A stretch of DNA of 64,000 nt from a virus, in IMG/VR virus record IMGVR_UViG_3300036771_000036, positions 1 to 64,000 of that record; one strand, given 5' to 3'. The position numbers and the translations under genes were made by a program. Below are positions 1 to 64,000 of the stretch, one piece after another. Positions within the stretch are counted from its first letter, which is position 1. Every line of letters starts with the position of its first letter. The notes beneath the pieces were generated by a model. The model did no database searches, had not been told where the DNA came from, and saw only the letters and a list, made by a program, of their open reading frames with translations.

Positions 1-244
1 GATCCAGATGAACAGACATTGAACTACACCTTGACGTGAGGGGATTAATGTTTTAAAGTAAACGGTGAACCACACTAGATTTTACAATTAAATAAAGCGA
101 AATCTTATCAAGAGTAGATAAGATGGATTTAGTCTTTACTTTTTAGAAAATGCTTATGTATCAAGGGTTTTTAAGTTACTTCATCATGAATCTATACGTT
201 CTGGTCACAGCTTTGGTCACAGAATTATATGTTGCTCAAATTTC
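1..244. other. left edge and integrase 3' flank, possible att region
   Basis: The first 39 bases are open in frame 1 and would end a protein with DPDEQTLNYTLT before a TGA; this may be the tail of a host or phage gene, but it is too short to identify. The rest is non-coding. It holds an inverted repeat at 102-124 (ATCTTATC / GATAAGAT, 7-base loop) and the direct repeat listed separately. Because the integrase reads away from the phage towards this side, the attachment site is expected nearby, but no core can be defined without the other prophage end. Confidence 0.3.
203..222. repeat. direct repeat GGTCACAG x2, candidate integrase arm sites
   Basis: GGTCACAG occurs at 203-210 and 215-222, a 12-bp period, just beyond the 3' end of the integrase gene. 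Closely spaced short direct repeats next to int are typical of arm-type binding sites for the integrase N-terminal domain. The assignment is by position only. Confidence 0.35.
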
Positions 245-1396
245 TTAATCGTCAGTCAAAAGATTACTAAGGTTGTCTGCTGCATCTGATTGCATATTTT
301 TTAATAAATGTGAATAAGTATCCAATGTTATAGTAACACTACTATGACCCAATCTCTCTGAAACAACCTTTGGATGTACACCAAGCATAAGCATAAGAGA
401 TGCGGAAGTATGTCTTAAGTCATGAAAACGAATAGAAGGTAGCTCTAGTTCTTTTATCTTTCTTCTCATCATTTTAGTTAAGGTGTCAGGAAAAACTGGT
501 TTTCCTATATTTGTACAACATAAGAGACCATTGTCTATATACATATCTCCAGCTATATCTTTTTCTTCTTTAATCCTAGCCATTTGTTTCTTAATTATCT
601 CCACCACATCATCAGATATACTTATTGATCTAACACCCGATGAAGTCTTAGCTCCCTGTTTAATCCCTCTAGCATCATGTTCCAATGTCTGAGTGACCAT
701 GATTAATTTCTGTTGTAAATCAATATTGGGCAACGGTAATCCTAAAATTTCTCCTTGTCTCATTCCGGTGTGAACGGCTAGATAATATGCAATATGATGA
801 CGACTGTATTCAAAGGCTTTTAAAAATTGTTTAACTTGATCTGCATTCCATACATTAACAACGCGTTTCGGTATTTTTGGTCTGTCTACATTTTTAGCTG
901 GATTATCCTTGATCAATTCTTCTCCTACGGCATAGTTTAAAGCTGTCACTACAATGTTAAAAATTCTCTGAATAGTGGATGAAGAAAGTTTTTTATTGTT
1001 CTGAGGACTGATTTTGTTCTGAAGATAAGAAACAAAACCTTTAATATCTTTTGATTTAACTTCACTTAATGTCATTTCTTCAAAAAATGGAGAGATATGA
1101 TTTTGTATATATGACTTGTATGATTCAACAGTTAATCTTGTCATTCGGTTATTGCTGATTTTCTCAGGAAGCCAAGTTTCAATCATATAGTCAACAAACC
1201 TTATTTTGCTCGGCTCAATGTAATCTCCATTGTTAACAGTATTCAATACCTCTGTCAAAGCTGTCTGAGCTTCTGATTTCTTTTTAAATCCCCTCCTCCT
1301 TACCTGATTTCTACTTCCATCTTTCTTTTTGCCTGCATCAACAATAAAATAATAGGTTCCTTTAATTGGATCTTTCTTTATTGATCCTGAAGCCAT
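245..1396 (-). CDS. int: tyrosine-type site-specific integrase
   Basis: 383-aa tyrosine recombinase that would integrate and excise the prophage. The N-terminal ~60 residues form a basic AP2-like arm-binding domain, about 65-170 is the SAM-like core-binding domain, and 180-383 is catalytic. All catalytic residues are visible: R213 (HTGMRQGEIL), K250, H325 and R328 (HDLRHTSA), H351 (LGHSS) and the nucleophile Y361 (LDTYSHL). The start ATG follows a strong AAAGGAGG. The gene is leftward at the left edge, as expected next to an attachment site, and diverges from the small gene at 1559. Its length is normal for phage and ICE integrases of Firmicutes. Confidence 0.95.
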   Translation of the reverse strand: MASGSIKKDPIKGTYYFIVDAGKKKDGSRNQVRRRGFKKKSEAQTALTEVLNTVNNGDYIEPSKIRFVDYMIETWLPEKISNNRMTRLTVESYKSYIQNHISPFFEEMTLSEVKSKDIKGFVSYLQNKISPQNNKKLSSSTIQRIFNIVVTALNYAVGEELIKDNPAKNVDRPKIPKRVVNVWNADQVKQFLKAFEYSRHHIAYYLAVHTGMRQGEILGLPLPNIDLQQKLIMVTQTLEHDARGIKQGAKTSSGVRSISISDDVVEIIKKQMARIKEEKDIAGDMYIDNGLLCCTNIGKPVFPDTLTKMMRRKIKELELPSIRFHDLRHTSASLMLMLGVHPKVVSERLGHSSVTITLDTYSHLLKNMQSDAADNLSNLLTDD

Positions 1397-1424
1397 ATGT
1401 AATCCTCCTTTAAAATAATAAAAT

Positions 1425-1432
1425 AATACATA
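1425..1432 (+). promoter_or_regulatory. AATACATA motif
   Basis: One copy of the recurring octamer, in the divergent gap between the integrase and the small membrane peptide gene. The family is discussed under findings. Confidence 0.3.
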
Positions 1433-1503
1433 TTTTCATTCTTATGATATAACAATGCATCTTATCATGCAAGTAGTTTATTGGTGAGATATCATTATCT
1501 ATA

Positions 1504-1512
1504 TGGTATAAT
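1504..1512 (+). promoter_or_regulatory. extended -10 promoter for the small membrane peptide
   Basis: TGGTATAAT (TGn plus a consensus TATAAT at 1507-1512). No good -35 is seen at 17 bp; TTGGTG lies 20 bp upstream. It sits about 16 bases before AAGGAG and drives the gene at 1559. Confidence 0.55.
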
Positions 1513-1558
1513 ATCCCTATAATATTCAAGGAGTTGAACGACAATACGCACAATTAAA

Positions 1559-1753
1559 TTGGATGCAATCAAATATCTATTCATAATTGGAACTGTAGTA
1601 ATAGCATTTGCACTCTACAATTACATGCCAAGCTTCAACGAAATTAATCACTCAATCTGGAATGGTTTAGCTGATCTAGTTGAATCAGCATGGAGAAACT
1701 TAATGATTCAATTCGGTTATATACAGCCCGACTTCTTAAATACAGCCCCTTAA
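1559..1753 (+). CDS. small single-TM peptide
   Basis: Up to 64 aa: one strongly hydrophobic segment near the N-terminus (YLFIIGTVVIAFALYNYMP), then an amphipathic tail. Function unknown. It has its own extended -10 promoter and its stop codon is embedded in an intrinsic terminator, so it is a self-contained transcription unit facing away from int. The start is uncertain. The only strong Shine-Dalgarno (AAGGAG, 1528-1533) lies 25 bases before the TTG at 1559; an in-frame ATA at 1544 lies 10 bases after it and would add five residues. Small membrane peptides of this kind in prophages may be toxins, exclusion proteins or holin regulators. Confidence 0.5.
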   Translation: MDAIKYLFIIGTVVIAFALYNYMPSFNEINHSIWNGLADLVESAWRNLMIQFGYIQPDFLNTAP

Positions 1754-1764
1754 AGGGGTTTTTT
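1746..1764 (+). terminator. intrinsic terminator overlapping the stop codon
   Basis: CCCCTT-A-AAGGGG followed by six T. The TAA of the preceding gene lies inside the stem. Confidence 0.8.
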
Positions 1765-1833
1765 GTTTTGTTTGAGAAGACTCCTTAATTTTCAGGTATC
1801 CGGTTTCGGCGCTACACCGAATCCAATAAATAA

Positions 1834-1841
1834 AATACATA
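1834..1841 (+). promoter_or_regulatory. AATACATA motif
   Basis: AAATACATAATCAT, 70 bases after the terminator at 1764 and at the start of the hairpin cluster. Its 3' flank (AATCAT) matches the copy at 10415. Confidence 0.3.
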
Positions 1842-1916
1842 ATCATATGCCCGAAGAAGTGTACGTGATCGCTGTCGACCACATCGACCGCCAACTTTGG
1901 CGGGTCAGATTGTAGG

Positions 1917-1943
1917 GGGAACGAAATTTCGTTCTCCTTTTTT
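1917..1943 (+). terminator. terminator-like palindrome with T-run
   Basis: A 16-bp perfect palindrome GAACGAAATTTCGTTC with GG/CC extension, followed by CCTTTTTT. The core CGAAATTTCG recurs in the terminator at 2758. Orientation is rightward from the T-run. Confidence 0.6.
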
Positions 1944-2439
1944 ATGTCATAGTTAATCGAGATTTCTCGGAAAAGTCTATGCAATATGCATAACCTTTCT
2001 AACCTTCCGATTCAGAAGGTATAAATTATCGTATCGCGATGTCCCGAAGCAAACTGAGCCCTAACCAATTTGGTTAACACTGATCCATGGAGGGTCAAAT
2101 TTAGCCCCCCTTACTCATATATACAACACGTCAATATGACGTTTTGACTACTGAAAGTTTAGACGTGAATTATAGTAATACGGAATTTACGTATCGGTCA
2201 TAGGTTGTCGTCAATTTGACGAGAAGCAAAACTTATCCGATTTTCGAATAGGTGTGTGTACATCGAGTACACCTCAGTGGTGGTCAGTTTGACCACTACT
2301 GACATATAAGAGGAGAGTCCAAAATTGGACTGTCTAAGAGAGATTATTCCCTCAGCAAGTTGGACACAACGTCCAACAGTTCTCACAGCTCAACTATGAG
2401 TGTACCCGCCTTCAGTTACCCTCAGTTTGGGGGCTACTG

Positions 2440-2448
2440 TGTTATAAT
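2440..2448 (+). promoter_or_regulatory. extended -10 promoter for basic protein gene
   Basis: TGTTATAAT with TATAAT at 2443-2448, 32 bases before the TTG start at 2480. The last hairpin of the array (2419-2433) lies where the -35 would be, so a hairpin-binding or operator-binding factor could control this promoter. Confidence 0.5.
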
Positions 2449-2479
2449 ATTCTTCATCACACATTAAGGAATGAACACA

Positions 2480-2725
2480 TTGAGAGAAGAAGATAGTCTA
2501 TTTGAACAGATCATGAAACTTAAACGAGCCACTATTGTTCAACGCAACACTAAAAATCAACCTAAGCAACTTAAAACTAAGCCCAAAGGCAGATTAAGCG
2601 AGATAGAAATAAGATACAATCAATTGGTCGAAGAATCGGCAGACAGGCGTACTTCGCATGAGAGAGTTTTGCAAATTAGGAGAGAATTAACGGAGATCAG
2701 ACGGATAAGAAGGGAACGTAACTAG
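2480..2725 (+). CDS. small Arg/Lys-rich protein inside the hairpin array
   Basis: 81-aa hydrophilic protein, unrecognised. It has a Lys-rich middle (KNQPKQLKTKPKGR) and an Arg-rich helical C-terminus (RRELTEIRRIRRERN), suggesting nucleic-acid binding. TTG at 2480 was chosen because it is 9 bases after AAGGA, whereas the ATG at 2471 touches that Shine-Dalgarno. It has its own promoter and is followed by a 17-bp palindrome and a terminator. Placement among RNA-like hairpins makes it a candidate hairpin-binding protein, by analogy with arginine-rich phage antiterminators. That role is inference. Confidence 0.55.
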   Translation: MREEDSLFEQIMKLKRATIVQRNTKNQPKQLKTKPKGRLSEIEIRYNQLVEESADRRTSHERVLQIRRELTEIRRIRRERN

Positions 2726-2731
2726 AAAGGC

Positions 2732-2780
2732 GTGTCACCGGGTGACACAACAAAGAAGACGAAATTTCGTCCCCCTTTTA
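2732..2780 (+). terminator. palindrome plus intrinsic terminator
   Basis: GTGTCACC-G-GGTGACAC (2732-2748) lies seven bases after the stop of the basic protein. Then comes GACGAAATTTCGTC (2758-2771) followed by CCCCTTTT. The second element shares its CGAAATTTCG core with the palindrome at 1919. It lies between convergent genes. Confidence 0.6.
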
Positions 2781-2939
2781 CTTATTCTTAGCAGCCATCC
2801 ACACAGCCAGAATCAAGAGCACAATACTTGTAACAAGTACCACATACACATATTTCAAATCCACTCCAAACCTCTCCAGAATGAATCCTACTAAGGCTAA
2901 CAAGTCACCAGCTAAAAGAACATACGATCCCTTTTTCAT
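2778..2939 (-). CDS. small two-TM membrane protein
   Basis: 53 aa: MKKGS, a hydrophobic segment (YVLLAGDLLALVGFIL), a short polar loop (ERFGVDLKY), a second hydrophobic segment (VYVVLVTSIVLLILAVWM) and a basic end (AAKNK). GGAGTG lies five bases before the ATG. It reads on the lysogenic (leftward) strand, so it may be expressed from the prophage. The topology is holin-like, but membrane morons such as exclusion proteins look the same; function unknown. Confidence 0.6.
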   Translation of the reverse strand: MKKGSYVLLAGDLLALVGFILERFGVDLKYVYVVLVTSIVLLILAVWMAAKNK

Positions 2940-3002
2940 TGTTACACTCCAATTTATTACATGTATTGTAATGTTATCTTAAATTATGTATGCTAGTTAT
3001 AG

Positions 3003-3060
3003 TTGTTACCGTTTGGGTAACAAAATATATACATAGAAAATGGCTCCTCAATTTTGAGGA
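3003..3060. repeat. two hairpins upstream of a tiny membrane peptide
   Basis: TTGTTACC-GTTTG-GGTAACAA (3003-3023, eight perfect pairs) and TCCTCAA-TT-TTGAGGA (3045-3060, seven pairs). Both belong to the same loop class as the array at 1.8-2.4 kb. Confidence 0.65.
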
Positions 3061-3100
3061 ACCACATGTAGTATTATGTTGGACAACAGGGGATGACAAG

Positions 3101-3199
3101 ATGAAAAGAGTAAAAATACGAACTATATTGATTAACAGCTTAATTGTTATTGCAGCAATAGCCGTATTATATTTTAAGATATTTATCCTGCCGTGGTAA
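3101..3199 (+). CDS. 32-aa membrane peptide
   Basis: A basic N-terminus (MKRVKIR) followed by one long hydrophobic helix (ILINSLIVIAAIAVLYF) and KIFILPW. AGGGGAT lies about eight bases upstream of the ATG. The frame is open further upstream but no better Shine-Dalgarno is seen there. It ends directly before a bidirectional terminator. It is toxin-like in size, and coding status is not certain. Confidence 0.4.
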   Translation: MKRVKIRTILINSLIVIAAIAVLYFKIFILPW

Positions 3200-3206
3200 A
3201 TGGAAA

Positions 3207-3233
3207 AAGACCCTAAAAGGGTCTTATTTTTTT
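3207..3233. terminator. bidirectional terminator
   Basis: AAGACCCT-AA-AAGGGTCTT with T-rich flanks on both sides, between the converging peptide gene and the double-HTH regulator. Confidence 0.75.
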
Positions 3234-4062
3234 AGTATGGTGGCTTCTTCATCTTGGATCTGTGCTCCGCTTCTTTAATAATAGCATCCATATTTTTCAT
3301 TATAACTTCCATGGTAATATCTTTAAATTCTTCTTTGTAATCATTGAGTTCTAAACGCTCAGCCCTGTTCTCGGCACCGTCACCCGGATAGCCTTTTCCT
3401 GTGAGGAGCCATTCAATAGATACATCAAAGTAGTCAGAAAAGCCAATTAAGAAAGACGATGTAGGCTCTTCGATATTATCTTCGACTGACTGAATATAAT
3501 GCGGAGGATATTTTTTATGTATCTCGTAATCCTCAACCTTAAATATTCCAGTCATCTCATCCGATAGCCTGTTAATAGACACACCCATAATATCTCTGAT
3601 CTGTTTTATTCTTTTACCAATTGTTTCATTGGCAGACTTTGAAATAGTTTTCCATTCTTTAATGGGCTCTTTTATAGAAACTTTCTCTAAAGAGTCAAAG
3701 TATTCGTCAGTATAAAGTTCTGTCGTAGAAATTGGCTTTACGGTATTAATACTTTCTCGAAGAGCTTTCATTAATTCGTTTACATTCAACTCAGGTTCTT
3801 CATTTTCTACAAATTCTCCGTATCCTGCTTTGATCATCAGTAAATTATAAGGGTAATCATAAGCGGCAGCTAACTTCTTAAGTTGCTCTGGTGATGGTTT
3901 TATAGGATTTTTTGATGTTGAGTGTACGCCATTCTCGAAGTTACTTATAGTTGGATAGCTTATGCCAGTTACTTCTCCTGCTTTTCTTACACTCCAATCT
4001 TTTTTTATTCGTAGTTCTCGTAAAAGATTTCCCAAACTGTTGTTGAGTGAGAAAGATTTCAT
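3232..4062 (-). CDS. double-HTH XRE-family repressor
   Basis: 276-aa DNA-binding regulator with two Cro/C1-type helix-turn-helix domains. The first (about residues 8-60) contains LRELRIKKDWSVRKAGEVTG followed by ISYPTISNFENG. The second (about 150-225) contains IGKRIKQIRDIMGVSINRLS. The C-terminus is acidic and then basic, with no S24 peptidase or metalloprotease motif, so induction is not by RecA autocleavage. The ATG has GGAGGG nine bases upstream. A well-formed leftward promoter (4143-4171) and GTTAAC repeats precede it, suggesting autoregulation. It is a candidate lysogeny or immunity regulator. Confidence 0.8.
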   Translation of the reverse strand: MKSFSLNNSLGNLLRELRIKKDWSVRKAGEVTGISYPTISNFENGVHSTSKNPIKPSPEQLKKLAAAYDYPYNLLMIKAGYGEFVENEEPELNVNELMKALRESINTVKPISTTELYTDEYFDSLEKVSIKEPIKEWKTISKSANETIGKRIKQIRDIMGVSINRLSDEMTGIFKVEDYEIHKKYPPHYIQSVEDNIEEPTSSFLIGFSDYFDVSIEWLLTGKGYPGDGAENRAERLELNDYKEEFKDITMEVIMKNMDAIIKEAEHRSKMKKPPY

Positions 4063-4109
4063 ATATAAACCCTCCGTTAACGCGCGTTATAAGATTGTTA
4101 ACAAAACTC

Positions 4110-4139
4110 TTGACTTAAATAACCGTGATGATTTATATT
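4110..4139 (+). promoter_or_regulatory. sigma-A-type promoter, rightward
   Basis: TTGACT, an 18-bp spacer, TATATT. It points right into the 3' end of the leftward HTH gene at 4327-4869, so its transcript would be antisense to that gene; no rightward gene lies immediately downstream. Confidence 0.55.
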
Positions 4140-4142
4140 GCT

Positions 4143-4171
4143 ATTATAAGCTGTTAGCAAGTTTATAACAA
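4143..4171 (-). promoter_or_regulatory. sigma-A-type promoter for the double-HTH repressor
   Basis: Read leftward: TTGTTA, a 17-bp spacer, TATAAT. The -10 elements of this and the rightward promoter are four bases apart, so polymerases would face each other. Confidence 0.6.
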
Positions 4172-4326
4172 GTGTTAACAAAAGGGGATTTCATACAAAA
4201 TATTTATTTATTCATCACGATTCGACATATTTCGTCCTTTTAATCGACAAAATCCCAACTCCGCAATGCAGAGAAGGGACTATAATCACATTATACGTTT
4301 TACGAATGGAGTTGTTAAGAACGTAA

Positions 4327-4869
4327 TTATCTTTTGAATTTCTTATGTTCGTTGATTAGTGCTTCAACCGTTTCGTTGGCTCTTTTGTTTATATAGGCAA
4401 AAGTTTCAGTAGATATATATGGTATTGTTTCCAAGTAACTAAGCATTCTTTTTTTTATTTTTTCTTTGCGGTCTTCATCGGAACTAACACCATCAAGATA
4501 GATTCTTACAATGTGATCATTCGATGCAAAGAACATGCCAGTAGATCCGCTGTTTGGATCAGCAGAAAGTTTTTCCTCTTTAAGTTCGTTGATACGATTA
4601 ATAGTCATTTGTATTTTGGCAACAAGATGAATGTATTCATCATAATAACTGGTAGCCTTTGTATCAAAATCTCTCACACCTAAAAGAAAATCTGTACTTT
4701 CATTAAGAATGCTTGGGAACATCGCTAAAACTTCAAGTTTTGGTTCTCTGGTTCCTAGCTCCAATTTACCATAGCCTTGGGGTGACATACCTACCATTTC
4801 AGCCACTTCTTTTTGGCTCAATTTTGATTTTTCTCTAATAAATTTCAGTCTTGCAGAAAAAATATCCAA
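4327..4869 (-). CDS. XRE-family HTH regulator
   Basis: 180 aa. The N-terminal Cro/C1 HTH (FSARLKFIREKSKLSQKEVA, then EMVGMSPQGYGKLELG) occupies about residues 3-58. The rest is a helical, charged oligomerisation or sensing region without recognisable peptidase motifs. Initiation is at TTG (MDIFSARL), 8 bases after GGAGGAATC; an in-frame ATT precedes it. The upstream gap carries repeated GGATA/TATCC half-sites, the likely operator. It is a second candidate C1- or Cro-like switch component. Confidence 0.8.
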   Translation of the reverse strand: MDIFSARLKFIREKSKLSQKEVAEMVGMSPQGYGKLELGTREPKLEVLAMFPSILNESTDFLLGVRDFDTKATSYYDEYIHLVAKIQMTINRINELKEEKLSADPNSGSTGMFFASNDHIVRIYLDGVSSDEDRKEKIKKRMLSYLETIPYISTETFAYINKRANETVEALINEHKKFKR

Positions 4870-4903
4870 AATGATTCCTCCACCTATTGAAAAATAAACA
4901 AAA

Positions 4904-4975
4904 CGGATATATACTGATTAAAAGTATCCGAATTGAATATTTAGTTTGAATTTGATATCCAAAATGGATACTTTT
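4904..4975. promoter_or_regulatory. TATCC/GGATA operator cluster
   Basis: CGGATA (4904-4909), TATCCG (4925-4930) and the palindrome TATCCA-AAA-TGGATA (4956-4970). AAAAGTATCC (4920-4929) and GGATACTTTT (4966-4975) form a perfect 10-bp inverted repeat. It lies between two leftward HTH genes; the repressor at 4327-4869 is the likely ligand. Confidence 0.5.
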
Positions 4976-5008
4976 AATTTAACAGATGAGAGGAAGATAA
5001 GCAATAGA

Positions 5009-5224
5009 TCATTCAGGAAATTTGTGGTCGGGTATATGTTGAATCACATCAGTTAATTCGCATTCAAGTTTGTTACAAATGTCATCTATGATTTTCATTG
5101 CTACGTATTCATTCTTCCACATTTTAGCAGAGGTGGTCGGAGAGATATCCACCATCTTAATGAAATCCATTTTTGAGATGTTTCTTTTTATCAATAGTAT
5201 TTTTAGAGGTTCGAAACTTATCAA
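5009..5224 (-). CDS. small HTH regulator (Cro/YozG type)
   Basis: 71 aa, essentially one HTH domain: FEPLKILLIKRNISKMDFIK, VDISPTTSAKMWKNEYV, then IIDDICNKLECELTDVIQHI. This matches the small Cro/C1 (HTH_26, YozG-like) family. TTG at 5224 was chosen because AGGAGG stands eight bases upstream; the ATG eight codons further upstream lies before that Shine-Dalgarno. It ends near the divergent operator, is transcribed with the other leftward regulators, and is likely Cro-like. Confidence 0.75.
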   Translation of the reverse strand: MISFEPLKILLIKRNISKMDFIKMVDISPTTSAKMWKNEYVAMKIIDDICNKLECELTDVIQHIPDHKFPE

Positions 5225-5336
5225 CTTAATTCCTCCTGAATGTTTCATCTAATACATTTAAATATAGCATAAAGATGGAGTAAATTCATTAAGAATGATA
5301 AATTTCCAACTTCGCGAAATTATTTTGGTGAATGTG

Positions 5337-5366
5337 TTGACACGGGAAAGCAAATTATGATATATT
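5337..5366 (+). promoter_or_regulatory. sigma-A promoter for the first rightward gene
   Basis: TTGACA (consensus), an 18-bp spacer, TATATT, about 60 bases before the ATG at 5426. This is the clearest candidate for the main early promoter. TTCGCGAA (about 5312) is a palindrome just upstream of the -35. Confidence 0.7.
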
Positions 5367-5425
5367 ATATTCAACAAAGCGGAATTAAATTCACTAAAGC
5401 GAAAATAAAAAGGAGACGAATACAT

Positions 5426-5902
5426 ATGACACTCATGAACAACAAACCATCCACAAACCCACAAGCAGAGGAGCAAACCACAATGACAACTTCTTATCAA
5501 CCAACTTGGACGTTTGAAGAACTCTTCACAGATTGCAATGTAAACAAAAAAGCTATTCAATTGATTGCCGATATTAAATCAATATTGGTCACTGAGGGGC
5601 TCCGCACCCAATTTATGATGCGTATTAACTATGACCCATCTGCACTTGAGGTATTCGACCTTGTTCATAGAATGAGAGAAGAACAACTGCTTATCAATCC
5701 AATGTCTGATGAATCATTTCTTGACATGTACTTGCTTAATCCACTACAAGCATTGAAGGAATACTTTAAGCATAGCGTTGTTCCTGTACATTTGGAGCGT
5801 ATCAGGGAATGGAACATTGACATTAAAGATCTGGTCAAATTGAAGCAAAATGATAACACTGTTCATTTGAATACAGCATTGCAAAAACTTTACTTTAACT
5901 GA
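5426..5902 (+). CDS. unknown protein at the head of the rightward lysogeny region
   Basis: 158 aa, soluble and mostly helical, with no recognised domain. It starts MTLMNNKPSTNPQAEEQ; the body contains FDLVHRMREEQLLINPMSDE and LKEYFKHSVVPVHLERI. ATG 5426 is preceded by AAGGAGACG at good spacing. It is the first gene after the strong promoter at 5337 and opposite the HTH cluster. That position would suit an antirepressor or a quorum or switch peptide receptor, but it has neither the size nor the TPR pattern of AimR. Confidence 0.6.
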   Translation: MTLMNNKPSTNPQAEEQTTMTTSYQPTWTFEELFTDCNVNKKAIQLIADIKSILVTEGLRTQFMMRINYDPSALEVFDLVHRMREEQLLINPMSDESFLDMYLLNPLQALKEYFKHSVVPVHLERIREWNIDIKDLVKLKQNDNTVHLNTALQKLYFN

Positions 5903-5917
5903 GATATTAAATCCTAA

Positions 5918-5925
5918 AATACATA
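5918..5925 (+). promoter_or_regulatory. AATACATA motif
   Basis: This copy begins 15 bases after the stop codon of the gene ending at 5902 and opens the repeat-rich gap. Confidence 0.35.
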
Positions 5926-5990
5926 AACATTATATTCGAACAAACAACATGGTATTGTAAAAATTCATGTAACAACGATTTAGTTTAATC

Positions 5991-6049
5991 AGATACATCG
6001 TTCTCTCTATAGAAAACATCTCCCCAGATGCAGAGAGAGCAATGTATCT
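5991..6049. repeat. 18-base-arm stem-loop with inner hairpin
   Basis: Arms 5991-6008 and 6032-6049 match at 16 of 18 pairs (AGATACAT..TCTCTCT / AGAGAGA..ATGTATCT). Between them CATCT-CCCC-AGATG forms a perfect inner hairpin. This could be a structured RNA or a DNA site. Confidence 0.6.
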
Positions 6050-6113
6050 GAATGATACTTATTGAGTATAACACGATGAAATGACACTTTCATTTGCCAA
6101 TTATCAACTTACA

Positions 6114-6144
6114 ATTAACTAATTGATTAACTATCTATTAACTA
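6114..6144. repeat. three direct repeats of ATTAACTA
   Basis: Exact copies at 6114, 6126 and 6137, spaced 12 and 11 bp, so all lie on about the same helical face. This is consistent with cooperative binding of an HTH protein. Confidence 0.6.
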
Positions 6145-6292
6145 AACTTTCATTCCCACTTGTGGGCACATATCATTATGCTACTGGAACAGTGTAATAT
6201 CGTACTGGAATGAGCAACATTGTATTCGAAGAATTCACCTAACAACGATTTAAATAGTTTTCCCCTTTGAAGAGAGAAAGTGGAGGTGAAAT

Positions 6293-6487
6293 ATGAATAA
6301 AATCCTAATCCCACTTAATAATGTAGTCCTGTCCATTCTTGAACTAATGATAACTCGAATTCTGCCATCGATTCACAACTTAACTATACCTACTATGCTG
6401 ACTAATTCTCTTATTGCACTAGGTGAAAAATTGGAAATAGTAATTAACAAATACAGCGTTGAAAAGGAGGTCGAACATATTGACTGA
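6293..6487 (+). CDS. small amphipathic peptide
   Basis: 64 aa, moderately hydrophobic with several amphipathic helices (ILIPLNNVVLSILELMITRI, LTNSLIALGEKLEIVINKYS), ending acidic. The ATG is preceded by GGAGGTGAAAT. It overlaps the next gene by eight bases, so the pair is translationally coupled. Not recognised. Confidence 0.55.
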   Translation: MNKILIPLNNVVLSILELMITRILPSIHNLTIPTMLTNSLIALGEKLEIVINKYSVEKEVEHID

Positions 6488-6839
6488 AAATTCGCAACTC
6501 TATAAATCTGATTATGATAACTTACCACCAGATGAAAAGGCAGTATGGAACTATGACCACTATCGGCGTACTCGTGCAGCCATTGATAAATATTTTGTTT
6601 CCTATGGATTGGATACAGCCATGATTGTCGGAATGATGGAGAGAGCTAAAGAAAGTGATATAAGATATGACATCATGATTCGTGTGATTGATGCTAAATT
6701 ACTACCACCTTATAGTCAAGAATTGAGTGAAATAGAATCATTGTTTGCAGATTTATTTGATGAGGTACTTCGACCACTTCCACTGGAATATGAAGATGAA
6801 CAGAAGAATAGGAGAATTGTTAACATTGGACATTTTTAA
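6480..6839 (+). CDS. hypothetical acidic protein
   Basis: 119 aa, helical and acidic, beginning MTENSQLYKSDYDNLPPDE and containing KAVWNYDHYRRTRAAIDKYF. TTG at 6480 is favoured because AAGGAGGT ends eight bases before it; upstream in-frame starts lack a Shine-Dalgarno. It is coupled to the upstream peptide and sits before the MrpR-like gene. No known family. Confidence 0.6.
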   Translation: MTENSQLYKSDYDNLPPDEKAVWNYDHYRRTRAAIDKYFVSYGLDTAMIVGMMERAKESDIRYDIMIRVIDAKLLPPYSQELSEIESLFADLFDEVLRPLPLEYEDEQKNRRIVNIGHF

Positions 6840-6918
6840 AGGTAAATTATCCCATATTGCATGTGCTCTCATGGTTGTTGGACTCTCTTATCAATTTTTC
6901 TTTGGAATCATAAAGTAG
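6826..6918 (+). CDS. 30-aa membrane peptide, tentative
   Basis: MDIFKGKLSHIACALMVVGL followed by SYQFFFGIIK: one hydrophobic stretch. TTG 6826 follows AGGAGA at 11 bases, overlapping the end of the upstream gene; an alternative TTG lies at 6817. Too short to be sure. Confidence 0.3.
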   Translation: MDIFKGKLSHIACALMVVGLSYQFFFGIIK

Positions 6919-6985
6919 AGATTACGAATTGCAATACAAACAATTGATGGGTGATAAAAATGTATTTGAAGAATAAAAATAATGA

Positions 6986-7014
6986 TTGATTTTAAATGTG
7001 TGTTATTTTATAAT
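6986..7014 (+). promoter_or_regulatory. sigma-A promoter for the recombinase-fold regulator
   Basis: TTGATT, a 17-bp spacer, TATAAT, 24 bases before the ATG at 7038. Confidence 0.65.
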
Positions 7015-7037
7015 CTAAAAGAGAGGTGAAGATACAT

Positions 7038-8066
7038 ATGAGTACATTGTTCAATGTTACTGGACTTCAAAATGATAGCGTCTACGCTGATATCCAGTCA
7101 TTCATTAATTCCTTTGTGAGTAAACACACAAAGCAAACGTATGAGCGCTCTATTCGCATATTCTTTATGTGGTACACTGGCAAGCAAATTGAACAATTGA
7201 AGCCAGAAAACCTTCCTATTAAGTTTGCTAAATTTGTTGATTATCAGACTCACTTACGTAATTCGGATTACAACAATTCCACAATAAACAATATGATTGC
7301 GTCTGTGCAAAGTTTATATACTTTCTTAGAAAGAAATGAACATAATGTCAATGCCGATAAACTAAAAATTAAAGCGTTAATTGAGAATCCCGAACACGCT
7401 GGATCATTACATCCTAATGAAGCAGAAATTATGGCTCAAACCGTGTTGAAACAACGAAAGGGAAAAGAAAAAGCAGCCTTAATTCGTATGGCATATACAT
7501 CAAGTTTTCGTAAAAGTTCTTTATTGTCAATGTCATATGACGATATTTTAATTGAAGATGATTGTTATGTTGCCAGAGTATTGATAAAAGGTGGAAAGTA
7601 CCACAAAGTTCCCATTCCAACTGAAATATATATGGAATTGCTTTCTTTGAAAGAGCTTGATTATTATAAAAAATACACAGACAATAAAATTTTTCACTTG
7701 AGACCTAAAGCGATCCAAGCAATGATGGACAGTCTAAAGCAGGAACTAAACATACCTGAATCAAGAAATATTGTATTCCATAGCTTCAGGAACTCAGCTT
7801 TAAAAGCAAGTCTTTCACTTGAAGAAGCAGCAAATCAATTAGGGCATTCAAATCTAAACACAACTAGAGATTCATATGACAACGAAAAGAAAGATTACTC
7901 CAATATGCCAAGTATGAGAATGCACAGTAAGATACCTGATGATGTTTTTCAGTCACTGACCAAGGATGATTTGATTCATCTTATATTAGAAGAAGATTCG
8001 GGTGTGCTGATGCGTATGAAAATGAAGGCAAGCACTATGATCAAGCAGAGCGACAATGATATCTGA
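7038..8066 (+). CDS. tyrosine-recombinase-fold protein, MrpR/YopR-like candidate master repressor
   Basis: 342 aa. An N-terminal SAM-like core-binding domain (about 10-105) is followed by a catalytic-type domain (about 125-290) and a helical tail. In SPbeta a protein of this size and fold (YopR, renamed MrpR) is the DNA-binding master repressor of lysogeny and does not recombine. Here the whole catalytic set appears present: R158 (SSFRKSSLL), K187, H248/R251 (FHSFRNSA), H270 (LGHSN) and Y280 (DSYDNE). It could be an active second recombinase (for example a resolvase) or a repressor that kept the residues. It has its own sigma-A promoter, and the ATG follows GAGGTGA. Confidence 0.75.
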   Translation: MSTLFNVTGLQNDSVYADIQSFINSFVSKHTKQTYERSIRIFFMWYTGKQIEQLKPENLPIKFAKFVDYQTHLRNSDYNNSTINNMIASVQSLYTFLERNEHNVNADKLKIKALIENPEHAGSLHPNEAEIMAQTVLKQRKGKEKAALIRMAYTSSFRKSSLLSMSYDDILIEDDCYVARVLIKGGKYHKVPIPTEIYMELLSLKELDYYKKYTDNKIFHLRPKAIQAMMDSLKQELNIPESRNIVFHSFRNSALKASLSLEEAANQLGHSNLNTTRDSYDNEKKDYSNMPSMRMHSKIPDDVFQSLTKDDLIHLILEEDSGVLMRMKMKASTMIKQSDNDI

Positions 8067-8120
8067 AGTTGTTGCTCTAGTAAGAGTAAAAATAATGATA
8101 AAATAACACAACAAATTGTA

Positions 8121-8149
8121 TTTACACTTTTAGATGCTTGAATTATAAT
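8121..8149 (+). promoter_or_regulatory. strong sigma-A promoter of the early right operon
   Basis: TTTACA, exactly 17 bp, TATAAT. It lies after the stop of the recombinase-fold gene and before the run of genes from 8233 to about 11.2 kb. Confidence 0.75.
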
Positions 8150-8172
8150 GACTTAAGATAGTTAAGAACAAA

Positions 8173-8180
8173 AATACATA
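8173..8180 (+). promoter_or_regulatory. AATACATA motif
   Basis: This copy is just downstream of the predicted transcription start of the 8121 promoter, followed by T-rich sequence. Confidence 0.3.
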
Positions 8181-8232
8181 TTTTTTTACCGAAAACAATA
8201 TTTTTTTAAAAAATAAAAGGAGAATACGGTGT

Positions 8233-8430
8233 ATGGAGCTTATTGAGAGAACATTGAAGTTAATTGATGAAAGAGGAGTAAAAAAAGTATTCATTTGTAA
8301 TAAAATCGGAATTAGTCAGACAGATATGACGAACTTCCTCAATAGAAGATATGATTTAAAGGACAGACCAAAAATAAAACTTAAAGAATTGATTGATACA
8401 TACTATACAAAGAAGCCAGTAGAGATTTGA
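8233..8430 (+). CDS. small HTH protein
   Basis: 65 aa with a probable Cro-like HTH (RTLKLIDERGVKKVFICNKI, then GISQTDMTNFLNRRYD) and a basic C-terminus. It is the first gene after the strong promoter at 8121, with AAAGGAG upstream. Likely a Cro- or excisionase-like early regulator. Confidence 0.65.
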   Translation: MELIERTLKLIDERGVKKVFICNKIGISQTDMTNFLNRRYDLKDRPKIKLKELIDTYYTKKPVEI

Positions 8431-8535
8431 CTGATGAATATGAAAGGTGGTGGTACAAGTGTAGTGCTACAGATGTTTAAGAATGAAAATAATAAATTAT
8501 AAAATAACAATGAAAATAAAAAAAATGGAGATGTA

Positions 8536-8679
8536 ATTCGTTGTATAGAAGATAAAAGCGAATTACTTACTGCTATTGAGGAATTATTTGAAATGGATAA
8601 GGAACATGATTTTCCAAATGACACCGAACAATTTTATTTTAAATTACTAGAAGAGTTAAAAGAATTGGAGAATGTGTAA
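8536..8679 (+). CDS. 47-aa acidic protein with predicted AUU start
   Basis: The translation begins MRCIEDKSELLTAIEELFEM (initiator AUU read as Met) and is acidic and helical. The frame is open from a TAA at 8500-8502 and contains no ATG/GTG/TTG before an internal ATG at 8593 that lacks a Shine-Dalgarno. GGAG sits five bases before ATT 8536. It ends 19 bases before the next gene. Unrecognised. Confidence 0.4.
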   Translation: MRCIEDKSELLTAIEELFEMDKEHDFPNDTEQFYFKLLEELKELENV

Positions 8680-8698
8680 CTTTCCTGAAGGAGATACT

Positions 8699-9835
8699 AT
8701 GGATATCCAAAATTCATCGAACGAACTTGAAACATTGACAAAAGAGATATTACATTTCAAGAAAATTGAGTTGAATGCAACTCTTGAAATAGGGAAACGC
8801 CTACAGTACGTAAAAGAAAACGATCTTGTACATGGCGAATGGATGAGGTGGATAGCTGATCTTAAAATATCTCATCAGACCGCACAAAAATATATCCAAG
8901 CACATGAACAGTTCGGCAACCTCGCGATGTCGCGAAGTATCTCTGTTGGAAAAATATTTGAAATGGTTTCACTTCCAGATTCAGTTGATCGAGAAGAATT
9001 CATATCAACGAGACATTCTGTCCCATCGACTGGCGAACAAAAAACTGTCGAAGAAATGACTGTGCGTGAGTTACGCGAAGTAAAGAAGAAACTAAAAAAT
9101 AGCGTTGTTGATAAACCTGTAGATAGTATTATCGAAGCACCATTACACAATGAGACGCTTAGAGTCAATGAACATTCTACATCTGAGACTGAGTCTTTTC
9201 CTGATTGGATTATGGATTTAGCAACAACGTTCAATCAGACTATTCCATCCATTCTGCGAGTTTATAAAGAAGAAGGGATATCATTAGATAGACTACATAG
9301 AATTGTTCAATACACACCAGAGCAGCAAGAAATTATTGCACAATTAATGCCCAGAATTACATTTATGTACTTTGACATGGTGCTTGATACTGCCATCTAC
9401 TTGATGCTTGAAGGAATAAAAGTTGATGTGCTAATTCAGTCTACAATAGTAATAAATCACATTCTCAGTAAACATATTTTCTCTGATGTAGTTGATGAAA
9501 AAACACTTAAGGAATTTATAGCTTATGCCCCAAGTATAGAACACTTGTCCGATGTTGATAGTTTCTTTTTAAACAAGCATGATCAATTACATCCAAAAAG
9601 AAATAGGACAAGTAGCTTTTATGGCTCATCAAACAGCACAACTAAGATGTCAGTTGATAATTCTTTTAAACTCTTAGGAGTAAACAACAATGATAAAGAG
9701 AAAGCAAAAAAACAATATCAAAATTTAGTCAAGGTGTTTCATCCAGATAGAGCAAGACTACTAGGATTAGATGGAACAGACTTCCTATTTCAAATTATAA
9801 AAGAAGCGTACGAACAAACAAAAAAACTAAAATAA
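8699..9835 (+). CDS. DUF3102-type protein with C-terminal J domain
   Basis: 378 aa. Residues 1-75 resemble DUF3102 (ILHFKKIELNATLEIGKRLQ, then WIADLKISHQTAQKYIQAHE), a domain common in phage and plasmid proteins. A charged linker and a helical middle region follow. The end (about 320-378) is a J domain: FKLLGV, a helix, the signature HPD at 348-350 (KVFHPDRARLL), then a final helix. J domains stimulate DnaK ATPase, so the protein may recruit host DnaK to a phage DNA complex, for instance during replication initiation. ATG 8699 follows AAGGAG. It is followed closely by the ORF6C-like gene. Confidence 0.7.
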   Translation: MDIQNSSNELETLTKEILHFKKIELNATLEIGKRLQYVKENDLVHGEWMRWIADLKISHQTAQKYIQAHEQFGNLAMSRSISVGKIFEMVSLPDSVDREEFISTRHSVPSTGEQKTVEEMTVRELREVKKKLKNSVVDKPVDSIIEAPLHNETLRVNEHSTSETESFPDWIMDLATTFNQTIPSILRVYKEEGISLDRLHRIVQYTPEQQEIIAQLMPRITFMYFDMVLDTAIYLMLEGIKVDVLIQSTIVINHILSKHIFSDVVDEKTLKEFIAYAPSIEHLSDVDSFFLNKHDQLHPKRNRTSSFYGSSNSTTKMSVDNSFKLLGVNNNDKEKAKKQYQNLVKVFHPDRARLLGLDGTDFLFQIIKEAYEQTKKLK

Positions 9836-9850
9836 TAAGGGGAAAAATAA

Positions 9851-10414
9851 ATGACAAATAATACAGCAAGCAACGAAGAGTTTAATGAGAACAATCAAAA
9901 TAAGGTAGAGCAAGAATATCAATTGGAAATGAACGAAGAACTTATTCATTCTCTTACTGAGCAACACCTTGTACTAGGAAAGGCACTTGAATCTTTAAAA
10001 AAAATGACTACTGACAATAGGAAAATGCATGAGAATATGAAAAAAATTAGCCAGAAAACTGAAGAAACACATCAAAAAACTGAAATCACATATGCAAAAG
10101 TTCTGGAGTTAGATAAGAAGTTGGATGATCGAGTACTTCTATCTGATGCAGAAATTTCAGAATTGTACGATGTCGTATCTGACATTTCGATTCAAATCGC
10201 TTCCAAGATGAATTGGCAGAAAAAGTATCCCAATGCTGATAATTTTGGAAAGGTGTGTGGTTGGATCAGAAGAACTCTGTGGAGCATTGTTAACAGACGC
10301 TTTGGTGTTAGTTCTTATAAAAAGATTAAATTTATTCAATACAATGATGCTTTAGAATTTGTTAGCAACCTTTCAGCAGCGGACTATTACAACCGAGTTG
10401 GATATAAGAAGTAA
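9851..10414 (+). CDS. coiled-coil protein with ORF6C-like C-terminus
   Basis: 187 aa. Residues 1-90 are Gln/Glu/Lys-rich and form a long coiled coil (LGKALESLKKMTTDNRKMHE). The C-terminal ~85 residues (IRRTLWSIVNRRFGVSSYKK, then IKFIQYNDALEFV) resemble the phage ORF6C domain found at the end of many antirepressors. The N-terminal BRO/KilA part of those proteins is absent. It sits 15 bases after the J-domain gene and shares its operon. Likely a regulatory or replication accessory protein. Confidence 0.6.
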   Translation: MTNNTASNEEFNENNQNKVEQEYQLEMNEELIHSLTEQHLVLGKALESLKKMTTDNRKMHENMKKISQKTEETHQKTEITYAKVLELDKKLDDRVLLSDAEISELYDVVSDISIQIASKMNWQKKYPNADNFGKVCGWIRRTLWSIVNRRFGVSSYKKIKFIQYNDALEFVSNLSAADYYNRVGYKK

Positions 10415-10422
10415 TATACATA
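10415..10422 (+). promoter_or_regulatory. TATACATA variant of the AATACATA motif
   Basis: It starts at the base after the stop codon of the gene ending at 10414; the flank ATACATAATCAT is identical to the copy at 1834. Confidence 0.3.
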
Positions 10423-10458
10423 ATCATTTTGCCAAGTTCACATAGAACCTTACAACAA

Positions 10459-10483
10459 GAGGGTGGGTTAAACTCCCACCCTC
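10459..10483 (+). terminator. strong hairpin, probable terminator
   Basis: GAGGGTGGG / CCCACCCTC, nine perfect pairs with a 7-base loop, followed only by ACTATTTCT, so termination may be partial. Confidence 0.55.
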
Positions 10484-10513
10484 ACTATTTCTTAAATAAG
10501 GAGAGGTGAATAA

Positions 10514-11164
10514 TTGACTCATAAAAGTATAAGACAGATACATCTGCCTGATGAATCAATTAGAGATCCCAGCATCACACCAAACGACTTTACACTCTTA
10601 CTTTATCTGAAAGCAGCCATTTACGATCATAATAATAAGTATTCATTCTATGAGGATATCAACAAACTGAAATACTGGGTCAATATAAAGGACAACAAGA
10701 CATTGAAGAAATCACTCGTAAGTCTTTTCGACTCAGGTTATCTACTCATTAAGACACCGGATAAATTTGTTCAAGGTAAGCCAGTCAATTTCTCATTGAA
10801 TAAATCAAAACTTGATACAGAAGGAAAAACATTTACAATGCTTCCTATCACCATTCTTGAAATGGTAAGAGATACTACAATAACTAGGGAAGCAGCACGA
10901 TTACTTTATTATTACGAAAGCCGAATAAACAGAAAGATTCCTGATCGTCACTTTTGCTTTCCGTCTGAACAAACAATCTCTAGAGAAACCAACATCAAAG
11001 ATCCTAAAACAATTCGAAAGCACAATAAGCTCCTTTCACAGAAATACTTGATCAAGATAGAGAAACATAAGATAACTTGGGATTATCAGTACGATGAAAA
11101 AGACATGCCAATCTTCAACAAGTACAACAATCACTACTATGTGAATCTAGATAAAATGTGTTGA
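10514..11164 (+). CDS. winged-helix protein, candidate iteron-binding replication initiator
   Basis: 216 aa with two predicted winged-helix-like halves: ITPNDFTLLLYLKAAIYDHN with LKKSLVSLFDSGYLL, and FCFPSEQTISRETNIKDPKT with IRKHNKLLSQKYLI. Two tandem winged helices are the architecture of many iteron-binding Rep proteins. Ten bases after its stop, four 22-bp iterons begin. Sequence similarity to a particular Rep family is not obvious to me, so the call rests on architecture and context. TTG start with AAGGAGAGGTGA upstream. Confidence 0.55.
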   Translation: MTHKSIRQIHLPDESIRDPSITPNDFTLLLYLKAAIYDHNNKYSFYEDINKLKYWVNIKDNKTLKKSLVSLFDSGYLLIKTPDKFVQGKPVNFSLNKSKLDTEGKTFTMLPITILEMVRDTTITREAARLLYYYESRINRKIPDRHFCFPSEQTISRETNIKDPKTIRKHNKLLSQKYLIKIEKHKITWDYQYDEKDMPIFNKYNNHYYVNLDKMC

Positions 11165-11174
11165 AATCTCCTAC

Positions 11175-11262
11175 AGGGAAATCATCCAAGATAGACAGGG
11201 AATTTATCCAAGATGTATAGGGAATTTATCCAACATACACAGGGAAATCCTCTTGGAGAAAA
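11175..11262. repeat. four 22-bp iterons, candidate replication origin
   Basis: Units beginning AGGGAAATC or AGGGAATTT start at 11175, 11197, 11219 and 11241, exactly 22 bp apart. The first three share AGGGAA(A/T)T(C/T)ATCCAA and the fourth is degenerate. A 22-bp period places all copies on one face of the helix. AT-rich DNA follows up to the polymerase gene. Directly downstream of a two-winged-helix gene, this is a plasmid-like origin arrangement. Confidence 0.65.
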
Positions 11263-11414
11263 TCACCCGTAATAAGTATTACTATAATTTAGACTTTAGA
11301 CATGTATACACAGTATTTACAGGTGGCTTCGCAAAGCTAATCCACCATGTTTGAAATTGTTTTTTTTGAGATGTCTCTTAAACTTTAATCTAATCTAAAA
11401 GGAGGACTTTATTT

Positions 11415-14252
11415 TTGGCGAAACACAAACTAAATCAGAGTCATGTTTTGAAAATAAATTCCACACGAATCAAGAAGGAAAAGTACAATTTAAATTTACC
11501 ACTTGAACAAGCACATGAGAACAAAGAGATTGTGTCATTGGGTAGCAGTCAGATTTTACGCTTCATTCAGGAGTGGGAAAAAGGATACTATAGCCTAGGT
11601 GAAAACTATGATCGTGAAAAAGAAATACATAGAATTAAAATTGAAATTAAAAGATTACGGAAGTTGGATACTAACAAAGAAAATAAACGCAAAATTGATT
11701 TGTTCTACAAAGAGCTGAATGAAAGAATGTATACGCCTCATTATGTAATGATTGTTATGAATTCAGAAAAAGACTTTGATAGATTATGTTCTAAGAAAGG
11801 ATTCAAAATTAACGGCCTCACCTACAAACGTCTACTTGCCACTACTGGAGGCGGCAAAGCATCAACTGTGGTATTTGTAACAGATGATGTGTATCCATAT
11901 CTAAAAGAACGTTTGAATATGGGCAGAGATATGGCAAAGGATATGGTTCCAGCCAAACTCGAAGCATATCAAGCACTCGCATGTTCAGCAAGTACACCTG
12001 TTTCCAGACCAAAAGGAGTATTAATAGTACAGGATGCAATGACCTCATTTAAGTCAAATGTGATTACTATTGACGACAGATATACAGATACTCCTGTTAT
12101 TGAAGAAGTTAAGGATTATTCTTTCGAAGGCGACAGTGCTATGAACGCTTCAGACGGATTCGGGTTAATTTTGCCAGATCGAAGCAGGAAATGGAGTGAA
12201 GAACTGGCTGTTAATGGATATACCAGTATGGTTATGCGTGATGGATACACTAAAGGTGTTGTACATCCATTTGATTTCATTGACTATGGTGAAAATATAG
12301 CCAAAACCTTTATGGTTCAAGATGCATGGGGAGTAACTAGAGACATTAGAGACTACGATGTGATTTTAACTACATCAATGATGAAGCTGTGGGATCACTA
12401 TGACAGTCTTGAACACGTACAGGAATGTTGGGACAAGTATGGATATACATTTGCTGTAACTAAGACAACACCTGAGAATTTAGATAATGAAGGTGACTTG
12501 AACTATCAGTTTATTCAATCACTAAAGTTGTCAGACAGTGAAATCGACGAACTGATCAGTCTTACTGTAAATGAAGTCAAAGAAGTTCTTGGTGGAGATT
12601 ACAAGAAGACATTGTTATATCTCAGAGGAAAGAAACTCAGTGAAAAAGATGTACTACATGATAATCCAGACTTCACACAAGCACTAATGATTGATCAAAG
12701 AATGATAAATGATCCTTTTGTTCGTAGACATGTTTATAAAATGATACATAAAAGAATTGATGAAGCTAAAACAGGTGTACTCAGGGTCAAAGGTAATTTC
12801 AGTATGATGTCTGGTGATCCGTATACGTTGTGCCAAAACATATTCGGCATGCCACTCACTGGATTACTGAAGGGTGGAGAATACTACTCTAATTACTGGA
12901 TTGAACGTAAAGTTGATAAGGTAGCAGCGTTTAGAGCACCAATGACCAATCACAACAATATCCGAGTATTTAGAATGAAGAAAGACAAGGATACCTCATA
13001 TTGGTATAGGTTTATGAAGAACGTAACAATCCTAAATAGTTGGGATACGGCTACTCATGCATTAAATGGAGCAGACTTTGACGGTGACCAAGTATTTACA
13101 ACTGAAAATAAAGTTATCATGGATAATATTAAAGAACTGGATGCAATCGTCTGCATGCAGAAAACGGTGGACAAAGTAGTGCCCACAGAAGCGGACTTGA
13201 TAGCAGCAAATAAGGCGAGTTTTGGTGATGAAATTGGTATCACTACAAACAGGATCACATCCATGTTCGATGTACTTGCAAATTTTGATGAAGACAGTGA
13301 TGAGTACAATGAAGTAAATTACCGCATCATGAGTGGACAGATGATACAGCAAAATGTGATTGATAAAGCTAAAGGTATCGAAGCAAAAGGCATGCCGAAA
13401 TCATGGTATACACCTAAATTAAGTTATACACCTATTCTTACAGACGAAAAAGGTAAAGCCATATTGGATCAAAACGGAAGGTATATTCAGCTACCCGAAA
13501 CAGATGAGGATAGAGAAAGAAGAGAGTTTAACTTGAGTATTGCTGTAGATAAAAAACCATACTTTTTTATATGGAAAAAAGATTCCTCTGAACTTGGTAA
13601 GTATAAAAAATATATAAAAGCAATTGAGCGAAATTGTTCCATTAGATTTGGTATTAGCTTTGAGGAACTGAAAAGTAAGGCTGAGTTAAATGAAAAGGAG
13701 CAAGCGTTTCTTGACGATTATCATAGAGATGTAACAGTCTCTATTGCTCAATCAACGATGAATAGAATTTGTTGGAGAGTGGAAGAAGCGTTCAAGGATG
13801 TGCCCAGAGATGTAAGGACAAACAATTTTGATAAAGAAATACTAAAGACAGATAAAAAATACTCACTAACACGCTTCAAAGAGATTAAAGAGCTATACAA
13901 GAACTACAACGCTGAAGTAAGAAGCTATATGATAAACAAAAAAGATAGCAATATAGATGAAGAAAGTAAGGAAGAAGCGAGACAGTTGTTTATCAAGAGA
14001 TTTAGAGAAAAAGCTTTAGGCATTTGCAATAACGAAGAAGATTTATGCAATATGGTTGTTGATTTGTGTTACAAGACCGACAATTCTAAGCAATTTGCAT
14101 GGGATGTTGCAGGACAACAGATAATTCTCAACTTGTTGCGAAGAAATAGTAATACATATAGTTTTCCTGTTTCAGATGAGAGTGGAGATATTGAATATAA
14201 CGGTGATAGATTTAAAATGATTAAAGTTAAAATGGAGAGTGATACTTATTAA
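11415..14252 (+). CDS. yonO: YonO-type single-chain DNA-dependent RNA polymerase
   Basis: 945 aa. The decisive motif is ADFDGDQV, with aspartates D554, D556 and D558, matching the catalytic double-psi beta-barrel signature (NADFDGDQ) of the beta' subunit of cellular RNA polymerases. SPbeta YonO carries the same motif in one ~900-residue chain and transcribes phage late genes independently of the host enzyme. The length, the motif at ~58% of the chain, and the place between early and late genes all agree. TTG start nine bases after GGAGG. The gene overlaps the next by a few bases. I see no separate sigma or beta gene. Confidence 0.9.
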   Translation: MAKHKLNQSHVLKINSTRIKKEKYNLNLPLEQAHENKEIVSLGSSQILRFIQEWEKGYYSLGENYDREKEIHRIKIEIKRLRKLDTNKENKRKIDLFYKELNERMYTPHYVMIVMNSEKDFDRLCSKKGFKINGLTYKRLLATTGGGKASTVVFVTDDVYPYLKERLNMGRDMAKDMVPAKLEAYQALACSASTPVSRPKGVLIVQDAMTSFKSNVITIDDRYTDTPVIEEVKDYSFEGDSAMNASDGFGLILPDRSRKWSEELAVNGYTSMVMRDGYTKGVVHPFDFIDYGENIAKTFMVQDAWGVTRDIRDYDVILTTSMMKLWDHYDSLEHVQECWDKYGYTFAVTKTTPENLDNEGDLNYQFIQSLKLSDSEIDELISLTVNEVKEVLGGDYKKTLLYLRGKKLSEKDVLHDNPDFTQALMIDQRMINDPFVRRHVYKMIHKRIDEAKTGVLRVKGNFSMMSGDPYTLCQNIFGMPLTGLLKGGEYYSNYWIERKVDKVAAFRAPMTNHNNIRVFRMKKDKDTSYWYRFMKNVTILNSWDTATHALNGADFDGDQVFTTENKVIMDNIKELDAIVCMQKTVDKVVPTEADLIAANKASFGDEIGITTNRITSMFDVLANFDEDSDEYNEVNYRIMSGQMIQQNVIDKAKGIEAKGMPKSWYTPKLSYTPILTDEKGKAILDQNGRYIQLPETDEDRERREFNLSIAVDKKPYFFIWKKDSSELGKYKKYIKAIERNCSIRFGISFEELKSKAELNEKEQAFLDDYHRDVTVSIAQSTMNRICWRVEEAFKDVPRDVRTNNFDKEILKTDKKYSLTRFKEIKELYKNYNAEVRSYMINKKDSNIDEESKEEARQLFIKRFREKALGICNNEEDLCNMVVDLCYKTDNSKQFAWDVAGQQIILNLLRRNSNTYSFPVSDESGDIEYNGDRFKMIKVKMESDTY

Positions 14253-15012
14253 TACAGTACTAAACGAGCGTTATGAAGCGGAAGAAATTTTAAAGCATGG
14301 AACGGTGAACAAGTTCCCTAGAAAAACTATCGACTGCTTAGCTAAATATTATATTGCAGAAGGATATACACCAAAGGAAACTGAGAATATGATTGATGAG
14401 TTTCTAAAGAAACATATGCCTAAATATAATTCAGTTCTCTGGTATAAAGAGATTACTAAGATTGTTCAAAGCAATAAAAACAAAATTAAAAAGAGAATAG
14501 AAGCAAATAAAGATCCCCTCGTAGAAATTGAAGAAGTGATAATTACTCAGGATGAACTAAACAGTATAAAACAGCTAAAGAGTGTCAGATTAGAAAGGTT
14601 AGCATTCTCCTTACTCGTGTATGCAAAGATCAGTAATCAAAGGAATAATAAAAATACATATTGGGTTAATGAGGAACTTAAAGAGATAATGAAAGACGCA
14701 GGGATCACAGATGGATTATCTGAACAGAACAAAATGTTGAATAAATTAATTCAGCTAGGATACATAGAGACCCCCTATAAAGCATCATCAACTAGTTACC
14801 ATGTTATGTATGGAAACGAAGACAGTGAACCAGCCATTGTAATTAAAGATTTTAACTATTTTATCTATGAGTGTTTAAGGTGGCAGGGCGAGAACATTGG
14901 CAATTGCACAGATTGTGGGAGACTAATGAGAAAGAATGGGAATCGACAAAAGCGATGTGAAGTTTGCCAAAAAAGTTTTAAGAGGAAAAATAACACTAAA
15001 AAACGAAAATAG
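14248..15012 (+). CDS. helical protein with C-terminal zinc ribbon
   Basis: About 254 aa. The N-terminal two thirds are helical and charged and contain a winged-helix-like stretch (LNKLIQLGYIETPYKASSTS). The C-terminus is a four-cysteine zinc ribbon (CTDCGRLMRKNGNRQKRCEV, then CQK) ending in a basic tail (KRKNNTKKRK). It overlaps the polymerase stop. GTG 14239 lies inside its own possible Shine-Dalgarno; ATT 14248 stands eight bases after GGAGAG, so an AUU start is the better-spaced choice. Tight coupling suggests an accessory or transcription factor for the polymerase (inference). Confidence 0.65.
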   Translation: MNTVLNERYEAEEILKHGTVNKFPRKTIDCLAKYYIAEGYTPKETENMIDEFLKKHMPKYNSVLWYKEITKIVQSNKNKIKKRIEANKDPLVEIEEVIITQDELNSIKQLKSVRLERLAFSLLVYAKISNQRNNKNTYWVNEELKEIMKDAGITDGLSEQNKMLNKLIQLGYIETPYKASSTSYHVMYGNEDSEPAIVIKDFNYFIYECLRWQGENIGNCTDCGRLMRKNGNRQKRCEVCQKSFKRKNNTKKRK

Positions 15013-15030
15013 TGTACGTTAGAAAACGCT

Positions 15031-15230
15031 GAGATCCCGCGTCCCATAAGGGCTGAGAGGTTTTACTAGATACACCTGTAATGGAGGGGAATATATGATT
15101 TTCTCCTTTTCATATAGGAACCTCTCCTCGCTTTATTCTTCATTTCATTTTTAAGTCCCTAATGCTAGTTACGGGATCACTGTCTGTAGGCAGGCCGCAG
15201 CTCTCCGGTTAATGAGAGCCTCCTTTTCTT
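15031..15230 (+). ncRNA. candidate structured RNA of unknown class
   Basis: A closing stem GATCCCG (15033-15039) / CGGGATC (15172-15178) encloses an inner stem GAGAGGTT (15055-15062) / AACCTCTC (15119-15126) and an apical TATATG/CATATA hairpin. A terminator-like hairpin GCTCTC/GAGAGC (15200-15219) with CCTCCTTTTCTTTT ends it. There is no ORF with a good start. It lies about 100 bases before tRNA-Ser. It does not match a riboswitch class I can recognise. Confidence 0.5.
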
Positions 15231-15316
15231 TTCTGTAGTGACTTGTGTACAGAATGAGTTAGATGTAGTCATTTGATCACATTTGTAGCCTATTGGAATT
15301 AGATGGATGTAGATGT

Positions 15317-15324
15317 AATACATA
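15317..15324 (+). promoter_or_regulatory. AATACATA motif upstream of tRNA-Ser
   Basis: This copy ends five bases before the first base of the tRNA, so if it is a promoter element the transcript would start inside or just before the tRNA. Confidence 0.35.
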
Positions 15325-15328
15325 TTGA

Positions 15329-15415
15329 GGAAGGGTACTCAAGCGGTTTAAGAGGTCTGTCTTGAAAACAGTTAGGCGGTTATGCCGTGCGTGGGTTCGA
15401 ATCCCACTCCTTCCA
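15329..15415 (+). tRNA. tRNA-Ser (anticodon UGA)
   Basis: 87-base type II tRNA. Acceptor GGAAGGG pairs with TCCTTCC (last pair G-U). The D-stem is CTC/GAG. The anticodon loop CTTGAAA reads UCA codons. There is a long variable arm (GGC/GCC), and the T-arm GTGGG-TTCGAAT-CCCAC is perfect. The discriminator base and CCA are not encoded beyond the final A. It is phage-borne within the late region. Confidence 0.93.
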
Positions 15416-15447
15416 TTTAAATTTAATTTGCTAAAGGAGAATAATTA

Positions 15448-15852
15448 GTGATGAAGAGTGTTGAGAAGGTTAAGTTAGTATTTGAAAATTGTGAAACTAT
15501 TGAGTTTGAAGGCAATGAGTTGACAGGATTATGGTTTGACAAAGTGTATAAGCGTAAGTATATGCACAATGAAAACAAAATGTTGGAGTCAGATCATTGC
15601 GAGCATTTTAATGTTGGAATCAAAATGTCAGCAAACAAACCATTTCGTCCATTTGGAGTTAAAGATGCAGAACCGAATATGAAGTTTAACAGAATCAATG
15701 AACAAAGTGATTTGGTTGCTGTTAGAGTGTACTATTCAGATGAAACTGAGGATTATATCTATGTTCCTTGGGATGATGAGAAGAGTGATTATGTGAATCA
15801 TAAGCAGCAAGTCACAAACGATGAGGATTACCTATACATTTTAGTTAAATAA
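15448..15852 (+). CDS. hypothetical protein
   Basis: 134 aa, acidic and mainly beta by appearance (EKVKLVFENCETIEFEGNEL, VAVRVYYSDETEDYIYVPWD). AAAGGAGA precedes tandem GTG/ATG starts. It begins 32 bases after the tRNA and is followed by further small genes with similar leaders. No family recognised. Confidence 0.65.
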   Translation: MMKSVEKVKLVFENCETIEFEGNELTGLWFDKVYKRKYMHNENKMLESDHCEHFNVGIKMSANKPFRPFGVKDAEPNMKFNRINEQSDLVAVRVYYSDETEDYIYVPWDDEKSDYVNHKQQVTNDEDYLYILVK

Positions 15853-15854
15853 AT

Positions 15855-15862
15855 AATACATA
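15855..15862 (+). promoter_or_regulatory. AATACATA motif between small genes
   Basis: It starts three bases after the stop at 15852; a second, weaker copy (TATACATA) follows at 15871 and leads into the Shine-Dalgarno of the next gene. Confidence 0.35.
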
Positions 15863-15890
15863 TACGTTTATACATAAGGGAGAGATAGCT

Positions 15891-16220
15891 ATTTTAGAAT
15901 TGAAATTGTTGACGCATGAGCAGTTAGAAAATGAAGTTCAAGTTTCCTATTTAAATAACTATGGATGCGCAGAAACTGCATCTGAATGGAAAGAAAACGA
16001 TGAGGACGAAGAAGAGATTATTCGGTCAGAAACAACTGAGTTGCTGAATAAACAAGTACTTATTCTTTTGGATATTCTTAAATCAAAATATGACGATCAA
16101 GATGACCTTGTACAGCAAATCGTAGATAGATTAAACGATTCATGCCACATTGATAATCTTATTGTTCATGACATGCTGGTAGGTCGAATAGAGTACATTT
16201 ACAGTTTAGATAATAAGTAA
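15891..16220 (+). CDS. acidic hypothetical protein, predicted AUU start
   Basis: 109 aa if started at ATT 15891, eight bases after AAGGGAG; the first conventional start (TTG 15900) is 17 bases away, too far. The protein has an acidic core (KENDEDEEEIIRSETTELLN) and helical C-terminal half. The leader ACATAAGGGAGAG is identical to that of the next gene. Unrecognised. Confidence 0.6.
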   Translation: MLELKLLTHEQLENEVQVSYLNNYGCAETASEWKENDEDEEEIIRSETTELLNKQVLILLDILKSKYDDQDDLVQQIVDRLNDSCHIDNLIVHDMLVGRIEYIYSLDNK

Positions 16221-16282
16221 TTCAATTAGATGAGCAGTGATGGCTCCACAAAGAAGAACATACATAAGGGAGAGAATGAGGA

Positions 16283-16546
16283 ATGGGAATCGCAATTATT
16301 GATGCAAATGGTGTCACAGTAATGAAGATTGAGAATAAAAAAACAAATGAAGAAATTGAACAGATGAAAGCAACAATTGAAGAGTATGAGCGAATCACAA
16401 ATGCATTGCTAGAATATGTCTACATTCAGAATGAAGAATTTTCCTTACTAGAGTTTCTACATGTAAAATCTATGGCAGAACCTGTAAAGTTCAATGGTGA
16501 CGATTATCGAGGAGTTTTGGATTGGCTTCAATGTCAAGGCGGTTAA
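16283..16546 (+). CDS. hypothetical protein with coiled coil
   Basis: 87 aa. A short beta N-terminus (GIAIIDANGVTVMKIE) precedes a coiled-coil segment (KTNEEIEQMKATIEEYERIT). ATG with the ACATAAGGGAGAG leader. It is last in the rightward group and is followed by a terminator. Function unknown. Confidence 0.6.
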   Translation: MGIAIIDANGVTVMKIENKKTNEEIEQMKATIEEYERITNALLEYVYIQNEEFSLLEFLHVKSMAEPVKFNGDDYRGVLDWLQCQGG

Positions 16547-16612
16547 TCATTCATTTGACAGTGTTCGGGAATTAATCCTGAGCATGATCAAGTTTATGAT
16601 CGGAAATATGTG

Positions 16613-16640
16613 GGTCAGTCTGTTAAATGGACTGGCCTTT
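16613..16640 (+). terminator. intrinsic terminator
   Basis: GGTCAGTC / GACTGGCC (eight pairs, one G-U) followed by TTTAATGTT. Confidence 0.6.
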
Positions 16641-16667
16641 AATGTTAGTGTAGAGCAAAAGGAAATA

Positions 16668-16684
16668 AGCCTAACCATTAGGCT
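16668..16684. terminator. hairpin between converging genes
   Basis: AGCCTAA-CCA-TTAGGCT, seven perfect pairs, 30 bases from the stop of the leftward gene at 16715. Probably the terminator for that gene. Confidence 0.55.
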
Positions 16685-16714
16685 AGACTATTATGTAAGT
16701 TGTCTCTAGATATT

Positions 16715-16894
16715 CTATTTAAGTTTACGTAATCTAATCAATCCTATGGTACATACAACTAATGTAAGAACACTTAAAGACTTAACAATGTTACTGGTAT
16801 ATTCATTTGTATAATCTATAAAGAATGTGCTAAGTGCAGCTATAACTAGTCCAAGGTATACAATTACTGTAGGTAGAACATTTGTACGTTTCAT
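16715..16894 (-). CDS. small two-TM membrane protein
   Basis: 59 aa beginning MKRTNVLPTVIVYLGLVIAA, then a loop (FIDYTNEYTSN) and a second hydrophobic helix (LSVLTLVVCTIGLI) with a basic end RLRKLK. AGGAGG lies nine bases before the ATG. It is leftward in a rightward region, so probably read from the prophage. No family recognised; holin-, exclusion- or immunity-like size. Confidence 0.6.
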   Translation of the reverse strand: MKRTNVLPTVIVYLGLVIAALSTFFIDYTNEYTSNIVKSLSVLTLVVCTIGLIRLRKLK

Positions 16895-16933
16895 GCATGT
16901 TTCCTCCTGTTCATGAGATAATGTAAGGCGTTG

Positions 16934-16950
16934 CATATACACTGTATATG
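16934..16950. promoter_or_regulatory. palindromic operator candidate
   Basis: CATATAC-ACT-GTATATG, seven perfect pairs, 40 bases upstream of the start of the leftward membrane gene where its promoter should lie. Confidence 0.4.
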
Positions 16951-16970
16951 TTATATAATTTAATTAGGTT

Positions 16971-17001
16971 CTAGAGGAACCATGTAGCTCAGTTCCTCTA
17001 G
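16971..17001. repeat. 10-bp inverted repeat
   Basis: CTAGAGGAAC / GTTCCTCTAG separated by 11 bases, between two leftward genes; it may terminate the upstream one. Confidence 0.5.
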
Positions 17002-17009
17002 TTTGGGTG

Positions 17010-17186
17010 TTACTTGCGGTGTTTATCCCTTCGCGGAGGATAAGCGCCGTTTTTCATTTCCGCTTGTTTTTCCTTCAAGCGTTCTTCCTTTTCTTTTCGC
17101 CTGATTCTTCGTTCGTTGATAATCAGTGTTACGAGCGAGAGGATGAAGGATAAGGAAGGAAGTATGTATGGAATCCAGTCTTTCAT
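17010..17186 (-). CDS. membrane-anchored basic coiled-coil peptide
   Basis: 58 aa. MKDWIPYILPSLSFILSLVT starts a single TM helix, followed by a very basic helix (INERRIRRKEKEERLKEKQA) and a PPRRDKHRK tail. GGGGGTGA precedes the ATG. It has its own leftward sigma-A promoter (17215-17243). The topology (N-terminal TM plus charged cytoplasmic coil) resembles BhlA/XhlA-type holin partners, but it lies on the lysogenic strand away from any lysin. Confidence 0.6.
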   Translation of the reverse strand: MKDWIPYILPSLSFILSLVTLIINERRIRRKEKEERLKEKQAEMKNGAYPPRRDKHRK

Positions 17187-17214
17187 GGTGTCACCCCCTC
17201 TCTTCCACTTCTTT

Positions 17215-17243
17215 ATTATATCATATGTATCTTTATTCTTCAA
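17215..17243 (-). promoter_or_regulatory. leftward sigma-A promoter
   Basis: Read leftward: TTGAAG, 17 bp, TATAAT, 29 bases before the ATG at 17186. Confidence 0.6.
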
Positions 17244-17270
17244 GTGTTATTTTATCGTTATTGAAATTGT

Positions 17271-17675
17271 ATGAGCGTTACATCATTGTTAACTGCATTG
17301 TTAATGCTACTTCATTGTAATATACTGGATGCATCATATAGAGAGATGGTGTGTTTAATGGTAGCTAATGAAGTACATGGATGGTATATAGTTGGTGAAG
17401 TATTGACTCTTAGAATGATGATTGAGACAGATAATAATTTCAAATTTGATGTAGTAATTACAATTGATAGAGAGAATGAAACGTATAGCTATGTAGAGAA
17501 TCCATATTATGAAAATGAAAAAATCAAAAATGAAAATCAAATTTCAAATGAGGAAATAGAATTAGAGTTGGCCGAGAGTGTGCGTGGTATATTATTAGGA
17601 TTGAGCACCATTCAAAGTTTAGCAGATGACCCAGACTATGTAGAGTACACAGATAGTATATTGGAGTGGTTATAG
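17271..17675 (+). CDS. hypothetical acidic protein
   Basis: Up to 134 aa. The first ATG has no Shine-Dalgarno and gives a hydrophobic, Leu-rich N-terminus (MSVTSLLTALLMLLHCNI), so a later start such as the ATG near 17347 or 17359 is possible. The remainder is acidic and helical (ISNEEIELELAESVRGILLG). Divergent from the leftward membrane gene. Not recognised; the start is the main doubt. Confidence 0.4.
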   Translation: MSVTSLLTALLMLLHCNILDASYREMVCLMVANEVHGWYIVGEVLTLRMMIETDNNFKFDVVITIDRENETYSYVENPYYENEKIKNENQISNEEIELELAESVRGILLGLSTIQSLADDPDYVEYTDSILEWL

Positions 17676-18091
17676 ATATAACGAGTGGATGAGATGGTAC
17701 ATGTGAGAGAAGATATAGTGATAGCTGATTAAGTTGCAAACAATATAGTTGTGGATAAAGTGTTAATAAGTCATGATATTCGGTTACACTGTTACCCTCA
17801 CGATAATTAACCGCAGCCCCCTATATGGATTCGAAATATTGAAAATTCAAAGTTGAATCCTCAAATTTGGTAATTTTTTTACAATTATCGATCCATGCTA
17901 GAGTCATTCCGTCAAGGTGGTGGTGAGTGTCCTAAGGAGCATACAAGGTATCTTATGTATTCCTTAGAGACAGGATGGGGGGTATATTTACACCCAAAAA
18001 TGAGGTTAAATTTCCAAATATTCCGACAGCACTTATACCTACACCGCAATGTTGGATTTCCACTCTATTCCCTAATTTAAGCCTGTTTTAC

Positions 18092-18121
18092 ATCGTAAAT
18101 GGTATCGTAGTCTATATCGTA
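18092..18121. repeat. three ATCGTA repeats with 12-bp period
   Basis: Exact hexamers at 18092, 18104 and 18116. The spacing class is the same as the ATTAACTA repeats near 6.1 kb, but the sequence differs. Confidence 0.45.
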
Positions 18122-18281
18122 AACTCCGCATAAATACTAGCTTTTTAACCTATTTCCTCTTTAGTTGGTCACCTCAAATTTGCTCCATCTCACTCATATT
18201 CATCGCTTTTATTACCGTTATCCCTTGATACATAAGCATTTTCACGATGTCAGCATGCCAATTACACATGATTTCACCTTC

Positions 18282-18302
18282 AACCCTTGATATATAAGGG
18301 TT
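18282..18302. promoter_or_regulatory. palindrome before small gene
   Basis: AACCCTT / AAGGGTT with a 7-base AT loop, about 40 bases upstream of the start at 18344. Operator or terminator. Confidence 0.4.
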
Positions 18303-18343
18303 CTTTGTTGTTTCACGATATAACTCAATTTGGAGGACGATAA

Positions 18344-18463
18344 ATGAATACACGAGAAGAAGAATTAGCAGCAATTAAATTAAAGTTGGATCAACTATAT
18401 GACCGCATTGTAAGAGAAAGCGAAGTAGATGCGTACTATGACAAAAGGATGATCCATAAATGA
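18344..18463 (+). CDS. 39-aa charged peptide
   Basis: MNTREEELAAIKLKLDQLYD, then a helical continuation ending RMIHK; a coiled-coil peptide. TTTGGAGG lies seven bases before the ATG, and its TGA overlaps the ATG of the next gene, so the two are coupled. Unrecognised. Confidence 0.55.
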   Translation: MNTREEELAAIKLKLDQLYDRIVRESEVDAYYDKRMIHK

Positions 18464-18726
18464 TTAAGCCAATCCGACCAACTGTAGTTACTCTTTCTAA
18501 CCCAGAATTTGAACAGTTTAATGATTATGCAGTGAGCACCAATAAGACACAAAGTATTGGAATGGATAATATGAGACATCTCATGGCTGAGTTTAGAAAG
18601 CATACTAATACTGGGTTGAAAAAAGCAGCATTGCGAGCTGGTGGATCTCTAAAGACTAAAAACTATATTGATTCACAGGAGATTTGTCGTGAAGTGAGGT
18701 ATGGATATGGTTGGGATGAGGATTAG
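18460..18726 (+). CDS. small protein of the IRPT-N-terminus group
   Basis: 88 aa starting MIKPIRPTVVTLSNPEFEQF, followed by a helical and then basic region. The N-terminal pattern (KPIRPTxV + strand + acidic helix) recurs in the protein at 48608. Function unknown; possibly a virion-associated or DNA-binding small protein. Confidence 0.6.
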   Translation: MIKPIRPTVVTLSNPEFEQFNDYAVSTNKTQSIGMDNMRHLMAEFRKHTNTGLKKAALRAGGSLKTKNYIDSQEICREVRYGYGWDED

Positions 18727-18919
18727 ACCAACACTGACTGGTAAAGATGCAGACAGATTCATAACAAGAATGAGAAATAACGAACTGAATATGAAACAGC
18801 ATGCAGCTAAACAAATTGAGAGGTATAAACTATTTAACGATAATCTGGGAGGGAAGAACAAATTTTTAACTATGGACAGCAAGTCTGGGGATCAGCAGAC
18901 ATCAATAAACAAGTTGTAA
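18707..18919 (+). CDS. small basic protein
   Basis: About 70 aa; it contains MRIRPTLTGKDADRFITRMR and a basic helix. It overlaps the previous gene by 20 bases. ATG 18707 is six bases after GTGAGGT; ATGs at 18701 and 18716 are alternatives. It shares the (R/K)xIRPT / GxDAxRF pattern with genes at 18460, 48608 and 49322. Confidence 0.5.
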   Translation: MVGMRIRPTLTGKDADRFITRMRNNELNMKQHAAKQIERYKLFNDNLGGKNKFLTMDSKSGDQQTSINKL

Positions 18920-19233
18920 TTACCAACACCAACAATACATTTACTTTTAGTGTAGATGGTACTCCTTATACATTAACAATTCCTAACGGAAAGTATAACA
19001 ACATAAGAGATTTGTATGAATCCGAGTTGATTCAAGCATTGACTACGATGGCTAGTCAACAAAATATCCCGGTAATATTCCGCTTTGGTGGAATGCACTA
19101 TGATGAAGTTTATGAAGTACTAATTATTGAACATACAAACAAAGCAAACGAACATGTAATTGATAGTTTTACTGGTAGTGCTCAAGATACGTTATTCGGT
19201 AGTGTGAAATTTAACCTACCACCAAGAGATTAA
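18862..19233 (+). CDS. beta-rich protein with predicted AUU start
   Basis: 123 aa if read from ATT 18862 (MFNYGQQVWGSADINKQVV). The frame has a TAA at 18841-18843 and no ATG/GTG/TTG until 19012, yet the intervening sequence is clearly protein-like (TFTFSVDGTPYTLTIPNGKY). GGGAGGG ends eight bases before the ATT. It overlaps the previous gene by 58 bases. Next downstream are the YonK-like and phosphoesterase genes. Family not recognised. Confidence 0.6.
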   Translation: MFNYGQQVWGSADINKQVVITNTNNTFTFSVDGTPYTLTIPNGKYNNIRDLYESELIQALTTMASQQNIPVIFRFGGMHYDEVYEVLIIEHTNKANEHVIDSFTGSAQDTLFGSVKFNLPPRD

Positions 19234-19264
19234 TCCAAAATAATATATAGGGAGAGTATATATA

Positions 19265-19465
19265 ATGGCAAAGAATAAGGATACAAAGAACGTTAATCGT
19301 ACAGGTGTGCTTAGCATGGATGATATGACTATTACATACAAGGATAAAGATACTACTACAATCTTTGATTTGAAAGCACTGTTGCAGGAGTTTGATGGTG
19401 AACAATTTTCAATTACTATGAGTTCAGATTTCAATCCTAGCCATGTGTTGGAGGAAACTGAATGA
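19265..19465 (+). CDS. yonK: YonK-like small protein
   Basis: 66 aa. The pattern TGVLSMDDMTITYKDKDTTT followed by FDLKALLQEFDGEQFSITM matches what I recall of SPbeta YonK, a small oligomeric protein of unknown function encoded just before YonJ. ATG follows GGGAGAG. The stop overlaps the phosphoesterase start, and the same pairing in SPbeta strengthens the call. Confidence 0.6.
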   Translation: MAKNKDTKNVNRTGVLSMDDMTITYKDKDTTTIFDLKALLQEFDGEQFSITMSSDFNPSHVLEETE

Positions 19466-20646
19466 TCCATAATGAACTACTAAAGCAATCCGATGAATCA
19501 ATCAATGATTATCTAATTCGACTTGGCGACAACCAAGAGCTGTACGGTTTAACATGGATGCAAACTGCTGACCTACTTAACAAAGAGTCTGGCGATGAGT
19601 ATTCAGAGTCTAGATGGCGTAAAAAGTATTCTGCTTATTTGGAATGGAAGCCTGTTGTACTTGAAAAATATGCTAACAATGAGATAGCTGACGAATTACG
19701 TGATGCTACATTGGAAGCTAAAAAGGAAAAGTTTAAGTTACAGGATCAGAAGCGCGAATTGAACAATCTTATTAGGCAGCAAGCAAGATACGAACACTTG
19801 AAAGATGAAGTTTCACTAGCCATTAATGAATTAGCTAAAGTTAAGCCACTTAAGTTTGAAGCTAACCCCAAAATTGGGGGCATTAAAAAAGGTGTTGCTC
19901 TTTGGTCAGACTGGCACATTGGATCTGATTTCGCCAATAGCTTCAATACATATAATACAGAAGTGTTTCGTAATCGACTTGAACATCTAATTAACAAGAC
20001 AATTGAGCATGCCAAAGCAAATAATGTTACAGATTTGATCGTTGCCAATCTTGGCGATGCAATCTCTGGAGCGATTCATGTATCTACACGAGTACAATCC
20101 AGTGAAGATGTAATTCGTCAGATTCAAATTGCAGCCGAAGCCATGTCTGAGTCACTTGTAGAGTTATCAAAGTATTTCAATACAATCAAGTTCATCAATA
20201 TTATTGGCAACCACTCAAGATTGGTTAGCAATAAGAATGAATCATTGTTCACAGAGAACCTAGAATATCTGATTCCATGGTTTATGGATGCTCGTTTGAA
20301 GAATGTTAGTAACATCGAAATTGTTAAAGATTCAGATGGTTTCAGTGTGGAAGAGATTGAAGGGGAATCATTTGTATTTTGTCACGGTGATTTGGATTCA
20401 GCTCAAACATCTGCCAAAAACATTCCTCAGATTCTTGGCATTGTGCCTAAAGCTATTTTCTCAGCTCATATTCATCATAATTATGAAAAGGAATTTGGCA
20501 AGACAGAGACGATTGTAAATGGAAGTATGATGGGTGTAGATGATTACGCTGTGTCAAAGAGATATTACGCATCACCAATGCAGAAGTTTATTGTGTTAGA
20601 TGGCAATGAGATTGAATGTACATATAAGATTAAGTTTAACAACTGA
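19462..20646 (+). CDS. calcineurin-like metallophosphoesterase
   Basis: 394 aa. The N-terminal ~150 residues include an HTH-like segment (LTWMQTADLLNKESGDEYSE) and a coiled coil. The phosphoesterase follows with its metal-binding blocks in order: SDWHIGSD, NLGDAISG, GNHSR, CHGD and SAHIHHN. Such enzymes cleave phosphodiesters in nucleic acids or nucleotides; a DNA-processing role before packaging is plausible. The order YonK-phosphoesterase-terminase is SPbeta-like (YonJ position). ATG after TTGGAGG. Confidence 0.8.
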   Translation: MIHNELLKQSDESINDYLIRLGDNQELYGLTWMQTADLLNKESGDEYSESRWRKKYSAYLEWKPVVLEKYANNEIADELRDATLEAKKEKFKLQDQKRELNNLIRQQARYEHLKDEVSLAINELAKVKPLKFEANPKIGGIKKGVALWSDWHIGSDFANSFNTYNTEVFRNRLEHLINKTIEHAKANNVTDLIVANLGDAISGAIHVSTRVQSSEDVIRQIQIAAEAMSESLVELSKYFNTIKFINIIGNHSRLVSNKNESLFTENLEYLIPWFMDARLKNVSNIEIVKDSDGFSVEEIEGESFVFCHGDLDSAQTSAKNIPQILGIVPKAIFSAHIHHNYEKEFGKTETIVNGSMMGVDDYAVSKRYYASPMQKFIVLDGNEIECTYKIKFNN

Positions 20647-20662
20647 CGTCCTTGTAGGACGT
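20646..20662 (+). terminator. hairpin after phosphoesterase gene
   Basis: ACGTCCT-TGT-AGGACGT, seven perfect pairs overlapping the stop codon; no clear T-run. Confidence 0.45.
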
Positions 20663-20679
20663 TGGTTCAACTAAGCAAG

Positions 20680-20687
20680 AATACATA
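20680..20687 (+). promoter_or_regulatory. AATACATA motif before the packaging operon
   Basis: It lies in the 200-base gap between the phosphoesterase and the terminase-region genes. That gap holds no recognisable sigma-A promoter, so this is a good test site for a phage-polymerase promoter. Confidence 0.4.
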
Positions 20688-20845
20688 ATTCGATCACCTG
20701 ATTGCTCATACAGAATCGGGTTATTTCTTATTTATTTTTGTTGAGTAGGTTGTTCCTGTACTAAGGAATGTAAAACGGGCTCTCCCTCCCAACCCTACTT
20801 ATCATTTCTTTTTATGGGAGTTAGATAAAAGGAAGGTGAAAACTA

Positions 20846-21910
20846 TTGGGAGAAAGAGAACGTAAAGTATGTAGAACTTGCGACAATGAACACAATAAAA
20901 GTGAATTCTATGCAAGCTACAATAAATTCGATAAAGATGGGAAGCTAAGTATATGCAAGACCTGTCTTAAAAAAAGTATAGATTATAACGATATCAACAC
21001 AGTCAAAGATGTCCTGTTGAATATTAATAGACCATTTATTTTATCCATTTGGGATTCAGCTAGAGAAGAGGCAGACACAAAGAGATCTCATGACTATTTT
21101 GGTTACTATATAAAATCAATTGGGATGAAGGACTTTAAAGACTTAAGCTGGTTAGATAGTGATTCCAATGAATCTACTAAAAAAAGAGATAACGCTCGAT
21201 TTGTAATCAAACGTGAATTGCTTTCCAATGAACATACACAAGAAGAACAGGAACGCTTAGACTTTCTAAAAACGAGTGAGTCTAGTAAAAAAGATATTAT
21301 CAAATTAATAGGGCATGATCCTTTTATTTATGAGAGAACAGATGACAAGCCCTTACTTTACAATAGGTTAGTAGACTTTCTAGATGAAGGAACCCTAGAG
21401 GATGGGTTCAAATTACCTACTGTGATTGAGATAGTTAAAGGATTTAATCAATTGGATAAGTTAAACAATGCAATTGCATCAATGAATACAGATATTGATG
21501 CCCTTGTGAAGCATCCCGGTCAAATAAAATCTCTAGTTGAAACGAAGGATAAGTTATATAAGTCCATTCTTGCACTTGCTAAAGATAATGGCATATCAGT
21601 CAATCATAATAACAACAAGAGTAAGGGTGCTGGCACTTTGAGTGCAATAATCAAAGATTTGCAGGAAAAGGGATTCGAAGAGGCTAGTATCAACTTGTTT
21701 GATATTGAAACATCTGAGGGAATGAAGCAGGTTGCTGATATTAGTAATAAGAGTATCATGGATCAATTATTATTTGATGAAAATGACTATTCTGAAATGA
21801 TTATAGAGCAGAGAGAAAGCTTGCTACGACTTCAAAGTGAGAATGAATCGTTACAAGAAGAGTTAAGGCGTTTTAAAAACTCGCTTAGAAGTGGTGAGTT
21901 AAATGTCTAA
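20846..21910 (+). CDS. zinc-ribbon protein upstream of terminase, possible small terminase subunit
   Basis: 354 aa. The N-terminal treble-clef or ribbon (CRTCDNEHNKSEFYASYNKF ... CKTCLKK) resembles the zinc heads of phage DNA-handling proteins. The long middle is helical and the end is a coiled coil (LRLQSENESLQEELRRFKN). TTG start after AAGGAAGGTGA, overlapping the terminase gene by eight bases. Position immediately before TerL is where a small terminase subunit is usually found; the sequence itself is not diagnostic. Confidence 0.55.
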   Translation: MGERERKVCRTCDNEHNKSEFYASYNKFDKDGKLSICKTCLKKSIDYNDINTVKDVLLNINRPFILSIWDSAREEADTKRSHDYFGYYIKSIGMKDFKDLSWLDSDSNESTKKRDNARFVIKRELLSNEHTQEEQERLDFLKTSESSKKDIIKLIGHDPFIYERTDDKPLLYNRLVDFLDEGTLEDGFKLPTVIEIVKGFNQLDKLNNAIASMNTDIDALVKHPGQIKSLVETKDKLYKSILALAKDNGISVNHNNNKSKGAGTLSAIIKDLQEKGFEEASINLFDIETSEGMKQVADISNKSIMDQLLFDENDYSEMIIEQRESLLRLQSENESLQEELRRFKNSLRSGELNV

Positions 21911-23714
21911 AGAGTCGATGTCTACAAGAAAAATTGAGGGTTATCTAAAGTTAGCGAAGATTATCCAATGGGGTAGAAAAAATCCTGTACGATTCGTAGA
22001 ACGATTTTTAGGTATGGAACTATTAGACTATCAAAAGTATGCATTCATGCAAAGTTGGTCAACACAGTATGTTTTATGGTGTATGGGTCGATCTAGCGGA
22101 AAAACTACATTGGGTTCACCTTTTATTATGACAAAATCATTATTGATCCCTAACTTTGAAGCCTATATATTAGCTGGTGTTGGATCGCAATCGCAAGAGA
22201 TGTTCATGAAAATTGAGAAGATTGCTAAAAAAGAAATCACTTCCTTCACAGGTTTGACCGATATCTTCTACAATGAGACAGTAAAAAGCTCAGCGAATAC
22301 AGATGGTTTCACTCACAACCCTGCATCATTCTCTTATAAGCTATATAATGCCGCTACTGTAAAATCTCTTAATGGTTCCTTCGATAACAACAGGAGTAAG
22401 CGTAGTAATTTAAACTTTTACGATGAAAGTGGATTCGCACCTGATGAACTATTCACAACCTCTGAACCATTCACCACACAGAACAGTGACTTTAGATTAG
22501 GTGGAGATGTGGATGTCACTCTTTTACCTAAGCAATTCCCCAATCAACTGATTTATGCCTCCTCCGCTTCCTCTACTGATACATACTTCTATAGAAAGTA
22601 TAAAGATTTCTCGAAGAAGATGTTCCTAGGTGATAAACGGTATTTTGTTGCTGACATTAGCAGTGATGTCGTTATTAATGCTACGTACAACGGGAAACTT
22701 TATGGTGTACCTCTTTTATCGAAAGAGACAGTTGAGACCGCTATTCGTGAAAATAGTGAAAAAGCTATGCGTGAATACAAAAACATCTTCACTACAGAGG
22801 GCTCAGACCAACAGATAATTAAGCGCGCATCAATTATCCGAAACTCCAAAGTAAGTGTTCCTGTTTTAGCCAATGAAGGTAAAAAGAAATTTGTGCTTGC
22901 TGTTGACCCTGCGAGACAACATGATAATTCAATTTGCACACCTGCCGAATTCTATTTTGATGAGAATGTTGGATGGAGGATGAACATTAGCAACTCTGTA
23001 AGTTTTGTGGATGTAGCAAAGAAGAAGAAAACACCTAAGAAAACTCCTGATCAAATTAAACATTTCAAACAAATGTTGCTGGATTACAATGGCTCAGAAT
23101 CAGCAGATTATGAGAATATATTACAAGTCTTGATAGATTCTGGTGCAGGTGGATCTGGTGTTTCCTCTTGGGCTGATGGATTATTGGATGATTGGGAAGA
23201 TTCAAAGGGATACAAACACAAAGGTCTTATTGATGCCACTCACCATGAATATTCCATCCATGCAAACAAGTATCCTTCAGCGAGTAAGATGGTAACTTTA
23301 GTTTCGCCTAGTAAGTTTAAAACGGACATGTTTGATGCATTGATTGAAATGATGAATCTGGACTTGATCACCTTTACTGAGAGCTATGACGGGAAAGGTT
23401 CTTTGCATTTTGTTGAGGAGGATGGACAACATAAGGAATATAAGTTGTCACTTGATGAAGAAATAGCTTTGAAGAATGTAGATTTAGCCAAAGAAGAATT
23501 GGTTAGCATTTATTCATTCAAATCTACAAATGGAAATGTGCGCTATGACTTGCCACCAGAAAAACTAAATAAAATTGGTGATGATAGAGCATACACCATT
23601 GCAATGTTGGCGTGGTACTTGCGAAATCTAAGACGTGAGAGTATTACTAAGAAATCTTCTAAGAAGATAGATTGGGCAAATGCTCCATCATTTGTATCGA
23701 AAATAGAATTTTAA
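21903..23714 (+). CDS. terL: terminase large subunit
   Basis: 603-aa packaging motor. Walker A is CMGRSSGKTT (residues 60-69), Walker B with the catalytic acid is NLNFYDE (169-175), and the C-terminal nuclease begins with VLAVDPARQHDNS (D335). A second acidic site follows in VLIDSGAGGSG and a third in GDDRAYTIAM. Together with the portal it pumps DNA into the prohead. It corresponds in place and size to SPbeta YonF. ATG with GGTGAG upstream. Confidence 0.92.
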   Translation: MSKESMSTRKIEGYLKLAKIIQWGRKNPVRFVERFLGMELLDYQKYAFMQSWSTQYVLWCMGRSSGKTTLGSPFIMTKSLLIPNFEAYILAGVGSQSQEMFMKIEKIAKKEITSFTGLTDIFYNETVKSSANTDGFTHNPASFSYKLYNAATVKSLNGSFDNNRSKRSNLNFYDESGFAPDELFTTSEPFTTQNSDFRLGGDVDVTLLPKQFPNQLIYASSASSTDTYFYRKYKDFSKKMFLGDKRYFVADISSDVVINATYNGKLYGVPLLSKETVETAIRENSEKAMREYKNIFTTEGSDQQIIKRASIIRNSKVSVPVLANEGKKKFVLAVDPARQHDNSICTPAEFYFDENVGWRMNISNSVSFVDVAKKKKTPKKTPDQIKHFKQMLLDYNGSESADYENILQVLIDSGAGGSGVSSWADGLLDDWEDSKGYKHKGLIDATHHEYSIHANKYPSASKMVTLVSPSKFKTDMFDALIEMMNLDLITFTESYDGKGSLHFVEEDGQHKEYKLSLDEEIALKNVDLAKEELVSIYSFKSTNGNVRYDLPPEKLNKIGDDRAYTIAMLAWYLRNLRRESITKKSSKKIDWANAPSFVSKIEF

Positions 23715-23729
23715 GAAAGGAGGAACATT

Positions 23730-25319
23730 GTGGCAGATAAAAAAGAAGAGTTTGAAGTTTTAATCCCAAATAAGATTGATGAAGACACTGTTTCTATAAT
23801 TGGCACATCTGAAGAAATTGGAAAACGATGGCTTGAACAAGCTATGTATCAATTTAATAGTTCAAACAATCAATATTCTACATATCTCAACGAAGAAACA
23901 TATGGCGATACGAAGACTAGTTCAAAAGAACTTGAAATGTTAGCTGATAACCCTCAAGGAAATCTTGAAAAAATTCGTAAAGTGAACTCAATTATTAAAT
24001 TCTATATAAACAAAGATGACTTAATTGGGAAAGTGTATGAGACTATTGAAAGTAACATAAACACAGAATTCAGACTTTCATTTCCAACGATCAAGAATGG
24101 AAAAACTACTTTAATGGATGATGTGAAACGTCTAATTGAGAGTTTTAATAAGCAAATCAATCTCAAACAGTTATTGCGTAAAGCTATTCCAATTGCCTAT
24201 GCAGAGGGAAATTATCCTATGTATCTTCGCTCTAAGGGAGACAGTTACATAGTTGATCACTATTCATTAGGTGTGCTAGAGGTTAGCGACTATGAAATTG
24301 GTGGAGAGCCAGTCTTACTAATCAATATGAATGAACTAAAGTCAAGACTACAGAAAACAAACATAAAGACTAGAAAAGGCAAAAAGTTGTTCTTCGATAA
24401 ACTAGATGAGGAAATTAAAGAGAACTACCCAGAGGAAATCTATAGAGGCTACACAGAGAAAGATACATACGTAAAACTGAATGTAGAAAATACAGGGATA
24501 ATTCGTGTTAACAATATGAACAGGAAATACGGTTTATCTCCTATATTTAGAACTCTAAGTTCTTCCCTCATTCTTGAAACGTTCGATAGAAGTGATCGCA
24601 TTAATGCTAGAGCAAAAGCAAAGAAGATTATCTTCTTAAAATTACATAAGGAGATACTTGGAACTGATTATAACAGGCAATCATTCGAAGAGATGGCTTA
24701 TACACATGAGAACTTTTTGAAAGCTTGGAAGAATGAAACTGTTATATTTACTCCTCCAGCTTTTGTTGAAGACATTAAGTACATTGAACCAAAAACTGAA
24801 TCTACAAACATCAACAATGTACTCTACCATCGAAACAAACAAATGACATCATTAGGTATTGGTTTCTTAAGTGTGGGTGATGGTCAGACATACACATCTG
24901 CAAACATTTCAGTTAATGAATTAATGAAAACAATTAATAAAATTTGTGAGCAATTGCAAGACATAATTGAGAAATGGTACAGAGTTGTATTGCAAGACAA
25001 TAACATTCCATTGGATTACTGTCCAACTCTCAAACTGTTGCCTTCCGAGGAACTTGATAAAGAGCTTAAACTAAAATTAGCTGAGTTGCTTTATAGTAAA
25101 TTCAACTCCTCGTTAGAGACAGCTTATGGGCTTTTAGGTATCAATGTTGAAGATGAAAAGCAAAAGAGAATCAAAGAAAACGAACAAAATTACGAACAAA
25201 TCTTTACTCCACGCTCCACCTCCTACACCAATTCTGGAAATACAGATAGTGGTAGACCTGTAGATAACAATAATCCAGACAAACAAGTTCAGGATCAAGA
25301 TAGAAGGAATGGTCAATGA
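23730..25319 (+). CDS. portal protein
   Basis: 529 aa. The middle is a typical portal core (GIIRVNNMNRKYGLSPIFRT, then a helical stem region and TYTSANISVNELMKTINKIC), and the polar C-terminus is Asn/Asp-rich. It would form the dodecameric ring through which DNA enters the head. GTG six bases after AAAGGAGGA, directly after TerL, with its stop overlapping a small CxxC gene. Corresponds to SPbeta YonE by position. Confidence 0.85.
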   Translation: MADKKEEFEVLIPNKIDEDTVSIIGTSEEIGKRWLEQAMYQFNSSNNQYSTYLNEETYGDTKTSSKELEMLADNPQGNLEKIRKVNSIIKFYINKDDLIGKVYETIESNINTEFRLSFPTIKNGKTTLMDDVKRLIESFNKQINLKQLLRKAIPIAYAEGNYPMYLRSKGDSYIVDHYSLGVLEVSDYEIGGEPVLLINMNELKSRLQKTNIKTRKGKKLFFDKLDEEIKENYPEEIYRGYTEKDTYVKLNVENTGIIRVNNMNRKYGLSPIFRTLSSSLILETFDRSDRINARAKAKKIIFLKLHKEILGTDYNRQSFEEMAYTHENFLKAWKNETVIFTPPAFVEDIKYIEPKTESTNINNVLYHRNKQMTSLGIGFLSVGDGQTYTSANISVNELMKTINKICEQLQDIIEKWYRVVLQDNNIPLDYCPTLKLLPSEELDKELKLKLAELLYSKFNSSLETAYGLLGINVEDEKQKRIKENEQNYEQIFTPRSTSYTNSGNTDSGRPVDNNNPDKQVQDQDRRNGQ

Positions 25320-25456
25320 AATTAACGATCTCTTGTCCATGCTGTAATACTGAACTTGAGGTAGAAGTTACCCACAAGAAAGAAAAAGTGAATTTAAGCG
25401 AATTAAATGAACACTTGGATATTCTAGATATTGAACTAGCTGAAGGAGGTGAATAA
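25316..25456 (+). CDS. 46-aa CPCC zinc-finger peptide
   Basis: MKLTISCPCCNTELEVEVTH, then a short acidic helix ending LAEGGE. The ATGA overlap with the portal stop shows translational coupling. One CxxC pair is visible, so metal binding would need dimerisation. Its end carries the AAGGAGGTGA that serves the next gene. Function unknown; conserved placement between portal and protease would suggest a head-assembly role. Confidence 0.65.
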   Translation: MKLTISCPCCNTELEVEVTHKKEKVNLSELNEHLDILDIELAEGGE

Positions 25457-25463
25457 ATAGAAA

Positions 25464-26834
25464 GTGGAAACAACTAATTTTACCAGCCAGTTCAACATTA
25501 TTTTGAGTGAGTCTGATGAGAACTCAACTAAAGCAGATGTGAAATTTGTAATTTGTGACTTTGATCCTAATAAGAATGACGTTTCTTTGAATAGAGAGAC
25601 TATCGAGAGTTGGGTTTCTACACTAGTTGGTCAACCTGTTGTAGGTAAAGTAGAAGTATCTAGTACAGGTGCTGTCGATTTTACTAGTCACAATGCAAAA
25701 ATAGTTGAAAAAGCAGATGCTAAAGGTAAAAAATATAAAACTATTGAGTTCGATACTTCAGCATTCGGTATGTTCAACAATGTATCTATTGAAACAATTG
25801 ATGACAAAGAATATATCGTAGCAAATGCTCATATTTGGAAGAGATACGATCAAGCATACAAGGTACTCAAAACTAGAGCCGATTCAATTAAAACATCTTG
25901 GGAAATTAAAGTATCTGAAAGCCACACAGAAACAATTGATGGACGTACAGTGAAGGTTATTGATAAAGGCGAGTTCTTTGGGCATGCCCTATTAGGATCG
26001 TCAGTATCTCCAGCGTATGACTCCAGCGGCGTTGTTCAAGTTGCATCTGTTGATGGGGTTGATTTTGAGTTAGCTGAAGCGTTATGTTCAGATATTGAAA
26101 AACAGGAACAAGGAAAGGAGGAAGATACGTTGTCTAAAAATAACACAGAAGTATCTGCACTCTCTGCACGAGATTTACATCAGAAAGTACAAGAAGCTTT
26201 GAATCCAAAGGGTTATTCAAGCAATCCGTACTACTCGGTTTGGGAAGTCTATCCTGAAGAACATAAGGTATTGGCTTATGATATTGATCGCAGTTCAAAT
26301 GATAATTATATGGTATTCACGTACTCGATTGCTGATGATACCGTAACAATTGGAGAAGGAGCAGAAGCTAAGTTGAGTCAACTATTGGCAGATAAGGAGC
26401 CAGTAGTATCACTAAGTAAGCAAGTCAATGAACTATCCGAAAAGCTTGAACAGAAGAATACAGAGTTGATTGAAGCTAGTGAGCAAATTGTTACTTTAGA
26501 GTCTTCGATTGCTGAATTGGAGCCACTCAAAGCCGAATTCGAAGCTGCTGAACAAGCTCGAATCGAAAATGAACTAGCTGAAAAAAGAAACCAACTTAAA
26601 GAGATGGCAACTAAAAGTGGATACATAACCAGTGAAGAACTAGAAACAAGCGAAATCAAACAGCTAATTGATGAAGCTGACGAAAATGGCGTTAAACTAC
26701 TGATTGCTGAAAGAGTAGTAGCCCAAAATGGCAACAAAAATAAAGGCGCAGGACAACAAGAAAGAAAAGTAATCAATTCTGATGATGAGACTTTTGATTA
26801 TAGAACAATTTTGTCATCACTAATTCGAAAATAA
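25464..26834 (+). CDS. head maturation protease fused to scaffold
   Basis: 456 aa. Residues 1-215 look like a prohead protease (VKFVICDFDPNKNDVSLNRE, NAHIWKRYDQAYKVLKTRAD, GHALLGSSVSPAY). The C-terminal ~230 residues are an acidic coiled-coil scaffold (LSKQVNELSEKLEQKNTELI). GTG start; AAGGAGGTGA ends 11 bases upstream. A strong internal translation start at 26130 could make the scaffold alone. Placed between portal and capsid as in SPbeta YonD. Catalytic residues of the protease cannot be fixed from sequence alone. Confidence 0.75.
   Translation: METTNFTSQFNIILSESDENSTKADVKFVICDFDPNKNDVSLNRETIESWVSTLVGQPVVGKVEVSSTGAVDFTSHNAKIVEKADAKGKKYKTIEFDTSAFGMFNNVSIETIDDKEYIVANAHIWKRYDQAYKVLKTRADSIKTSWEIKVSESHTETIDGRTVKVIDKGEFFGHALLGSSVSPAYDSSGVVQVASVDGVDFELAEALCSDIEKQEQGKEEDTLSKNNTEVSALSARDLHQKVQEALNPKGYSSNPYYSVWEVYPEEHKVLAYDIDRSSNDNYMVFTYSIADDTVTIGEGAEAKLSQLLADKEPVVSLSKQVNELSEKLEQKNTELIEASEQIVTLESSIAELEPLKAEFEAAEQARIENELAEKRNQLKEMATKSGYITSEELETSEIKQLIDEADENGVKLLIAERVVAQNGNKNKGAGQQERKVINSDDETFDYRTILSSLIRK
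26130..26834 (+). CDS. predicted internally initiated scaffold protein
   Basis: In-frame TTG at codon 223 of the protease-scaffold gene, seven bases after AAAGGAGGAAG, a near-perfect Shine-Dalgarno inside a coding region. The product would be 234 aa beginning MSKNNTEVSALSARDLHQKV and containing the whole coiled coil. Nested protease/scaffold pairs are known from phage lambda (C/Nu3). This is predicted from the ribosome-binding site only. Confidence 0.6.
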   Translation: MSKNNTEVSALSARDLHQKVQEALNPKGYSSNPYYSVWEVYPEEHKVLAYDIDRSSNDNYMVFTYSIADDTVTIGEGAEAKLSQLLADKEPVVSLSKQVNELSEKLEQKNTELIEASEQIVTLESSIAELEPLKAEFEAAEQARIENELAEKRNQLKEMATKSGYITSEELETSEIKQLIDEADENGVKLLIAERVVAQNGNKNKGAGQQERKVINSDDETFDYRTILSSLIRK

Positions 26835-26853
26835 AATATACGGAGGAATAAAA

Positions 26854-27303
26854 ATGCTTAGAAGTCTACAAACACACCCACATAAAGTTGCCGATGCAAC
26901 ATTTACAGCAGCAACACCAGTTGTTCGAGGACAGCTTGTACAAAAAGATTTTGCAACTAAAACAGCAGTAACACCAACATCTCAAGAAGGTCTTTATTTT
27001 GCCAATAGAGACAATTACCCTACAGGTTTGATGAGTGTGGAAGGTGAGCTGTCTGATTACGATGAACGATTTGAAAATATTAAAGCTGGCGAATCTCTTG
27101 TTCTTGAAGTCCCACTTTCGGGCGAAGTCTTTGGGACAGACCAATTTGTTGAAAGCGGATTGACTGTCGGAGACTATTTGGAAGTTGAAACAACTGGTTC
27201 TAATGCACGAAAACTCAAAAAAGCTTCTGCTGCTACGAAGTTCCGTTATGGTGGAACCACTAACGATAATGGTTACACACTTGCAGTAATTGAAGTTATC
27301 TAA
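26854..27303 (+). CDS. head decoration or stabilisation protein candidate
   Basis: 149 aa, beta-rich. MLRSLQTHPHKVADATFTAA followed by TPVVRGQLVQKDFATKT and a C-terminal TTNDNGYTLAVIEVI. The size and place directly before the major capsid gene fit small head-decoration proteins that are abundant in the virion. ATG after GGAGGAATAAAA. Not matched to a named family with certainty. Confidence 0.6.
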   Translation: MLRSLQTHPHKVADATFTAATPVVRGQLVQKDFATKTAVTPTSQEGLYFANRDNYPTGLMSVEGELSDYDERFENIKAGESLVLEVPLSGEVFGTDQFVESGLTVGDYLEVETTGSNARKLKKASAATKFRYGGTTNDNGYTLAVIEVI

Positions 27304-27335
27304 TAAACGAGAATCCAAGGAGGATACAAAATAAT

Positions 27336-28325
27336 ATGGTAAATACAGAAATTGCAAGCCTAGTAAATGAAAAAAGTAAAATGTTTGAATGGGCATCTAA
27401 AGTTGAATATAAGAAAGAATTGACTTCTGAAGATAAAGAGATTTCTCAGGTAATGGATGCGTGGGCTAAGGATATTGGTAATAGAGGTTCAGATAATAGT
27501 AATGAACTTGCAAACTATATTATCAACGTAATTAAGCCAGAAGTTTACGATGTACCAGACGAACTTCTTGATTTTATGTTTGAACGTGGAACTCTGGATG
27601 AGTTTGATGATTATAAGATGGTGGAGGAACCAAAGAATACTCTAGTGGCTTATGACGCAGCTAAAGGTGGTAATGTAAATAAATCCTACATCGACAATAA
27701 AGCTACGTCCCCAGTATGGAAACATAAGCAAGTAGAAACATCCATCTCTTATGTCGATCTTAGACGTAATGGTTTTAAATCAATCGCCAATCTGACCGTT
27801 TTTGGTAAAGAGGCTTTACAAAACAAAATGTTTTACGACATCTTTTCTCAAATTGATGCCGCTATCACTGGTGGAGAACAATTGATTACGGTAGGTGGTT
27901 CTAATCCTTCGATTGCCGCAATGGATCAACTTGCACTATACTTGGCTGATCGCGGAGAGAATCCGTTCACCGTATCTTTGTCTAAATACGCACAGCAAAT
28001 TGCCCGTATGACTGGTCATGCAGCCTATATGAGCGAAGAAATGAAAAACAACTTTAATCGCTATGGATTGGTTAATTTCTACAATGGTGTGCGTGTTGGA
28101 CAAATCTCTGGTGCTAAACGTACAGGTGATGATATGCAATTGCTTCCTGATAAACGTATCTTTGGTTTGGCAGGAAAAATCGGTAAATTGGACATGCGCG
28201 GAGATCTGCGTGTATATGAGACGTTTGACAACAATAAAGAAAAGGTTGACATTAAAATTACTGGTTTCGAATTCGGTACAGCAATCAATAAAATCGATAA
28301 AATTGCTAAGATTGTGTTGACTTAA
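27336..28325 (+). CDS. major capsid protein
   Basis: 329 aa. Features expected of an HK97-fold shell protein: a helical N-terminus, a central region (TSISYVDLRRNGFKSIANLT, then FGKEALQNKMFYDIFSQIDA) and a beta-rich C-terminus (YNGVRVGQISGAKRTGD). No separate delta domain is needed, since scaffold is supplied by the preceding gene. AAGGAGG at good spacing before ATG, and a strong GC hairpin follows the stop. Located as SPbeta YonB. Confidence 0.8.
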   Translation: MVNTEIASLVNEKSKMFEWASKVEYKKELTSEDKEISQVMDAWAKDIGNRGSDNSNELANYIINVIKPEVYDVPDELLDFMFERGTLDEFDDYKMVEEPKNTLVAYDAAKGGNVNKSYIDNKATSPVWKHKQVETSISYVDLRRNGFKSIANLTVFGKEALQNKMFYDIFSQIDAAITGGEQLITVGGSNPSIAAMDQLALYLADRGENPFTVSLSKYAQQIARMTGHAAYMSEEMKNNFNRYGLVNFYNGVRVGQISGAKRTGDDMQLLPDKRIFGLAGKIGKLDMRGDLRVYETFDNNKEKVDIKITGFEFGTAINKIDKIAKIVLT

Positions 28326-28338
28326 TATGTTTTGAAAC

Positions 28339-28362
28339 GGGGGGTGAAATATTATACCCCCC
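28339..28362 (+). terminator. G/C hairpin after capsid gene
   Basis: GGGGGGT / ACCCCCC with a 10-base AT loop. No T-run, so it may protect mRNA ends or attenuate rather than terminate, giving more capsid than connector message. Confidence 0.45.
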
Positions 28363-28384
28363 ACCACAAAGAAAGGGAGAGATT

Positions 28385-29071
28385 ATGAATTTTAATGACA
28401 GTACGCTAATTGATGTTTACAACTATACAGATGGGTGTGTGTCTGTAACAAGTAATATTAGACCAGATGGTTATCTATTTGAACCTTCAAGAGATGAAAA
28501 TCCGTTTGTATTACAGCTTTCGTTTGGCGAAGTTCGCGGTATTAATACACAGTCTCACGTTTTCCGTGAAGGACATCTACAATTTGACCCGTCTCTAGAG
28601 AAAGAAATCTATGAATCTTTAGGTGTTCGTAAATGGGAATCTATCCTAAAAGACGAAGATATTAAGAAGATTATTTTAGAACCCACTAAAGAAGGACTAG
28701 AATTATTGATGAAGATTGACTCAACATCACTCTTTGAACGTGTACGTGGAATGGTCACTCAACTATATAATTCCAATGCCTATGACATTTCTACTAGAGT
28801 GAAGAACGCTATAGATAGTCGTTATAAGGAACTCTATGAAGGAAAACGGATTACGGGTATTCAAATTAGAAAAACTACATCAGAGGTAGAAGCTGAAGCT
28901 AAAGAGGATAAACAGAGAGAACTGCAAGAGATTCTAGCTGAAGAGCGAAAGAAAATTGAAGCACAAGTCAGAGCAGAATATGAAGCAAAGCAAGCAGAGG
29001 GAAAAGAAACAAAGAAACAGTCAGGAACACGTAATAGAACAAACCCTGCTCAAGAAGCTCCTTCGGAATAA
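28385..29071 (+). CDS. head protein with basic coiled-coil tail
   Basis: 228 aa. The N-terminal globular region (NFNDSTLIDVYNYTDGCVSV) is followed by a highly charged coiled coil (LQEILAEERKKIEAQVRAEY) and a low-complexity tail (KQSGTRNRTNPAQEAPSE). It is first of the post-capsid genes and may be a connector or internal head protein; family not recognised. Confidence 0.6.
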   Translation: MNFNDSTLIDVYNYTDGCVSVTSNIRPDGYLFEPSRDENPFVLQLSFGEVRGINTQSHVFREGHLQFDPSLEKEIYESLGVRKWESILKDEDIKKIILEPTKEGLELLMKIDSTSLFERVRGMVTQLYNSNAYDISTRVKNAIDSRYKELYEGKRITGIQIRKTTSEVEAEAKEDKQRELQEILAEERKKIEAQVRAEYEAKQAEGKETKKQSGTRNRTNPAQEAPSE

Positions 29072-29082
29072 GGAGGTTACTT

Positions 29083-29571
29083 ATGGGTACTTCAGTTGAA
29101 TCAGTTTTTGATTCTTTCTATCGACTTATTGAGAGAGACTTAGATTTCTTTACATACCAGAATGTTCCTGATCACGAGGCCGAAAACATTGTTAAGGAAC
29201 GATCTTACCGATACTTAGACGAAGCAATTTCTAAATTGTTGTTGCAGGGAATTCCAGAAATTTCATTTGGATATAATCAAGATACTGAAAGTTTCGATGA
29301 AGAATTAACAAGAGTAGAGATAAATATTGTCGCTCAGTTAATGCTTGAATGTCATTTCCATCGTGATTACTCAACTCTTAAAGTCAACCAAATTCACTTC
29401 AGTCCGAAAGATTTGCAATCTTTTAGTCCAGCGAATGAAAGAAAAACCTTTGTGGATATGTACAATGGGATAGTTTCTGATAACAGACTTAGCTTAAGTG
29501 AATATTTCTCTAGGAATCGACTAACTGGTGCTTTAAAAGGCATTGACTACAGCAAGTATCAGTTTGATTGA
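29083..29571 (+). CDS. head-tail connector (adaptor) candidate
   Basis: 162 aa, helical (VESVFDSFYRLIERDLDFFT, AISKLLLQGIPEISFG), with size and place typical of adaptor proteins that bind under the portal. AAGGAGG precedes ATG; followed nine bases later by the next gene. Confidence 0.6.
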   Translation: MGTSVESVFDSFYRLIERDLDFFTYQNVPDHEAENIVKERSYRYLDEAISKLLLQGIPEISFGYNQDTESFDEELTRVEINIVAQLMLECHFHRDYSTLKVNQIHFSPKDLQSFSPANERKTFVDMYNGIVSDNRLSLSEYFSRNRLTGALKGIDYSKYQFD

Positions 29572-29579
29572 GGTGAAAT

Positions 29580-30803
29580 ATGGATTTAGGATATTTTCGA
29601 AAGATTAACAACGCTTATGCAATAAATCAATATAAGGATATAGATGTCTACAACAACAAAAGAAAGTTAGCATCAAGTTTTATGTTGAATCCCTTAGCGT
29701 ACACTGTTGAGGTCAATGGGATCAGTAAAAATCTCTGGATTTTACCAACTATAAAAAAGGATATATGTAAACTGACAGCACACCCTTACGAGAAGTTCGT
29801 TGAGGCGGGTGAACTTGTTTACTGGAACGATGACTATTGGTTAATCATTGAATCCAAACCTCATACAGATATTGTCTCACAAGGAACTATGGAAAGGTGT
29901 AATCAAACGTTAAAATGGATTGATGACAACGGAGATATCCAAGAGCATCCTACTGTTTACTATTTCAACACAAGGTCAAACTTTGGGGTTGAAGAGGGCA
30001 AAGTAATGAATTTACCTGACGGTAGACGACAAACCATCGTGCAGCTTAATGAGCACACACAAAAACTTAAGCGCGATGATCGTTTTATATTCGGTGGTGA
30101 AGTTTTTAAAGTAATTGATTATGATTATGTTTCCGATGAAGGATTAGTCAATCTTAGTTTACAGTCAGATCAGTATAACGAAGCAAAAGACAATCTTGAA
30201 TTAGGCATTGCCGATTACTATCGATATGTACCTTATAGTATGAAATTACTTAATAATGATACAAACAGTATTGGTATCAACCAGACTATCCAATTAAACG
30301 TTGAAGTAAGAAAAGGCGAAAAACTTATATCTAATCCTTCCCTTGAATTCATTGTAATTAATAACGAAATTGGAGACATTGATTCCACAGGACTGTTTAC
30401 ACCTAAACAAGTTGGAGAGACAGGAATCACTATTAATTACAAAGGGATTTCAGAAACTATCAGGATTCTAGTGGTAGATAGTATTAGAAATGAATACTCT
30501 GTTACAGTTTCTGGCAACGATTCAATTAAGTCTGGTCGTGAAGGTACATATACGAGTGAATTCCACTTGAATGGCTCTCCATGGATTGATGAGGGCTTAT
30601 TTGTGCTGTCTTCAGAAGATGGAGTGACACCTAGCAAGTATGCATCTATTACTTCTCAAGGCAACAACAAGTGTACGATTAAAGCAGTAAGCAATATTGA
30701 TTTCACTAAAATCAAAGTTCCTCTGTACGTGCAATTACATGTGCAGAATCTCAATGGATTATCAGTTGGGAATAAGAGAATTAAGATAATTCCACTAATT
30801 TAA
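29580..30803 (+). CDS. head-tail joining protein with Ig-like (BIG2-type) domains
   Basis: 407 aa. The first ~220 residues are a phage structural domain (YDYVSDEGLVNLSLQSDQYN). Residues ~225-405 contain a bacterial Ig-like BIG2 repeat (LEFIVINNEIGDIDSTGLFT, then GITINYKGISETIRILVVD) and a second, divergent one. Ig-like appendages on phage virions commonly bind surface glycans weakly. ATG follows GAGGTGAAAT. Confidence 0.65.
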   Translation: MDLGYFRKINNAYAINQYKDIDVYNNKRKLASSFMLNPLAYTVEVNGISKNLWILPTIKKDICKLTAHPYEKFVEAGELVYWNDDYWLIIESKPHTDIVSQGTMERCNQTLKWIDDNGDIQEHPTVYYFNTRSNFGVEEGKVMNLPDGRRQTIVQLNEHTQKLKRDDRFIFGGEVFKVIDYDYVSDEGLVNLSLQSDQYNEAKDNLELGIADYYRYVPYSMKLLNNDTNSIGINQTIQLNVEVRKGEKLISNPSLEFIVINNEIGDIDSTGLFTPKQVGETGITINYKGISETIRILVVDSIRNEYSVTVSGNDSIKSGREGTYTSEFHLNGSPWIDEGLFVLSSEDGVTPSKYASITSQGNNKCTIKAVSNIDFTKIKVPLYVQLHVQNLNGLSVGNKRIKIIPLI

Positions 30804-30815
30804 AGGAGCGTGTTC

Positions 30816-31328
30816 ATGGGACAAGCTATTGTAAGGCTCGGAGAACTAAAGGTTGAAAAGTTTGTTGAAGGAGTGGTTAATAACTATCTAGTCTATTCAC
30901 CTCTGCCACTATCCAAACAGCATTCGTCTGGACTGGATGGAGACATTGTAATAAGTGCCACTCCAACAGTTGAAATTATTGATGCTGACTTAGATGTGGC
31001 TATTGATCCACAGTATGAATATGCCTATTCGATTGGTACTGATAATAAACTCAAAGTTGCATTCGATAAGACTAAGCATACTAACAAAGGTAGTGCTGTT
31101 GATGCCCTTAAATGTGTAAGTGTAACATTTGAGCAAGGCGAATTGATGGTTACAGGTAATGAGTATGTACTCACAGTGCACAATAGCCGTGGTGAAGAGG
31201 TTCACAGAACTGTACCACAATCACCAGCACAATTACTAACAATCATTTCAACGTTTGATGATACTCGTCAAGTTGATGAGATTGGTCCATTGGATTATAG
31301 AATTCGTCGAAATTACACTGTAAAGTAG
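30816..31328 (+). CDS. head-tail or tail structural protein
   Basis: 170 aa, beta-rich (GDIVISATPTVEIIDADLDV, YAYSIGTDNKLKVAFDK). ATG 30816 preferred over GTG 30810 because AAAGGAG is spaced seven to eight bases from it. Part of the tightly packed connector run; specific role not determined. Confidence 0.55.
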   Translation: MGQAIVRLGELKVEKFVEGVVNNYLVYSPLPLSKQHSSGLDGDIVISATPTVEIIDADLDVAIDPQYEYAYSIGTDNKLKVAFDKTKHTNKGSAVDALKCVSVTFEQGELMVTGNEYVLTVHNSRGEEVHRTVPQSPAQLLTIISTFDDTRQVDEIGPLDYRIRRNYTVK

Positions 31329-31335
31329 GTGTGGT

Positions 31336-31809
31336 ATGTCAAGATTCAAGGATTTGGCAAGGGACAAGAACACCTTTTTAAACATGATCATCGGCAATGA
31401 GGAAGTTATGAAGGCGCTGGCGTACAACGAAAGGAATTTCCTTGAGAAAGAACCAGTTGCAAATTCAGAAGATTATATCTATGAACAGATCATGCCCTAT
31501 CGTTTCATTCCTGAAACACTTAGTGAAAAGAAGACTTTTATCACGATGACTTTCGATAATTTTAAGCCAGTAAACAATGTCTTTAAGACAGGGATGGTAA
31601 TTTTTGAGGTATTCACACACCAAGAGTTATTCAGAACCGATCATGGAGTGCTGAGGGTAGACTATATAATTAACAAGATTGATGAGCTTTTTAATGATGT
31701 TAGAGTTGCGGGGATTGGCAAGTTGGAGTATGCAAAGATGGGAAACTTGACAGTGAATGAAAAGTATCACGGTTCTTACATAGCATATAAAATGTATGAG
31801 AAGAATTGA
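31336..31809 (+). CDS. tail completion or terminator protein candidate
   Basis: 157 aa, mixed alpha/beta (NVFKTGMVIFEVFTHQELFR, DYIINKIDELFNDVRVAGIG). The size and the location two genes before the tail tube match tail-terminator proteins. The stop overlaps the next start (TTGA). Confidence 0.5.
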   Translation: MSRFKDLARDKNTFLNMIIGNEEVMKALAYNERNFLEKEPVANSEDYIYEQIMPYRFIPETLSEKKTFITMTFDNFKPVNNVFKTGMVIFEVFTHQELFRTDHGVLRVDYIINKIDELFNDVRVAGIGKLEYAKMGNLTVNEKYHGSYIAYKMYEKN

Positions 31810-32522
31810 TTAACCTAGAAGCCGTAAAACTAAGAACACTTGCCAACAAACCCATACTATACAAGAATTTAACTATAGCACCTAAAACTTTAAACTCAAT
31901 AATCGATGTAGGGTACGAGGAATATAACCATAAGCTTTACATTGTGAATTTAGCAGTTGAAAACTTATTGTTGCCGACCGAAGAAGATGTAAAAGTCGAT
32001 ATTAGTATGATTGAATTATTGATGGAGGCAGACAGTGATTCTTTGGTTGCATATTTATCAGCAATCTCATTTTTTATTAACGAGGAAATTGGACTGTCTC
32101 CAGACATGGAATCATTGATCATAGGTAAAGAAACGTTCTCTTTCAAAGAAGTGGACGACATTACAGATATAATTAAGATTCAAAATTGCGTCATAACTAA
32201 AGTCGATGATTTCAATCCCTTAAATGAAAATGTCAAAAAGCTAAGAGAGAAAATGTTGGCTAGACAAAGAAGACTTAAAGAGTTAAAAGGAGACGATGAT
32301 GAAGGAAAGTCTCTTAGTTTTTTAGATTTAATCTCGATACTATGCTCAAATGCCAATGGAATTAATATCACGAATGTTTTTGATTTAAACTTTTTTCAAT
32401 TTAACGATCAGTTCAACCGTATGAAGTTGCTAGATGACTACAACGTAAATGTTCAGGCACTCCTACACGGTGCTGATCCAAAAAAAACAAAACTAATACA
32501 CTGGATGTCAAAGGGAGAGTAG
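31806..32522 (+). CDS. phage structural or assembly protein
   Basis: 238 aa, helical and acidic (YKNLTIAPKTLNSIIDVGYE, KLREKMLARQRRLKELKG). It ends in HWMSKGE right before the tail tube gene. TTG overlaps the previous stop; ATT at the next codon is an alternative. It resembles small helical tail-assembly proteins; not assignable further. Confidence 0.5.
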   Translation: MINLEAVKLRTLANKPILYKNLTIAPKTLNSIIDVGYEEYNHKLYIVNLAVENLLLPTEEDVKVDISMIELLMEADSDSLVAYLSAISFFINEEIGLSPDMESLIIGKETFSFKEVDDITDIIKIQNCVITKVDDFNPLNENVKKLREKMLARQRRLKELKGDDDEGKSLSFLDLISILCSNANGINITNVFDLNFFQFNDQFNRMKLLDDYNVNVQALLHGADPKKTKLIHWMSKGE

Positions 32523-32573
32523 TCTATCGGACTGCTCATTTTTGTATGTCCAAAATAATGGAGGAAATTAAAA

Positions 32574-33308
32574 ATGCAATATGGTTCACGCGAAATTATG
32601 GACGTAGTATTGAAAGACCCAGCAACAGGAGAGCCAAAGGTATACCTAGAAAGTCTTACGACTTCTACATTTGAGTTCCAAGGATCGACAGTATATGCAC
32701 GCGGAGGCAAAGGACACCCTAAACGTATCGGTTGGGATTCTGAGAAAGACGTAACACTCAATATGGAGGATGCTTTGATTTCCAAAGAATCTCTAGGTGT
32801 ACTTACAGGTTCAGAGTTCAAAAAAGGCGTTAAAGCTGTACATAAGAAAGAAGTAATCACGATTGAAGAATTGAACACACTGACTCTAGAAAAAGAACCT
32901 CTGGCAACTAAACCTGCATTCTTTTATCGTACAGTAGATGGAACGTCTATGGGTGAGAAATTGGTATCTGCAACGCCTGTCACACAAGAAATTACTATTA
33001 CCGGATTGGCGGTAGGTGAGAAAGTGATTGCTGATTACTACTACAATGCTCCTGATACAACTCAAAGCATGACTGTTGCTTCGGACGTGTTCCCCGGAAC
33101 TTACCTGTTGGAAGGGACAACTATGTGGAGAAATGAAGATGGTATTGATGTGGAAGCAAAATACACAGTGCCTAAACTCAAAGTTCTGCCGGGATTCTCT
33201 ATTGGTATGGCATCTACTGGAGATCCGCAACCATTTACGTTTACTTGTGAGGTATTGAAAGATACTAAGTCGACAGCGATGGTAGTTATTGATTTGTTGG
33301 AAGACTAA
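32574..33308 (+). CDS. major tail tube protein
   Basis: 244 aa. The N-terminus (REIMDVVLKDPATGEPKVYL, then ESLTTSTFEFQGSTVYARGG) and PFTFTCEVLKDTKSTAMVVI near the end are typical of Firmicute siphophage tube proteins. It is an abundant virion protein that polymerises on the tape measure. GGAGGAAATTAAAA precedes ATG and a terminator follows, isolating it from the glycosyltransferases. Confidence 0.75.
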   Translation: MQYGSREIMDVVLKDPATGEPKVYLESLTTSTFEFQGSTVYARGGKGHPKRIGWDSEKDVTLNMEDALISKESLGVLTGSEFKKGVKAVHKKEVITIEELNTLTLEKEPLATKPAFFYRTVDGTSMGEKLVSATPVTQEITITGLAVGEKVIADYYYNAPDTTQSMTVASDVFPGTYLLEGTTMWRNEDGIDVEAKYTVPKLKVLPGFSIGMASTGDPQPFTFTCEVLKDTKSTAMVVIDLLED

Positions 33309-33309
33309 A

Positions 33310-33317
33310 AATACATA
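33310..33317 (+). promoter_or_regulatory. AATACATA motif after tail tube gene
   Basis: It begins one base after the stop codon and runs into the terminator stem that starts at 33317, upstream of the glycosyltransferase genes. Confidence 0.35.
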
Positions 33318-33349
33318 GGGCTGAGTCTAAACCGCTTAGCCCTGTTTTT
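33317..33349 (+). terminator. intrinsic terminator after tail tube gene
   Basis: AGGGCTGAG / CTTAGCCCT (one G-T) followed by GTTTTT. Confidence 0.75.
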
Positions 33350-33364
33350 CTATAGGAGTAAAAC

Positions 33365-34123
33365 ATGAAGACAATTACAATAGCCGCACCTGTTCGAAAT
33401 AGAGAATGGATACTTCCACAGTATTTATTAAAGATATTTGAGATCAATTACCCTAAATCATTAATCGATCTACACTTTGTTGTTAATGATAGTTTAGACA
33501 GAACATTTGATTTACTGACAGAATTTAAAAAAGACAATAAAGGATTGTACAATAATATCAGGATTGATGTTGTAAATAACAATGTACCCGAAGATGAACG
33601 AGAGTTTACGGTAAGGAATAAATACATATATAAGAGTTTGAGCAACTTAAAGAATTACATTATGAGCAAAGTTCGAACCGATAAATTGATGTTTATCGAT
33701 ACAGATATCCTTGTAAAACCTGATGTTATTACTAAGTTGCTTAAACACGGAAAGAACATTATATCGGGGTTGATTTACAATGGATATCTAACTAATAAAG
33801 AGAAGCCTTATCTACATCCCAATGTTATGAGGTTGAATGATGCAGGACAATATCATCATGTTGCAAACTATCATGTGAAAAATGCTCCTTTTTCACTTTG
33901 TTCTCGCGTCGAGAAGGTTGATTTGACTGGAGCGATTATTCTTTTGGATAAGTCCGTATACAAAACAATTAGGTACGGTTTCCATCCACAAGGCGAGGAT
34001 GCATATTTTTGCAAGATGGCTCAAGACAATGGCTTTGAGCTTTTTTGTGATTTGTTTGCCTATTCGCAACACATTATGTCGCCACAATATCTAGAACTAT
34101 ATAAAAAGGGAGAATTAAATTAA
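33365..34123 (+). CDS. GT-A type glycosyltransferase
   Basis: 252 aa. The N-terminal Rossmann-like start (KTITIAAPVRNREWILPQYL) and the metal-binding DxD in MFIDTDILVKPD are classic for family-2-like glycosyltransferases using nucleotide sugars. The C-terminal HPQGEDAYFCKMAQDNG gives the catalytic-base ED region. No TM segment, so it acts in the cytoplasm. Its stop overlaps the next ATG. Placed between tail tube and tape-measure genes, it may glycosylate a virion protein; alternatively it could modify host surface polymers. Confidence 0.8.
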   Translation: MKTITIAAPVRNREWILPQYLLKIFEINYPKSLIDLHFVVNDSLDRTFDLLTEFKKDNKGLYNNIRIDVVNNNVPEDEREFTVRNKYIYKSLSNLKNYIMSKVRTDKLMFIDTDILVKPDVITKLLKHGKNIISGLIYNGYLTNKEKPYLHPNVMRLNDAGQYHHVANYHVKNAPFSLCSRVEKVDLTGAIILLDKSVYKTIRYGFHPQGEDAYFCKMAQDNGFELFCDLFAYSQHIMSPQYLELYKKGELN

Positions 34124-35163
34124 TGAAATCAGATAAACAAATTACAGTTATTTACCCACCAACCGTGGACTATTACATGCTCTTTCAGCGTCCACAACAA
34201 TTACTCAAGGCACTGTCTAAGATTCAAAATGTCAGATCTATTTTCATCACTTCAGAGGTGTTCAAGAAACTGCCAAAGCCAATTGTTGAAATCAACAAGG
34301 ATATGTATGTCGTAAGTGGAAACTCAGACTATGCGTCACTGGTAAAAGGTAAAGTTGTGTTTTGGGTATCATATCCAGATCATATTGACTATCCATTAAC
34401 GGTACAGAAAGATGTTGTAGTATTTGATGCAATAGATAATCCCGTTGAAGAATTTTCCTATTGGGCAAAGAATCTAAAAAGAGCAATTGATAAGGCAGAT
34501 TTGATTTCATGTACGGCAAATGTACTTTTTGAGCAGCACAGTAAAAATGAAAATAAACCAGTTTTTCTTTGCCCTAATGGTGGAGACTATGACCACTTTA
34601 AGAAAGCCAAAAAGAAACTTGAGAAGCCATCAGACTTTCCTGTATTTGAGAATGACAAAGAAGTGATTGGATTTTATGGTGCTCTTGCATCGTGGCTAGA
34701 TATTGAACTGATTCAAAAGATTGCTGAGAAATTCAATGTTGTTCTGATTGGTAAAAATCAATACTATCCTGTTGAAGTTGTGCATCCTAATATTGCAAAC
34801 ATTGAGCATAAGGACTATTCGCAATTGCCCTATTACCTTTCACACTTCGACGTTGCTATGATTCCATTTAAGTTGACTGAGATGATGAAGGGTTGTGATC
34901 CGGTTAAATTACAAGAGTATTTGTCTAGCGGTAAACCTGTAGTAGCAACTGAAATTGAGGATGTAGTCGCTAATTTCTCTGATGTTGTAGATTTTATTAA
35001 CATAGATAATTGTCATGAGGTTATTGAAAAAGCAATCAAGGAAAATAGTAGTGAGAAGGAACAGGCGCGTATTCAAACAGCTATCAATAACTCATGGGAT
35101 GTAAGAGCACAGACTGCAATCAAAACTATAAATGAGTATATGACAACCAAGGGAGATGAATAA
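34123..35163 (+). CDS. GT-B (family 4-like) glycosyltransferase
   Basis: 346 aa. The N-terminus (VIYPPTVDYYMLFQRPQQLL) and the C-terminal donor-binding region (CDPVKLQEYLSSGKPVVATE) fit the E-x7-E-type nucleotide-sugar site of GT4 enzymes. It begins within the stop of the GT-A gene and ends next to the tail chaperone ATG, so the pair is co-transcribed with tail assembly genes. Both sugars and acceptor are unknown. Confidence 0.8.
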   Translation: MKSDKQITVIYPPTVDYYMLFQRPQQLLKALSKIQNVRSIFITSEVFKKLPKPIVEINKDMYVVSGNSDYASLVKGKVVFWVSYPDHIDYPLTVQKDVVVFDAIDNPVEEFSYWAKNLKRAIDKADLISCTANVLFEQHSKNENKPVFLCPNGGDYDHFKKAKKKLEKPSDFPVFENDKEVIGFYGALASWLDIELIQKIAEKFNVVLIGKNQYYPVEVVHPNIANIEHKDYSQLPYYLSHFDVAMIPFKLTEMMKGCDPVKLQEYLSSGKPVVATEIEDVVANFSDVVDFINIDNCHEVIEKAIKENSSEKEQARIQTAINNSWDVRAQTAIKTINEYMTTKGDE

Positions 35164-35646
35164 ATGGCAAAATCAAATAAATTCACACTAGCCAAACTTA
35201 ATGCTATTGATAATAAAAATAATCAACGTAAAACAATTTATGTAACTCCTGAGAAATATGAAGTTAATATACATACACATTTCCGCGAATCACTGATGGA
35301 GGATGTAGTAACAGAATATATTGCTCTGGTTGAGGAATTGCGAAATAAAACTGAGCTTGACGATGTAATGATTCGTGGAACACTGAGTCTATTTAACGTA
35401 TTGGTAATGAAGAAATTCACTGACCTTCCATTTCCGAAGAAGATGGATTTGGGCAGTCTGATCGCGATTTCAAGAAAGTTTATGGACAACGGGATTACAA
35501 ATGAAGTAATCAATTCATTCCCAAAAGAAGAAACAGACAAACTTGAACAACGATTCAAAGTAGCCCAGCAAAATGCAGCGAAAATAATTGCTGAAATGGC
35601 GGTTACTTCAGTTGCTCAAGCTCAGGAAATTTCTGATGCAAATTAA
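35164..35646 (+). CDS. tail assembly chaperone candidate
   Basis: 160 aa, helical. FRESLMEDVVTEYIALVEEL and DLGSLIAISRKFMDNGITNE resemble the gpG-type chaperones encoded upstream of tape measures. I looked for a slippery heptamer giving a GT-type frameshift product and found none in the right phase. It overlaps the following gene by 11 bases. Confidence 0.55.
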   Translation: MAKSNKFTLAKLNAIDNKNNQRKTIYVTPEKYEVNIHTHFRESLMEDVVTEYIALVEELRNKTELDDVMIRGTLSLFNVLVMKKFTDLPFPKKMDLGSLIAISRKFMDNGITNEVINSFPKEETDKLEQRFKVAQQNAAKIIAEMAVTSVAQAQEISDAN

Positions 35647-36067
35647 GACACAGAGAGACCTTGAGAGATTCTTAAAGCAACTTCAACAACCAGTTACTAA
35701 GGCACTAAATGGCAATGTAGCTCAAGCTGTTAAGAAAGTAATGAAGGATAAAGTACAAACGGAAGTCTATGACCCATATAAGCCTAGTGTATATCAGCGA
35801 ACAGGTAAATTAGGTAGTGAAGAGAGTATGGAATCCAATATTATCAATGACACCACCTTAGTAGTTGAAAATGTTCGCTCTGATGGAGACAGAAATGTGG
35901 CTGAAATTGTGGAGACAGGTAATGGATATACATACGATTTTCAGTATTCAGGTATTGCTCGACCATTCACTGAAGCTACACGAGAAGAGTTAGTAAACAC
36001 AGGAGCCCATTTAGCGGCTTTGTATCAGGGTTTGAAGCAACAGGGAATAAACGTAGAAAAGAAATAA
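35636..36067 (+). CDS. HK97-gp10-like tail component
   Basis: 143 aa. MQIKTQRDLERFLKQLQQPV, then VYDPYKPSVYQRTGKLGS: the Y-R-TG-L pattern after an N-terminal helix is typical of the gp10-like minor tail or tail-terminator family. ATG 35636 overlaps the previous stop; the longer open frame upstream lacks a ribosome site. Confidence 0.6.
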   Translation: MQIKTQRDLERFLKQLQQPVTKALNGNVAQAVKKVMKDKVQTEVYDPYKPSVYQRTGKLGSEESMESNIINDTTLVVENVRSDGDRNVAEIVETGNGYTYDFQYSGIARPFTEATREELVNTGAHLAALYQGLKQQGINVEKK

Positions 36068-36080
36068 GGGAGAATTAAAT

Positions 36081-36506
36081 ATGAAGATTCAAAATAAAGC
36101 TTTGGAACTATTCATTCTGCATTTGCGCTCACTAAACTTGGAACATGACATGACTGGAAGTAGAATGAGAACGCGATTGGTAAGAATGTTATTGTCACAT
36201 TACGAAGAAATTATGAATGAGGCTAGTGAAGTTAATCTTAAGTATACAAAGAAGAATGATGATGGAACTGTGTACTTGGAAGATGAGATTGTGCAGTTTA
36301 CTGATCCAGAAGCACGAAAAAAAGAATTGATTGAAATTGGAAATGAGTTCACCATCATTGAACAAAACGAGGCAAATAAGCAAATGTTGTTGTCTGTTAG
36401 AGAGTCAGTCATTAACATCATTCCATTTGAACTAAAAGATACAGATGCAGAATTATACGATGAATTCTGTGAAATTGTTGAACAAATTAAATACGAAGAA
36501 ACATGA
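36081..36506 (+). CDS. small helical tail assembly protein
   Basis: 141 aa, acidic and helical (NKALELFILHLRSLNLEHDM, KDTDAELYDEFCEIVEQIKY). GGGAG precedes ATG. It is the last gene before the tape measure; possibly the second tail chaperone, encoded separately instead of through a frameshift. Followed by a terminator. Confidence 0.55.
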   Translation: MKIQNKALELFILHLRSLNLEHDMTGSRMRTRLVRMLLSHYEEIMNEASEVNLKYTKKNDDGTVYLEDEIVQFTDPEARKKELIEIGNEFTIIEQNEANKQMLLSVRESVINIIPFELKDTDAELYDEFCEIVEQIKYEET

Positions 36507-36535
36507 GAAGCGGTCATTTGAATCGCTTCTTTTTT
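36506..36535 (+). terminator. intrinsic terminator before tape measure gene
   Basis: AGAAGCG / CGCTTCT with 11-base loop and T-run. Confidence 0.75.
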
Positions 36536-36580
36536 ATTTCTCTTTAGACATTAGAAGCAAAAAGGAAGTGGTTTAAGTTA

Positions 36581-39500
36581 ATGGATAATCGATTAAAAAT
36601 CATGGTGGAAGCTGGCATAAATGTTGGCTCAAGCCTGAAGAATATTAACGAAGAAATTAAGGGTATAGGTAAACATCCGTCTCTTCAGAAGTTGAATTTG
36701 TCAGTTAGTGTTGATAAATCGTTTGTCAAGGCGATGAATGAGTTTGTAGCAGCAACTAAAGTATTGAGTACTGCACTAGAACAGCAACAGAAAGTAATTA
36801 ATGAATCAGTAAAGACAACGAAAATGCTGGATGGTTCTATTGAAAAAGTTACACAGAGACAACTTGCTAATGGGTCCATCATTACTCAGACAACGAAGAA
36901 GATTAATGAAGAAACTAAAGCGTTAAATGATCAGAAGAAAACACTTAATGATTTATCTAAGGAACTCAATGGCTATACATTAGCAAGTTCAAGAGCTACT
37001 AAAAATAAGCTTGGAGAAGCAACAGGTAGTAAGAATACATATGCAAACGATAAGAATCAAAAGGTAACAGTTAATTTAGATAACTCTGGAAATGTTAAGA
37101 ACTATTCTGAGCTTACAAATTACCTGAAACAAAAAGAAGAAACTCTAAAGAAATCTGAAGCACTAGATAAAGCTCATTATCAGGCATTACAAGAGGATCA
37201 GGCAAGAAGAATTGCACTGATTAATAAGAATCTCAAAGAAGAAGAACAGCGTAATCAACAGTTTGTTAACCAATTACGTACTCGGTTTGCCGAAGAGCAA
37301 AAAATTGCTCGTAATCGTGATGCATTAGATAAGGCACATGCAGCAGCAATAACTGAGAATTTGAATAGAAAAAAAGCCGTAGCAGATATGGAAGCAAAGA
37401 TTACGGCGGCTCAATCTAAGTTTAAGGGTAACGCTTCAGCAGTAGCAGAGTTAACTGCGCTAAATGCTCAATTAGGGAATATATCAAAAGTTAGCAATTA
37501 TAAAAATGCATTAACCGAGTTACAGACCAAGTTAACACAGATCACATCACAAGCCAAGTTAGCAGGAAATGAAGCTAAAACACTTGGACAGCGTTTTGCT
37601 GATGCGGCATCTAAAGTGGCTTTATGGGGTGGAGCAACAACATCTCTTTATACAGTCATTAGAGCTTTGAAAGATATGACCAATATCATCATCCAAGTAG
37701 ATAGCCAAGTAACACAACTCAAACGTGTGATGGATGAGTCAACTGATTTTGAAGGTATGCTGAGTCGTAGTATTCAATTGGCTAATGAGTTAGGCAGAAG
37801 TATAACAGAAGTAAATGAGAATGCTATAGGTTTTGCTCGTATGGGCTTCGATGAAGATCAGACGATGAACCTTGCCAAAACCTCTACTCTATTACAAAAC
37901 ATATCCGAATTAACACCTCAAGAATCAGTAGATACACTTACAGCGGCAATGACTATTTTTAACGTTGAAGCTGGAAAAAGTATTGAAATCGCTAATAAAT
38001 TGAATGAGATAGACAATAATTTCGCAGTTACGACCCAGAACCTAGCAACATCTATGACTAGAGCTGGAGCCAGTGCCAATACCTTTGGTGTTTCTATGGA
38101 AGAGTTGTTGGGACACACAACCGCAATTGCGACAGCCACTCGAGAAAGTGGAGCAATTATCGGCAACTCATTAAAATCCGTGTACTCTCGTATAACTACT
38201 ATGGATAAATCTGAAGGTGTCCTTGCGGAAGCCGGGGTATCTATGCGTGATTTAAGTGGTGAGACTCGTGATGTTTCAGATATCATTGCTGAATTAGCGG
38301 GTAAATGGAATGGACTATCCAAGGAAACGCAACAGAACACAGCAGTGAATCTAGCTGGTAGATATCAGTTAACCAGATTTTTGGCACTTATGCAAAACTT
38401 TCCAATTGCAATTGAAGCTACAGAAACAGCCCTTCATTCTCAAGGTTCAGCGACAAGAGAAAATGAAAAGTACATGCAATCCCTTGAAGCACGAATCCAA
38501 AAGATGAAAACTGCTTGGGAAACTCTGTCGGTAGCTTTTGGTGAAAAGCTTATAAGCAATTCAATAGTCGACATTACATCTCTGATGTCTGGACTCATGA
38601 ATACCGTAGCTTATTTAGTTGATCATGTTGGAGCTTTACCAGTAGTATTTGGTATTGCAAGCTTAGGAGTTATGGCTTTACGTACAAGCTTTAGATTGTT
38701 GATTATTGAAATTGTAAAAACAGTTTCATCGGTAACAGGTTTGAAATTGCAATCTATCGCTGCTTCTGGTGGATTGGGCACTCTATCCATGTCAGCTATT
38801 AAGGCAAAATTAACAATGCAGGGCTTGAAAGCTTCAATACTTACTGTCGGTGTAGCCTTGAAAGGATTATTAATAACATCTGGAATAGGATTACTTTTTG
38901 TTGGACTTGGTTGGGCGATTGAAAAAGTTATTGGCCTCTTTTCTGATGCAACTAAAGCTACCGAAGACTTCACTGACAAAGCTGAGGAATTAAATCAGAA
39001 ACAATATGACTTATCTAACCTCAAGGCGTTATCCAAAGAATACGATGAATTGTCTAAAAAGACCGAATTAAGCTTTGAAGAAAAGTCGCGTCTAGCTCAA
39101 ATCGAGAGTGAATTGTCAAGTAAATACAACATAACCACCACTAGTGTAGATGGACAAACGAAGTCCTATGAAGAAAATAATAAGGCCATCCAAACTCAAC
39201 TTGGATTAAAAGAAGATGAGTTAAAAGCTGCAAGATTAGCCGCAGAAATTGAATATAATTCTAATGCAGATAAAATTGAGCGTGACATTGAAAAAGAAAA
39301 GAAAGCTTTGCTTGAGAGAGAAAAAGCATATGATGATGCGTTGGCTGCGTATGAAGCAAATAAAACTGAATGGGCAAAGTATGATCCTGTTAAAGACAGT
39401 TATGAGTATGGAATAGGTAAGAGGGCAAATGAGAGATTAGCAGTAGCACTAAAAGAGCAGGATGCTTTATTAACAGAATCTAAAACATCTCTCCAGACTA

Positions 39501-42500
39501 CGCTAAATGCTAAGGTGCTTGCCTACAAAGGAGCAGGTCAATCTTTCGTTGATGAGCAAGAATCAAACAATGTTGAAATTAAAGGTCTCACTCGCGAATT
39601 CTTAGATATTTATGCCGCTGCCGCCGCCGAAAGCGGAGTCTCATCCAACGAGTTTAGTGAGAACATTAAAAAAGTCTTCTATTCAATTCAGCGTAATGAC
39701 TTAGCCAATGCAGAAGAAGGAATGAATCTTCTCAAAGAAATGCCGGGAATTACAGATCTTACTGCAACTTCACTTAGAAACCTATCAGCGGCACTTTCAC
39801 GTCAAAACTATCAGCCAGTTGCAGAAGGTCTTGATGGTGTTGCTGATTCAGCAGATAACTTAAGCAATGCTACTGATCAAACTGGTCAAAAAGTGAGTGT
39901 CATGTCTCAAAAATTAAATGAGATGGCTGCTTGGGCTACTGAGTCAAAAGAAGATCTGGAACTGTTGAATAAGGCTCAAACTGAACTTGCTAAAAAGAAT
40001 ACTCTTTCTGCTGACACTGTTAAAAAGATGAATGACAAGTATGGAGACTTCATAAAAGTTACAGGACTCAGCAAAGATAAAATTCTAGAATTTATTAAAG
40101 CTCGTAAAGATGAGAAGAAAAGTTTTATTGATACTGAGATTGAGAAAACAAATGTATTGATTAAAGCTTCGCTAACTAGGATTGCTACCATTGAAGCAGA
40201 GATGAGCGCAAGACAGAAAGCCATCAATCAAATCAAGGAAGAATACTCCGATATTGCAGGAAAAGATACCCTTGAAGACATTAAAACCGAATCTCGAATG
40301 GGCGGTATCAGGTCTGCTATTTCCGATAAGCAAGTCGATCTGACTGAAGAAAAAGACAAGTTAAATGAGCTTATGGGCATTCTAAATACTTGGAAAGGTA
40401 TTGGTTCAGATGTAAACGAGGTAATTAAGAATGGCGATAAAGCTGTACAGGATGCAACGAAATCCAATGACAAGTCTAATCAGTCATACACTGATACTAA
40501 TGAGATTCTGACCGAAACACAGAAGAAACTTCTCAGTCTGGCTGATGCAATCAAGAAAGTTCAGAACGAACGTAGCACCATGGTTAAAGGTTCGAAAGAG
40601 TACATTGCGAGTCTCAAAGAAGAGAAGAAATTGCTTGATGAAAAAATCGCCAAGCAAGAGGACGCGCTTAAGAATCCTTCTGAACTTGTTTCAACAAAAA
40701 TTAAGACAACCACTAAAGCAGCACCGGGAGAATCTGCACCAACATCGACTTCCACATCTACGTCCTCTAATAAATCCTCTACTTCATCTGGGTCTGGTAC
40801 AAAGCTAGATACAATGCTTAGTGCTGCATTAGGAATGCAGGGTCAATTTAAATATCAACAAATTGGTGGGAAGTTTAAAGGAACGTTTGAGGAATTTAAG
40901 AAACGTGCTCTTGCTGACTGCTCCCAATTTGTACAAGAATTCTTTGAAGAGTTTATGGATATTACTCTTCCTCGTACTGCTGCTCAACAATCACAACAGG
41001 GAACTGCTGTAGCCAAAAAGGATTTGAAAAAGGGCGACCTTATTTTCTTTGAAACAAAAAAAGGTTATGAAGCATCTCATGTTGGTATTTATACGGGTAA
41101 CGGTAAATTTATTCAGATGGGTACGAAAAGTGGACTTAGCGAACAGAGCTTAGACAGTAGCTATTGGGCGCCGAAATACCGTAGCGCTAGACGTATTAAT
41201 GGTGTTGGTGAATCTACTTCAACTACTAGTGCCCCATCAACGAATAGCTCAGCTACAAAAGTTAAGACTACTAGCTCTGATGGAAAGACTACAACTGAAA
41301 TTGTTAATGCTACAGCCAAAGAAAGAGAAGATGCTGTACGTGATACTGATCTAACAAACTCATCGGATAAAGCCCAGTCATATCAGTTAGGAATAGAAAT
41401 TGTTGAAGGCGTAATTGCAGGATCAGAAAGTGCAATTTCAGCATTGCAGTCCAAACGTGAACTATCAGCAAATAAACAAAGTCGATATACACAGGATAGT
41501 CCTGAATGGCGCAAAGAGGAAATGGCACAAAGTAGCTATCTTCAGCAAGAGCAGAAGTTAGTTGAGCAAGAAAATAAAGATATTCGCCAACAACTTATTG
41601 AACAGAAGATTACCAAAGGTGAATATGATCTCAAACTAGCTGAGAATAGTGCCAAGTGGTGGGATTATCAAGCTCAAATTGACGAGAAGCGTAAGAATGT
41701 ATTTGATAGTCAACTTTCTTCATACGATAAACAAATTAAAGCAGATGATGATGCATTAGCTATATCTGATGCTAATTTGAAGTTAATGACAGAAGGTTCA
41801 GTTGAGTACAATAAAGAGTTAAAAAGTCAGATCCCTATTCTTGAACATAAGAGTTCAGTATTAGCCAAAGAGATTGAATACACCAAGTCTCTGCTTGCAA
41901 GCGGTAAATTGAATGCTGAAATGACTGCATACTACAATGATCGACTGCAAACATTTAATCTTACTTTACTTGACACAAACTCAGCCTTAGCCGATGTTAA
42001 TAAAACTCTTAAGGATATGCGTGAATCTGCTGCTGACAATATCATTGAAGAGTACAAAAAAGTCATTGAACAACGGCGTGACTTGGAACTAGAAGCACTT
42101 GACCAACTTCGTGAAAAAGAAGATAAACGTCATGAAAAAGCTATTAAAAATATCGATGACGAGCAAAAGAAATTCGAGAATTATATTAATGCTCGACTTA
42201 AGGCTTTTGACCGTGAGAATACTGGAGTTGATTATACTGAAGAACTCCAGAAGAAAATGGATGAGCGTCAGAAGATTACAAATAAGCTTAATGAAATATC
42301 TGGCGATAAGTCAATGGATGCAAAGGCTAGACGTAAAGAATTAAATGATCAACTCGCAGCCATTGATGAAGAAATTCGGAAGTTTGAGCGTGATCGTGAA
42401 CGCGAGTTAATCAAGCAGGGCTTACAAGACCAGCTGGATGATCACAAGAATTACAATGATAAAATCAAGGATGAGGAAGATAAAGCTCACCAAGATACAT

Positions 42501-43384
42501 TGGACAAACTGGATGATGAGAAGAAAAAGACAGAACGTAAATATAAAGATATCCTTGAGGATCAGAAGAAATTCTATGACTTGAAAAAAGGATTAATGAG
42601 TAATGATGCTATTGTTGTCACTGCCACACTTGGAATCATAAGTGGTGAGTACGATAAGCTGTTTGCAAATATCAAAGATCATACATTTGAGACATCTAAA
42701 CAGATGCAGAACATGGTTCAAGACTTCCAAACCTCTATGGAGGGATTGAATAAGTATAAGATAGGCGATTATTCTCCAGTTATTCCGGGTGAGAGTAGTA
42801 GTGGTTCTAGTGGGGATTCAGGCACAATTAAAGGAACTGTTGCATCCAGACAAGCATGGACTGAATATCTGAGCAATAAGCAATCTGCTGAGTCGATTAA
42901 AGAGCAAATGAAGAAGCTCGATAAGTCATCAACCCAATACAAGAATCTTGAGAATGATTTTAATAAACTTAAAACTAATAACGATCAATTACGTTCAGTC
43001 TATGGTTTCCCTGATGGTAGTTATAAGGATTTGGTTAGCAAGAAGATATTCTCTGCTGAATCAGGTGGAATAACTCCTAGTGATGTTCCTGCTGAAGGGC
43101 AGTACATCTTAGCTCATAAAAAAGAGCTGATCCTTAAGGAGTCTGATACAGGAAATATCCTAGATGTGGTCAATATTGTTCGTGGCATCACAGATAAATT
43201 TAAGGGTAAATTTGATTTCTCCAATTTGTTCAACAAGAAGAATGAATCGGTGTCATCAGATTCTGGTAATAAAATTCATATTGATAAAATTGAGATTCAT
43301 GCCAGCGACAAAGATACTGCCAACAGTTTAGGAGATAAGTTTACTTTAGGACTGCAAAGAAAATTAAATATGGGGATGATCTAG
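36581..43384 (+). CDS. tail tape measure protein with NlpC/P60 domain
   Basis: 2267 aa, similar in size to SPbeta YomI, the tape measure with wall hydrolases. N-terminal coiled coils; a TP901-type tape-measure core at ~340-640 (VTQLKRVMDESTDFEGMLSR ... ESGAIIGNSLKSVYSRITTM); hydrophobic stretches near 690-790 (ILTVGVALKGLLITSGIGLL). An NlpC/P60 peptidase lies around 1410-1530 with C1447 (ADCSQFVQEF) and H1500 (SHVGIYTG). Long coiled coils follow. The enzyme would open peptidoglycan during DNA entry. ATG after AAGGAAGTGG; terminator after the stop. Confidence 0.92.
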   Translation: MDNRLKIMVEAGINVGSSLKNINEEIKGIGKHPSLQKLNLSVSVDKSFVKAMNEFVAATKVLSTALEQQQKVINESVKTTKMLDGSIEKVTQRQLANGSIITQTTKKINEETKALNDQKKTLNDLSKELNGYTLASSRATKNKLGEATGSKNTYANDKNQKVTVNLDNSGNVKNYSELTNYLKQKEETLKKSEALDKAHYQALQEDQARRIALINKNLKEEEQRNQQFVNQLRTRFAEEQKIARNRDALDKAHAAAITENLNRKKAVADMEAKITAAQSKFKGNASAVAELTALNAQLGNISKVSNYKNALTELQTKLTQITSQAKLAGNEAKTLGQRFADAASKVALWGGATTSLYTVIRALKDMTNIIIQVDSQVTQLKRVMDESTDFEGMLSRSIQLANELGRSITEVNENAIGFARMGFDEDQTMNLAKTSTLLQNISELTPQESVDTLTAAMTIFNVEAGKSIEIANKLNEIDNNFAVTTQNLATSMTRAGASANTFGVSMEELLGHTTAIATATRESGAIIGNSLKSVYSRITTMDKSEGVLAEAGVSMRDLSGETRDVSDIIAELAGKWNGLSKETQQNTAVNLAGRYQLTRFLALMQNFPIAIEATETALHSQGSATRENEKYMQSLEARIQKMKTAWETLSVAFGEKLISNSIVDITSLMSGLMNTVAYLVDHVGALPVVFGIASLGVMALRTSFRLLIIEIVKTVSSVTGLKLQSIAASGGLGTLSMSAIKAKLTMQGLKASILTVGVALKGLLITSGIGLLFVGLGWAIEKVIGLFSDATKATEDFTDKAEELNQKQYDLSNLKALSKEYDELSKKTELSFEEKSRLAQIESELSSKYNITTTSVDGQTKSYEENNKAIQTQLGLKEDELKAARLAAEIEYNSNADKIERDIEKEKKALLEREKAYDDALAAYEANKTEWAKYDPVKDSYEYGIGKRANERLAVALKEQDALLTESKTSLQTTLNAKVLAYKGAGQSFVDEQESNNVEIKGLTREFLDIYAAAAAESGVSSNEFSENIKKVFYSIQRNDLANAEEGMNLLKEMPGITDLTATSLRNLSAALSRQNYQPVAEGLDGVADSADNLSNATDQTGQKVSVMSQKLNEMAAWATESKEDLELLNKAQTELAKKNTLSADTVKKMNDKYGDFIKVTGLSKDKILEFIKARKDEKKSFIDTEIEKTNVLIKASLTRIATIEAEMSARQKAINQIKEEYSDIAGKDTLEDIKTESRMGGIRSAISDKQVDLTEEKDKLNELMGILNTWKGIGSDVNEVIKNGDKAVQDATKSNDKSNQSYTDTNEILTETQKKLLSLADAIKKVQNERSTMVKGSKEYIASLKEEKKLLDEKIAKQEDALKNPSELVSTKIKTTTKAAPGESAPTSTSTSTSSNKSSTSSGSGTKLDTMLSAALGMQGQFKYQQIGGKFKGTFEEFKKRALADCSQFVQEFFEEFMDITLPRTAAQQSQQGTAVAKKDLKKGDLIFFETKKGYEASHVGIYTGNGKFIQMGTKSGLSEQSLDSSYWAPKYRSARRINGVGESTSTTSAPSTNSSATKVKTTSSDGKTTTEIVNATAKEREDAVRDTDLTNSSDKAQSYQLGIEIVEGVIAGSESAISALQSKRELSANKQSRYTQDSPEWRKEEMAQSSYLQQEQKLVEQENKDIRQQLIEQKITKGEYDLKLAENSAKWWDYQAQIDEKRKNVFDSQLSSYDKQIKADDDALAISDANLKLMTEGSVEYNKELKSQIPILEHKSSVLAKEIEYTKSLLASGKLNAEMTAYYNDRLQTFNLTLLDTNSALADVNKTLKDMRESAADNIIEEYKKVIEQRRDLELEALDQLREKEDKRHEKAIKNIDDEQKKFENYINARLKAFDRENTGVDYTEELQKKMDERQKITNKLNEISGDKSMDAKARRKELNDQLAAIDEEIRKFERDRERELIKQGLQDQLDDHKNYNDKIKDEEDKAHQDTLDKLDDEKKKTERKYKDILEDQKKFYDLKKGLMSNDAIVVTATLGIISGEYDKLFANIKDHTFETSKQMQNMVQDFQTSMEGLNKYKIGDYSPVIPGESSSGSSGDSGTIKGTVASRQAWTEYLSNKQSAESIKEQMKKLDKSSTQYKNLENDFNKLKTNNDQLRSVYGFPDGSYKDLVSKKIFSAESGGITPSDVPAEGQYILAHKKELILKESDTGNILDVVNIVRGITDKFKGKFDFSNLFNKKNESVSSDSGNKIHIDKIEIHASDKDTANSLGDKFTLGLQRKLNMGMI

Positions 43385-43410
43385 AGAGAGGAAACCCCTC
43401 TCTCTTTTTT
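43384..43410 (+). terminator. intrinsic terminator after tape measure
   Basis: GAGAGAGG / CCTCTCTC followed by six T. Confidence 0.85.
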
Positions 43411-43430
43411 AATTTTAAAAGGGGGTATAC

Positions 43431-46400
43431 ATGCTAGGCGAGATTGATTACACAAAAAAGCCAATTAAACCGCAATACTTTTTAGCTAAGCCTGATGGGG
43501 AACCTGTTTCTAAATTAAGTGAAGCTTTCAATGATAGTATGATTATTAAACTTAATGATGTCTCAGAGCTATCACTGAGTCTTCCTTATAAAATAGATGT
43601 TCATCACAGATCAGTGAAAAACAAAAACGTAGACATTATAAAAGAGAAGTATCTAATTCAGGTAGTAGTAGGTAATAGCTCGGAATGGTTTATTGTTAAA
43701 ACTATTGAAGATAGTATTGACGATTCAGACATTATGAACGTTAAATGCATGTCTCTTACTTATGAGTTATCCAAAAAAATAATTAAGAGTTTTTCAGCAG
43801 AGTCGGTAGGTGCAGACAGAGTAATTAATGATCTGCTCACAATGGGGGATACTATTTGGAATGTAGATTACATTGATCCTGACTTTCAATTGACATATCG
43901 AGCATTTGATTTTCCATCTTCTACTGTCCTTGAAGCAATTTATTCAGTTGCTGAAACATACAATGCAATTGTTAAGTTTGACACGAACAACAGAACGTTG
44001 CGAATGACTAAGCCTGAAGAAACGGGTATTAATATGGGGCTCACAGTTTCATATGGAAAACTAATGAAAAATATGAGTCGCAACAAAGATGCCGATCAGA
44101 TGGTTACACGTCTGCTTGCTTCAGGTAAAGATGGATTAGGTATTCAAAAGGTTAATCCAACTGGACAAAATTTCATTGAAAATTACGGATACTTTATTTA
44201 CCCATTTGAACGAGATGCAAATAAGAACGTCATCTCATCTAGTCATTGGATGAGTGATTCACTATGTCATGCTTTGCTTGACTATGATATTTTGGTTGAG
44301 AGTAAGAATGGACTGTTTAAACAATATCTCGAAGAACTCGAAGGCTATGAAACACAGTTAAACCAACTGAAGATTGACTTGAACAAGCTACAGCAAGATG
44401 AGAAAGTTGTTCAGGAAGTTACCTTAGCTCAACAATTTAGTGACAAGATGTATTTTGAAAAGTATCAACACAGTGGAAGTACGTCTCGCATATTCAAATT
44501 AAACAAAGGGTACAACTATGCAGCTATGATTAAGGTTGACTCCTCATCTGGTTTAACTGTTGCATTGAATGGATCTGTTAAACCAACCATTTCAGGCAGA
44601 TGGGTTATGCTGGGCAAGTTAAACAATTTAGAAACAACCACAATTAGTGTAAGTGGATCATCTACAGGTGTGTTCATGCAAGTAGCAACGATATCTGTTG
44701 AAGAGTATCAAATGACTAGCAATGATAATGTTATTGTAGAAAGATATAGTTTGGACAATAAAGAAGCTCAAATCAATCTTAAGCAAATTGAGATTAGCAA
44801 CAAACTGAATCAGATCACAGGCGTTCAGAATCGAATCAGCTCGTTACACACTTTGCTAGACTCAGACAACAATTTTACTAGCCAGCAACTAATCGAGCTT
44901 AATAAGTATTTGTTCGTGCAGGAATTTAGTGATGATGTATACATAGATGAAAAAGATTTGTACGAAGCAACATTGGAGAAATTCAAAGAGCTACAAGTAC
45001 CACTTATTTCTGCTGAGATTGATATCGTTAATTTCTTAGAAATGATCGAAGAACAACGTAATTGGAAGAAACTTAACCTTGGGGATTTTATTAATGTTAA
45101 GTATCAACCATTAGATATTAATTTGACTGCTCGTATCAGTGAGATTAATTATGACTATGGTAGTTCAAATATTAAACTCACATTGAGTAACACAAAAAAT
45201 GTCGACGATGAGACGGCGAGAATAGAGAAATTTCTTAAGAATTCTAAGAATACTAGTGTAGTAGTAGATACCAGCAAAACCAAGTGGGGGCAGGCTGTAA
45301 TTGCTTCGAATGACATAACTACACTGTTCGAAAACTTCTGGGACAGAGCAACTAACACTATCAACATGGCGAATAACGAGGCCACCCAAATCGACAATCG
45401 TGGGATAACGGTGTACGATAAAGATGATCACTTGAGGTTCATTAGGATCACACATGGAATAGTAGGTATGACAGATAATGGTGGAATCTCCTATAAGATG
45501 GCAATCACTCCCACACATTTGGTCGCAGACAATGTATGGGGAAAATTATTTGTTGGTGAGCGCTTAACCCTTGGTGATATCGATGGGTTACTTGAGATCA
45601 CAGGGCCAAAGTTTATGATTTATGATAGAAACAAGAGACTCGTTCAACAGATGGGATTGTTGTCTGATAATCCAGATGTATTTGGTACAGTTGTTAATAG
45701 ATTCGCCAATGCCAATTCGACCAACTTAACAAAAACAAATGAGATTGGGATGAATAATAGTCGCGGGTTTTATATTGATAAGTTTAGAAATGGTGTAAGA
45801 TCTGATGTGCTAACCTTATCGACAGATGGAAATTTTAGATTGCGTGTTGGCGATGACAATGAAATTATTACTATTTCAGAAAAGGGATTTGGGATTGGGC
45901 ATCAAACATGGGAAAAATCTCCATTTAGAGTTAATTATTTCGGAGAATGTTGGCTAGAATCGTTGTGGGCAGTAAACGCTTATATCACTAACTCAAAATT
46001 TGAAAATGGTGAATTGAACGGTAACAAGCTTACACTCCGTGACGGAGGAAATTTGATGAAGCTGTGGCCCCGCGAAGGATTCTGGGCGGGTTCAGAGGCC
46101 GAAGGTGCAGATGACCCACTACTGGCTCCAATGTGGATTAAAATGGATGGCACGGCAATCTTCAAGAAGCTTGTTGTTACAGATAAAAACAATACACTCC
46201 TCATTGACTCTGAAAAGAAATACATAGACTTTGGTGGATTTGATGCTATCGGAATTGGTGCTTTGGATGCTGAATTATTAGCAGCGAATATGCTTACTGT
46301 ACAGGATGGAATCATATCTAACCTCACCGCTGGAAAACTGTCCACACTCACCAATGCAGCACTTACTAATTGGTCAAACTACATTCATATTGAAGGTAAT

Positions 46401-46955
46401 GCTATTAGATGGCTTACTGGTAAAGTCAAAGCAGGAAGTGGTACGCACAAGGCGTTGTCTGATGGTAGATTGTTGTATTGGGTTACATCAGAACAGGCAG
46501 GATTAATGACGGTAGAGGAAACTCCATGGCCTGTGATGATCTATGATATGGAGGAGAAAGAGAAAGCAAAGTTCTACTTCGAAGGTAGTGGTGAGTCAGC
46601 TTATCCTGTTATTAATATGGGTGAGGGTGACAGACAGGGGTATGGTAGAGGACAGATTACTAAACCTAATGGAAGCTTTGAGTTTTTGTACAGCAATAGC
46701 AACTTAGGAAGAGAAAGAAGTCTAAAGCTTCGAGACAGTGGCGTATTCATTAAAAGTGAGTCAGGAGAAATAAGTTTAGAATCAAAAGATTTTATTGTTG
46801 TAACCGATGGCGGTAATGTCCAGATTGGTTTGACTAACGGGACTAAATTTGAATTAACATCAACCGGAGATGTCAATGTTAAAGCATCCAGAAACATGAA
46901 TCTCGAAGCCACAGGCATAATGAATTTGAAAGCAAGTCGTATTAATTTGAACTAA
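43431..46955 (+). CDS. tail endopeptidase / tail tip protein
   Basis: 1174 aa. The N-terminal ~600 residues resemble the prophage tail endopeptidase (Tal) family (RLLASGKDGLGIQKVNPTGQ, then LNLGDFINVKYQPLD), with a coiled coil near 300-330. The C-terminal half is a beta-rich fibre (IDNRGITVYDKDDHLRFIRI, VVTDGGNVQIGLTNGTKFEL). It would form the tail tip below the distal tail ring. The Dit gene is unusually far downstream (50 kb) rather than immediately before it. Confidence 0.75.
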   Translation: MLGEIDYTKKPIKPQYFLAKPDGEPVSKLSEAFNDSMIIKLNDVSELSLSLPYKIDVHHRSVKNKNVDIIKEKYLIQVVVGNSSEWFIVKTIEDSIDDSDIMNVKCMSLTYELSKKIIKSFSAESVGADRVINDLLTMGDTIWNVDYIDPDFQLTYRAFDFPSSTVLEAIYSVAETYNAIVKFDTNNRTLRMTKPEETGINMGLTVSYGKLMKNMSRNKDADQMVTRLLASGKDGLGIQKVNPTGQNFIENYGYFIYPFERDANKNVISSSHWMSDSLCHALLDYDILVESKNGLFKQYLEELEGYETQLNQLKIDLNKLQQDEKVVQEVTLAQQFSDKMYFEKYQHSGSTSRIFKLNKGYNYAAMIKVDSSSGLTVALNGSVKPTISGRWVMLGKLNNLETTTISVSGSSTGVFMQVATISVEEYQMTSNDNVIVERYSLDNKEAQINLKQIEISNKLNQITGVQNRISSLHTLLDSDNNFTSQQLIELNKYLFVQEFSDDVYIDEKDLYEATLEKFKELQVPLISAEIDIVNFLEMIEEQRNWKKLNLGDFINVKYQPLDINLTARISEINYDYGSSNIKLTLSNTKNVDDETARIEKFLKNSKNTSVVVDTSKTKWGQAVIASNDITTLFENFWDRATNTINMANNEATQIDNRGITVYDKDDHLRFIRITHGIVGMTDNGGISYKMAITPTHLVADNVWGKLFVGERLTLGDIDGLLEITGPKFMIYDRNKRLVQQMGLLSDNPDVFGTVVNRFANANSTNLTKTNEIGMNNSRGFYIDKFRNGVRSDVLTLSTDGNFRLRVGDDNEIITISEKGFGIGHQTWEKSPFRVNYFGECWLESLWAVNAYITNSKFENGELNGNKLTLRDGGNLMKLWPREGFWAGSEAEGADDPLLAPMWIKMDGTAIFKKLVVTDKNNTLLIDSEKKYIDFGGFDAIGIGALDAELLAANMLTVQDGIISNLTAGKLSTLTNAALTNWSNYIHIEGNAIRWLTGKVKAGSGTHKALSDGRLLYWVTSEQAGLMTVEETPWPVMIYDMEEKEKAKFYFEGSGESAYPVINMGEGDRQGYGRGQITKPNGSFEFLYSNSNLGRERSLKLRDSGVFIKSESGEISLESKDFIVVTDGGNVQIGLTNGTKFELTSTGDVNVKASRNMNLEATGIMNLKASRINLN

Positions 46956-46982
46956 AGTTTTCCATCTTCATAGCCGATAATA

Positions 46983-46999
46983 ATGGTATAGTATACCAT
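46983..46999 (+). promoter_or_regulatory. extended -10 promoter buried in a 17-bp palindrome
   Basis: ATGGTATA-G-TATACCAT is a perfect palindrome; within it TGGTATAGT is an extended -10. A dimeric protein on this site would directly block the promoter of the moron at 47032. Confidence 0.55.
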
Positions 47000-47031
47000 G
47001 TGATAGCTATATCATTATGCGGAGGTGCAAT

Positions 47032-47832
47032 ATGAAAAAGATGTTAAAAAAATTACCAACATTCATGCTAGGGGCAGTTGTCGGGATTACACTTACAGCA
47101 GGCACAGCAGTAGGAGCAGCTACATACTTAAAAGCAACTCAATCAAACGTAAAGATTGTTGTAGATGGCACACAAGTGAAATTGTCCGATTCGCCACTTA
47201 ACGTGAATGGACGGTTATACTTGCCTGTACGAGACACAGCTAATGCTCTTGGTTATTCTGTTGAGTCAGTAACTAGCTCTAAAGTTTCATTAAAAGAAGG
47301 CACGTCAGCAAGCAACACGACTACAAATAATGGAACGACTAGCTCTAACAATGGTTCAACGGGCGGTCAGTCTGGAACGGGTGCGACCAATCCGAGTAAT
47401 TCCAATAGTGGATCATCAAGTACAACAGCAAGTAAGAAGGTGAAAAATTTGCGGGAAACGTACAGTACAGATGGGAAATTGGACGCAGAGAAGATTCGTA
47501 CAGCGCTAAACAATGGTACTCTAGACGTAAACGCTCAAGATAGCGATACGATGGATACATTGCTACACTTTGCTGTGCTTGATGAAGACTTTGAAGCTTA
47601 CAAAGCCATTAAGAGAAATGCATTAAGCCCAAACATTCAAAACAAAGACGGACAGACAGCTCTTATGTTGGCTGTAATTAATGATCGAGATTTTTATTTC
47701 GGAGAAATTAAAGACATGAAGCCCGATGTGACGATTAAAGACAAAGCGGGAAAACAGGCAATAGATTATGCTGACCCTAAGTCAACATATTATTCCTCAT
47801 TAAGAGCGTATGCATTGTTCAACAACAAATAA
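47032..47832 (+). CDS. secreted moron: stalk (copper amine oxidase N-like) plus ankyrin repeats
   Basis: 266 aa. A signal peptide (MKKMLKKLPTFMLGAVVGIT, then LTAGTAVGAA) is followed by a copper-amine-oxidase-N/stalk domain (VKLSDSPLNVNGRLYLPVRD, then ANALGYSVESV). A ~60-residue Ser/Thr/Asn/Gly linker and two or three ankyrin repeats (DTLLHFAVLDEDFEAYKAIK, NKDGQTALMLAVIND) complete it. Stalk domains are abundant in Paenibacillus cell-surface proteins. It has its own promoter and terminator between tail genes, so it is a moron, probably expressed in the lysogen at the cell surface. Confidence 0.8.
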   Translation: MKKMLKKLPTFMLGAVVGITLTAGTAVGAATYLKATQSNVKIVVDGTQVKLSDSPLNVNGRLYLPVRDTANALGYSVESVTSSKVSLKEGTSASNTTTNNGTTSSNNGSTGGQSGTGATNPSNSNSGSSSTTASKKVKNLRETYSTDGKLDAEKIRTALNNGTLDVNAQDSDTMDTLLHFAVLDEDFEAYKAIKRNALSPNIQNKDGQTALMLAVINDRDFYFGEIKDMKPDVTIKDKAGKQAIDYADPKSTYYSSLRAYALFNNK

Positions 47833-47844
47833 TAAATCACACAC

Positions 47845-47869
47845 GAGCACTCAGCAATGGGTGCTTTTT
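47845..47869 (+). terminator. intrinsic terminator of the moron
   Basis: GAGCAC...GTGCT followed by TTTTC. Confidence 0.7.
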
Positions 47870-47932
47870 CTATGCAAATCTTTACGATTTCAACCCTCTT
47901 GAATTATATTGTGTATAAGGGAGGTGGAGAGA

Positions 47933-48103
47933 ACGAAGCGTTGTCAATGTGGATCATTTGCTAACCTACACTATATGTCTAAAAAGAAACGTGTAAATCA
48001 AACTATCACAATGGTTCATAATGTTCCAGTCTATGTATGCGATGATTGCGGTTTTAGTTTTATGACAGGTTCAGATAGTAAGCAGTTTGCAAGTAGTACA
48101 TAG
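47933..48103 (+). CDS. YgiT-like small zinc-finger peptide, start unclear
   Basis: About 56 aa with two CxxC-type pairs (KRCQCGSFANLHYMSKKKR, VPVYVCDDCGFSFMT), resembling the YgiT-type zinc finger of MqsA-like antitoxin N-termini. The strong AAGGGAGG (47917-47924) is followed eight bases later by ACG, which would give the expected MKRCQCG; the in-frame GTG at 47924 lies within the Shine-Dalgarno. Either an ACG start or a mutated ATG is implied. No toxin partner with an HTH is adjacent. Confidence 0.5.
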   Translation, partial: TKRCQCGSFANLHYMSKKKRVNQTITMVHNVPVYVCDDCGFSFMTGSDSKQFASST

Positions 48104-48228
48104 AATAGAGTTACACAGTGTCACGCTTTCCTGATGGAGTAAACCCATTGAAGCCGTATGCAATCACTAGCCATATAAATCAGATGTGTTCTGATCGGTC
48201 TTATGGTGTTCATCATTCTAGTATCATG

Positions 48229-48237
48229 TGGTATAAT
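48229..48237 (+). promoter_or_regulatory. extended -10 promoter of the mini-toxin
   Basis: TGGTATAAT with TATAAT at 48232-48237; TTCATC lies 17 bp upstream as a weak -35. Confidence 0.6.
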
Positions 48238-48296
48238 ATTCCTTAACAACAGAATGGCTAATATGGGCGGTCGGCTAGTCTCCTGCAAAGGAGGTG

Positions 48297-48386
48297 ATGC
48301 CTGTGGAAGTGAAAGATACACTTATGTTGATGATTCAATTCGCAACGTTGGTGATTTTGATTCTTTCCTTCAACAAAAAGAAATAG
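48297..48386 (+). CDS. type I toxin of the holin-like (TxpA/YonT/BsrG) class
   Basis: 29 aa: MPVEVKDTLMLMIQFATLVI, then LILSFNKKK. A short N-terminal amphipathic segment, one TM helix and a Lys-rich end are the hallmark of the Hol_Tox family. AAAGGAGGTGATG gives a very strong ribosome site, which in these systems is occluded in the full-length RNA. SPbeta carries YonT in its late region, so a toxin here is expected. An overlapping antisense RNA from the other strand, covering the 3' region, is expected by family but not proven. Confidence 0.8.
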   Translation: MPVEVKDTLMLMIQFATLVILILSFNKKK

Positions 48387-48498
48387 ACCGCCCTCGGCAA
48401 AGGTGACGGTCATATTTCAATTACCTATGCACAGCCACCGCCCTTAGAAGCGGCTGTTGTAAAGAGTAGGGATGTTCGCGCATCCTTGCTCTTTTTTT
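48387..48498 (+). ncRNA. structured 3' region of the toxin mRNA and terminator
   Basis: It contains GACCG...CGGTC (about 48386-48410), CCGC-CCTTAGAA-GCGG, and the terminator GAGTAGGGATG / CATCCTTGCTC (48464-48491) with seven T. Stretches of this style (GGCAAAGGTGACGGTC) recur in Hol_Tox loci, where an antisense RNA pairs with the toxin message. Confidence 0.55.
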
Positions 48499-48607
48499 AT
48501 TGTATCCATAGTGTAGCACATAAATTCCCAAAATTCCACATTCACAATGCTGGTTATTGAACAGTTATAAGCTCATTCTTAAATGCCCAATAAGGAGATT
48601 AGGTAAA

Positions 48608-48997
48608 ATGGTAAAAGTGAAACCGATTCGTCCAACTAAAGTTATAGTCAATAGTGAAGAAGAATACAGAGCATTCGTTGATTTTGCTCATGGCGTGAAT
48701 CAACCATATGACCAGATTATTGAGGAAATTAATGAGAGATTAAGAAATCATGTTCGTTCACCTAAAAAGGGTAGTATTGAACATAAATTGATGCAGCAAC
48801 GCTTGCAGGGATATCCCAATTTCAAGAATACCATTGCTAAAGAATTGATTGATACCCACAATATTACTCCTGAATTAGCTACCAAATATGCTTTCAGTGA
48901 CGAGATTAATGATCAAATCATGGATGATATTGCATGGGCACAGTACATGGGGCCCGAGTATTGGGCAGATTCGGCAATGGATGAATTTGTGAGGTGA
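48608..48997 (+). CDS. small protein of the IRPT-N-terminus group
   Basis: 129 aa starting MVKVKPIRPTKVIVNSEEEY, with acidic helices after it (EIINERL-type) and a C-terminus WAQYMGPEYWADSAMDEFVR. The N-terminal motif KPIRPT is shared with the 18460 protein 30 kb away. ATG after AAGGAGATTAGG. Function unknown. Confidence 0.6.
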   Translation: MVKVKPIRPTKVIVNSEEEYRAFVDFAHGVNQPYDQIIEEINERLRNHVRSPKKGSIEHKLMQQRLQGYPNFKNTIAKELIDTHNITPELATKYAFSDEINDQIMDDIAWAQYMGPEYWADSAMDEFVR

Positions 48998-49008
48998 GGG
49001 AGGTTAAA

Positions 49009-49299
49009 ATTCCTAATACACCATTAACACGTTCCAAATTAGCCAATCTACACTCACACACTCCAATGTCTGAACGTTTAGCAAAACGAAAGTCGATTGA
49101 CTTATGCGACAATCATATCGTTGTTGATGTAGGCGATGGATTTGTAAAGATTGTTCCGATCAATACATCCAAGACCCACACATACATAGACAGTGAGTAT
49201 GCTGAACAATTTCTAAAAGAAGTTCATAGCAAACCAACTGAAGCAGTTAAGCAGCGCAACAAACAGGCACAAGCATTACTACATAGGTTACAACGTTAA
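49009..49299 (+). CDS. small protein, predicted AUU start
   Basis: 96 aa from ATT 49009 (MPNTPLTRSKLANLHSHTPM), with a beta segment (NHIVVDVGDGFVKIVPINTS) and a basic helix containing KPTE. GGGAGGT (48998-49004) is placed four to six bases before the ATT; GTG 48994, overlapping the previous stop, lies before that Shine-Dalgarno and has none of its own. Confidence 0.5.
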   Translation: MPNTPLTRSKLANLHSHTPMSERLAKRKSIDLCDNHIVVDVGDGFVKIVPINTSKTHTYIDSEYAEQFLKEVHSKPTEAVKQRNKQAQALLHRLQR

Positions 49300-49321
49300 T
49301 ACTGAATTCTAGGGGGATTGG

Positions 49322-49654
49322 ATGAAGGAATTTAAGGGATTGATTGAACAATTTGAAGAAAACAAGCAGCAATACTATACTCAAGAAAATCAACGAGAAC
49401 GCAACCTAATCTCTACAACGCAATTGGCTTCTACTCCAACACTTGAAGGTGAAGATGCTAAACGATTACTGGATTCTCTTCAGAACAAACCAACTGAACG
49501 ATCACGCAAGAACGCTGAGAAACTGAAGGAGCATTTTGCATCAATTGAACATGGCTATCTGAAGACCGCTAAAAGGCTTCCAAGAGTGAATGGAATTATA
49601 ACATTGGATAGAAATAATGTGGATCATGTGGCGTGGGGTGAAGGGTATGAATAA
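49322..49654 (+). CDS. small helical protein
   Basis: 110 aa. LKGEDA-like block (LEGEDAKRLLDSLQNKPTER) followed by a basic helix and a beta C-terminus (RVNGIITLDRNNVDHVAW). The KPTE and GxDAxR blocks echo proteins at 49009 and 18707. Stop overlaps the next gene. Unrecognised. Confidence 0.55.
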   Translation: MKEFKGLIEQFEENKQQYYTQENQRERNLISTTQLASTPTLEGEDAKRLLDSLQNKPTERSRKNAEKLKEHFASIEHGYLKTAKRLPRVNGIITLDRNNVDHVAWGEGYE

Positions 49655-49850
49655 TCAGGATAATCCAATGGCAAAAGTCAGAGAAATTGTTCAAAAAGCT
49701 ATGAAGGAAAAGGGAATCACAATTGATGATGTAAGAGCAGACTTGGCAGCGTATAGACGTGGTGAAGAGTATACTTATGGTGAAGAATACATCGAAGAAG
49801 ATGATTTTGTTCCTTATATGAACACAAAAGCGTGGGACGATTTTGAGTAA
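49647..49850 (+). CDS. small acidic protein
   Basis: 67 aa: a helical basic half (NPMAKVREIVQKAMKEKGIT) and an acidic, Tyr-rich end (GEEYTYGEEYIEEDDFVPYM). ATG overlaps the previous stop; GGTGAAGGG is upstream. Function unknown. Confidence 0.5.
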   Translation: MNNQDNPMAKVREIVQKAMKEKGITIDDVRADLAAYRRGEEYTYGEEYIEEDDFVPYMNTKAWDDFE

Positions 49851-49889
49851 ACTCTTACATGGAAAAGTAGACGAAGGGAGTAGAGGCGA

Positions 49890-50048
49890 TTGATATTTAA
49901 AGATGCTGAGATCACACTAGATACACCTGAGAAAGTGGAACTGTTCAATAAATTGTTACACGAAAAGGGAAGAGTAAATGAAGATTTGATTCAAAAAATC
50001 AAAAATACACCTGCTATCCCAAGAAGAAAGAAGAGGGAGGTGACCTAA
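49890..50048 (+). CDS. 52-aa charged peptide upstream of Dit
   Basis: MIFKDAEITLDTPEKVELFN, then a basic helix ending PRRKKREVT. TTG start eight bases after GGGAG. Its end contains the GGAGGTGA used by the next gene, and its TAA abuts the predicted AUU start there. Confidence 0.5.
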   Translation: MIFKDAEITLDTPEKVELFNKLLHEKGRVNEDLIQKIKNTPAIPRRKKREVT

Positions 50049-50651
50049 ATTACAGTACGCGACTCCCTCTACTTCTCCTTTGCTGGTGTTAAATCCGTTG
50101 ATTACGGAATCCTTAATGTCAATCTAAGCAGTGGAATGCAAGAAGATATATTCTTTCCTTCACGAGAAATCATCGAAGAAAAAGTTAAAGGTAATGATAA
50201 GCCATATTTTATGCGGACTGAGACTGAGCCATTAAAGTTTTCAGTCTCTTTTGCGTTTGAGGAAACTTGGAACACGGAAAAAATACGAGAAGTTGCTCGA
50301 TGGCTTACACAGCACGACTATTATCAAGAGCTTTACTTTGTTAATGAAGATGGATTAGGATCTGAACGAATATTCTATGCAATGTTTGTTGAAGACTCAA
50401 CTCTTATTCACAATTGTCTCAAAGAAGGATACATCAATCTAACGGTGCGTTGTGACTCGCCTTATACATATTCCCCTATTATGACTTCTCGTCTATATAC
50501 TTGGGATTATGCTCCTGTTGAATTTGCTTATTCCGATTTCTCGCAAGGTATTAAACAATCCACAGTCGTTAACACACAAGGGCAACTTACACTAAATCCA
50601 TATAAGCCAAAATGGTTAGATTATAAAGGCAAGAAGTGGTCTGAAATCTAA
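50049..50651 (+). CDS. distal tail protein (Dit), predicted AUU start
   Basis: 200 aa. The N-terminus MTVRDSLYFSFAGVKSVDYG, then ILNVNLSSGMQEDIFFPSRE, and later RCDSPYTYSPIMTSR are typical of the SPP1 gp19.1-like distal tail family that forms the ring between tube and tip. A TAA precedes codon 1 directly and the first ATG is codon 30, inside the conserved domain. GGAGGTGA lies five bases before ATT, so AUU initiation is strongly implied. Confidence 0.75.
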   Translation: MTVRDSLYFSFAGVKSVDYGILNVNLSSGMQEDIFFPSREIIEEKVKGNDKPYFMRTETEPLKFSVSFAFEETWNTEKIREVARWLTQHDYYQELYFVNEDGLGSERIFYAMFVEDSTLIHNCLKEGYINLTVRCDSPYTYSPIMTSRLYTWDYAPVEFAYSDFSQGIKQSTVVNTQGQLTLNPYKPKWLDYKGKKWSEI

Positions 50652-50668
50652 TAAGAAAGGAGATTAAA

Positions 50669-51304
50669 ATGTCCACTGAAACAACTAAGTTAAAACTTAA
50701 GATTCCCTCTTTTACCGATGAAATTGAAAGTACTATACGAGAGCTTGGAACAAACTTCATAATGCTCGACGATATTTCAGATGATTATGTTACAGAGATA
50801 CCAACAAGCGGGGATTTCCTGATCAAAAAACGATTATATAATGACATTCCTGTTGTCGGTAAGTATGTAGGTTGGGTTAACACTCGCACTGGCAAAGCGG
50901 CTCCTAAGTGGCAACGCCTTAAATCTTACAAGAATGGCGACTACATTGTACCAGATGTTGATAATGGTCATGTTTATATCTGTATTCAAACAGGATATTC
51001 CGGTTATACGGAACCAATCTTTCAGGTTTCTTCAGGCATTGAATTTAACGACACTCGCTTAGCTAGTGGGTGGGCTGCTACAACTCAATATAAACTCAAT
51101 GACATCATACTGCCGACAATTGATAATGGTCGCTTTTACTTGTGTATTCAAGCAGGAGAGTCAGGAAACATAGAACCAACATGGCAACAAGTAGATGGGG
51201 CTACAACATATGATGGGAATGCGTCATGGGCTGGCTATCGTATTACAAAATGGAAAGAAGCTGGAGCCGCAGCATTCTTCAGACCATTTGGAAAGATCGA
51301 ATAG
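50669..51304 (+). CDS. tail protein with duplicated carbohydrate-binding-like module
   Basis: 211 aa. Two repeats of ~60 residues: YKNGDYIVPDVDNGHVYICI and YKLNDIILPTIDNGRFYLCI, each followed by a G-E/T-EP motif (GYSGYTEPIF / GESGNIEPTW). This looks like a chitin-binding type (CBM5/12-like) fold used on phage tails. AAAGGAG precedes ATG. Probably a small receptor-contacting baseplate protein. Confidence 0.65.
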   Translation: MSTETTKLKLKIPSFTDEIESTIRELGTNFIMLDDISDDYVTEIPTSGDFLIKKRLYNDIPVVGKYVGWVNTRTGKAAPKWQRLKSYKNGDYIVPDVDNGHVYICIQTGYSGYTEPIFQVSSGIEFNDTRLASGWAATTQYKLNDIILPTIDNGRFYLCIQAGESGNIEPTWQQVDGATTYDGNASWAGYRITKWKEAGAAAFFRPFGKIE

Positions 51305-51312
51305 GTGCTACT

Positions 51313-51951
51313 ATGACTACATGGAATTCACTTATCAATTTAAAGGGTCACTATACTTCAGAACCCCTCCCTGTTACCGCTGAGGCAGACAATGTAATTA
51401 CTAAAATATCTTGGATAAGTAGTTCTCCTACTGGATCAAATGTCACCATACAAACTAGACTCAGTAAAGATGGCGTCAATTGGACTGAGTGGCAGAACTG
51501 TATTAATGGTGCTCACATTCCTGATATCACAGAAGAAACTTCCACTTACAATACTAAGATTATGTTCCGAGTTCTCATTAATTCCTCAAGCTATGACATT
51601 AAACCTTCCTTTACTAAAATCACACTCTATTATGAACCAGTCCTTGTCTTTGATAATAAAGGGGATATGAACTGTTCGCCTGAAATATGGATTACCAAGC
51701 AAGGAAATGGAGATTTCAGCATAGTAAATACTTCTCACAACAATGATGAGTTCAAGTTCACTAACCTGATCCACGATGAGACTGTGTACGTTGACAATGA
51801 AAAACAAGACATTGAAACGTCTTTAGCAGTTACTTATCGCTACAAAGACTTTAATGACAATTATCTCTCTTTTCCTATAGGTAAAAATATACTTAGGGTA
51901 ACTGGAGACGCCGAAATCAAATTTAGATATCAATTCACATTATTACAATAG
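51313..51951 (+). CDS. tail baseplate protein
   Basis: 212 aa, beta-rich, beginning MTTWNSLINLKGHYTSEPLP; TRLSKDGVNWTEWQNCINGA is the kind of segment found in discoidin-like or Dit C-terminal domains. ATG 51313 follows AGGTGC weakly and lies eight bases after the previous stop. Precise role not determined. Confidence 0.55.
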   Translation: MTTWNSLINLKGHYTSEPLPVTAEADNVITKISWISSSPTGSNVTIQTRLSKDGVNWTEWQNCINGAHIPDITEETSTYNTKIMFRVLINSSSYDIKPSFTKITLYYEPVLVFDNKGDMNCSPEIWITKQGNGDFSIVNTSHNNDEFKFTNLIHDETVYVDNEKQDIETSLAVTYRYKDFNDNYLSFPIGKNILRVTGDAEIKFRYQFTLLQ

Positions 51952-51959
51952 GAGGATAA

Positions 51960-52433
51960 ATGGCAGGAGTAGCTTATAAAGGATCAACAATTCAAGAATC
52001 AAACAAAAGTGGACATGTGTCTTATGTTGAACGTTATCAAAGTGGAACAGAATGTTCATCGTGGGATCAATTCGGCAATTGCACAGGTTATAGTCCTGTC
52101 TATAGCACAACCACTCACACAACAGGGGCAAAAATTACAGGGACGCTTAATTCAACATCCACTGTCTATGTAAATGGACAACCGATTGCGTCTGTATCAT
52201 CCCCAACACAAGAACAGTGGACTGCTGATCCTTCTCCATCGCCAAAACTAGGTGGTTCAATTATTTCAATCAGTCCCGGTACATCAGGTAGCGGCTCAGG
52301 CAGTGTTTCATCTGGAAGTTCCTCTGTTTTTGTTGGTGGCAAAGCAGTATCTAGCATCGGTAAAAATGTTAATACACATCTGGGTACGACAACTACAATT
52401 ACCTCTGGCAGTAGCAATGTATTCGTTAACTAA
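51960..52433 (+). CDS. PAAR-like spike protein candidate
   Basis: 157 aa. The pattern of glycine- and serine-rich beta repeats (STVYVNGQPIASVSS, GGSIISISPGTSG, SSSVFVGGKAVSSIGK, SSNVFVN) matches PAAR and PAAR-like repeat proteins that cap a spike with G-V-x-V-x-G-x-P/K-A turns. GGAGG precedes ATG. Spike tips are usual in contractile systems; in a siphophage this would cap the tail tip. Not certain without structure prediction. Confidence 0.55.
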   Translation: MAGVAYKGSTIQESNKSGHVSYVERYQSGTECSSWDQFGNCTGYSPVYSTTTHTTGAKITGTLNSTSTVYVNGQPIASVSSPTQEQWTADPSPSPKLGGSIISISPGTSGSGSGSVSSGSSSVFVGGKAVSSIGKNVNTHLGTTTTITSGSSNVFVN

Positions 52434-52447
52434 AAGGAGGTGAACAT

Positions 52448-53602
52448 TTGCCAGAACTATATACACATCTACAATACAACGATCCGATGACAATCATCGC
52501 ACGTAGCGGAACTGATTCAGATCCATATATAAATCGTACTGATTCGCTACCAGTTATCAATGGATTGATTACACTTTTAGAAATACCATCAGTAACAGAC
52601 AAAGTATTGATCTCAGGTCTTACTGAAGTTGATCAAGAGTTATACGAAAATAAGCCAATGCTTAAACCTAATGAATTCCTTGTTCACTACGGTATGGGAG
52701 TCATCCAATTCCACGATTCACAAGAAGGAAAAACCCACATATGCAGATACAAGGGTCGTGGATTAATTATGTATCCTGCCTCTCGTATTTACGCCATGGT
52801 TACACGTCACCCCGATGTTGTAATCACCCTTCAAGATTATATTGATCAAATCCAAGAAAAGATTAATGAAAATCAAATTGCGTTAAGACGTATTGAGCAA
52901 GCAATTAAAGAATCTAAGGATCAAACTGTACTTGCAAAATTAGCCACAGATAGTGCAAATACTGCCGCTAACGATGCAACTCTCGCAGCTAACAAAGCAT
53001 TAGATGCTTACTCTACTACTCGACTTGTTTTTAAACCACCTGTTGAAGACATGTATAAACTTGTTGAGACTTACCCCAATCCCGCTGTTGGTTGGACTGT
53101 TCAGACGTACAAGGATGGTAAGAGATACAGATACAACGGTAACCAATGGATTGAAATCGATATTTTTGGCTCTAATCTTCAGCCTGTAAATGAGTTCAAA
53201 GATGGCTTAATGAGTGTGGCTGAACATTTGAAATTAAAAGACATCCCATTAGAAGTTCAAGATAGAGTCATTGTGTTCTGCAAAGAGTCTGATGTGTTTG
53301 CTGAAATCATAAATGTGCCTGCACCCTTCCCTTTCAATGGAGAAATCGTTGAGGTTAAGGGTTTTTGTGGTACTTCCGGCGAGACGGAAACAGAAATTGA
53401 TATTGAGAAAACGAGAGATTTAAAGAATTGGACGAGTGTTTTAGGTAAGAAGATTCATTTTAAAGCAAATGAGCATTTTGATGACCGAACACTAGTAGTA
53501 AAAACAAAAACAGTGAACGCTGGAGATTTATTTCGTCTCAATGTCAGCAAATCAGGAGTGAATTTTCAAGACTTAACAATTCACTTAACAATTAGAACGT
53601 AA
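52448..53602 (+). CDS. tail fibre or baseplate protein
   Basis: 384 aa. The N-terminal ~125 residues (PVINGLITLLEIPSVTDKVL) resemble the upper-baseplate attachment domain of Firmicute phages. There is a coiled coil at ~130-190 (QIQEKINENQIALRRIEQAI) and a beta-rich C-terminus. TTG after AAAGGAGGTGA. Likely anchors receptor-binding modules. Confidence 0.6.
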   Translation: MPELYTHLQYNDPMTIIARSGTDSDPYINRTDSLPVINGLITLLEIPSVTDKVLISGLTEVDQELYENKPMLKPNEFLVHYGMGVIQFHDSQEGKTHICRYKGRGLIMYPASRIYAMVTRHPDVVITLQDYIDQIQEKINENQIALRRIEQAIKESKDQTVLAKLATDSANTAANDATLAANKALDAYSTTRLVFKPPVEDMYKLVETYPNPAVGWTVQTYKDGKRYRYNGNQWIEIDIFGSNLQPVNEFKDGLMSVAEHLKLKDIPLEVQDRVIVFCKESDVFAEIINVPAPFPFNGEIVEVKGFCGTSGETETEIDIEKTRDLKNWTSVLGKKIHFKANEHFDDRTLVVKTKTVNAGDLFRLNVSKSGVNFQDLTIHLTIRT

Positions 53603-53610
53603 AGGAGTTA

Positions 53611-53618
53611 ATACATAA
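53611..53618 (+). promoter_or_regulatory. AATACATA motif overlapping a translation leader
   Basis: It lies between AAAGGAG and the ATG at 53620, so a promoter role here would give a leaderless or nearly leaderless message; alternatively it is spacer sequence. Confidence 0.25.
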
Positions 53619-53619
53619 T

Positions 53620-54180
53620 ATGGCAAAACCGATAGTTACTTGGTACAACGCTACACATACGGCAGAAGTTACAGCACCATATGATTTCAACACAATCGAT
53701 GCCGATACCAAAGGGCCAATTCACATCTTTAATATCTGGAATAATCGCTATGTTGCCAATAAAGGCACAGGCGTAGAGGATGTTGCTAAGATGGAAGATT
53801 GCACAATTACCACACGAGATATGGGAAATGGTACAGGTGATACACCTCAATATAATATTGAAGTAGTAAAAAATAACTGGTTTCATGCTCAAGTAGATTC
53901 ATTAAGTGAAACAGACATCGACCAAGATACAAGCAAAATTGGTAAGATTGCCTCTAAACCTATTGGTACTACTGGTAAAACAACAAAAAAATCAGACGGA
54001 AGCCTCTATGATACACCAAGGGTTCCCGGGACAAAAGAGATTTTAGGTGTGTCGAACAACGGCACACCTACTGATGCAGCAGGCAACTACGTTACAGTTT
54101 CATTGCGTTGTGCAGTACCATTGGATGCTTCGAGCGGCAAACAGGCGTTTAAGCTCCGTGTTTCTTACCGCTATGTGTAA
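53620..54180 (+). CDS. beta-rich tail protein
   Basis: 186 aa (TWYNATHTAEVTAPYDFNTI, VSLRCAVPLDASSGKQAFKL). Reads like a small phage fibre or baseplate protein. ATG with AAAGGAG upstream, followed by a terminator. Family not identified. Confidence 0.55.
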   Translation: MAKPIVTWYNATHTAEVTAPYDFNTIDADTKGPIHIFNIWNNRYVANKGTGVEDVAKMEDCTITTRDMGNGTGDTPQYNIEVVKNNWFHAQVDSLSETDIDQDTSKIGKIASKPIGTTGKTTKKSDGSLYDTPRVPGTKEILGVSNNGTPTDAAGNYVTVSLRCAVPLDASSGKQAFKLRVSYRYV

Positions 54181-54200
54181 GTAGTTACATATTTAATTCA

Positions 54201-54235
54201 GAGGGCAGATTATACTGCTCTCTTTTATTTTTTTA
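54201..54235 (+). terminator. intrinsic terminator
   Basis: GAGGGCAG / CTGCTCTC (one G-T) then TTTTATTTTTTT. Confidence 0.75.
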
Positions 54236-54248
54236 TGGAGGTAACTTT

Positions 54249-54866
54249 ATGATTTTAGGTAATCCGCAATACAATAGATCTCCTGTTCCTGCTATTCAAA
54301 ATTTCATTTGGGTAGCTGATTACTATGACGGGACTTCGTTTTTAGAGTACGATACTAAGCTAAAAAAGAAGAACAATTACAACGAAATTGAAAGAGAAAA
54401 GTTAATTGCTTTTGGATTAATTGGCGAAGGCAGTCAAATTTATTTTGATGTTGCTAACGGAATCTTTAATATAAATGGCCACCGTCTAATGGTTTCCTAT
54501 CAAGCAGGCGATCAAGAGTATCCGTTGACGGGCAGAACTCTCGTTTACAACGATATAGAGCAATACAAAAATGCCTCATCAGATGCAAACATACTATCAA
54601 GAAAGACTCAAGGTAATTTTGATTCTCAAATTGATCAATACAACATTGGATACAGTAAACAAATGTTTTTACTGGATGCAAATATTAGCTTCAAGTGCAT
54701 GGTCTCTATCCCTTACAATCAGTCTCCGTACCTTCAAATCAGTATAACTTCAGACTTAGACATGGACGGTAAACTGATCTTTCGAACGAACGGTTTAATT
54801 GTAGATGAAGTACATGCACCTTTAAAAGATAATATGTCAGGTAATATCAATTGGGAAATTCGTTAG
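54249..54866 (+). CDS. tail protein
   Basis: 205 aa, beta-rich (FIWVADYYDGTSFLEYDTKL, FKCMVSIPYNQSPYLQISIT). GGAGG nine bases before ATG. First of a run of closely spaced fibre genes; no family recognised. Confidence 0.55.
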   Translation: MILGNPQYNRSPVPAIQNFIWVADYYDGTSFLEYDTKLKKKNNYNEIEREKLIAFGLIGEGSQIYFDVANGIFNINGHRLMVSYQAGDQEYPLTGRTLVYNDIEQYKNASSDANILSRKTQGNFDSQIDQYNIGYSKQMFLLDANISFKCMVSIPYNQSPYLQISITSDLDMDGKLIFRTNGLIVDEVHAPLKDNMSGNINWEIR

Positions 54867-54878
54867 TGAGGTGATTGC

Positions 54879-55457
54879 ATGTCTACAAAGGAAATTGGAC
54901 TCCCCGTCTCCTTATCGCAAGGGACGTACATAAATACAGAATACAAGAATGGCAAATTACAATTAAAAGAAGTTGCAGCAGACTCTAATGGAAATCCTAC
55001 TTATCATCCTCAGGGTACTTGGGAATCGCCTGTAATTTCAATCGGGGACCTAGTAACAGCATTTGAACGTGTTGTAAAAAACCTGTCCACTTCAGGAACT
55101 AATGCTAAATACAGGATATATACAAAGTCATCCCAAAATAATGTGAACTGGTCTGACTATGTTGAGATTAATTACGATGACAGCTCTATCAAGAGTCCTG
55201 TGGGACTGTACGCACGAATAAAAATTGAATTCTCTACAACACTCTCGCCCACTTTGTTTATGTTAGATAATTTTAAAGATGGGAGATATGATTCTGATTA
55301 TGTTGATTCATCCAATGGTGTATTGAAGCTGAAGAGAAATCATACAATTCAATTTATGGTGGATGATCAATGGTCAGGTACGGGCCACCTTTTTATAGCA
55401 AAAATTGTACGAAACAAAATAGATAAAATCAATGGTTTACACATAATTACAGGATAA
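54879..55457 (+). CDS. tail protein
   Basis: 192 aa. MSTKEIGLPVSLSQGTYINT, then a discoidin- or sialidase-like beta segment (YRIYTKSSQNNVNWSDYVEI). GAGGTGATTGC precedes ATG. Probably a structural partner of the following adhesins. Confidence 0.55.
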   Translation: MSTKEIGLPVSLSQGTYINTEYKNGKLQLKEVAADSNGNPTYHPQGTWESPVISIGDLVTAFERVVKNLSTSGTNAKYRIYTKSSQNNVNWSDYVEINYDDSSIKSPVGLYARIKIEFSTTLSPTLFMLDNFKDGRYDSDYVDSSNGVLKLKRNHTIQFMVDDQWSGTGHLFIAKIVRNKIDKINGLHIITG

Positions 55458-55472
55458 TTGGGAGGTGTATGG

Positions 55473-57221
55473 ATGGCTTTAATAGGAGATCAATTAATAG
55501 AGCCTGAAAGTGGTTGGAGAAGAATAGATGATCAGGAGATTTATTTCGTTCGAGACGCTTACTCCGCTTGGACACTCTATTCCCATGCTAGTGCTTATCA
55601 AGGTTCTTATCTTTATGCAAGTATCCCGAGCGGTGAAACAAAAATCAACTTCAATTTCATTGGAACTAAGATTAGAATCATTGACGTTATGCATCAGAAC
55701 AGGGGTATCTCAAAAATTACGATTGACGGAATCGAATACACTTATTCTTCTACAGATTCAAGTTCTGGTAATTTTCAACGTCTTGTTTTTGAGTTACTAG
55801 ATTTACCAAAGAAGAGACATAATGTGACCATTTCATATGTTTCTGGGACATATATATCTCTAGATGCTATTGATATTGATTTAAATGGACGCCTACTTCA
55901 CCCTGATGAGGTAACAGACTTAAGAGATATTTCTATTGGTAAATGCATTAGAGCAAATTACACAACAGACAATGCTAATACAGTAGGCAGACTGTCTAAT
56001 TTGGGTAAAGAAACGAATGAATTTATCCCCGTTGGCGGAACTGCAATACCTGCTGGGGATTTTTACTATGTCCTTGTTCATGAAGACACTGATAATTTTT
56101 TCACACTAATACCAGATCGAAATATACAACACTCAATCTCTCCGAACACAATAGCTACTGCTGGCTTTAGTAATGTTGATGGGGTAATCCCTCCTTCTGG
56201 ATTAGTTAGTTTTGTTCCAAAAATGACATCTAATAATTCTCCGTATGGAGTAGCCTCATCTAGCTCACTTTATGCAGACACTGATGGTTATAGGGCTTGG
56301 AGAGCTTTTGATAAAACAGATACAGGTTGGCTACATGCCAGAAGTAGTGTAGTTGGGTCATGGATTAGATATGGTATGGATATCCCTAAAGTTTTAAAAG
56401 CATATGCCATTCAAGTTGGTACAGCAACGTCAACAGACGCTCCTCAAGGGTGGAGAGTAGAAGGATCAAACGATAATGGAACAACATGGGAAACGATTGA
56501 CACGAGGACTGGTCAATCATGGTCATCAATGCAAAAGAGAATCTATGCAACCCCTAACAATGAGAAGGCTTTTAAAGATCATCGAGTTATTATTACAGCT
56601 AACGGTGGTGGAGCCTATGCCCGTGTATCAGAAGTGGACTTCTTTGAAGCAGGAGAACCTTTCTCAGATAGTAAAGTACGCTTGATGTCGGGTGGTATAA
56701 ATTCAACAGATAAAAACAACGAATGGGACAAATATATTGTTAATTCTAATCTAAACGGAACCGTTCAATCAGGTAATAATGCAGTTTGGAATTGGCAGAA
56801 TGTTTCCTCTATTACACTGTCGGCCTATGAAGTCACACCTGCTAATAAGGTGATAAGAGGTGGTACGAGTGTTGTTGCATTTGACAACATTGCAGTGACA
56901 GTCACTACTGCCAATTCTACGGGGTTCCGACCTCTCTTAAAAATTAAAAGAGCATTTCAAAATAGATCTTTTATCAAAGACAATGAACAATATAAAAAAT
57001 GGTCTACAGACGACAATCAGTGGAGAACAGTTTCCTATGATCTACCTTCAGACAATGCATTCCTGAGTGATGGCATGCAAGATTTATCGATACTTGACCG
57101 TAAAGCAACCGAATTTGTTCAAACCATGTCAACTTCTGGATCACTGGGGTCAGGTAGAGTCTTTACTACTCCACTCAATCTAAAGAAATACATAGAGATC
57201 ACAAATTTGTCTGTAAAATAA
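55473..57221 (+). CDS. tail adhesin with galactose-binding-like domains
   Basis: 582 aa. Domain 1 (1-150) is a jelly-roll with SGWRRIDDQEIYFV, GTKIRIIDVM and YISLDAIDIDL, nearly repeated in the next gene. An F5/8 type C domain follows (about 245-400: KMTSNNSPYGVASSSSLYAD, then WRVEGSNDNGTTWETIDTRT and DHRVIITANGGG). The end (GSGRVFTTPLNLKKYIEITN) is a divergent form of the C-terminal tag seen in the following genes. Likely binds cell-wall or exopolysaccharide glycans. ATG 55473 follows GGGAGGTG. Confidence 0.75.
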   Translation: MALIGDQLIEPESGWRRIDDQEIYFVRDAYSAWTLYSHASAYQGSYLYASIPSGETKINFNFIGTKIRIIDVMHQNRGISKITIDGIEYTYSSTDSSSGNFQRLVFELLDLPKKRHNVTISYVSGTYISLDAIDIDLNGRLLHPDEVTDLRDISIGKCIRANYTTDNANTVGRLSNLGKETNEFIPVGGTAIPAGDFYYVLVHEDTDNFFTLIPDRNIQHSISPNTIATAGFSNVDGVIPPSGLVSFVPKMTSNNSPYGVASSSSLYADTDGYRAWRAFDKTDTGWLHARSSVVGSWIRYGMDIPKVLKAYAIQVGTATSTDAPQGWRVEGSNDNGTTWETIDTRTGQSWSSMQKRIYATPNNEKAFKDHRVIITANGGGAYARVSEVDFFEAGEPFSDSKVRLMSGGINSTDKNNEWDKYIVNSNLNGTVQSGNNAVWNWQNVSSITLSAYEVTPANKVIRGGTSVVAFDNIAVTVTTANSTGFRPLLKIKRAFQNRSFIKDNEQYKKWSTDDNQWRTVSYDLPSDNAFLSDGMQDLSILDRKATEFVQTMSTSGSLGSGRVFTTPLNLKKYIEITNLSVK

Positions 57222-57249
57222 TGATTTCAATTAGAAAGGAGATGGATTA

Positions 57250-58395
57250 ATGGCTACATTGGGGCAACCTTTAGTTACGCCCGAAAGCAGTTGGAGGCGA
57301 ATAGACGATACTCTAATAGAAAACACAGGGACAGGATGGACAAAAACAACCAATGCCGCATGTTGGGGCGGTTCAATTATCGAAAAACAAACGCCAACAG
57401 CAGCGGATACATTCAAATTCACTTTTCTTGGCACAAAAATTAGACTGATTGACTATAAAACTGCCAGTCGGGGCAATCGCGCTATTACTATAGACGGAGT
57501 TACTGAAATTTATAATTGTGCGAATTCATCTCAAATAACCCAAGCTCTTGTTTATGAAAAACTAGATTTACAATTTGGATACCACGATGTAACCATCAGC
57601 TCTGTTAGTGGTGGCTGGTTCTCTCTTGATGCCATAGATATTGATACAGATGCTAAACTGTTTCCTTTTGGATATAGAGTTAATAAAATCTTACTTTCAT
57701 CAGGTGATAAAAACTATCGTCTTGAAAGGATAGTTAGTAGAGAAAATGCTGTACCAGTTATGACATCTGCATCACATCCCAATGTAGAGATAACTGCAAG
57801 TGCATATAATGCTTCTGACTATCCATGGTACGCTTTTGATGGGATCGTAAATGCGACAGTTAGACCATTTTGGTTTACAAATTCAACCCCACCAGCAGGA
57901 GGACATTGGTTGCAAGTTAAATTTGTAAAACCAAAAACTATTACAGGAATATCACTAGCGTCACTGCTTGTAACAGGAAGTTCGCATTCTATCAAGGAAT
58001 TTGAACTATATGGATCGAATGATGGTGTTGTGTATGAGAAGCTATACACAAACACACAACCTAATGTGGGAACGAGGATATATTACGATTTTGAGAGTAG
58101 TAAAGCATACTTATATTATCGTTTAAACATATTGAGTTCTTATAATTTAGTTTCCACAGTTGGTGTGAATGAAATGGAGATATTCCAAAAAAAGAATCAG
58201 ATAATGTATGTATTAGATACAAGCGATGAAATTGGTTTTATTCAATATGGTATGGAAGGCGAAATACCATTCAATGGAGCGGTTGATAAGGTTAAAGATA
58301 TAATCAAAATGAATCTACCTTTAGCTTCAGGCAAAGCCTTTGAACACACAATTGATATGTCAAAGCGTAGAGTGGATAAAGTTACGCTTGGCTAA
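57250..58395 (+). CDS. tail adhesin with galactose-binding-like and discoidin domains
   Basis: 381 aa. The N-terminal domain is a paralogue of that in the preceding gene (SSWRRIDDTLIENTG, GTKIRLIDYK, WFSLDAIDIDT). Then LSSGDKNYRL, a discoidin domain (about 170-310: PVMTSASHPNVEITASAYNA, FELYGSNDGVVYEKL), the FIQYGM block and the tag SGKAFEHTIDMSKRRVDK. AAAGGAGATGG precedes ATG and a terminator follows. Confidence 0.75.
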   Translation: MATLGQPLVTPESSWRRIDDTLIENTGTGWTKTTNAACWGGSIIEKQTPTAADTFKFTFLGTKIRLIDYKTASRGNRAITIDGVTEIYNCANSSQITQALVYEKLDLQFGYHDVTISSVSGGWFSLDAIDIDTDAKLFPFGYRVNKILLSSGDKNYRLERIVSRENAVPVMTSASHPNVEITASAYNASDYPWYAFDGIVNATVRPFWFTNSTPPAGGHWLQVKFVKPKTITGISLASLLVTGSSHSIKEFELYGSNDGVVYEKLYTNTQPNVGTRIYYDFESSKAYLYYRLNILSSYNLVSTVGVNEMEIFQKKNQIMYVLDTSDEIGFIQYGMEGEIPFNGAVDKVKDIIKMNLPLASGKAFEHTIDMSKRRVDKVTLG

Positions 58396-58404
58396 ATTTA
58401 TGAG

Positions 58405-58436
58405 GAACACATCTATATGGTGTGTTCTTTCATTTT
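58405..58436 (+). terminator. terminator between adhesin genes
   Basis: GAACACA / TGTGTTC followed by TTTCATTTTT; nearly the same stem as the terminator at 59662. Confidence 0.7.
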
Positions 58437-58456
58437 TGAAAGGAGGAGATTATACA

Positions 58457-59656
58457 ATGAATACTTATACAGATAATCTGATTCCAATTATGACATCATT
58501 GACCACTCCAAGTGGCAGGGCTTTTTCTAGCGGTTATATTAATTCAGGTAATAATGCAGATAAGGCATTTGATAACTCTGATACCTATGGTTACGTCAGT
58601 GGGGATGGTAGTGTTGGACATATTGGATATGAGTTTGTGAATCCTGTTAGGATTGGAAAGTACATCGTTAGGAGTTTATCGGCAACTTATTTTCCCCATA
58701 TGCCAAAGAATTGGACTGTTGAAGGATCTAATGACGGAACAAATTGGACTGTGTTAGATACTCAAATCAATCAAACGTGGACAACTGTGAATACAAATAA
58801 GGAATACATTATTGATAACAGTAAAGCTAAAAGATTCAAGATGTATAGGTTAAACTGGACGGCTAACAATGGTGGACCACAAGTTGTAATAAATGAATTG
58901 AAAATGTTTGGAATTAGTTATGTTGATAAGTTCTTGATTTCATCAGGAGACGAGCATTATTCTATAGTTGTACCTAAAATAAATAATGAAACTGCAATAC
59001 CTAAAATGACTTCCGATATTACACCGTCTGGAAGGGCATTTGCTAAAAACATGTATAGTACAAGTTATGCTCCGTGGTATGCATTCAATAGGATTGATGA
59101 TCAAGAAGGGTATGTTTCGCTCAACAACAATGATTTAACGGGGTTTCTAGGGTATGAATTTATATCTGAAATATCTTTGTATAAATATGCTATTCGGTCT
59201 GGTTTCTCATCGTTTCTAAATAAAATGCCAAAGAATTGGACTTTTGAAGGATCTAATGACGGAATGAATTGGACTGTGTTAGATACTCAAATCAATCAAA
59301 CGTGGACGACTCAATATACTGACAAAGAGTATTTGTTAGATATAAGATTCCATGATATGAAGTTTAAGATGTACCGTGTAAATTGGACTGCTAATAATGG
59401 CTTTGCACAATACACAGAAATAAATGAATTGAAAATGTTCGAAATAATCATGCCAAAGTATGTAAAAGTTCCTTCGTTATCAGAGATCAATTTTAATAAA
59501 TATGGAATGAGTAAAGATGTCGATATTAATTTACGTAACAGCATGATATCAATAAGTGAAATAAATAATTCGGCAGAATTGTTAGGTTCAGGAAAAGTCT
59601 TCAAACAAAAAATAGACAGGTCTAAGCATCGAGCAAAAAAGATTATATTAGGTTAA
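58457..59656 (+). CDS. tail adhesin with two discoidin (F5/8 type C) domains
   Basis: 399 aa. Two tandem discoidin domains (about 5-150 and 170-325), each with the diagnostic tail (KNWTVEGSNDGTNWTVLDTQ / KNWTFEGSNDGMNWTVLDTQ) and YRLNWTANNGG or YRVNWTANNGF. The two copies are nearly identical over ~30 residues, indicating recent duplication. FLISSGDEHYSI links them. The end has FNKYGM and the tag GSGKVFKQKIDRSKHRAKK. ATG after AAAGGAGGAG; the longer open frame upstream is not used. Confidence 0.8.
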   Translation: MNTYTDNLIPIMTSLTTPSGRAFSSGYINSGNNADKAFDNSDTYGYVSGDGSVGHIGYEFVNPVRIGKYIVRSLSATYFPHMPKNWTVEGSNDGTNWTVLDTQINQTWTTVNTNKEYIIDNSKAKRFKMYRLNWTANNGGPQVVINELKMFGISYVDKFLISSGDEHYSIVVPKINNETAIPKMTSDITPSGRAFAKNMYSTSYAPWYAFNRIDDQEGYVSLNNNDLTGFLGYEFISEISLYKYAIRSGFSSFLNKMPKNWTFEGSNDGMNWTVLDTQINQTWTTQYTDKEYLLDIRFHDMKFKMYRVNWTANNGFAQYTEINELKMFEIIMPKYVKVPSLSEINFNKYGMSKDVDINLRNSMISISEINNSAELLGSGKVFKQKIDRSKHRAKKIILG

Positions 59657-59661
59657 CTTCA

Positions 59662-59698
59662 AGAACACATCTAAATGATGTGTTCTATTTGTTTTTAG
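59662..59698 (+). terminator. terminator between adhesin genes
   Basis: AGAACACATC-TAAAT-GATGTGTTCT, ten perfect pairs, then TATTTGTTTTT. Confidence 0.75.
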
Positions 59699-59713
59699 AA
59701 GGAGAGGTAGATT

Positions 59714-60901
59714 ATGGGATACAGTTCAATGGAGAATGCTATACCTATTATGACAAGCAATAGTGCCCCTATTGGTATTGCTAGTGCAAGCAGTGAGTAT
59801 GCAACAACTGATAACTCAAGTGGTACACATGCATATAGAGCTATGAATAGAAACACGACAACTTATTTTGCAACAAAGGATACCACTTCTGGCTGGTTAG
59901 CCTATGATTTCTCATCTTCAATAGCTATAGGGCTATATAAATTAACCCCCGGACCTTCAGCAGTAATAACGGGAATGCCTAAATCTTGGACATTTGAAGG
60001 TTCTAATAATGGAGTCGATTGGGTTGTTTTAGATACACGATCAAATATTACTGTATGGACAGCAAATGTTGCTAATGAATATCAGGTTCCACTTCCGGGG
60101 ATGTATGCAAAGTATCGCATTAACGTTGTGTCAAATAATGGGCTTGCGCGTATAGCTATTGGAATGTTCGAGATGTTTGAATATTACTATGATCATAAAT
60201 TCTTGATTTCATCAGGAAACTCAAATTATTCAATTAATCAGTCAAATCCTAATCAAAATTTAATACCTCAAATGACTTCCAACACTGCTCCAAGTGGAAT
60301 TGCAAGAGCAAGTGATATACGTTCTGGCTTTGATCCATGGAAATCGTTTGATAGTGCTATCGATGATGGTTATGGCTGGACAACAAATAATGGAGTTGTT
60401 GCAGGGTGGCTTTCTTATCAACTTCTCAAACCGCAACAGGTTTTCAAATATTCAATACGAGCACATCATTCTGTTCCCAACCTAACCCCACGAAACTGGA
60501 CGTTTGAGGGATCTAACGATGGGACTAACTGGGTTGTATTGGATACAAGAAATAATCAATCATTTACTTCTGCTGAAGAGATTTTCTTTGAATTTGATAA
60601 TGACGCGAAATACTTAATTTATAGATTAAATATTTCATCGGTTAATGGTGGCAGTTATATTAATGTGAATCGAATGCAGATTTTTTCGAATAGAAATGTT
60701 TCAATAACCATTGATGATATATTAAGCGAACAGATGTTTATTGATTATGGGATGGATCGTTCAACTGTAGTTCTGTTGGACAGTTATATTGGCAATATTA
60801 CTAAACCAGTAAAAAGAAGTGAAGTACTAGGAAGTGGAAAAGTGTTCAAACAAAAAATAGACACGAGCAAAATACCATTTAAGAAAGCATCGATCACATA
60901 A
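59714..60901 (+). CDS. tail adhesin with two discoidin (F5/8 type C) domains
   Basis: 395 aa. Discoidin 1 (about 5-155: PIMTSNSAPIGIASASSEYA, then KSWTFEGSNNGVDWVVLDTR) and discoidin 2 (about 180-330: PQMTSNTAPSGIARASD, NWTFEGSNDGTNWVVLDTRN), joined by FLISSGNSNYSI. The end has FIDYGMDRST and the tag LGSGKVFKQKIDTSKIPFKK, almost the same as in the previous gene. AGAAGGAGAGG precedes ATG. Confidence 0.8.
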   Translation: MGYSSMENAIPIMTSNSAPIGIASASSEYATTDNSSGTHAYRAMNRNTTTYFATKDTTSGWLAYDFSSSIAIGLYKLTPGPSAVITGMPKSWTFEGSNNGVDWVVLDTRSNITVWTANVANEYQVPLPGMYAKYRINVVSNNGLARIAIGMFEMFEYYYDHKFLISSGNSNYSINQSNPNQNLIPQMTSNTAPSGIARASDIRSGFDPWKSFDSAIDDGYGWTTNNGVVAGWLSYQLLKPQQVFKYSIRAHHSVPNLTPRNWTFEGSNDGTNWVVLDTRNNQSFTSAEEIFFEFDNDAKYLIYRLNISSVNGGSYINVNRMQIFSNRNVSITIDDILSEQMFIDYGMDRSTVVLLDSYIGNITKPVKRSEVLGSGKVFKQKIDTSKIPFKKASIT

Positions 60902-60954
60902 CTATGTGAAATGATTGTTTGATTTAGAATTTAGAAAGGAGATGGTTAAGTAAT

Positions 60955-63093
60955 ATGGCATTTATAAGTAATGAATCATGTGTCCCAACTATGACGTCTA
61001 ATACAACACCTAGTGGCAAGGCTTTCGCTATTAGCAATGACATTGACGCATGGAAAGCATTCGATAGGGGTAGTTTGACTTGGAGTACTCCAAGTTCTTC
61101 AAGTGTTGTTGGGCATATAGGGTATGAGTTCGCTAATAAAACCAAAATAGCAAAATATTCCATAGAGCAAACTAGTAGTAGTAATACGAGCAATAGAATG
61201 CCTACTGCATGGACATTTGAAGGATTGAATAGCAATAACATTTGGATTGTTTTAGATACTCAAACTAATCAATCTTGGAAAGATTTTAATCCAGAAAAAA
61301 AGGAATACACTATTAATTCCATAAATGTAGACTATCACAAATCATATAGATTAAACTATACTGCTCGTGGTAGTGTTGGGAGCATAACTAACGTAGGTGA
61401 GTTAGGAATGTATGAAATTGTATATGATACTAAACTTTTAATTCATCACGGATCAGTTTACAAACACTATTCTAACAACCAGTGGAAACCTCTTCCAAGC
61501 ATACCAACAGAAGATGACTACATGGCTTACGGTATGAACGATATCTCAAGTATCCCAGAATCCGCTTGGGCGCAACTTCAAGGTGAAGTAGAATTATGCT
61601 ACTACACTGACGATCCAACCAAAACAGAAGTATCTTTCAACATCGAAACGAACCCATTCACACTAGAAAAAGAATGGGAAGATAGAGAAATAGAAGTGCT
61701 TTATTACACTGATGACCCAATAGCAAAAGAATCAGTAGTCACAATTGAAACCGATCCATTTACGTTAGCAGAAGAGTGGGAAGATAAAGAAATCAAAATT
61801 ATTGAATACACCGACGATCCATTGATAACAGAATCAACGATCACAATCGAAACTGAACCTTTTACCTTATATGACGAGTTGGGTGACAATGTTGATGTTC
61901 TATACTACACAGACGATCCATCCAAAACGTCAGCAGAATTAAATATCGCTGCCAACTACTCCCCATTAGATGAATTTGAGGGAGATTTTGACGTGGTTAC
62001 ATGGAGCGACAGTAATACCACTAAAACTGTTCAATTGTCTTCTGTCCCCTATCCTCAATCCATAATTCAAACAGACGATTATTATATGTATGGTGATCTA
62101 CTTTCCATTGTAGACAAGCTTAATTCAACGAATGGTACACTAAGGTATGCAGTCTCATTTAACGAGGGCAGTACGTGGGAAGTTTGTAAGTTTGGAAAAT
62201 GGAGAACAATTGATATCTCAAGTTTGGATGCTTTTAAAAAGAGTGGAATGAGCCATTATGATATTTCTTTGATTAATTCTGTTGCATTAAAGAATAAGGG
62301 TAACAAGATTAGATTTGCGTATTATATTGAGGACAACATACATAATTCAGATCCCGGTATCGAAATAGATAATATTCAACTTAAGATCGATGCAGCCACT
62401 GACACTGTGAAATTTGAAAATCTAGCTTTCTATGTTCTGAACACGAATGCTACCATCCAACTTTCAATTGCTGGCAATAAATTGCTCGGAGTATTAGATG
62501 ACAGTGATCGAGGCAAAGTTCAATATCGAATTTTCTTAAACAATAAACCTTACTATCCTACTGATGGAAACTTCACTCCTCTCGCTCCTTCTCCTCAAGA
62601 CATCAACATCAATATTTCTGAACGCGATTTGTTATTTAATCAAGAGAACACACTTAAAGTTGAATTTCAAGACTATTGGGGTGAAACGGACTACTGGCAA
62701 ACCACATTTGTCGGTTCATACTCTGGTTTGATGTTTATGGATGAGACTGGTGAATATTTGTCTGATACGTTTGGTGGGATACTCAAATATCTTCAATTTG
62801 GTGAGATCTACGCAGGTCAAACCACCATAGACCAAAAAGTAGTTATCAAGAATCAGCTTGGTTACCCAGTTGATGAAATGTTGCTGACTGTCAATAAGGA
62901 TGTGCTTCCATCGGGAGTTGGAATTGAACTTTCAAGACAGCAGGCTCCTTTCCTTGCAACAGACTACATTACATACGGACTTACAAAAGAAAATGAAACA
63001 CAAGAATTCTACGTTCGAATCACTTCAGATATTGATGCTGAACCTGTATCAAATGGGATTTTTGAATTAAGAATTAATGCGAAGAAAACTTAA
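60955..63093 (+). CDS. long tail fibre: discoidin domain, 34-residue repeats, beta C-terminus
   Basis: 712 aa. One discoidin domain (about 5-160: PTMTSNTTPSGKAFAISNDI, RMPTAWTFEGLNSNNIWIVL). Then comes the YMAYGM block and four YTDDP repeats of 32-34 residues (about 216-350). The beta-rich C-terminal half follows (WSDSNTTKTVQLSSVPYPQS, YRIFLNNKPYYPTDGN, GIFELRINAKK). The short C-terminal tag of the neighbours is missing. ATG follows AAAGGAGATGG. Probably the main receptor-binding fibre or a linker to the DNRLRE protein downstream. Confidence 0.75.
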   Translation: MAFISNESCVPTMTSNTTPSGKAFAISNDIDAWKAFDRGSLTWSTPSSSSVVGHIGYEFANKTKIAKYSIEQTSSSNTSNRMPTAWTFEGLNSNNIWIVLDTQTNQSWKDFNPEKKEYTINSINVDYHKSYRLNYTARGSVGSITNVGELGMYEIVYDTKLLIHHGSVYKHYSNNQWKPLPSIPTEDDYMAYGMNDISSIPESAWAQLQGEVELCYYTDDPTKTEVSFNIETNPFTLEKEWEDREIEVLYYTDDPIAKESVVTIETDPFTLAEEWEDKEIKIIEYTDDPLITESTITIETEPFTLYDELGDNVDVLYYTDDPSKTSAELNIAANYSPLDEFEGDFDVVTWSDSNTTKTVQLSSVPYPQSIIQTDDYYMYGDLLSIVDKLNSTNGTLRYAVSFNEGSTWEVCKFGKWRTIDISSLDAFKKSGMSHYDISLINSVALKNKGNKIRFAYYIEDNIHNSDPGIEIDNIQLKIDAATDTVKFENLAFYVLNTNATIQLSIAGNKLLGVLDDSDRGKVQYRIFLNNKPYYPTDGNFTPLAPSPQDININISERDLLFNQENTLKVEFQDYWGETDYWQTTFVGSYSGLMFMDETGEYLSDTFGGILKYLQFGEIYAGQTTIDQKVVIKNQLGYPVDEMLLTVNKDVLPSGVGIELSRQQAPFLATDYITYGLTKENETQEFYVRITSDIDAEPVSNGIFELRINAKKT
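61600..62010 (+). repeat. four-copy 99-102-bp coding repeat (YTDDP)
   Basis: Copies start at 61600, 61702, 61804 and 61903. Protein repeats begin with YYTDDP or EYTDDP, continue with a T/S-x-x-IET strand and F-T-L-x-E-W/L acidic segment; a degenerate fifth copy begins TWSDSN. Confidence 0.85.
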
Positions 63094-63117
63094 AACTCCA
63101 TACAATGAGGTGAGTGA

Positions 63118-64000
63118 TTGAGTGATACATACAATGAAGAGTTTAGTGATTTAATTGGTGAGATCTATGTGATTGCTCCCTCCAACCGTATGGAGGGTTC
63201 ATTTACTCTGTATCGAAAAGAGACAGAAGACTTATCTGCTGTTTTGGTTGCCGCATATCGAGTAAACAATGATGTAGAATGTACAGTTAGCGTTCGAGTA
63301 CAAAACCAAGCTGATCTTTCGGCTATTCTAGATATTAAATATGGGAACACAAGCGATATCGAAGCAACAGTTTTAGCAACTAGCATTAGTGCTATTGATG
63401 CAGTCTTATATGTTCCACCCCATAACCGATTACTTGGTAGTTTTGAGTTGTTTGGAGCACCAAGAAAAGAAGTAGATCTAACACCTATTGCAGATGCTAC
63501 AACTCGTAGTCGTATTGATAAGCAAATGATCAACTATGGTGATACACAAAGTATGCTTGTGGGAACATCTATAGAGGGTGAAAACTTTGAATCATTCATT
63601 GATTTTGGGAATATCTCAGAACGAATCAAGGACATAAACAAACTCGAATCAGCGAAATTGAGACTATATTATAATGGTTCGTTTGCTGAGGGAACAGATA
63701 TTACATTGTGGCAACCAGATTCTATTTGGCGTGAGCTGGGCATCACATATGTAAACAAACCAAGTCCAAATGAGCTCCTTGTAGATAACTACACAGTCAA
63801 CAGAACAAAATACTATATTGAAATCGATATTATAGATGTCGTAAATTCTTGGATTACTAATAGTCGAATCAACTATGGACTTATCATGCAGTCTCTGTCC
63901 TCTCATGCTACCTACTTCAATACACGCGAATCAGACAAACCTCCTACTCTACATCTACAATACATAACTACTGAAAACTTTAGTTCAGGACGAGCCGATG
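63118..64000 (+). CDS. DNRLRE-domain fibre protein, truncated by window end
   Basis: At least 294 residues from TTG 63118 (MSDTYNEEFSDLIGEIYVIA), nine bases downstream of GAGGTGAG. About residues 130-290 match the DNRLRE / disaggregatase-type beta fold: INYGDTQSMLVG near the start, SAKLRLYYNG, ITLWQPDSIWREL, VVNSWITNSRINYGLIM and PPTLHLQYIT. Such domains occur in extracellular and phage fibre proteins. No stop before base 64000. Confidence 0.7.
   Translation, partial: MSDTYNEEFSDLIGEIYVIAPSNRMEGSFTLYRKETEDLSAVLVAAYRVNNDVECTVSVRVQNQADLSAILDIKYGNTSDIEATVLATSISAIDAVLYVPPHNRLLGSFELFGAPRKEVDLTPIADATTRSRIDKQMINYGDTQSMLVGTSIEGENFESFIDFGNISERIKDINKLESAKLRLYYNGSFAEGTDITLWQPDSIWRELGITYVNKPSPNELLVDNYTVNRTKYYIEIDIIDVVNSWITNSRINYGLIMQSLSSHATYFNTRESDKPPTLHLQYITTENFSSGRAD

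Follow-up and report, generated by a model that had tools for sequence, protein, structure and literature searches.

Where does translation of the distal tail protein (Dit) begin in a Paenibacillus-type phage whose dit gene offers no NUG codon until codon 30? The question is raised by a 64,000-nucleotide stretch of viral DNA (the window), for which an initial annotation proposed that dit almost certainly starts at an AUU lying directly after an in-frame stop codon, and that this is unusual for a structural protein made in quantity.

The start of dit in the window

The start region was read directly as ...AGAGGGAGGTGACC TAA ATT ACA GTA CGC GAC TCC CTC TAC TTC... (Table 1). This reading bears out the proposed layout, with ATT immediately after the TAA and no NUG before the ATG at 50136; codons 2-29 contain no ATG, GTG, TTG or CTG. 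The only ATC among them, codon 21, has no Shine-Dalgarno sequence (SD). Starts further upstream are excluded in the window because the in-frame TAA directly precedes the ATT. The 51-amino-acid upstream frame that this TAA closes has no PHROG match, and no homologue in viral contigs.

The ATT is an AUG-adjacent codon, and lies behind the extended SD GGAGGTGA, from which it is separated by CCTAA (50044-50048). The spacing, measured in the alignment from the end of GGAGG to the start codon, is 8, which is optimal. When both strands of the window were scanned for SD-like sites, 50049 was the sole position where an SD match of at least 8 nt opens a frame of at least 50 codons at a non-NUG codon. 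The conjunction of SD and non-NUG start at this position is not due to chance. Nor is the ATT a sequencing error, because homologues in independent contigs have ATT at the same place. The position of the SD, the lack of alternative starts and the conservation of near-cognate codons in homologues together give strong support to the proposed start, and on this comparative evidence Dit translation very probably begins at the AUU at 50049.

Table 1. Features of the dit start region and its surroundings, in window coordinates
Feature	Position	Strand	Remarks
Small putative upstream frame	49893..50048	+	TTG start, 51 aa, same frame as dit
Extended Shine-Dalgarno GGAGGTGA	50036..50043	+	-20.8 kcal/mol with 16S 3' end
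In-frame TAA	50046..50048	+	Ends 51-codon upstream frame, abuts AUU
dit (yomH-like) CDS	50049..50651	+	ATT start (very probable), 200 codons + stop; homologues align from residue 1
AUU start codon (very probable)	50049..50051	+	33/33 clade homologues have ATT, ATC, ATA, CTG, ATG or GTG; aligned SD spacing 8
First in-frame ATG (Met-30), rejected start	50136..50138	+	SD pairing only -1.9 kcal/mol
Downstream gene, PHROG head decoration-like	50669..51304	+	ATG start; control family; NUG start in 61/61 homologues

Identity of the gene product and its neighborhood

The identification of the 200-amino-acid product as Dit is supported by sequence comparison and, more tentatively, by structure comparison. 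It matches PF20195 (DUF6558) at 6.5e-9, above the family cut-off, and PHROG 33 'distal tail protein Dit' and PHROG 202 Dit at 2.3e-13 and 1.2e-5 respectively. A model of the protein has moderate confidence (pLDDT 66), and its best Foldseek matches are the Dit proteins of TP901-1 and SPP1, with probability 1.00, E values from 2e-3 to 1e-2 and TM scores of about 0.4. A sequence search of the PDB with the Dit profile gave no match. The nearest annotated relatives include YomH-like proteins of Brevibacillus phage Sundance and SPbeta-like phages, while the closest dit loci, at 74-76% identity, include Paenibacillus barcinonensis and prophage-like contigs.

Tail genes are usually, if not by strict definition, arranged in the order TMP-Dit-Tal (PMC7291167). 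The window departs from this, in that TMP (36581) adjoins Tal (43431) and Dit lies about 3 kb downstream of Tal.

The protein belongs to the same distal tail protein family as SPbeta YomH and SPP1 gp19.1 Dit, but differs in that the DUF6558_C domain is encoded by a separate gene in the window. The domains of the YomH type are thus split, with DUF6558 at 50049-50651, DUF6558_C in its own gene at 51313-51951, and another gene in between. The mechanically called ORF for the DUF6558_C gene (51226-51951) starts too early; its homologues start at an ATG equivalent to 51313. Homologues in phi3T and SPbetaL1 start at TTG, in contrast to the AUU of the window. In phi3T (locus L093, KY030782.1, phi3T_23) the annotated yomH start is around 19 codons late, and a TTG behind GGGGGTGA lies at the homologous start.

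Start codons of dit homologues

We collected 136 dit loci from viral contigs, phage records and Paenibacillaceae genomes, of which 114 were left after removal of near-duplicates. Their start codons are ATG in 58, TTG in 18 and GTG in eight; the remaining 30 loci have a near-cognate codon (ATT 16, ATC 6, ATA 6, CTG 2), where three loci with a GTG inside the SD (L109, L113 and L114) were called by SD strength and counted as ATC. The near-cognate starts are tightly placed, with an aligned spacing of 8 in 28 loci and 9 in two, compared with a range of 4 to 13 for NUG starts. The proposal that the start is unusual holds for bacterial and phage genes generally, but not for dit, where about a quarter of the homologous loci begin in this way.

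Since the calling rule skews the Leu and Val codon counts when all loci are taken together, we used for these only the clade in which residue 1 is fixed by alignment. This is the larger clade of the window (n = 33), where codon 1 is ATT in 13, ATG in eight, ATC in six, ATA in three, CTG in two and GTG in one. It is in every case ATG or a single-nucleotide neighbor of ATG, and the Leu and Val codons are CTG, CTG and GTG. Near-cognate starts account for 24 of the 33 and are held across long branches. On a Dit protein tree built without codons 1-3 there are at least ten changes between the near-cognate and NUG states, and 33 changes among the seven codon states.

The codons upstream of the start are not conserved among homologues. 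Five loci, among them the nearest relatives of the window (L002, L003, L004, L012, which comes from P. barcinonensis CECT 7022, and L096), share no related DNA with it upstream, and still GGAGGTGATTTGG followed by ATT is found at the same residue. Comparing codons 2-29 of the window with those of L002-L004 and L096, there are 11-13 changes at the third position, 4-6 at the first and three at the second; by this measure these codons evolve like coding sequence. The comparisons point to a mode of initiation that has been conserved rather than to an error.

Upstream alternatives were considered locus by locus. In the window a TAA directly precedes ATT, and in L015 and L100 it directly precedes CTG, so that upstream starts are excluded in these two relatives as well. 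Upstream NUG codons are blocked or out of frame in the window, in L015 (a stop follows) and in L017 (out of frame). An in-frame TTG or ATG lies 15 nt upstream in L002-L004 and L016-like loci, overlapping the SD and having no SD of its own, and many relatives have a GTG within the dit SD, again with no SD of its own. An upstream NUG may serve as the dit start in some individual relatives.

Two further features of the dit leaders were observed. In L015 and L017 a four-codon frame, ATG GAG GTG RTY TAA, shares bases with the SD, and its stop codon either adjoins the CTG or ATT or falls 1 nt short of it. In L002, L003, L004 and L016-L019 a hairpin resembling a terminator (AAAGCC...GGCTTTTTT) precedes the SD by some 20-40 nt.

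Strength of the Shine-Dalgarno interaction

Of 36 gene starts of the window that were compared, dit has the SD predicted to form the most stable duplex with the 16S tail, the next strongest being -18.1 kcal/mol. Its value of -20.8 kcal/mol was reached at none of 3000 random window positions and none of the 35 other gene starts. Among the homologues the median pairing energy is -19.8 for near-cognate starts and -14.0 for NUG starts (p = 8e-9), and within the clade the corresponding values are -20.0 and -14.1 (p = 7e-5), where both p values ignore relatedness. The correlation between SD and codon is not significant once corrected for relatedness by an independent-pairs test on the tree, which had too few pairs. 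There are also exceptions, in that L020, L021, L033 and L045 have a near-cognate codon with a weak SD. Comparison of the loci shows the position of the start, the strong SD and the conservation of the near-cognate class of codon.

Start codons of other genes

The same calling rule found no near-cognate start in 61 homologues of the gene directly downstream of dit. There was none among 58 for the second gene downstream, where seven starts were ATG without a measurable SD, and none among 23 for a gene of 384 amino acids. Tal gave two in 46, a CTG in L013 behind AAAGGAGGTG and apparently an ATT in L022. In the gene for a PAAR-like protein of 157 amino acids, four of 25 starts were near-cognate. 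All four are ATC at residue 1 (L014, L026, L104 and L105), behind the SD-like AAGGATGTGA or AAGGAAGTGA, and in L104 an in-frame TAA lies immediately 5' of it; in other phages the gene begins at ATG. The four phages with the PAAR-like ATC start begin Dit at ATG. No other gene of the window has the pattern of SD with near-cognate codon. Across the genes compared, near-cognate starts are therefore concentrated in Dit, with a second case, the PAAR-like gene, in sister phages.

Near-cognate initiation in other systems

The infC gene, known for autoregulation, provides a host parallel. In three Paenibacillus-group genomes it has an ATT start behind GGAGGTGG with a spacing of 9, as judged by the reading frame and the N-terminus known for InfC, and therefore the presumed hosts use AUU starts. 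The infC of the likely host group resembles dit in its AUU start, with GGAGGTGG ahead of it at a similar spacing. However, infC is a host gene, whereas dit is a structural gene of a phage, and its start codon differs from one relative to another. A second IF3-like gene lies beside infC in the Paenibacillus-group genomes L145, L146 and L147. Gene 26 of phage T4, which encodes a baseplate protein, has an internal AUU start. This is again AUU in a phage tail-structure gene, but the start is internal, it yields a shorter second product, and the phage is unrelated.

In Staphylococcus aureus, AUU and AUA starts with an extended SD have been mapped by ribosome profiling, and give around 10% of the expression of an AUG reporter, rising to as much as 30% for ccpN in rich medium (PMC13009471). 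As in dit, extended pairing between SD and anti-SD serves a near-cognate codon in cvfC1 (AUU), ccpN (AUA) and citZ (AUA), and the near-cognate starts of cvfC1 and ccpN are conserved among species (PMC13009471). These are cellular genes whose starts were demonstrated by Ribo-Ret and reporters, whereas that of dit is predicted from sequence. Escherichia coli pcnB is described there as having a translationally limiting AUU start (Binns and Masters 2002, as cited in PMC13009471); it shares the AUU with dit and differs as a cellular gene of E. coli. Near-cognate initiation with an extended SD is of a known kind, exemplified by infC, pcnB, cvfC1 and ccpN. The literature searched, which takes in few of the subscription journals, contained no description of a phage Dit gene with a near-cognate start. 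As far as that literature goes, the novelty lies in finding such starts commonly and conserved in the structural gene of a phage, at a site that moves between AUG, GUG and UUG on the one hand and four near-cognate codons on the other.

Alternative explanations

Initiation at Met-30 would leave the 29 upstream codons untranslated. Met-30 is the first NUG codon and the methionine is nearly invariant, but it lacks an SD; protein-level conservation extends through the 29 codons, codon 1 is where the homologues that use ATG, GTG or TTG begin, and a start at Met-30 would leave a very strong SD serving no gene. We reject this start as extremely improbable. We give equally little credence to readthrough or bypass of the TAA, fusing the 51-codon upstream frame to Dit. 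That frame shares the phase of Dit and its last codon is codon -1, but its product has no homologue among the viral contigs, and the nearest homologues have different upstream DNA that lacks such a frame; this too was rejected. Termination on the same frame could instead be followed by reinitiation at the abutting AUU, and the TAA-ATT of the window and the TAA-CTG of L015 and L100 would suit this. The frame is again without a found homologue, and in L002-L004, L016, L024, L097 and the majority of the other loci the start has no stop next to it, making reinitiation improbable, if less so than the preceding two.

A more serious alternative accepts the AUU as real but denies it a purpose. A very strong SD might make the codon almost irrelevant, allowing drift among AUG-adjacent codons. 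Codon types do switch often, as with the ATG of L029 inside an ATT/CTG group, and L025 combines a strong SD with ATG. On the other hand, near-cognate starts persist over the long branches of the window's clade, and some occur with a weak SD (L020, L021 and L045). Most of these observations can also be explained by neutral drift under a very strong SD, the principal rival to a selected low rate of initiation; we regard such drift as quite possible, at a little under an even chance.

Initiation mechanism and dosage of Dit

If Dit is initiated at the AUU, the very strong SD helix at optimal spacing would hold the 30S subunit on the dit start. Initiator fMet-tRNA could then start on a near-cognate AUU, AUC, AUA or CUG, codons at which IF3 would otherwise block most initiation, and Dit would begin fMet-Thr-Val-Arg-Asp-Ser. 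By analogy with the systems described above, fMet-tRNA should read the AUU at a reduced rate, and such a reduced, IF3-sensitive rate might keep Dit scarce.

Dit has been described as a ring of six subunits at the tip of the tail (PMC7291167). The suggestion that it is made in quantity is not supported by this description, and as few copies should be needed a weak start is not paradoxical. Low output would be compatible with the role of Dit. However, scarcity alone need not demand a weak codon, because ATG is the start used in the window by other tail-tip genes, Tal among them. That the near-cognate start limits the dosage of Dit is, on these analogies, an evenly balanced proposition. It is rather unlikely, though conceivable, that the start is a selected gate on tail assembly, in which Dit would be kept low and IF3-dependent, the codon would be balanced against the SD, and the gate would have moved to the PAAR-like AUC gene in the sister phages. 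If that were true, the gate would limit Dit, the partner of TMP and Tal in the complex from which tail assembly sets out.

Gene finders that accept only NUG starts will truncate or extend genes like dit. A single orthologous phage start site occurs naturally as AUU, AUC, AUA, CUG, AUG, GUG and UUG, with the strength of the SD varying alongside, and the dit family provides a natural series in which the trade-off between SD and start codon can be tested in Gram-positive bacteria.
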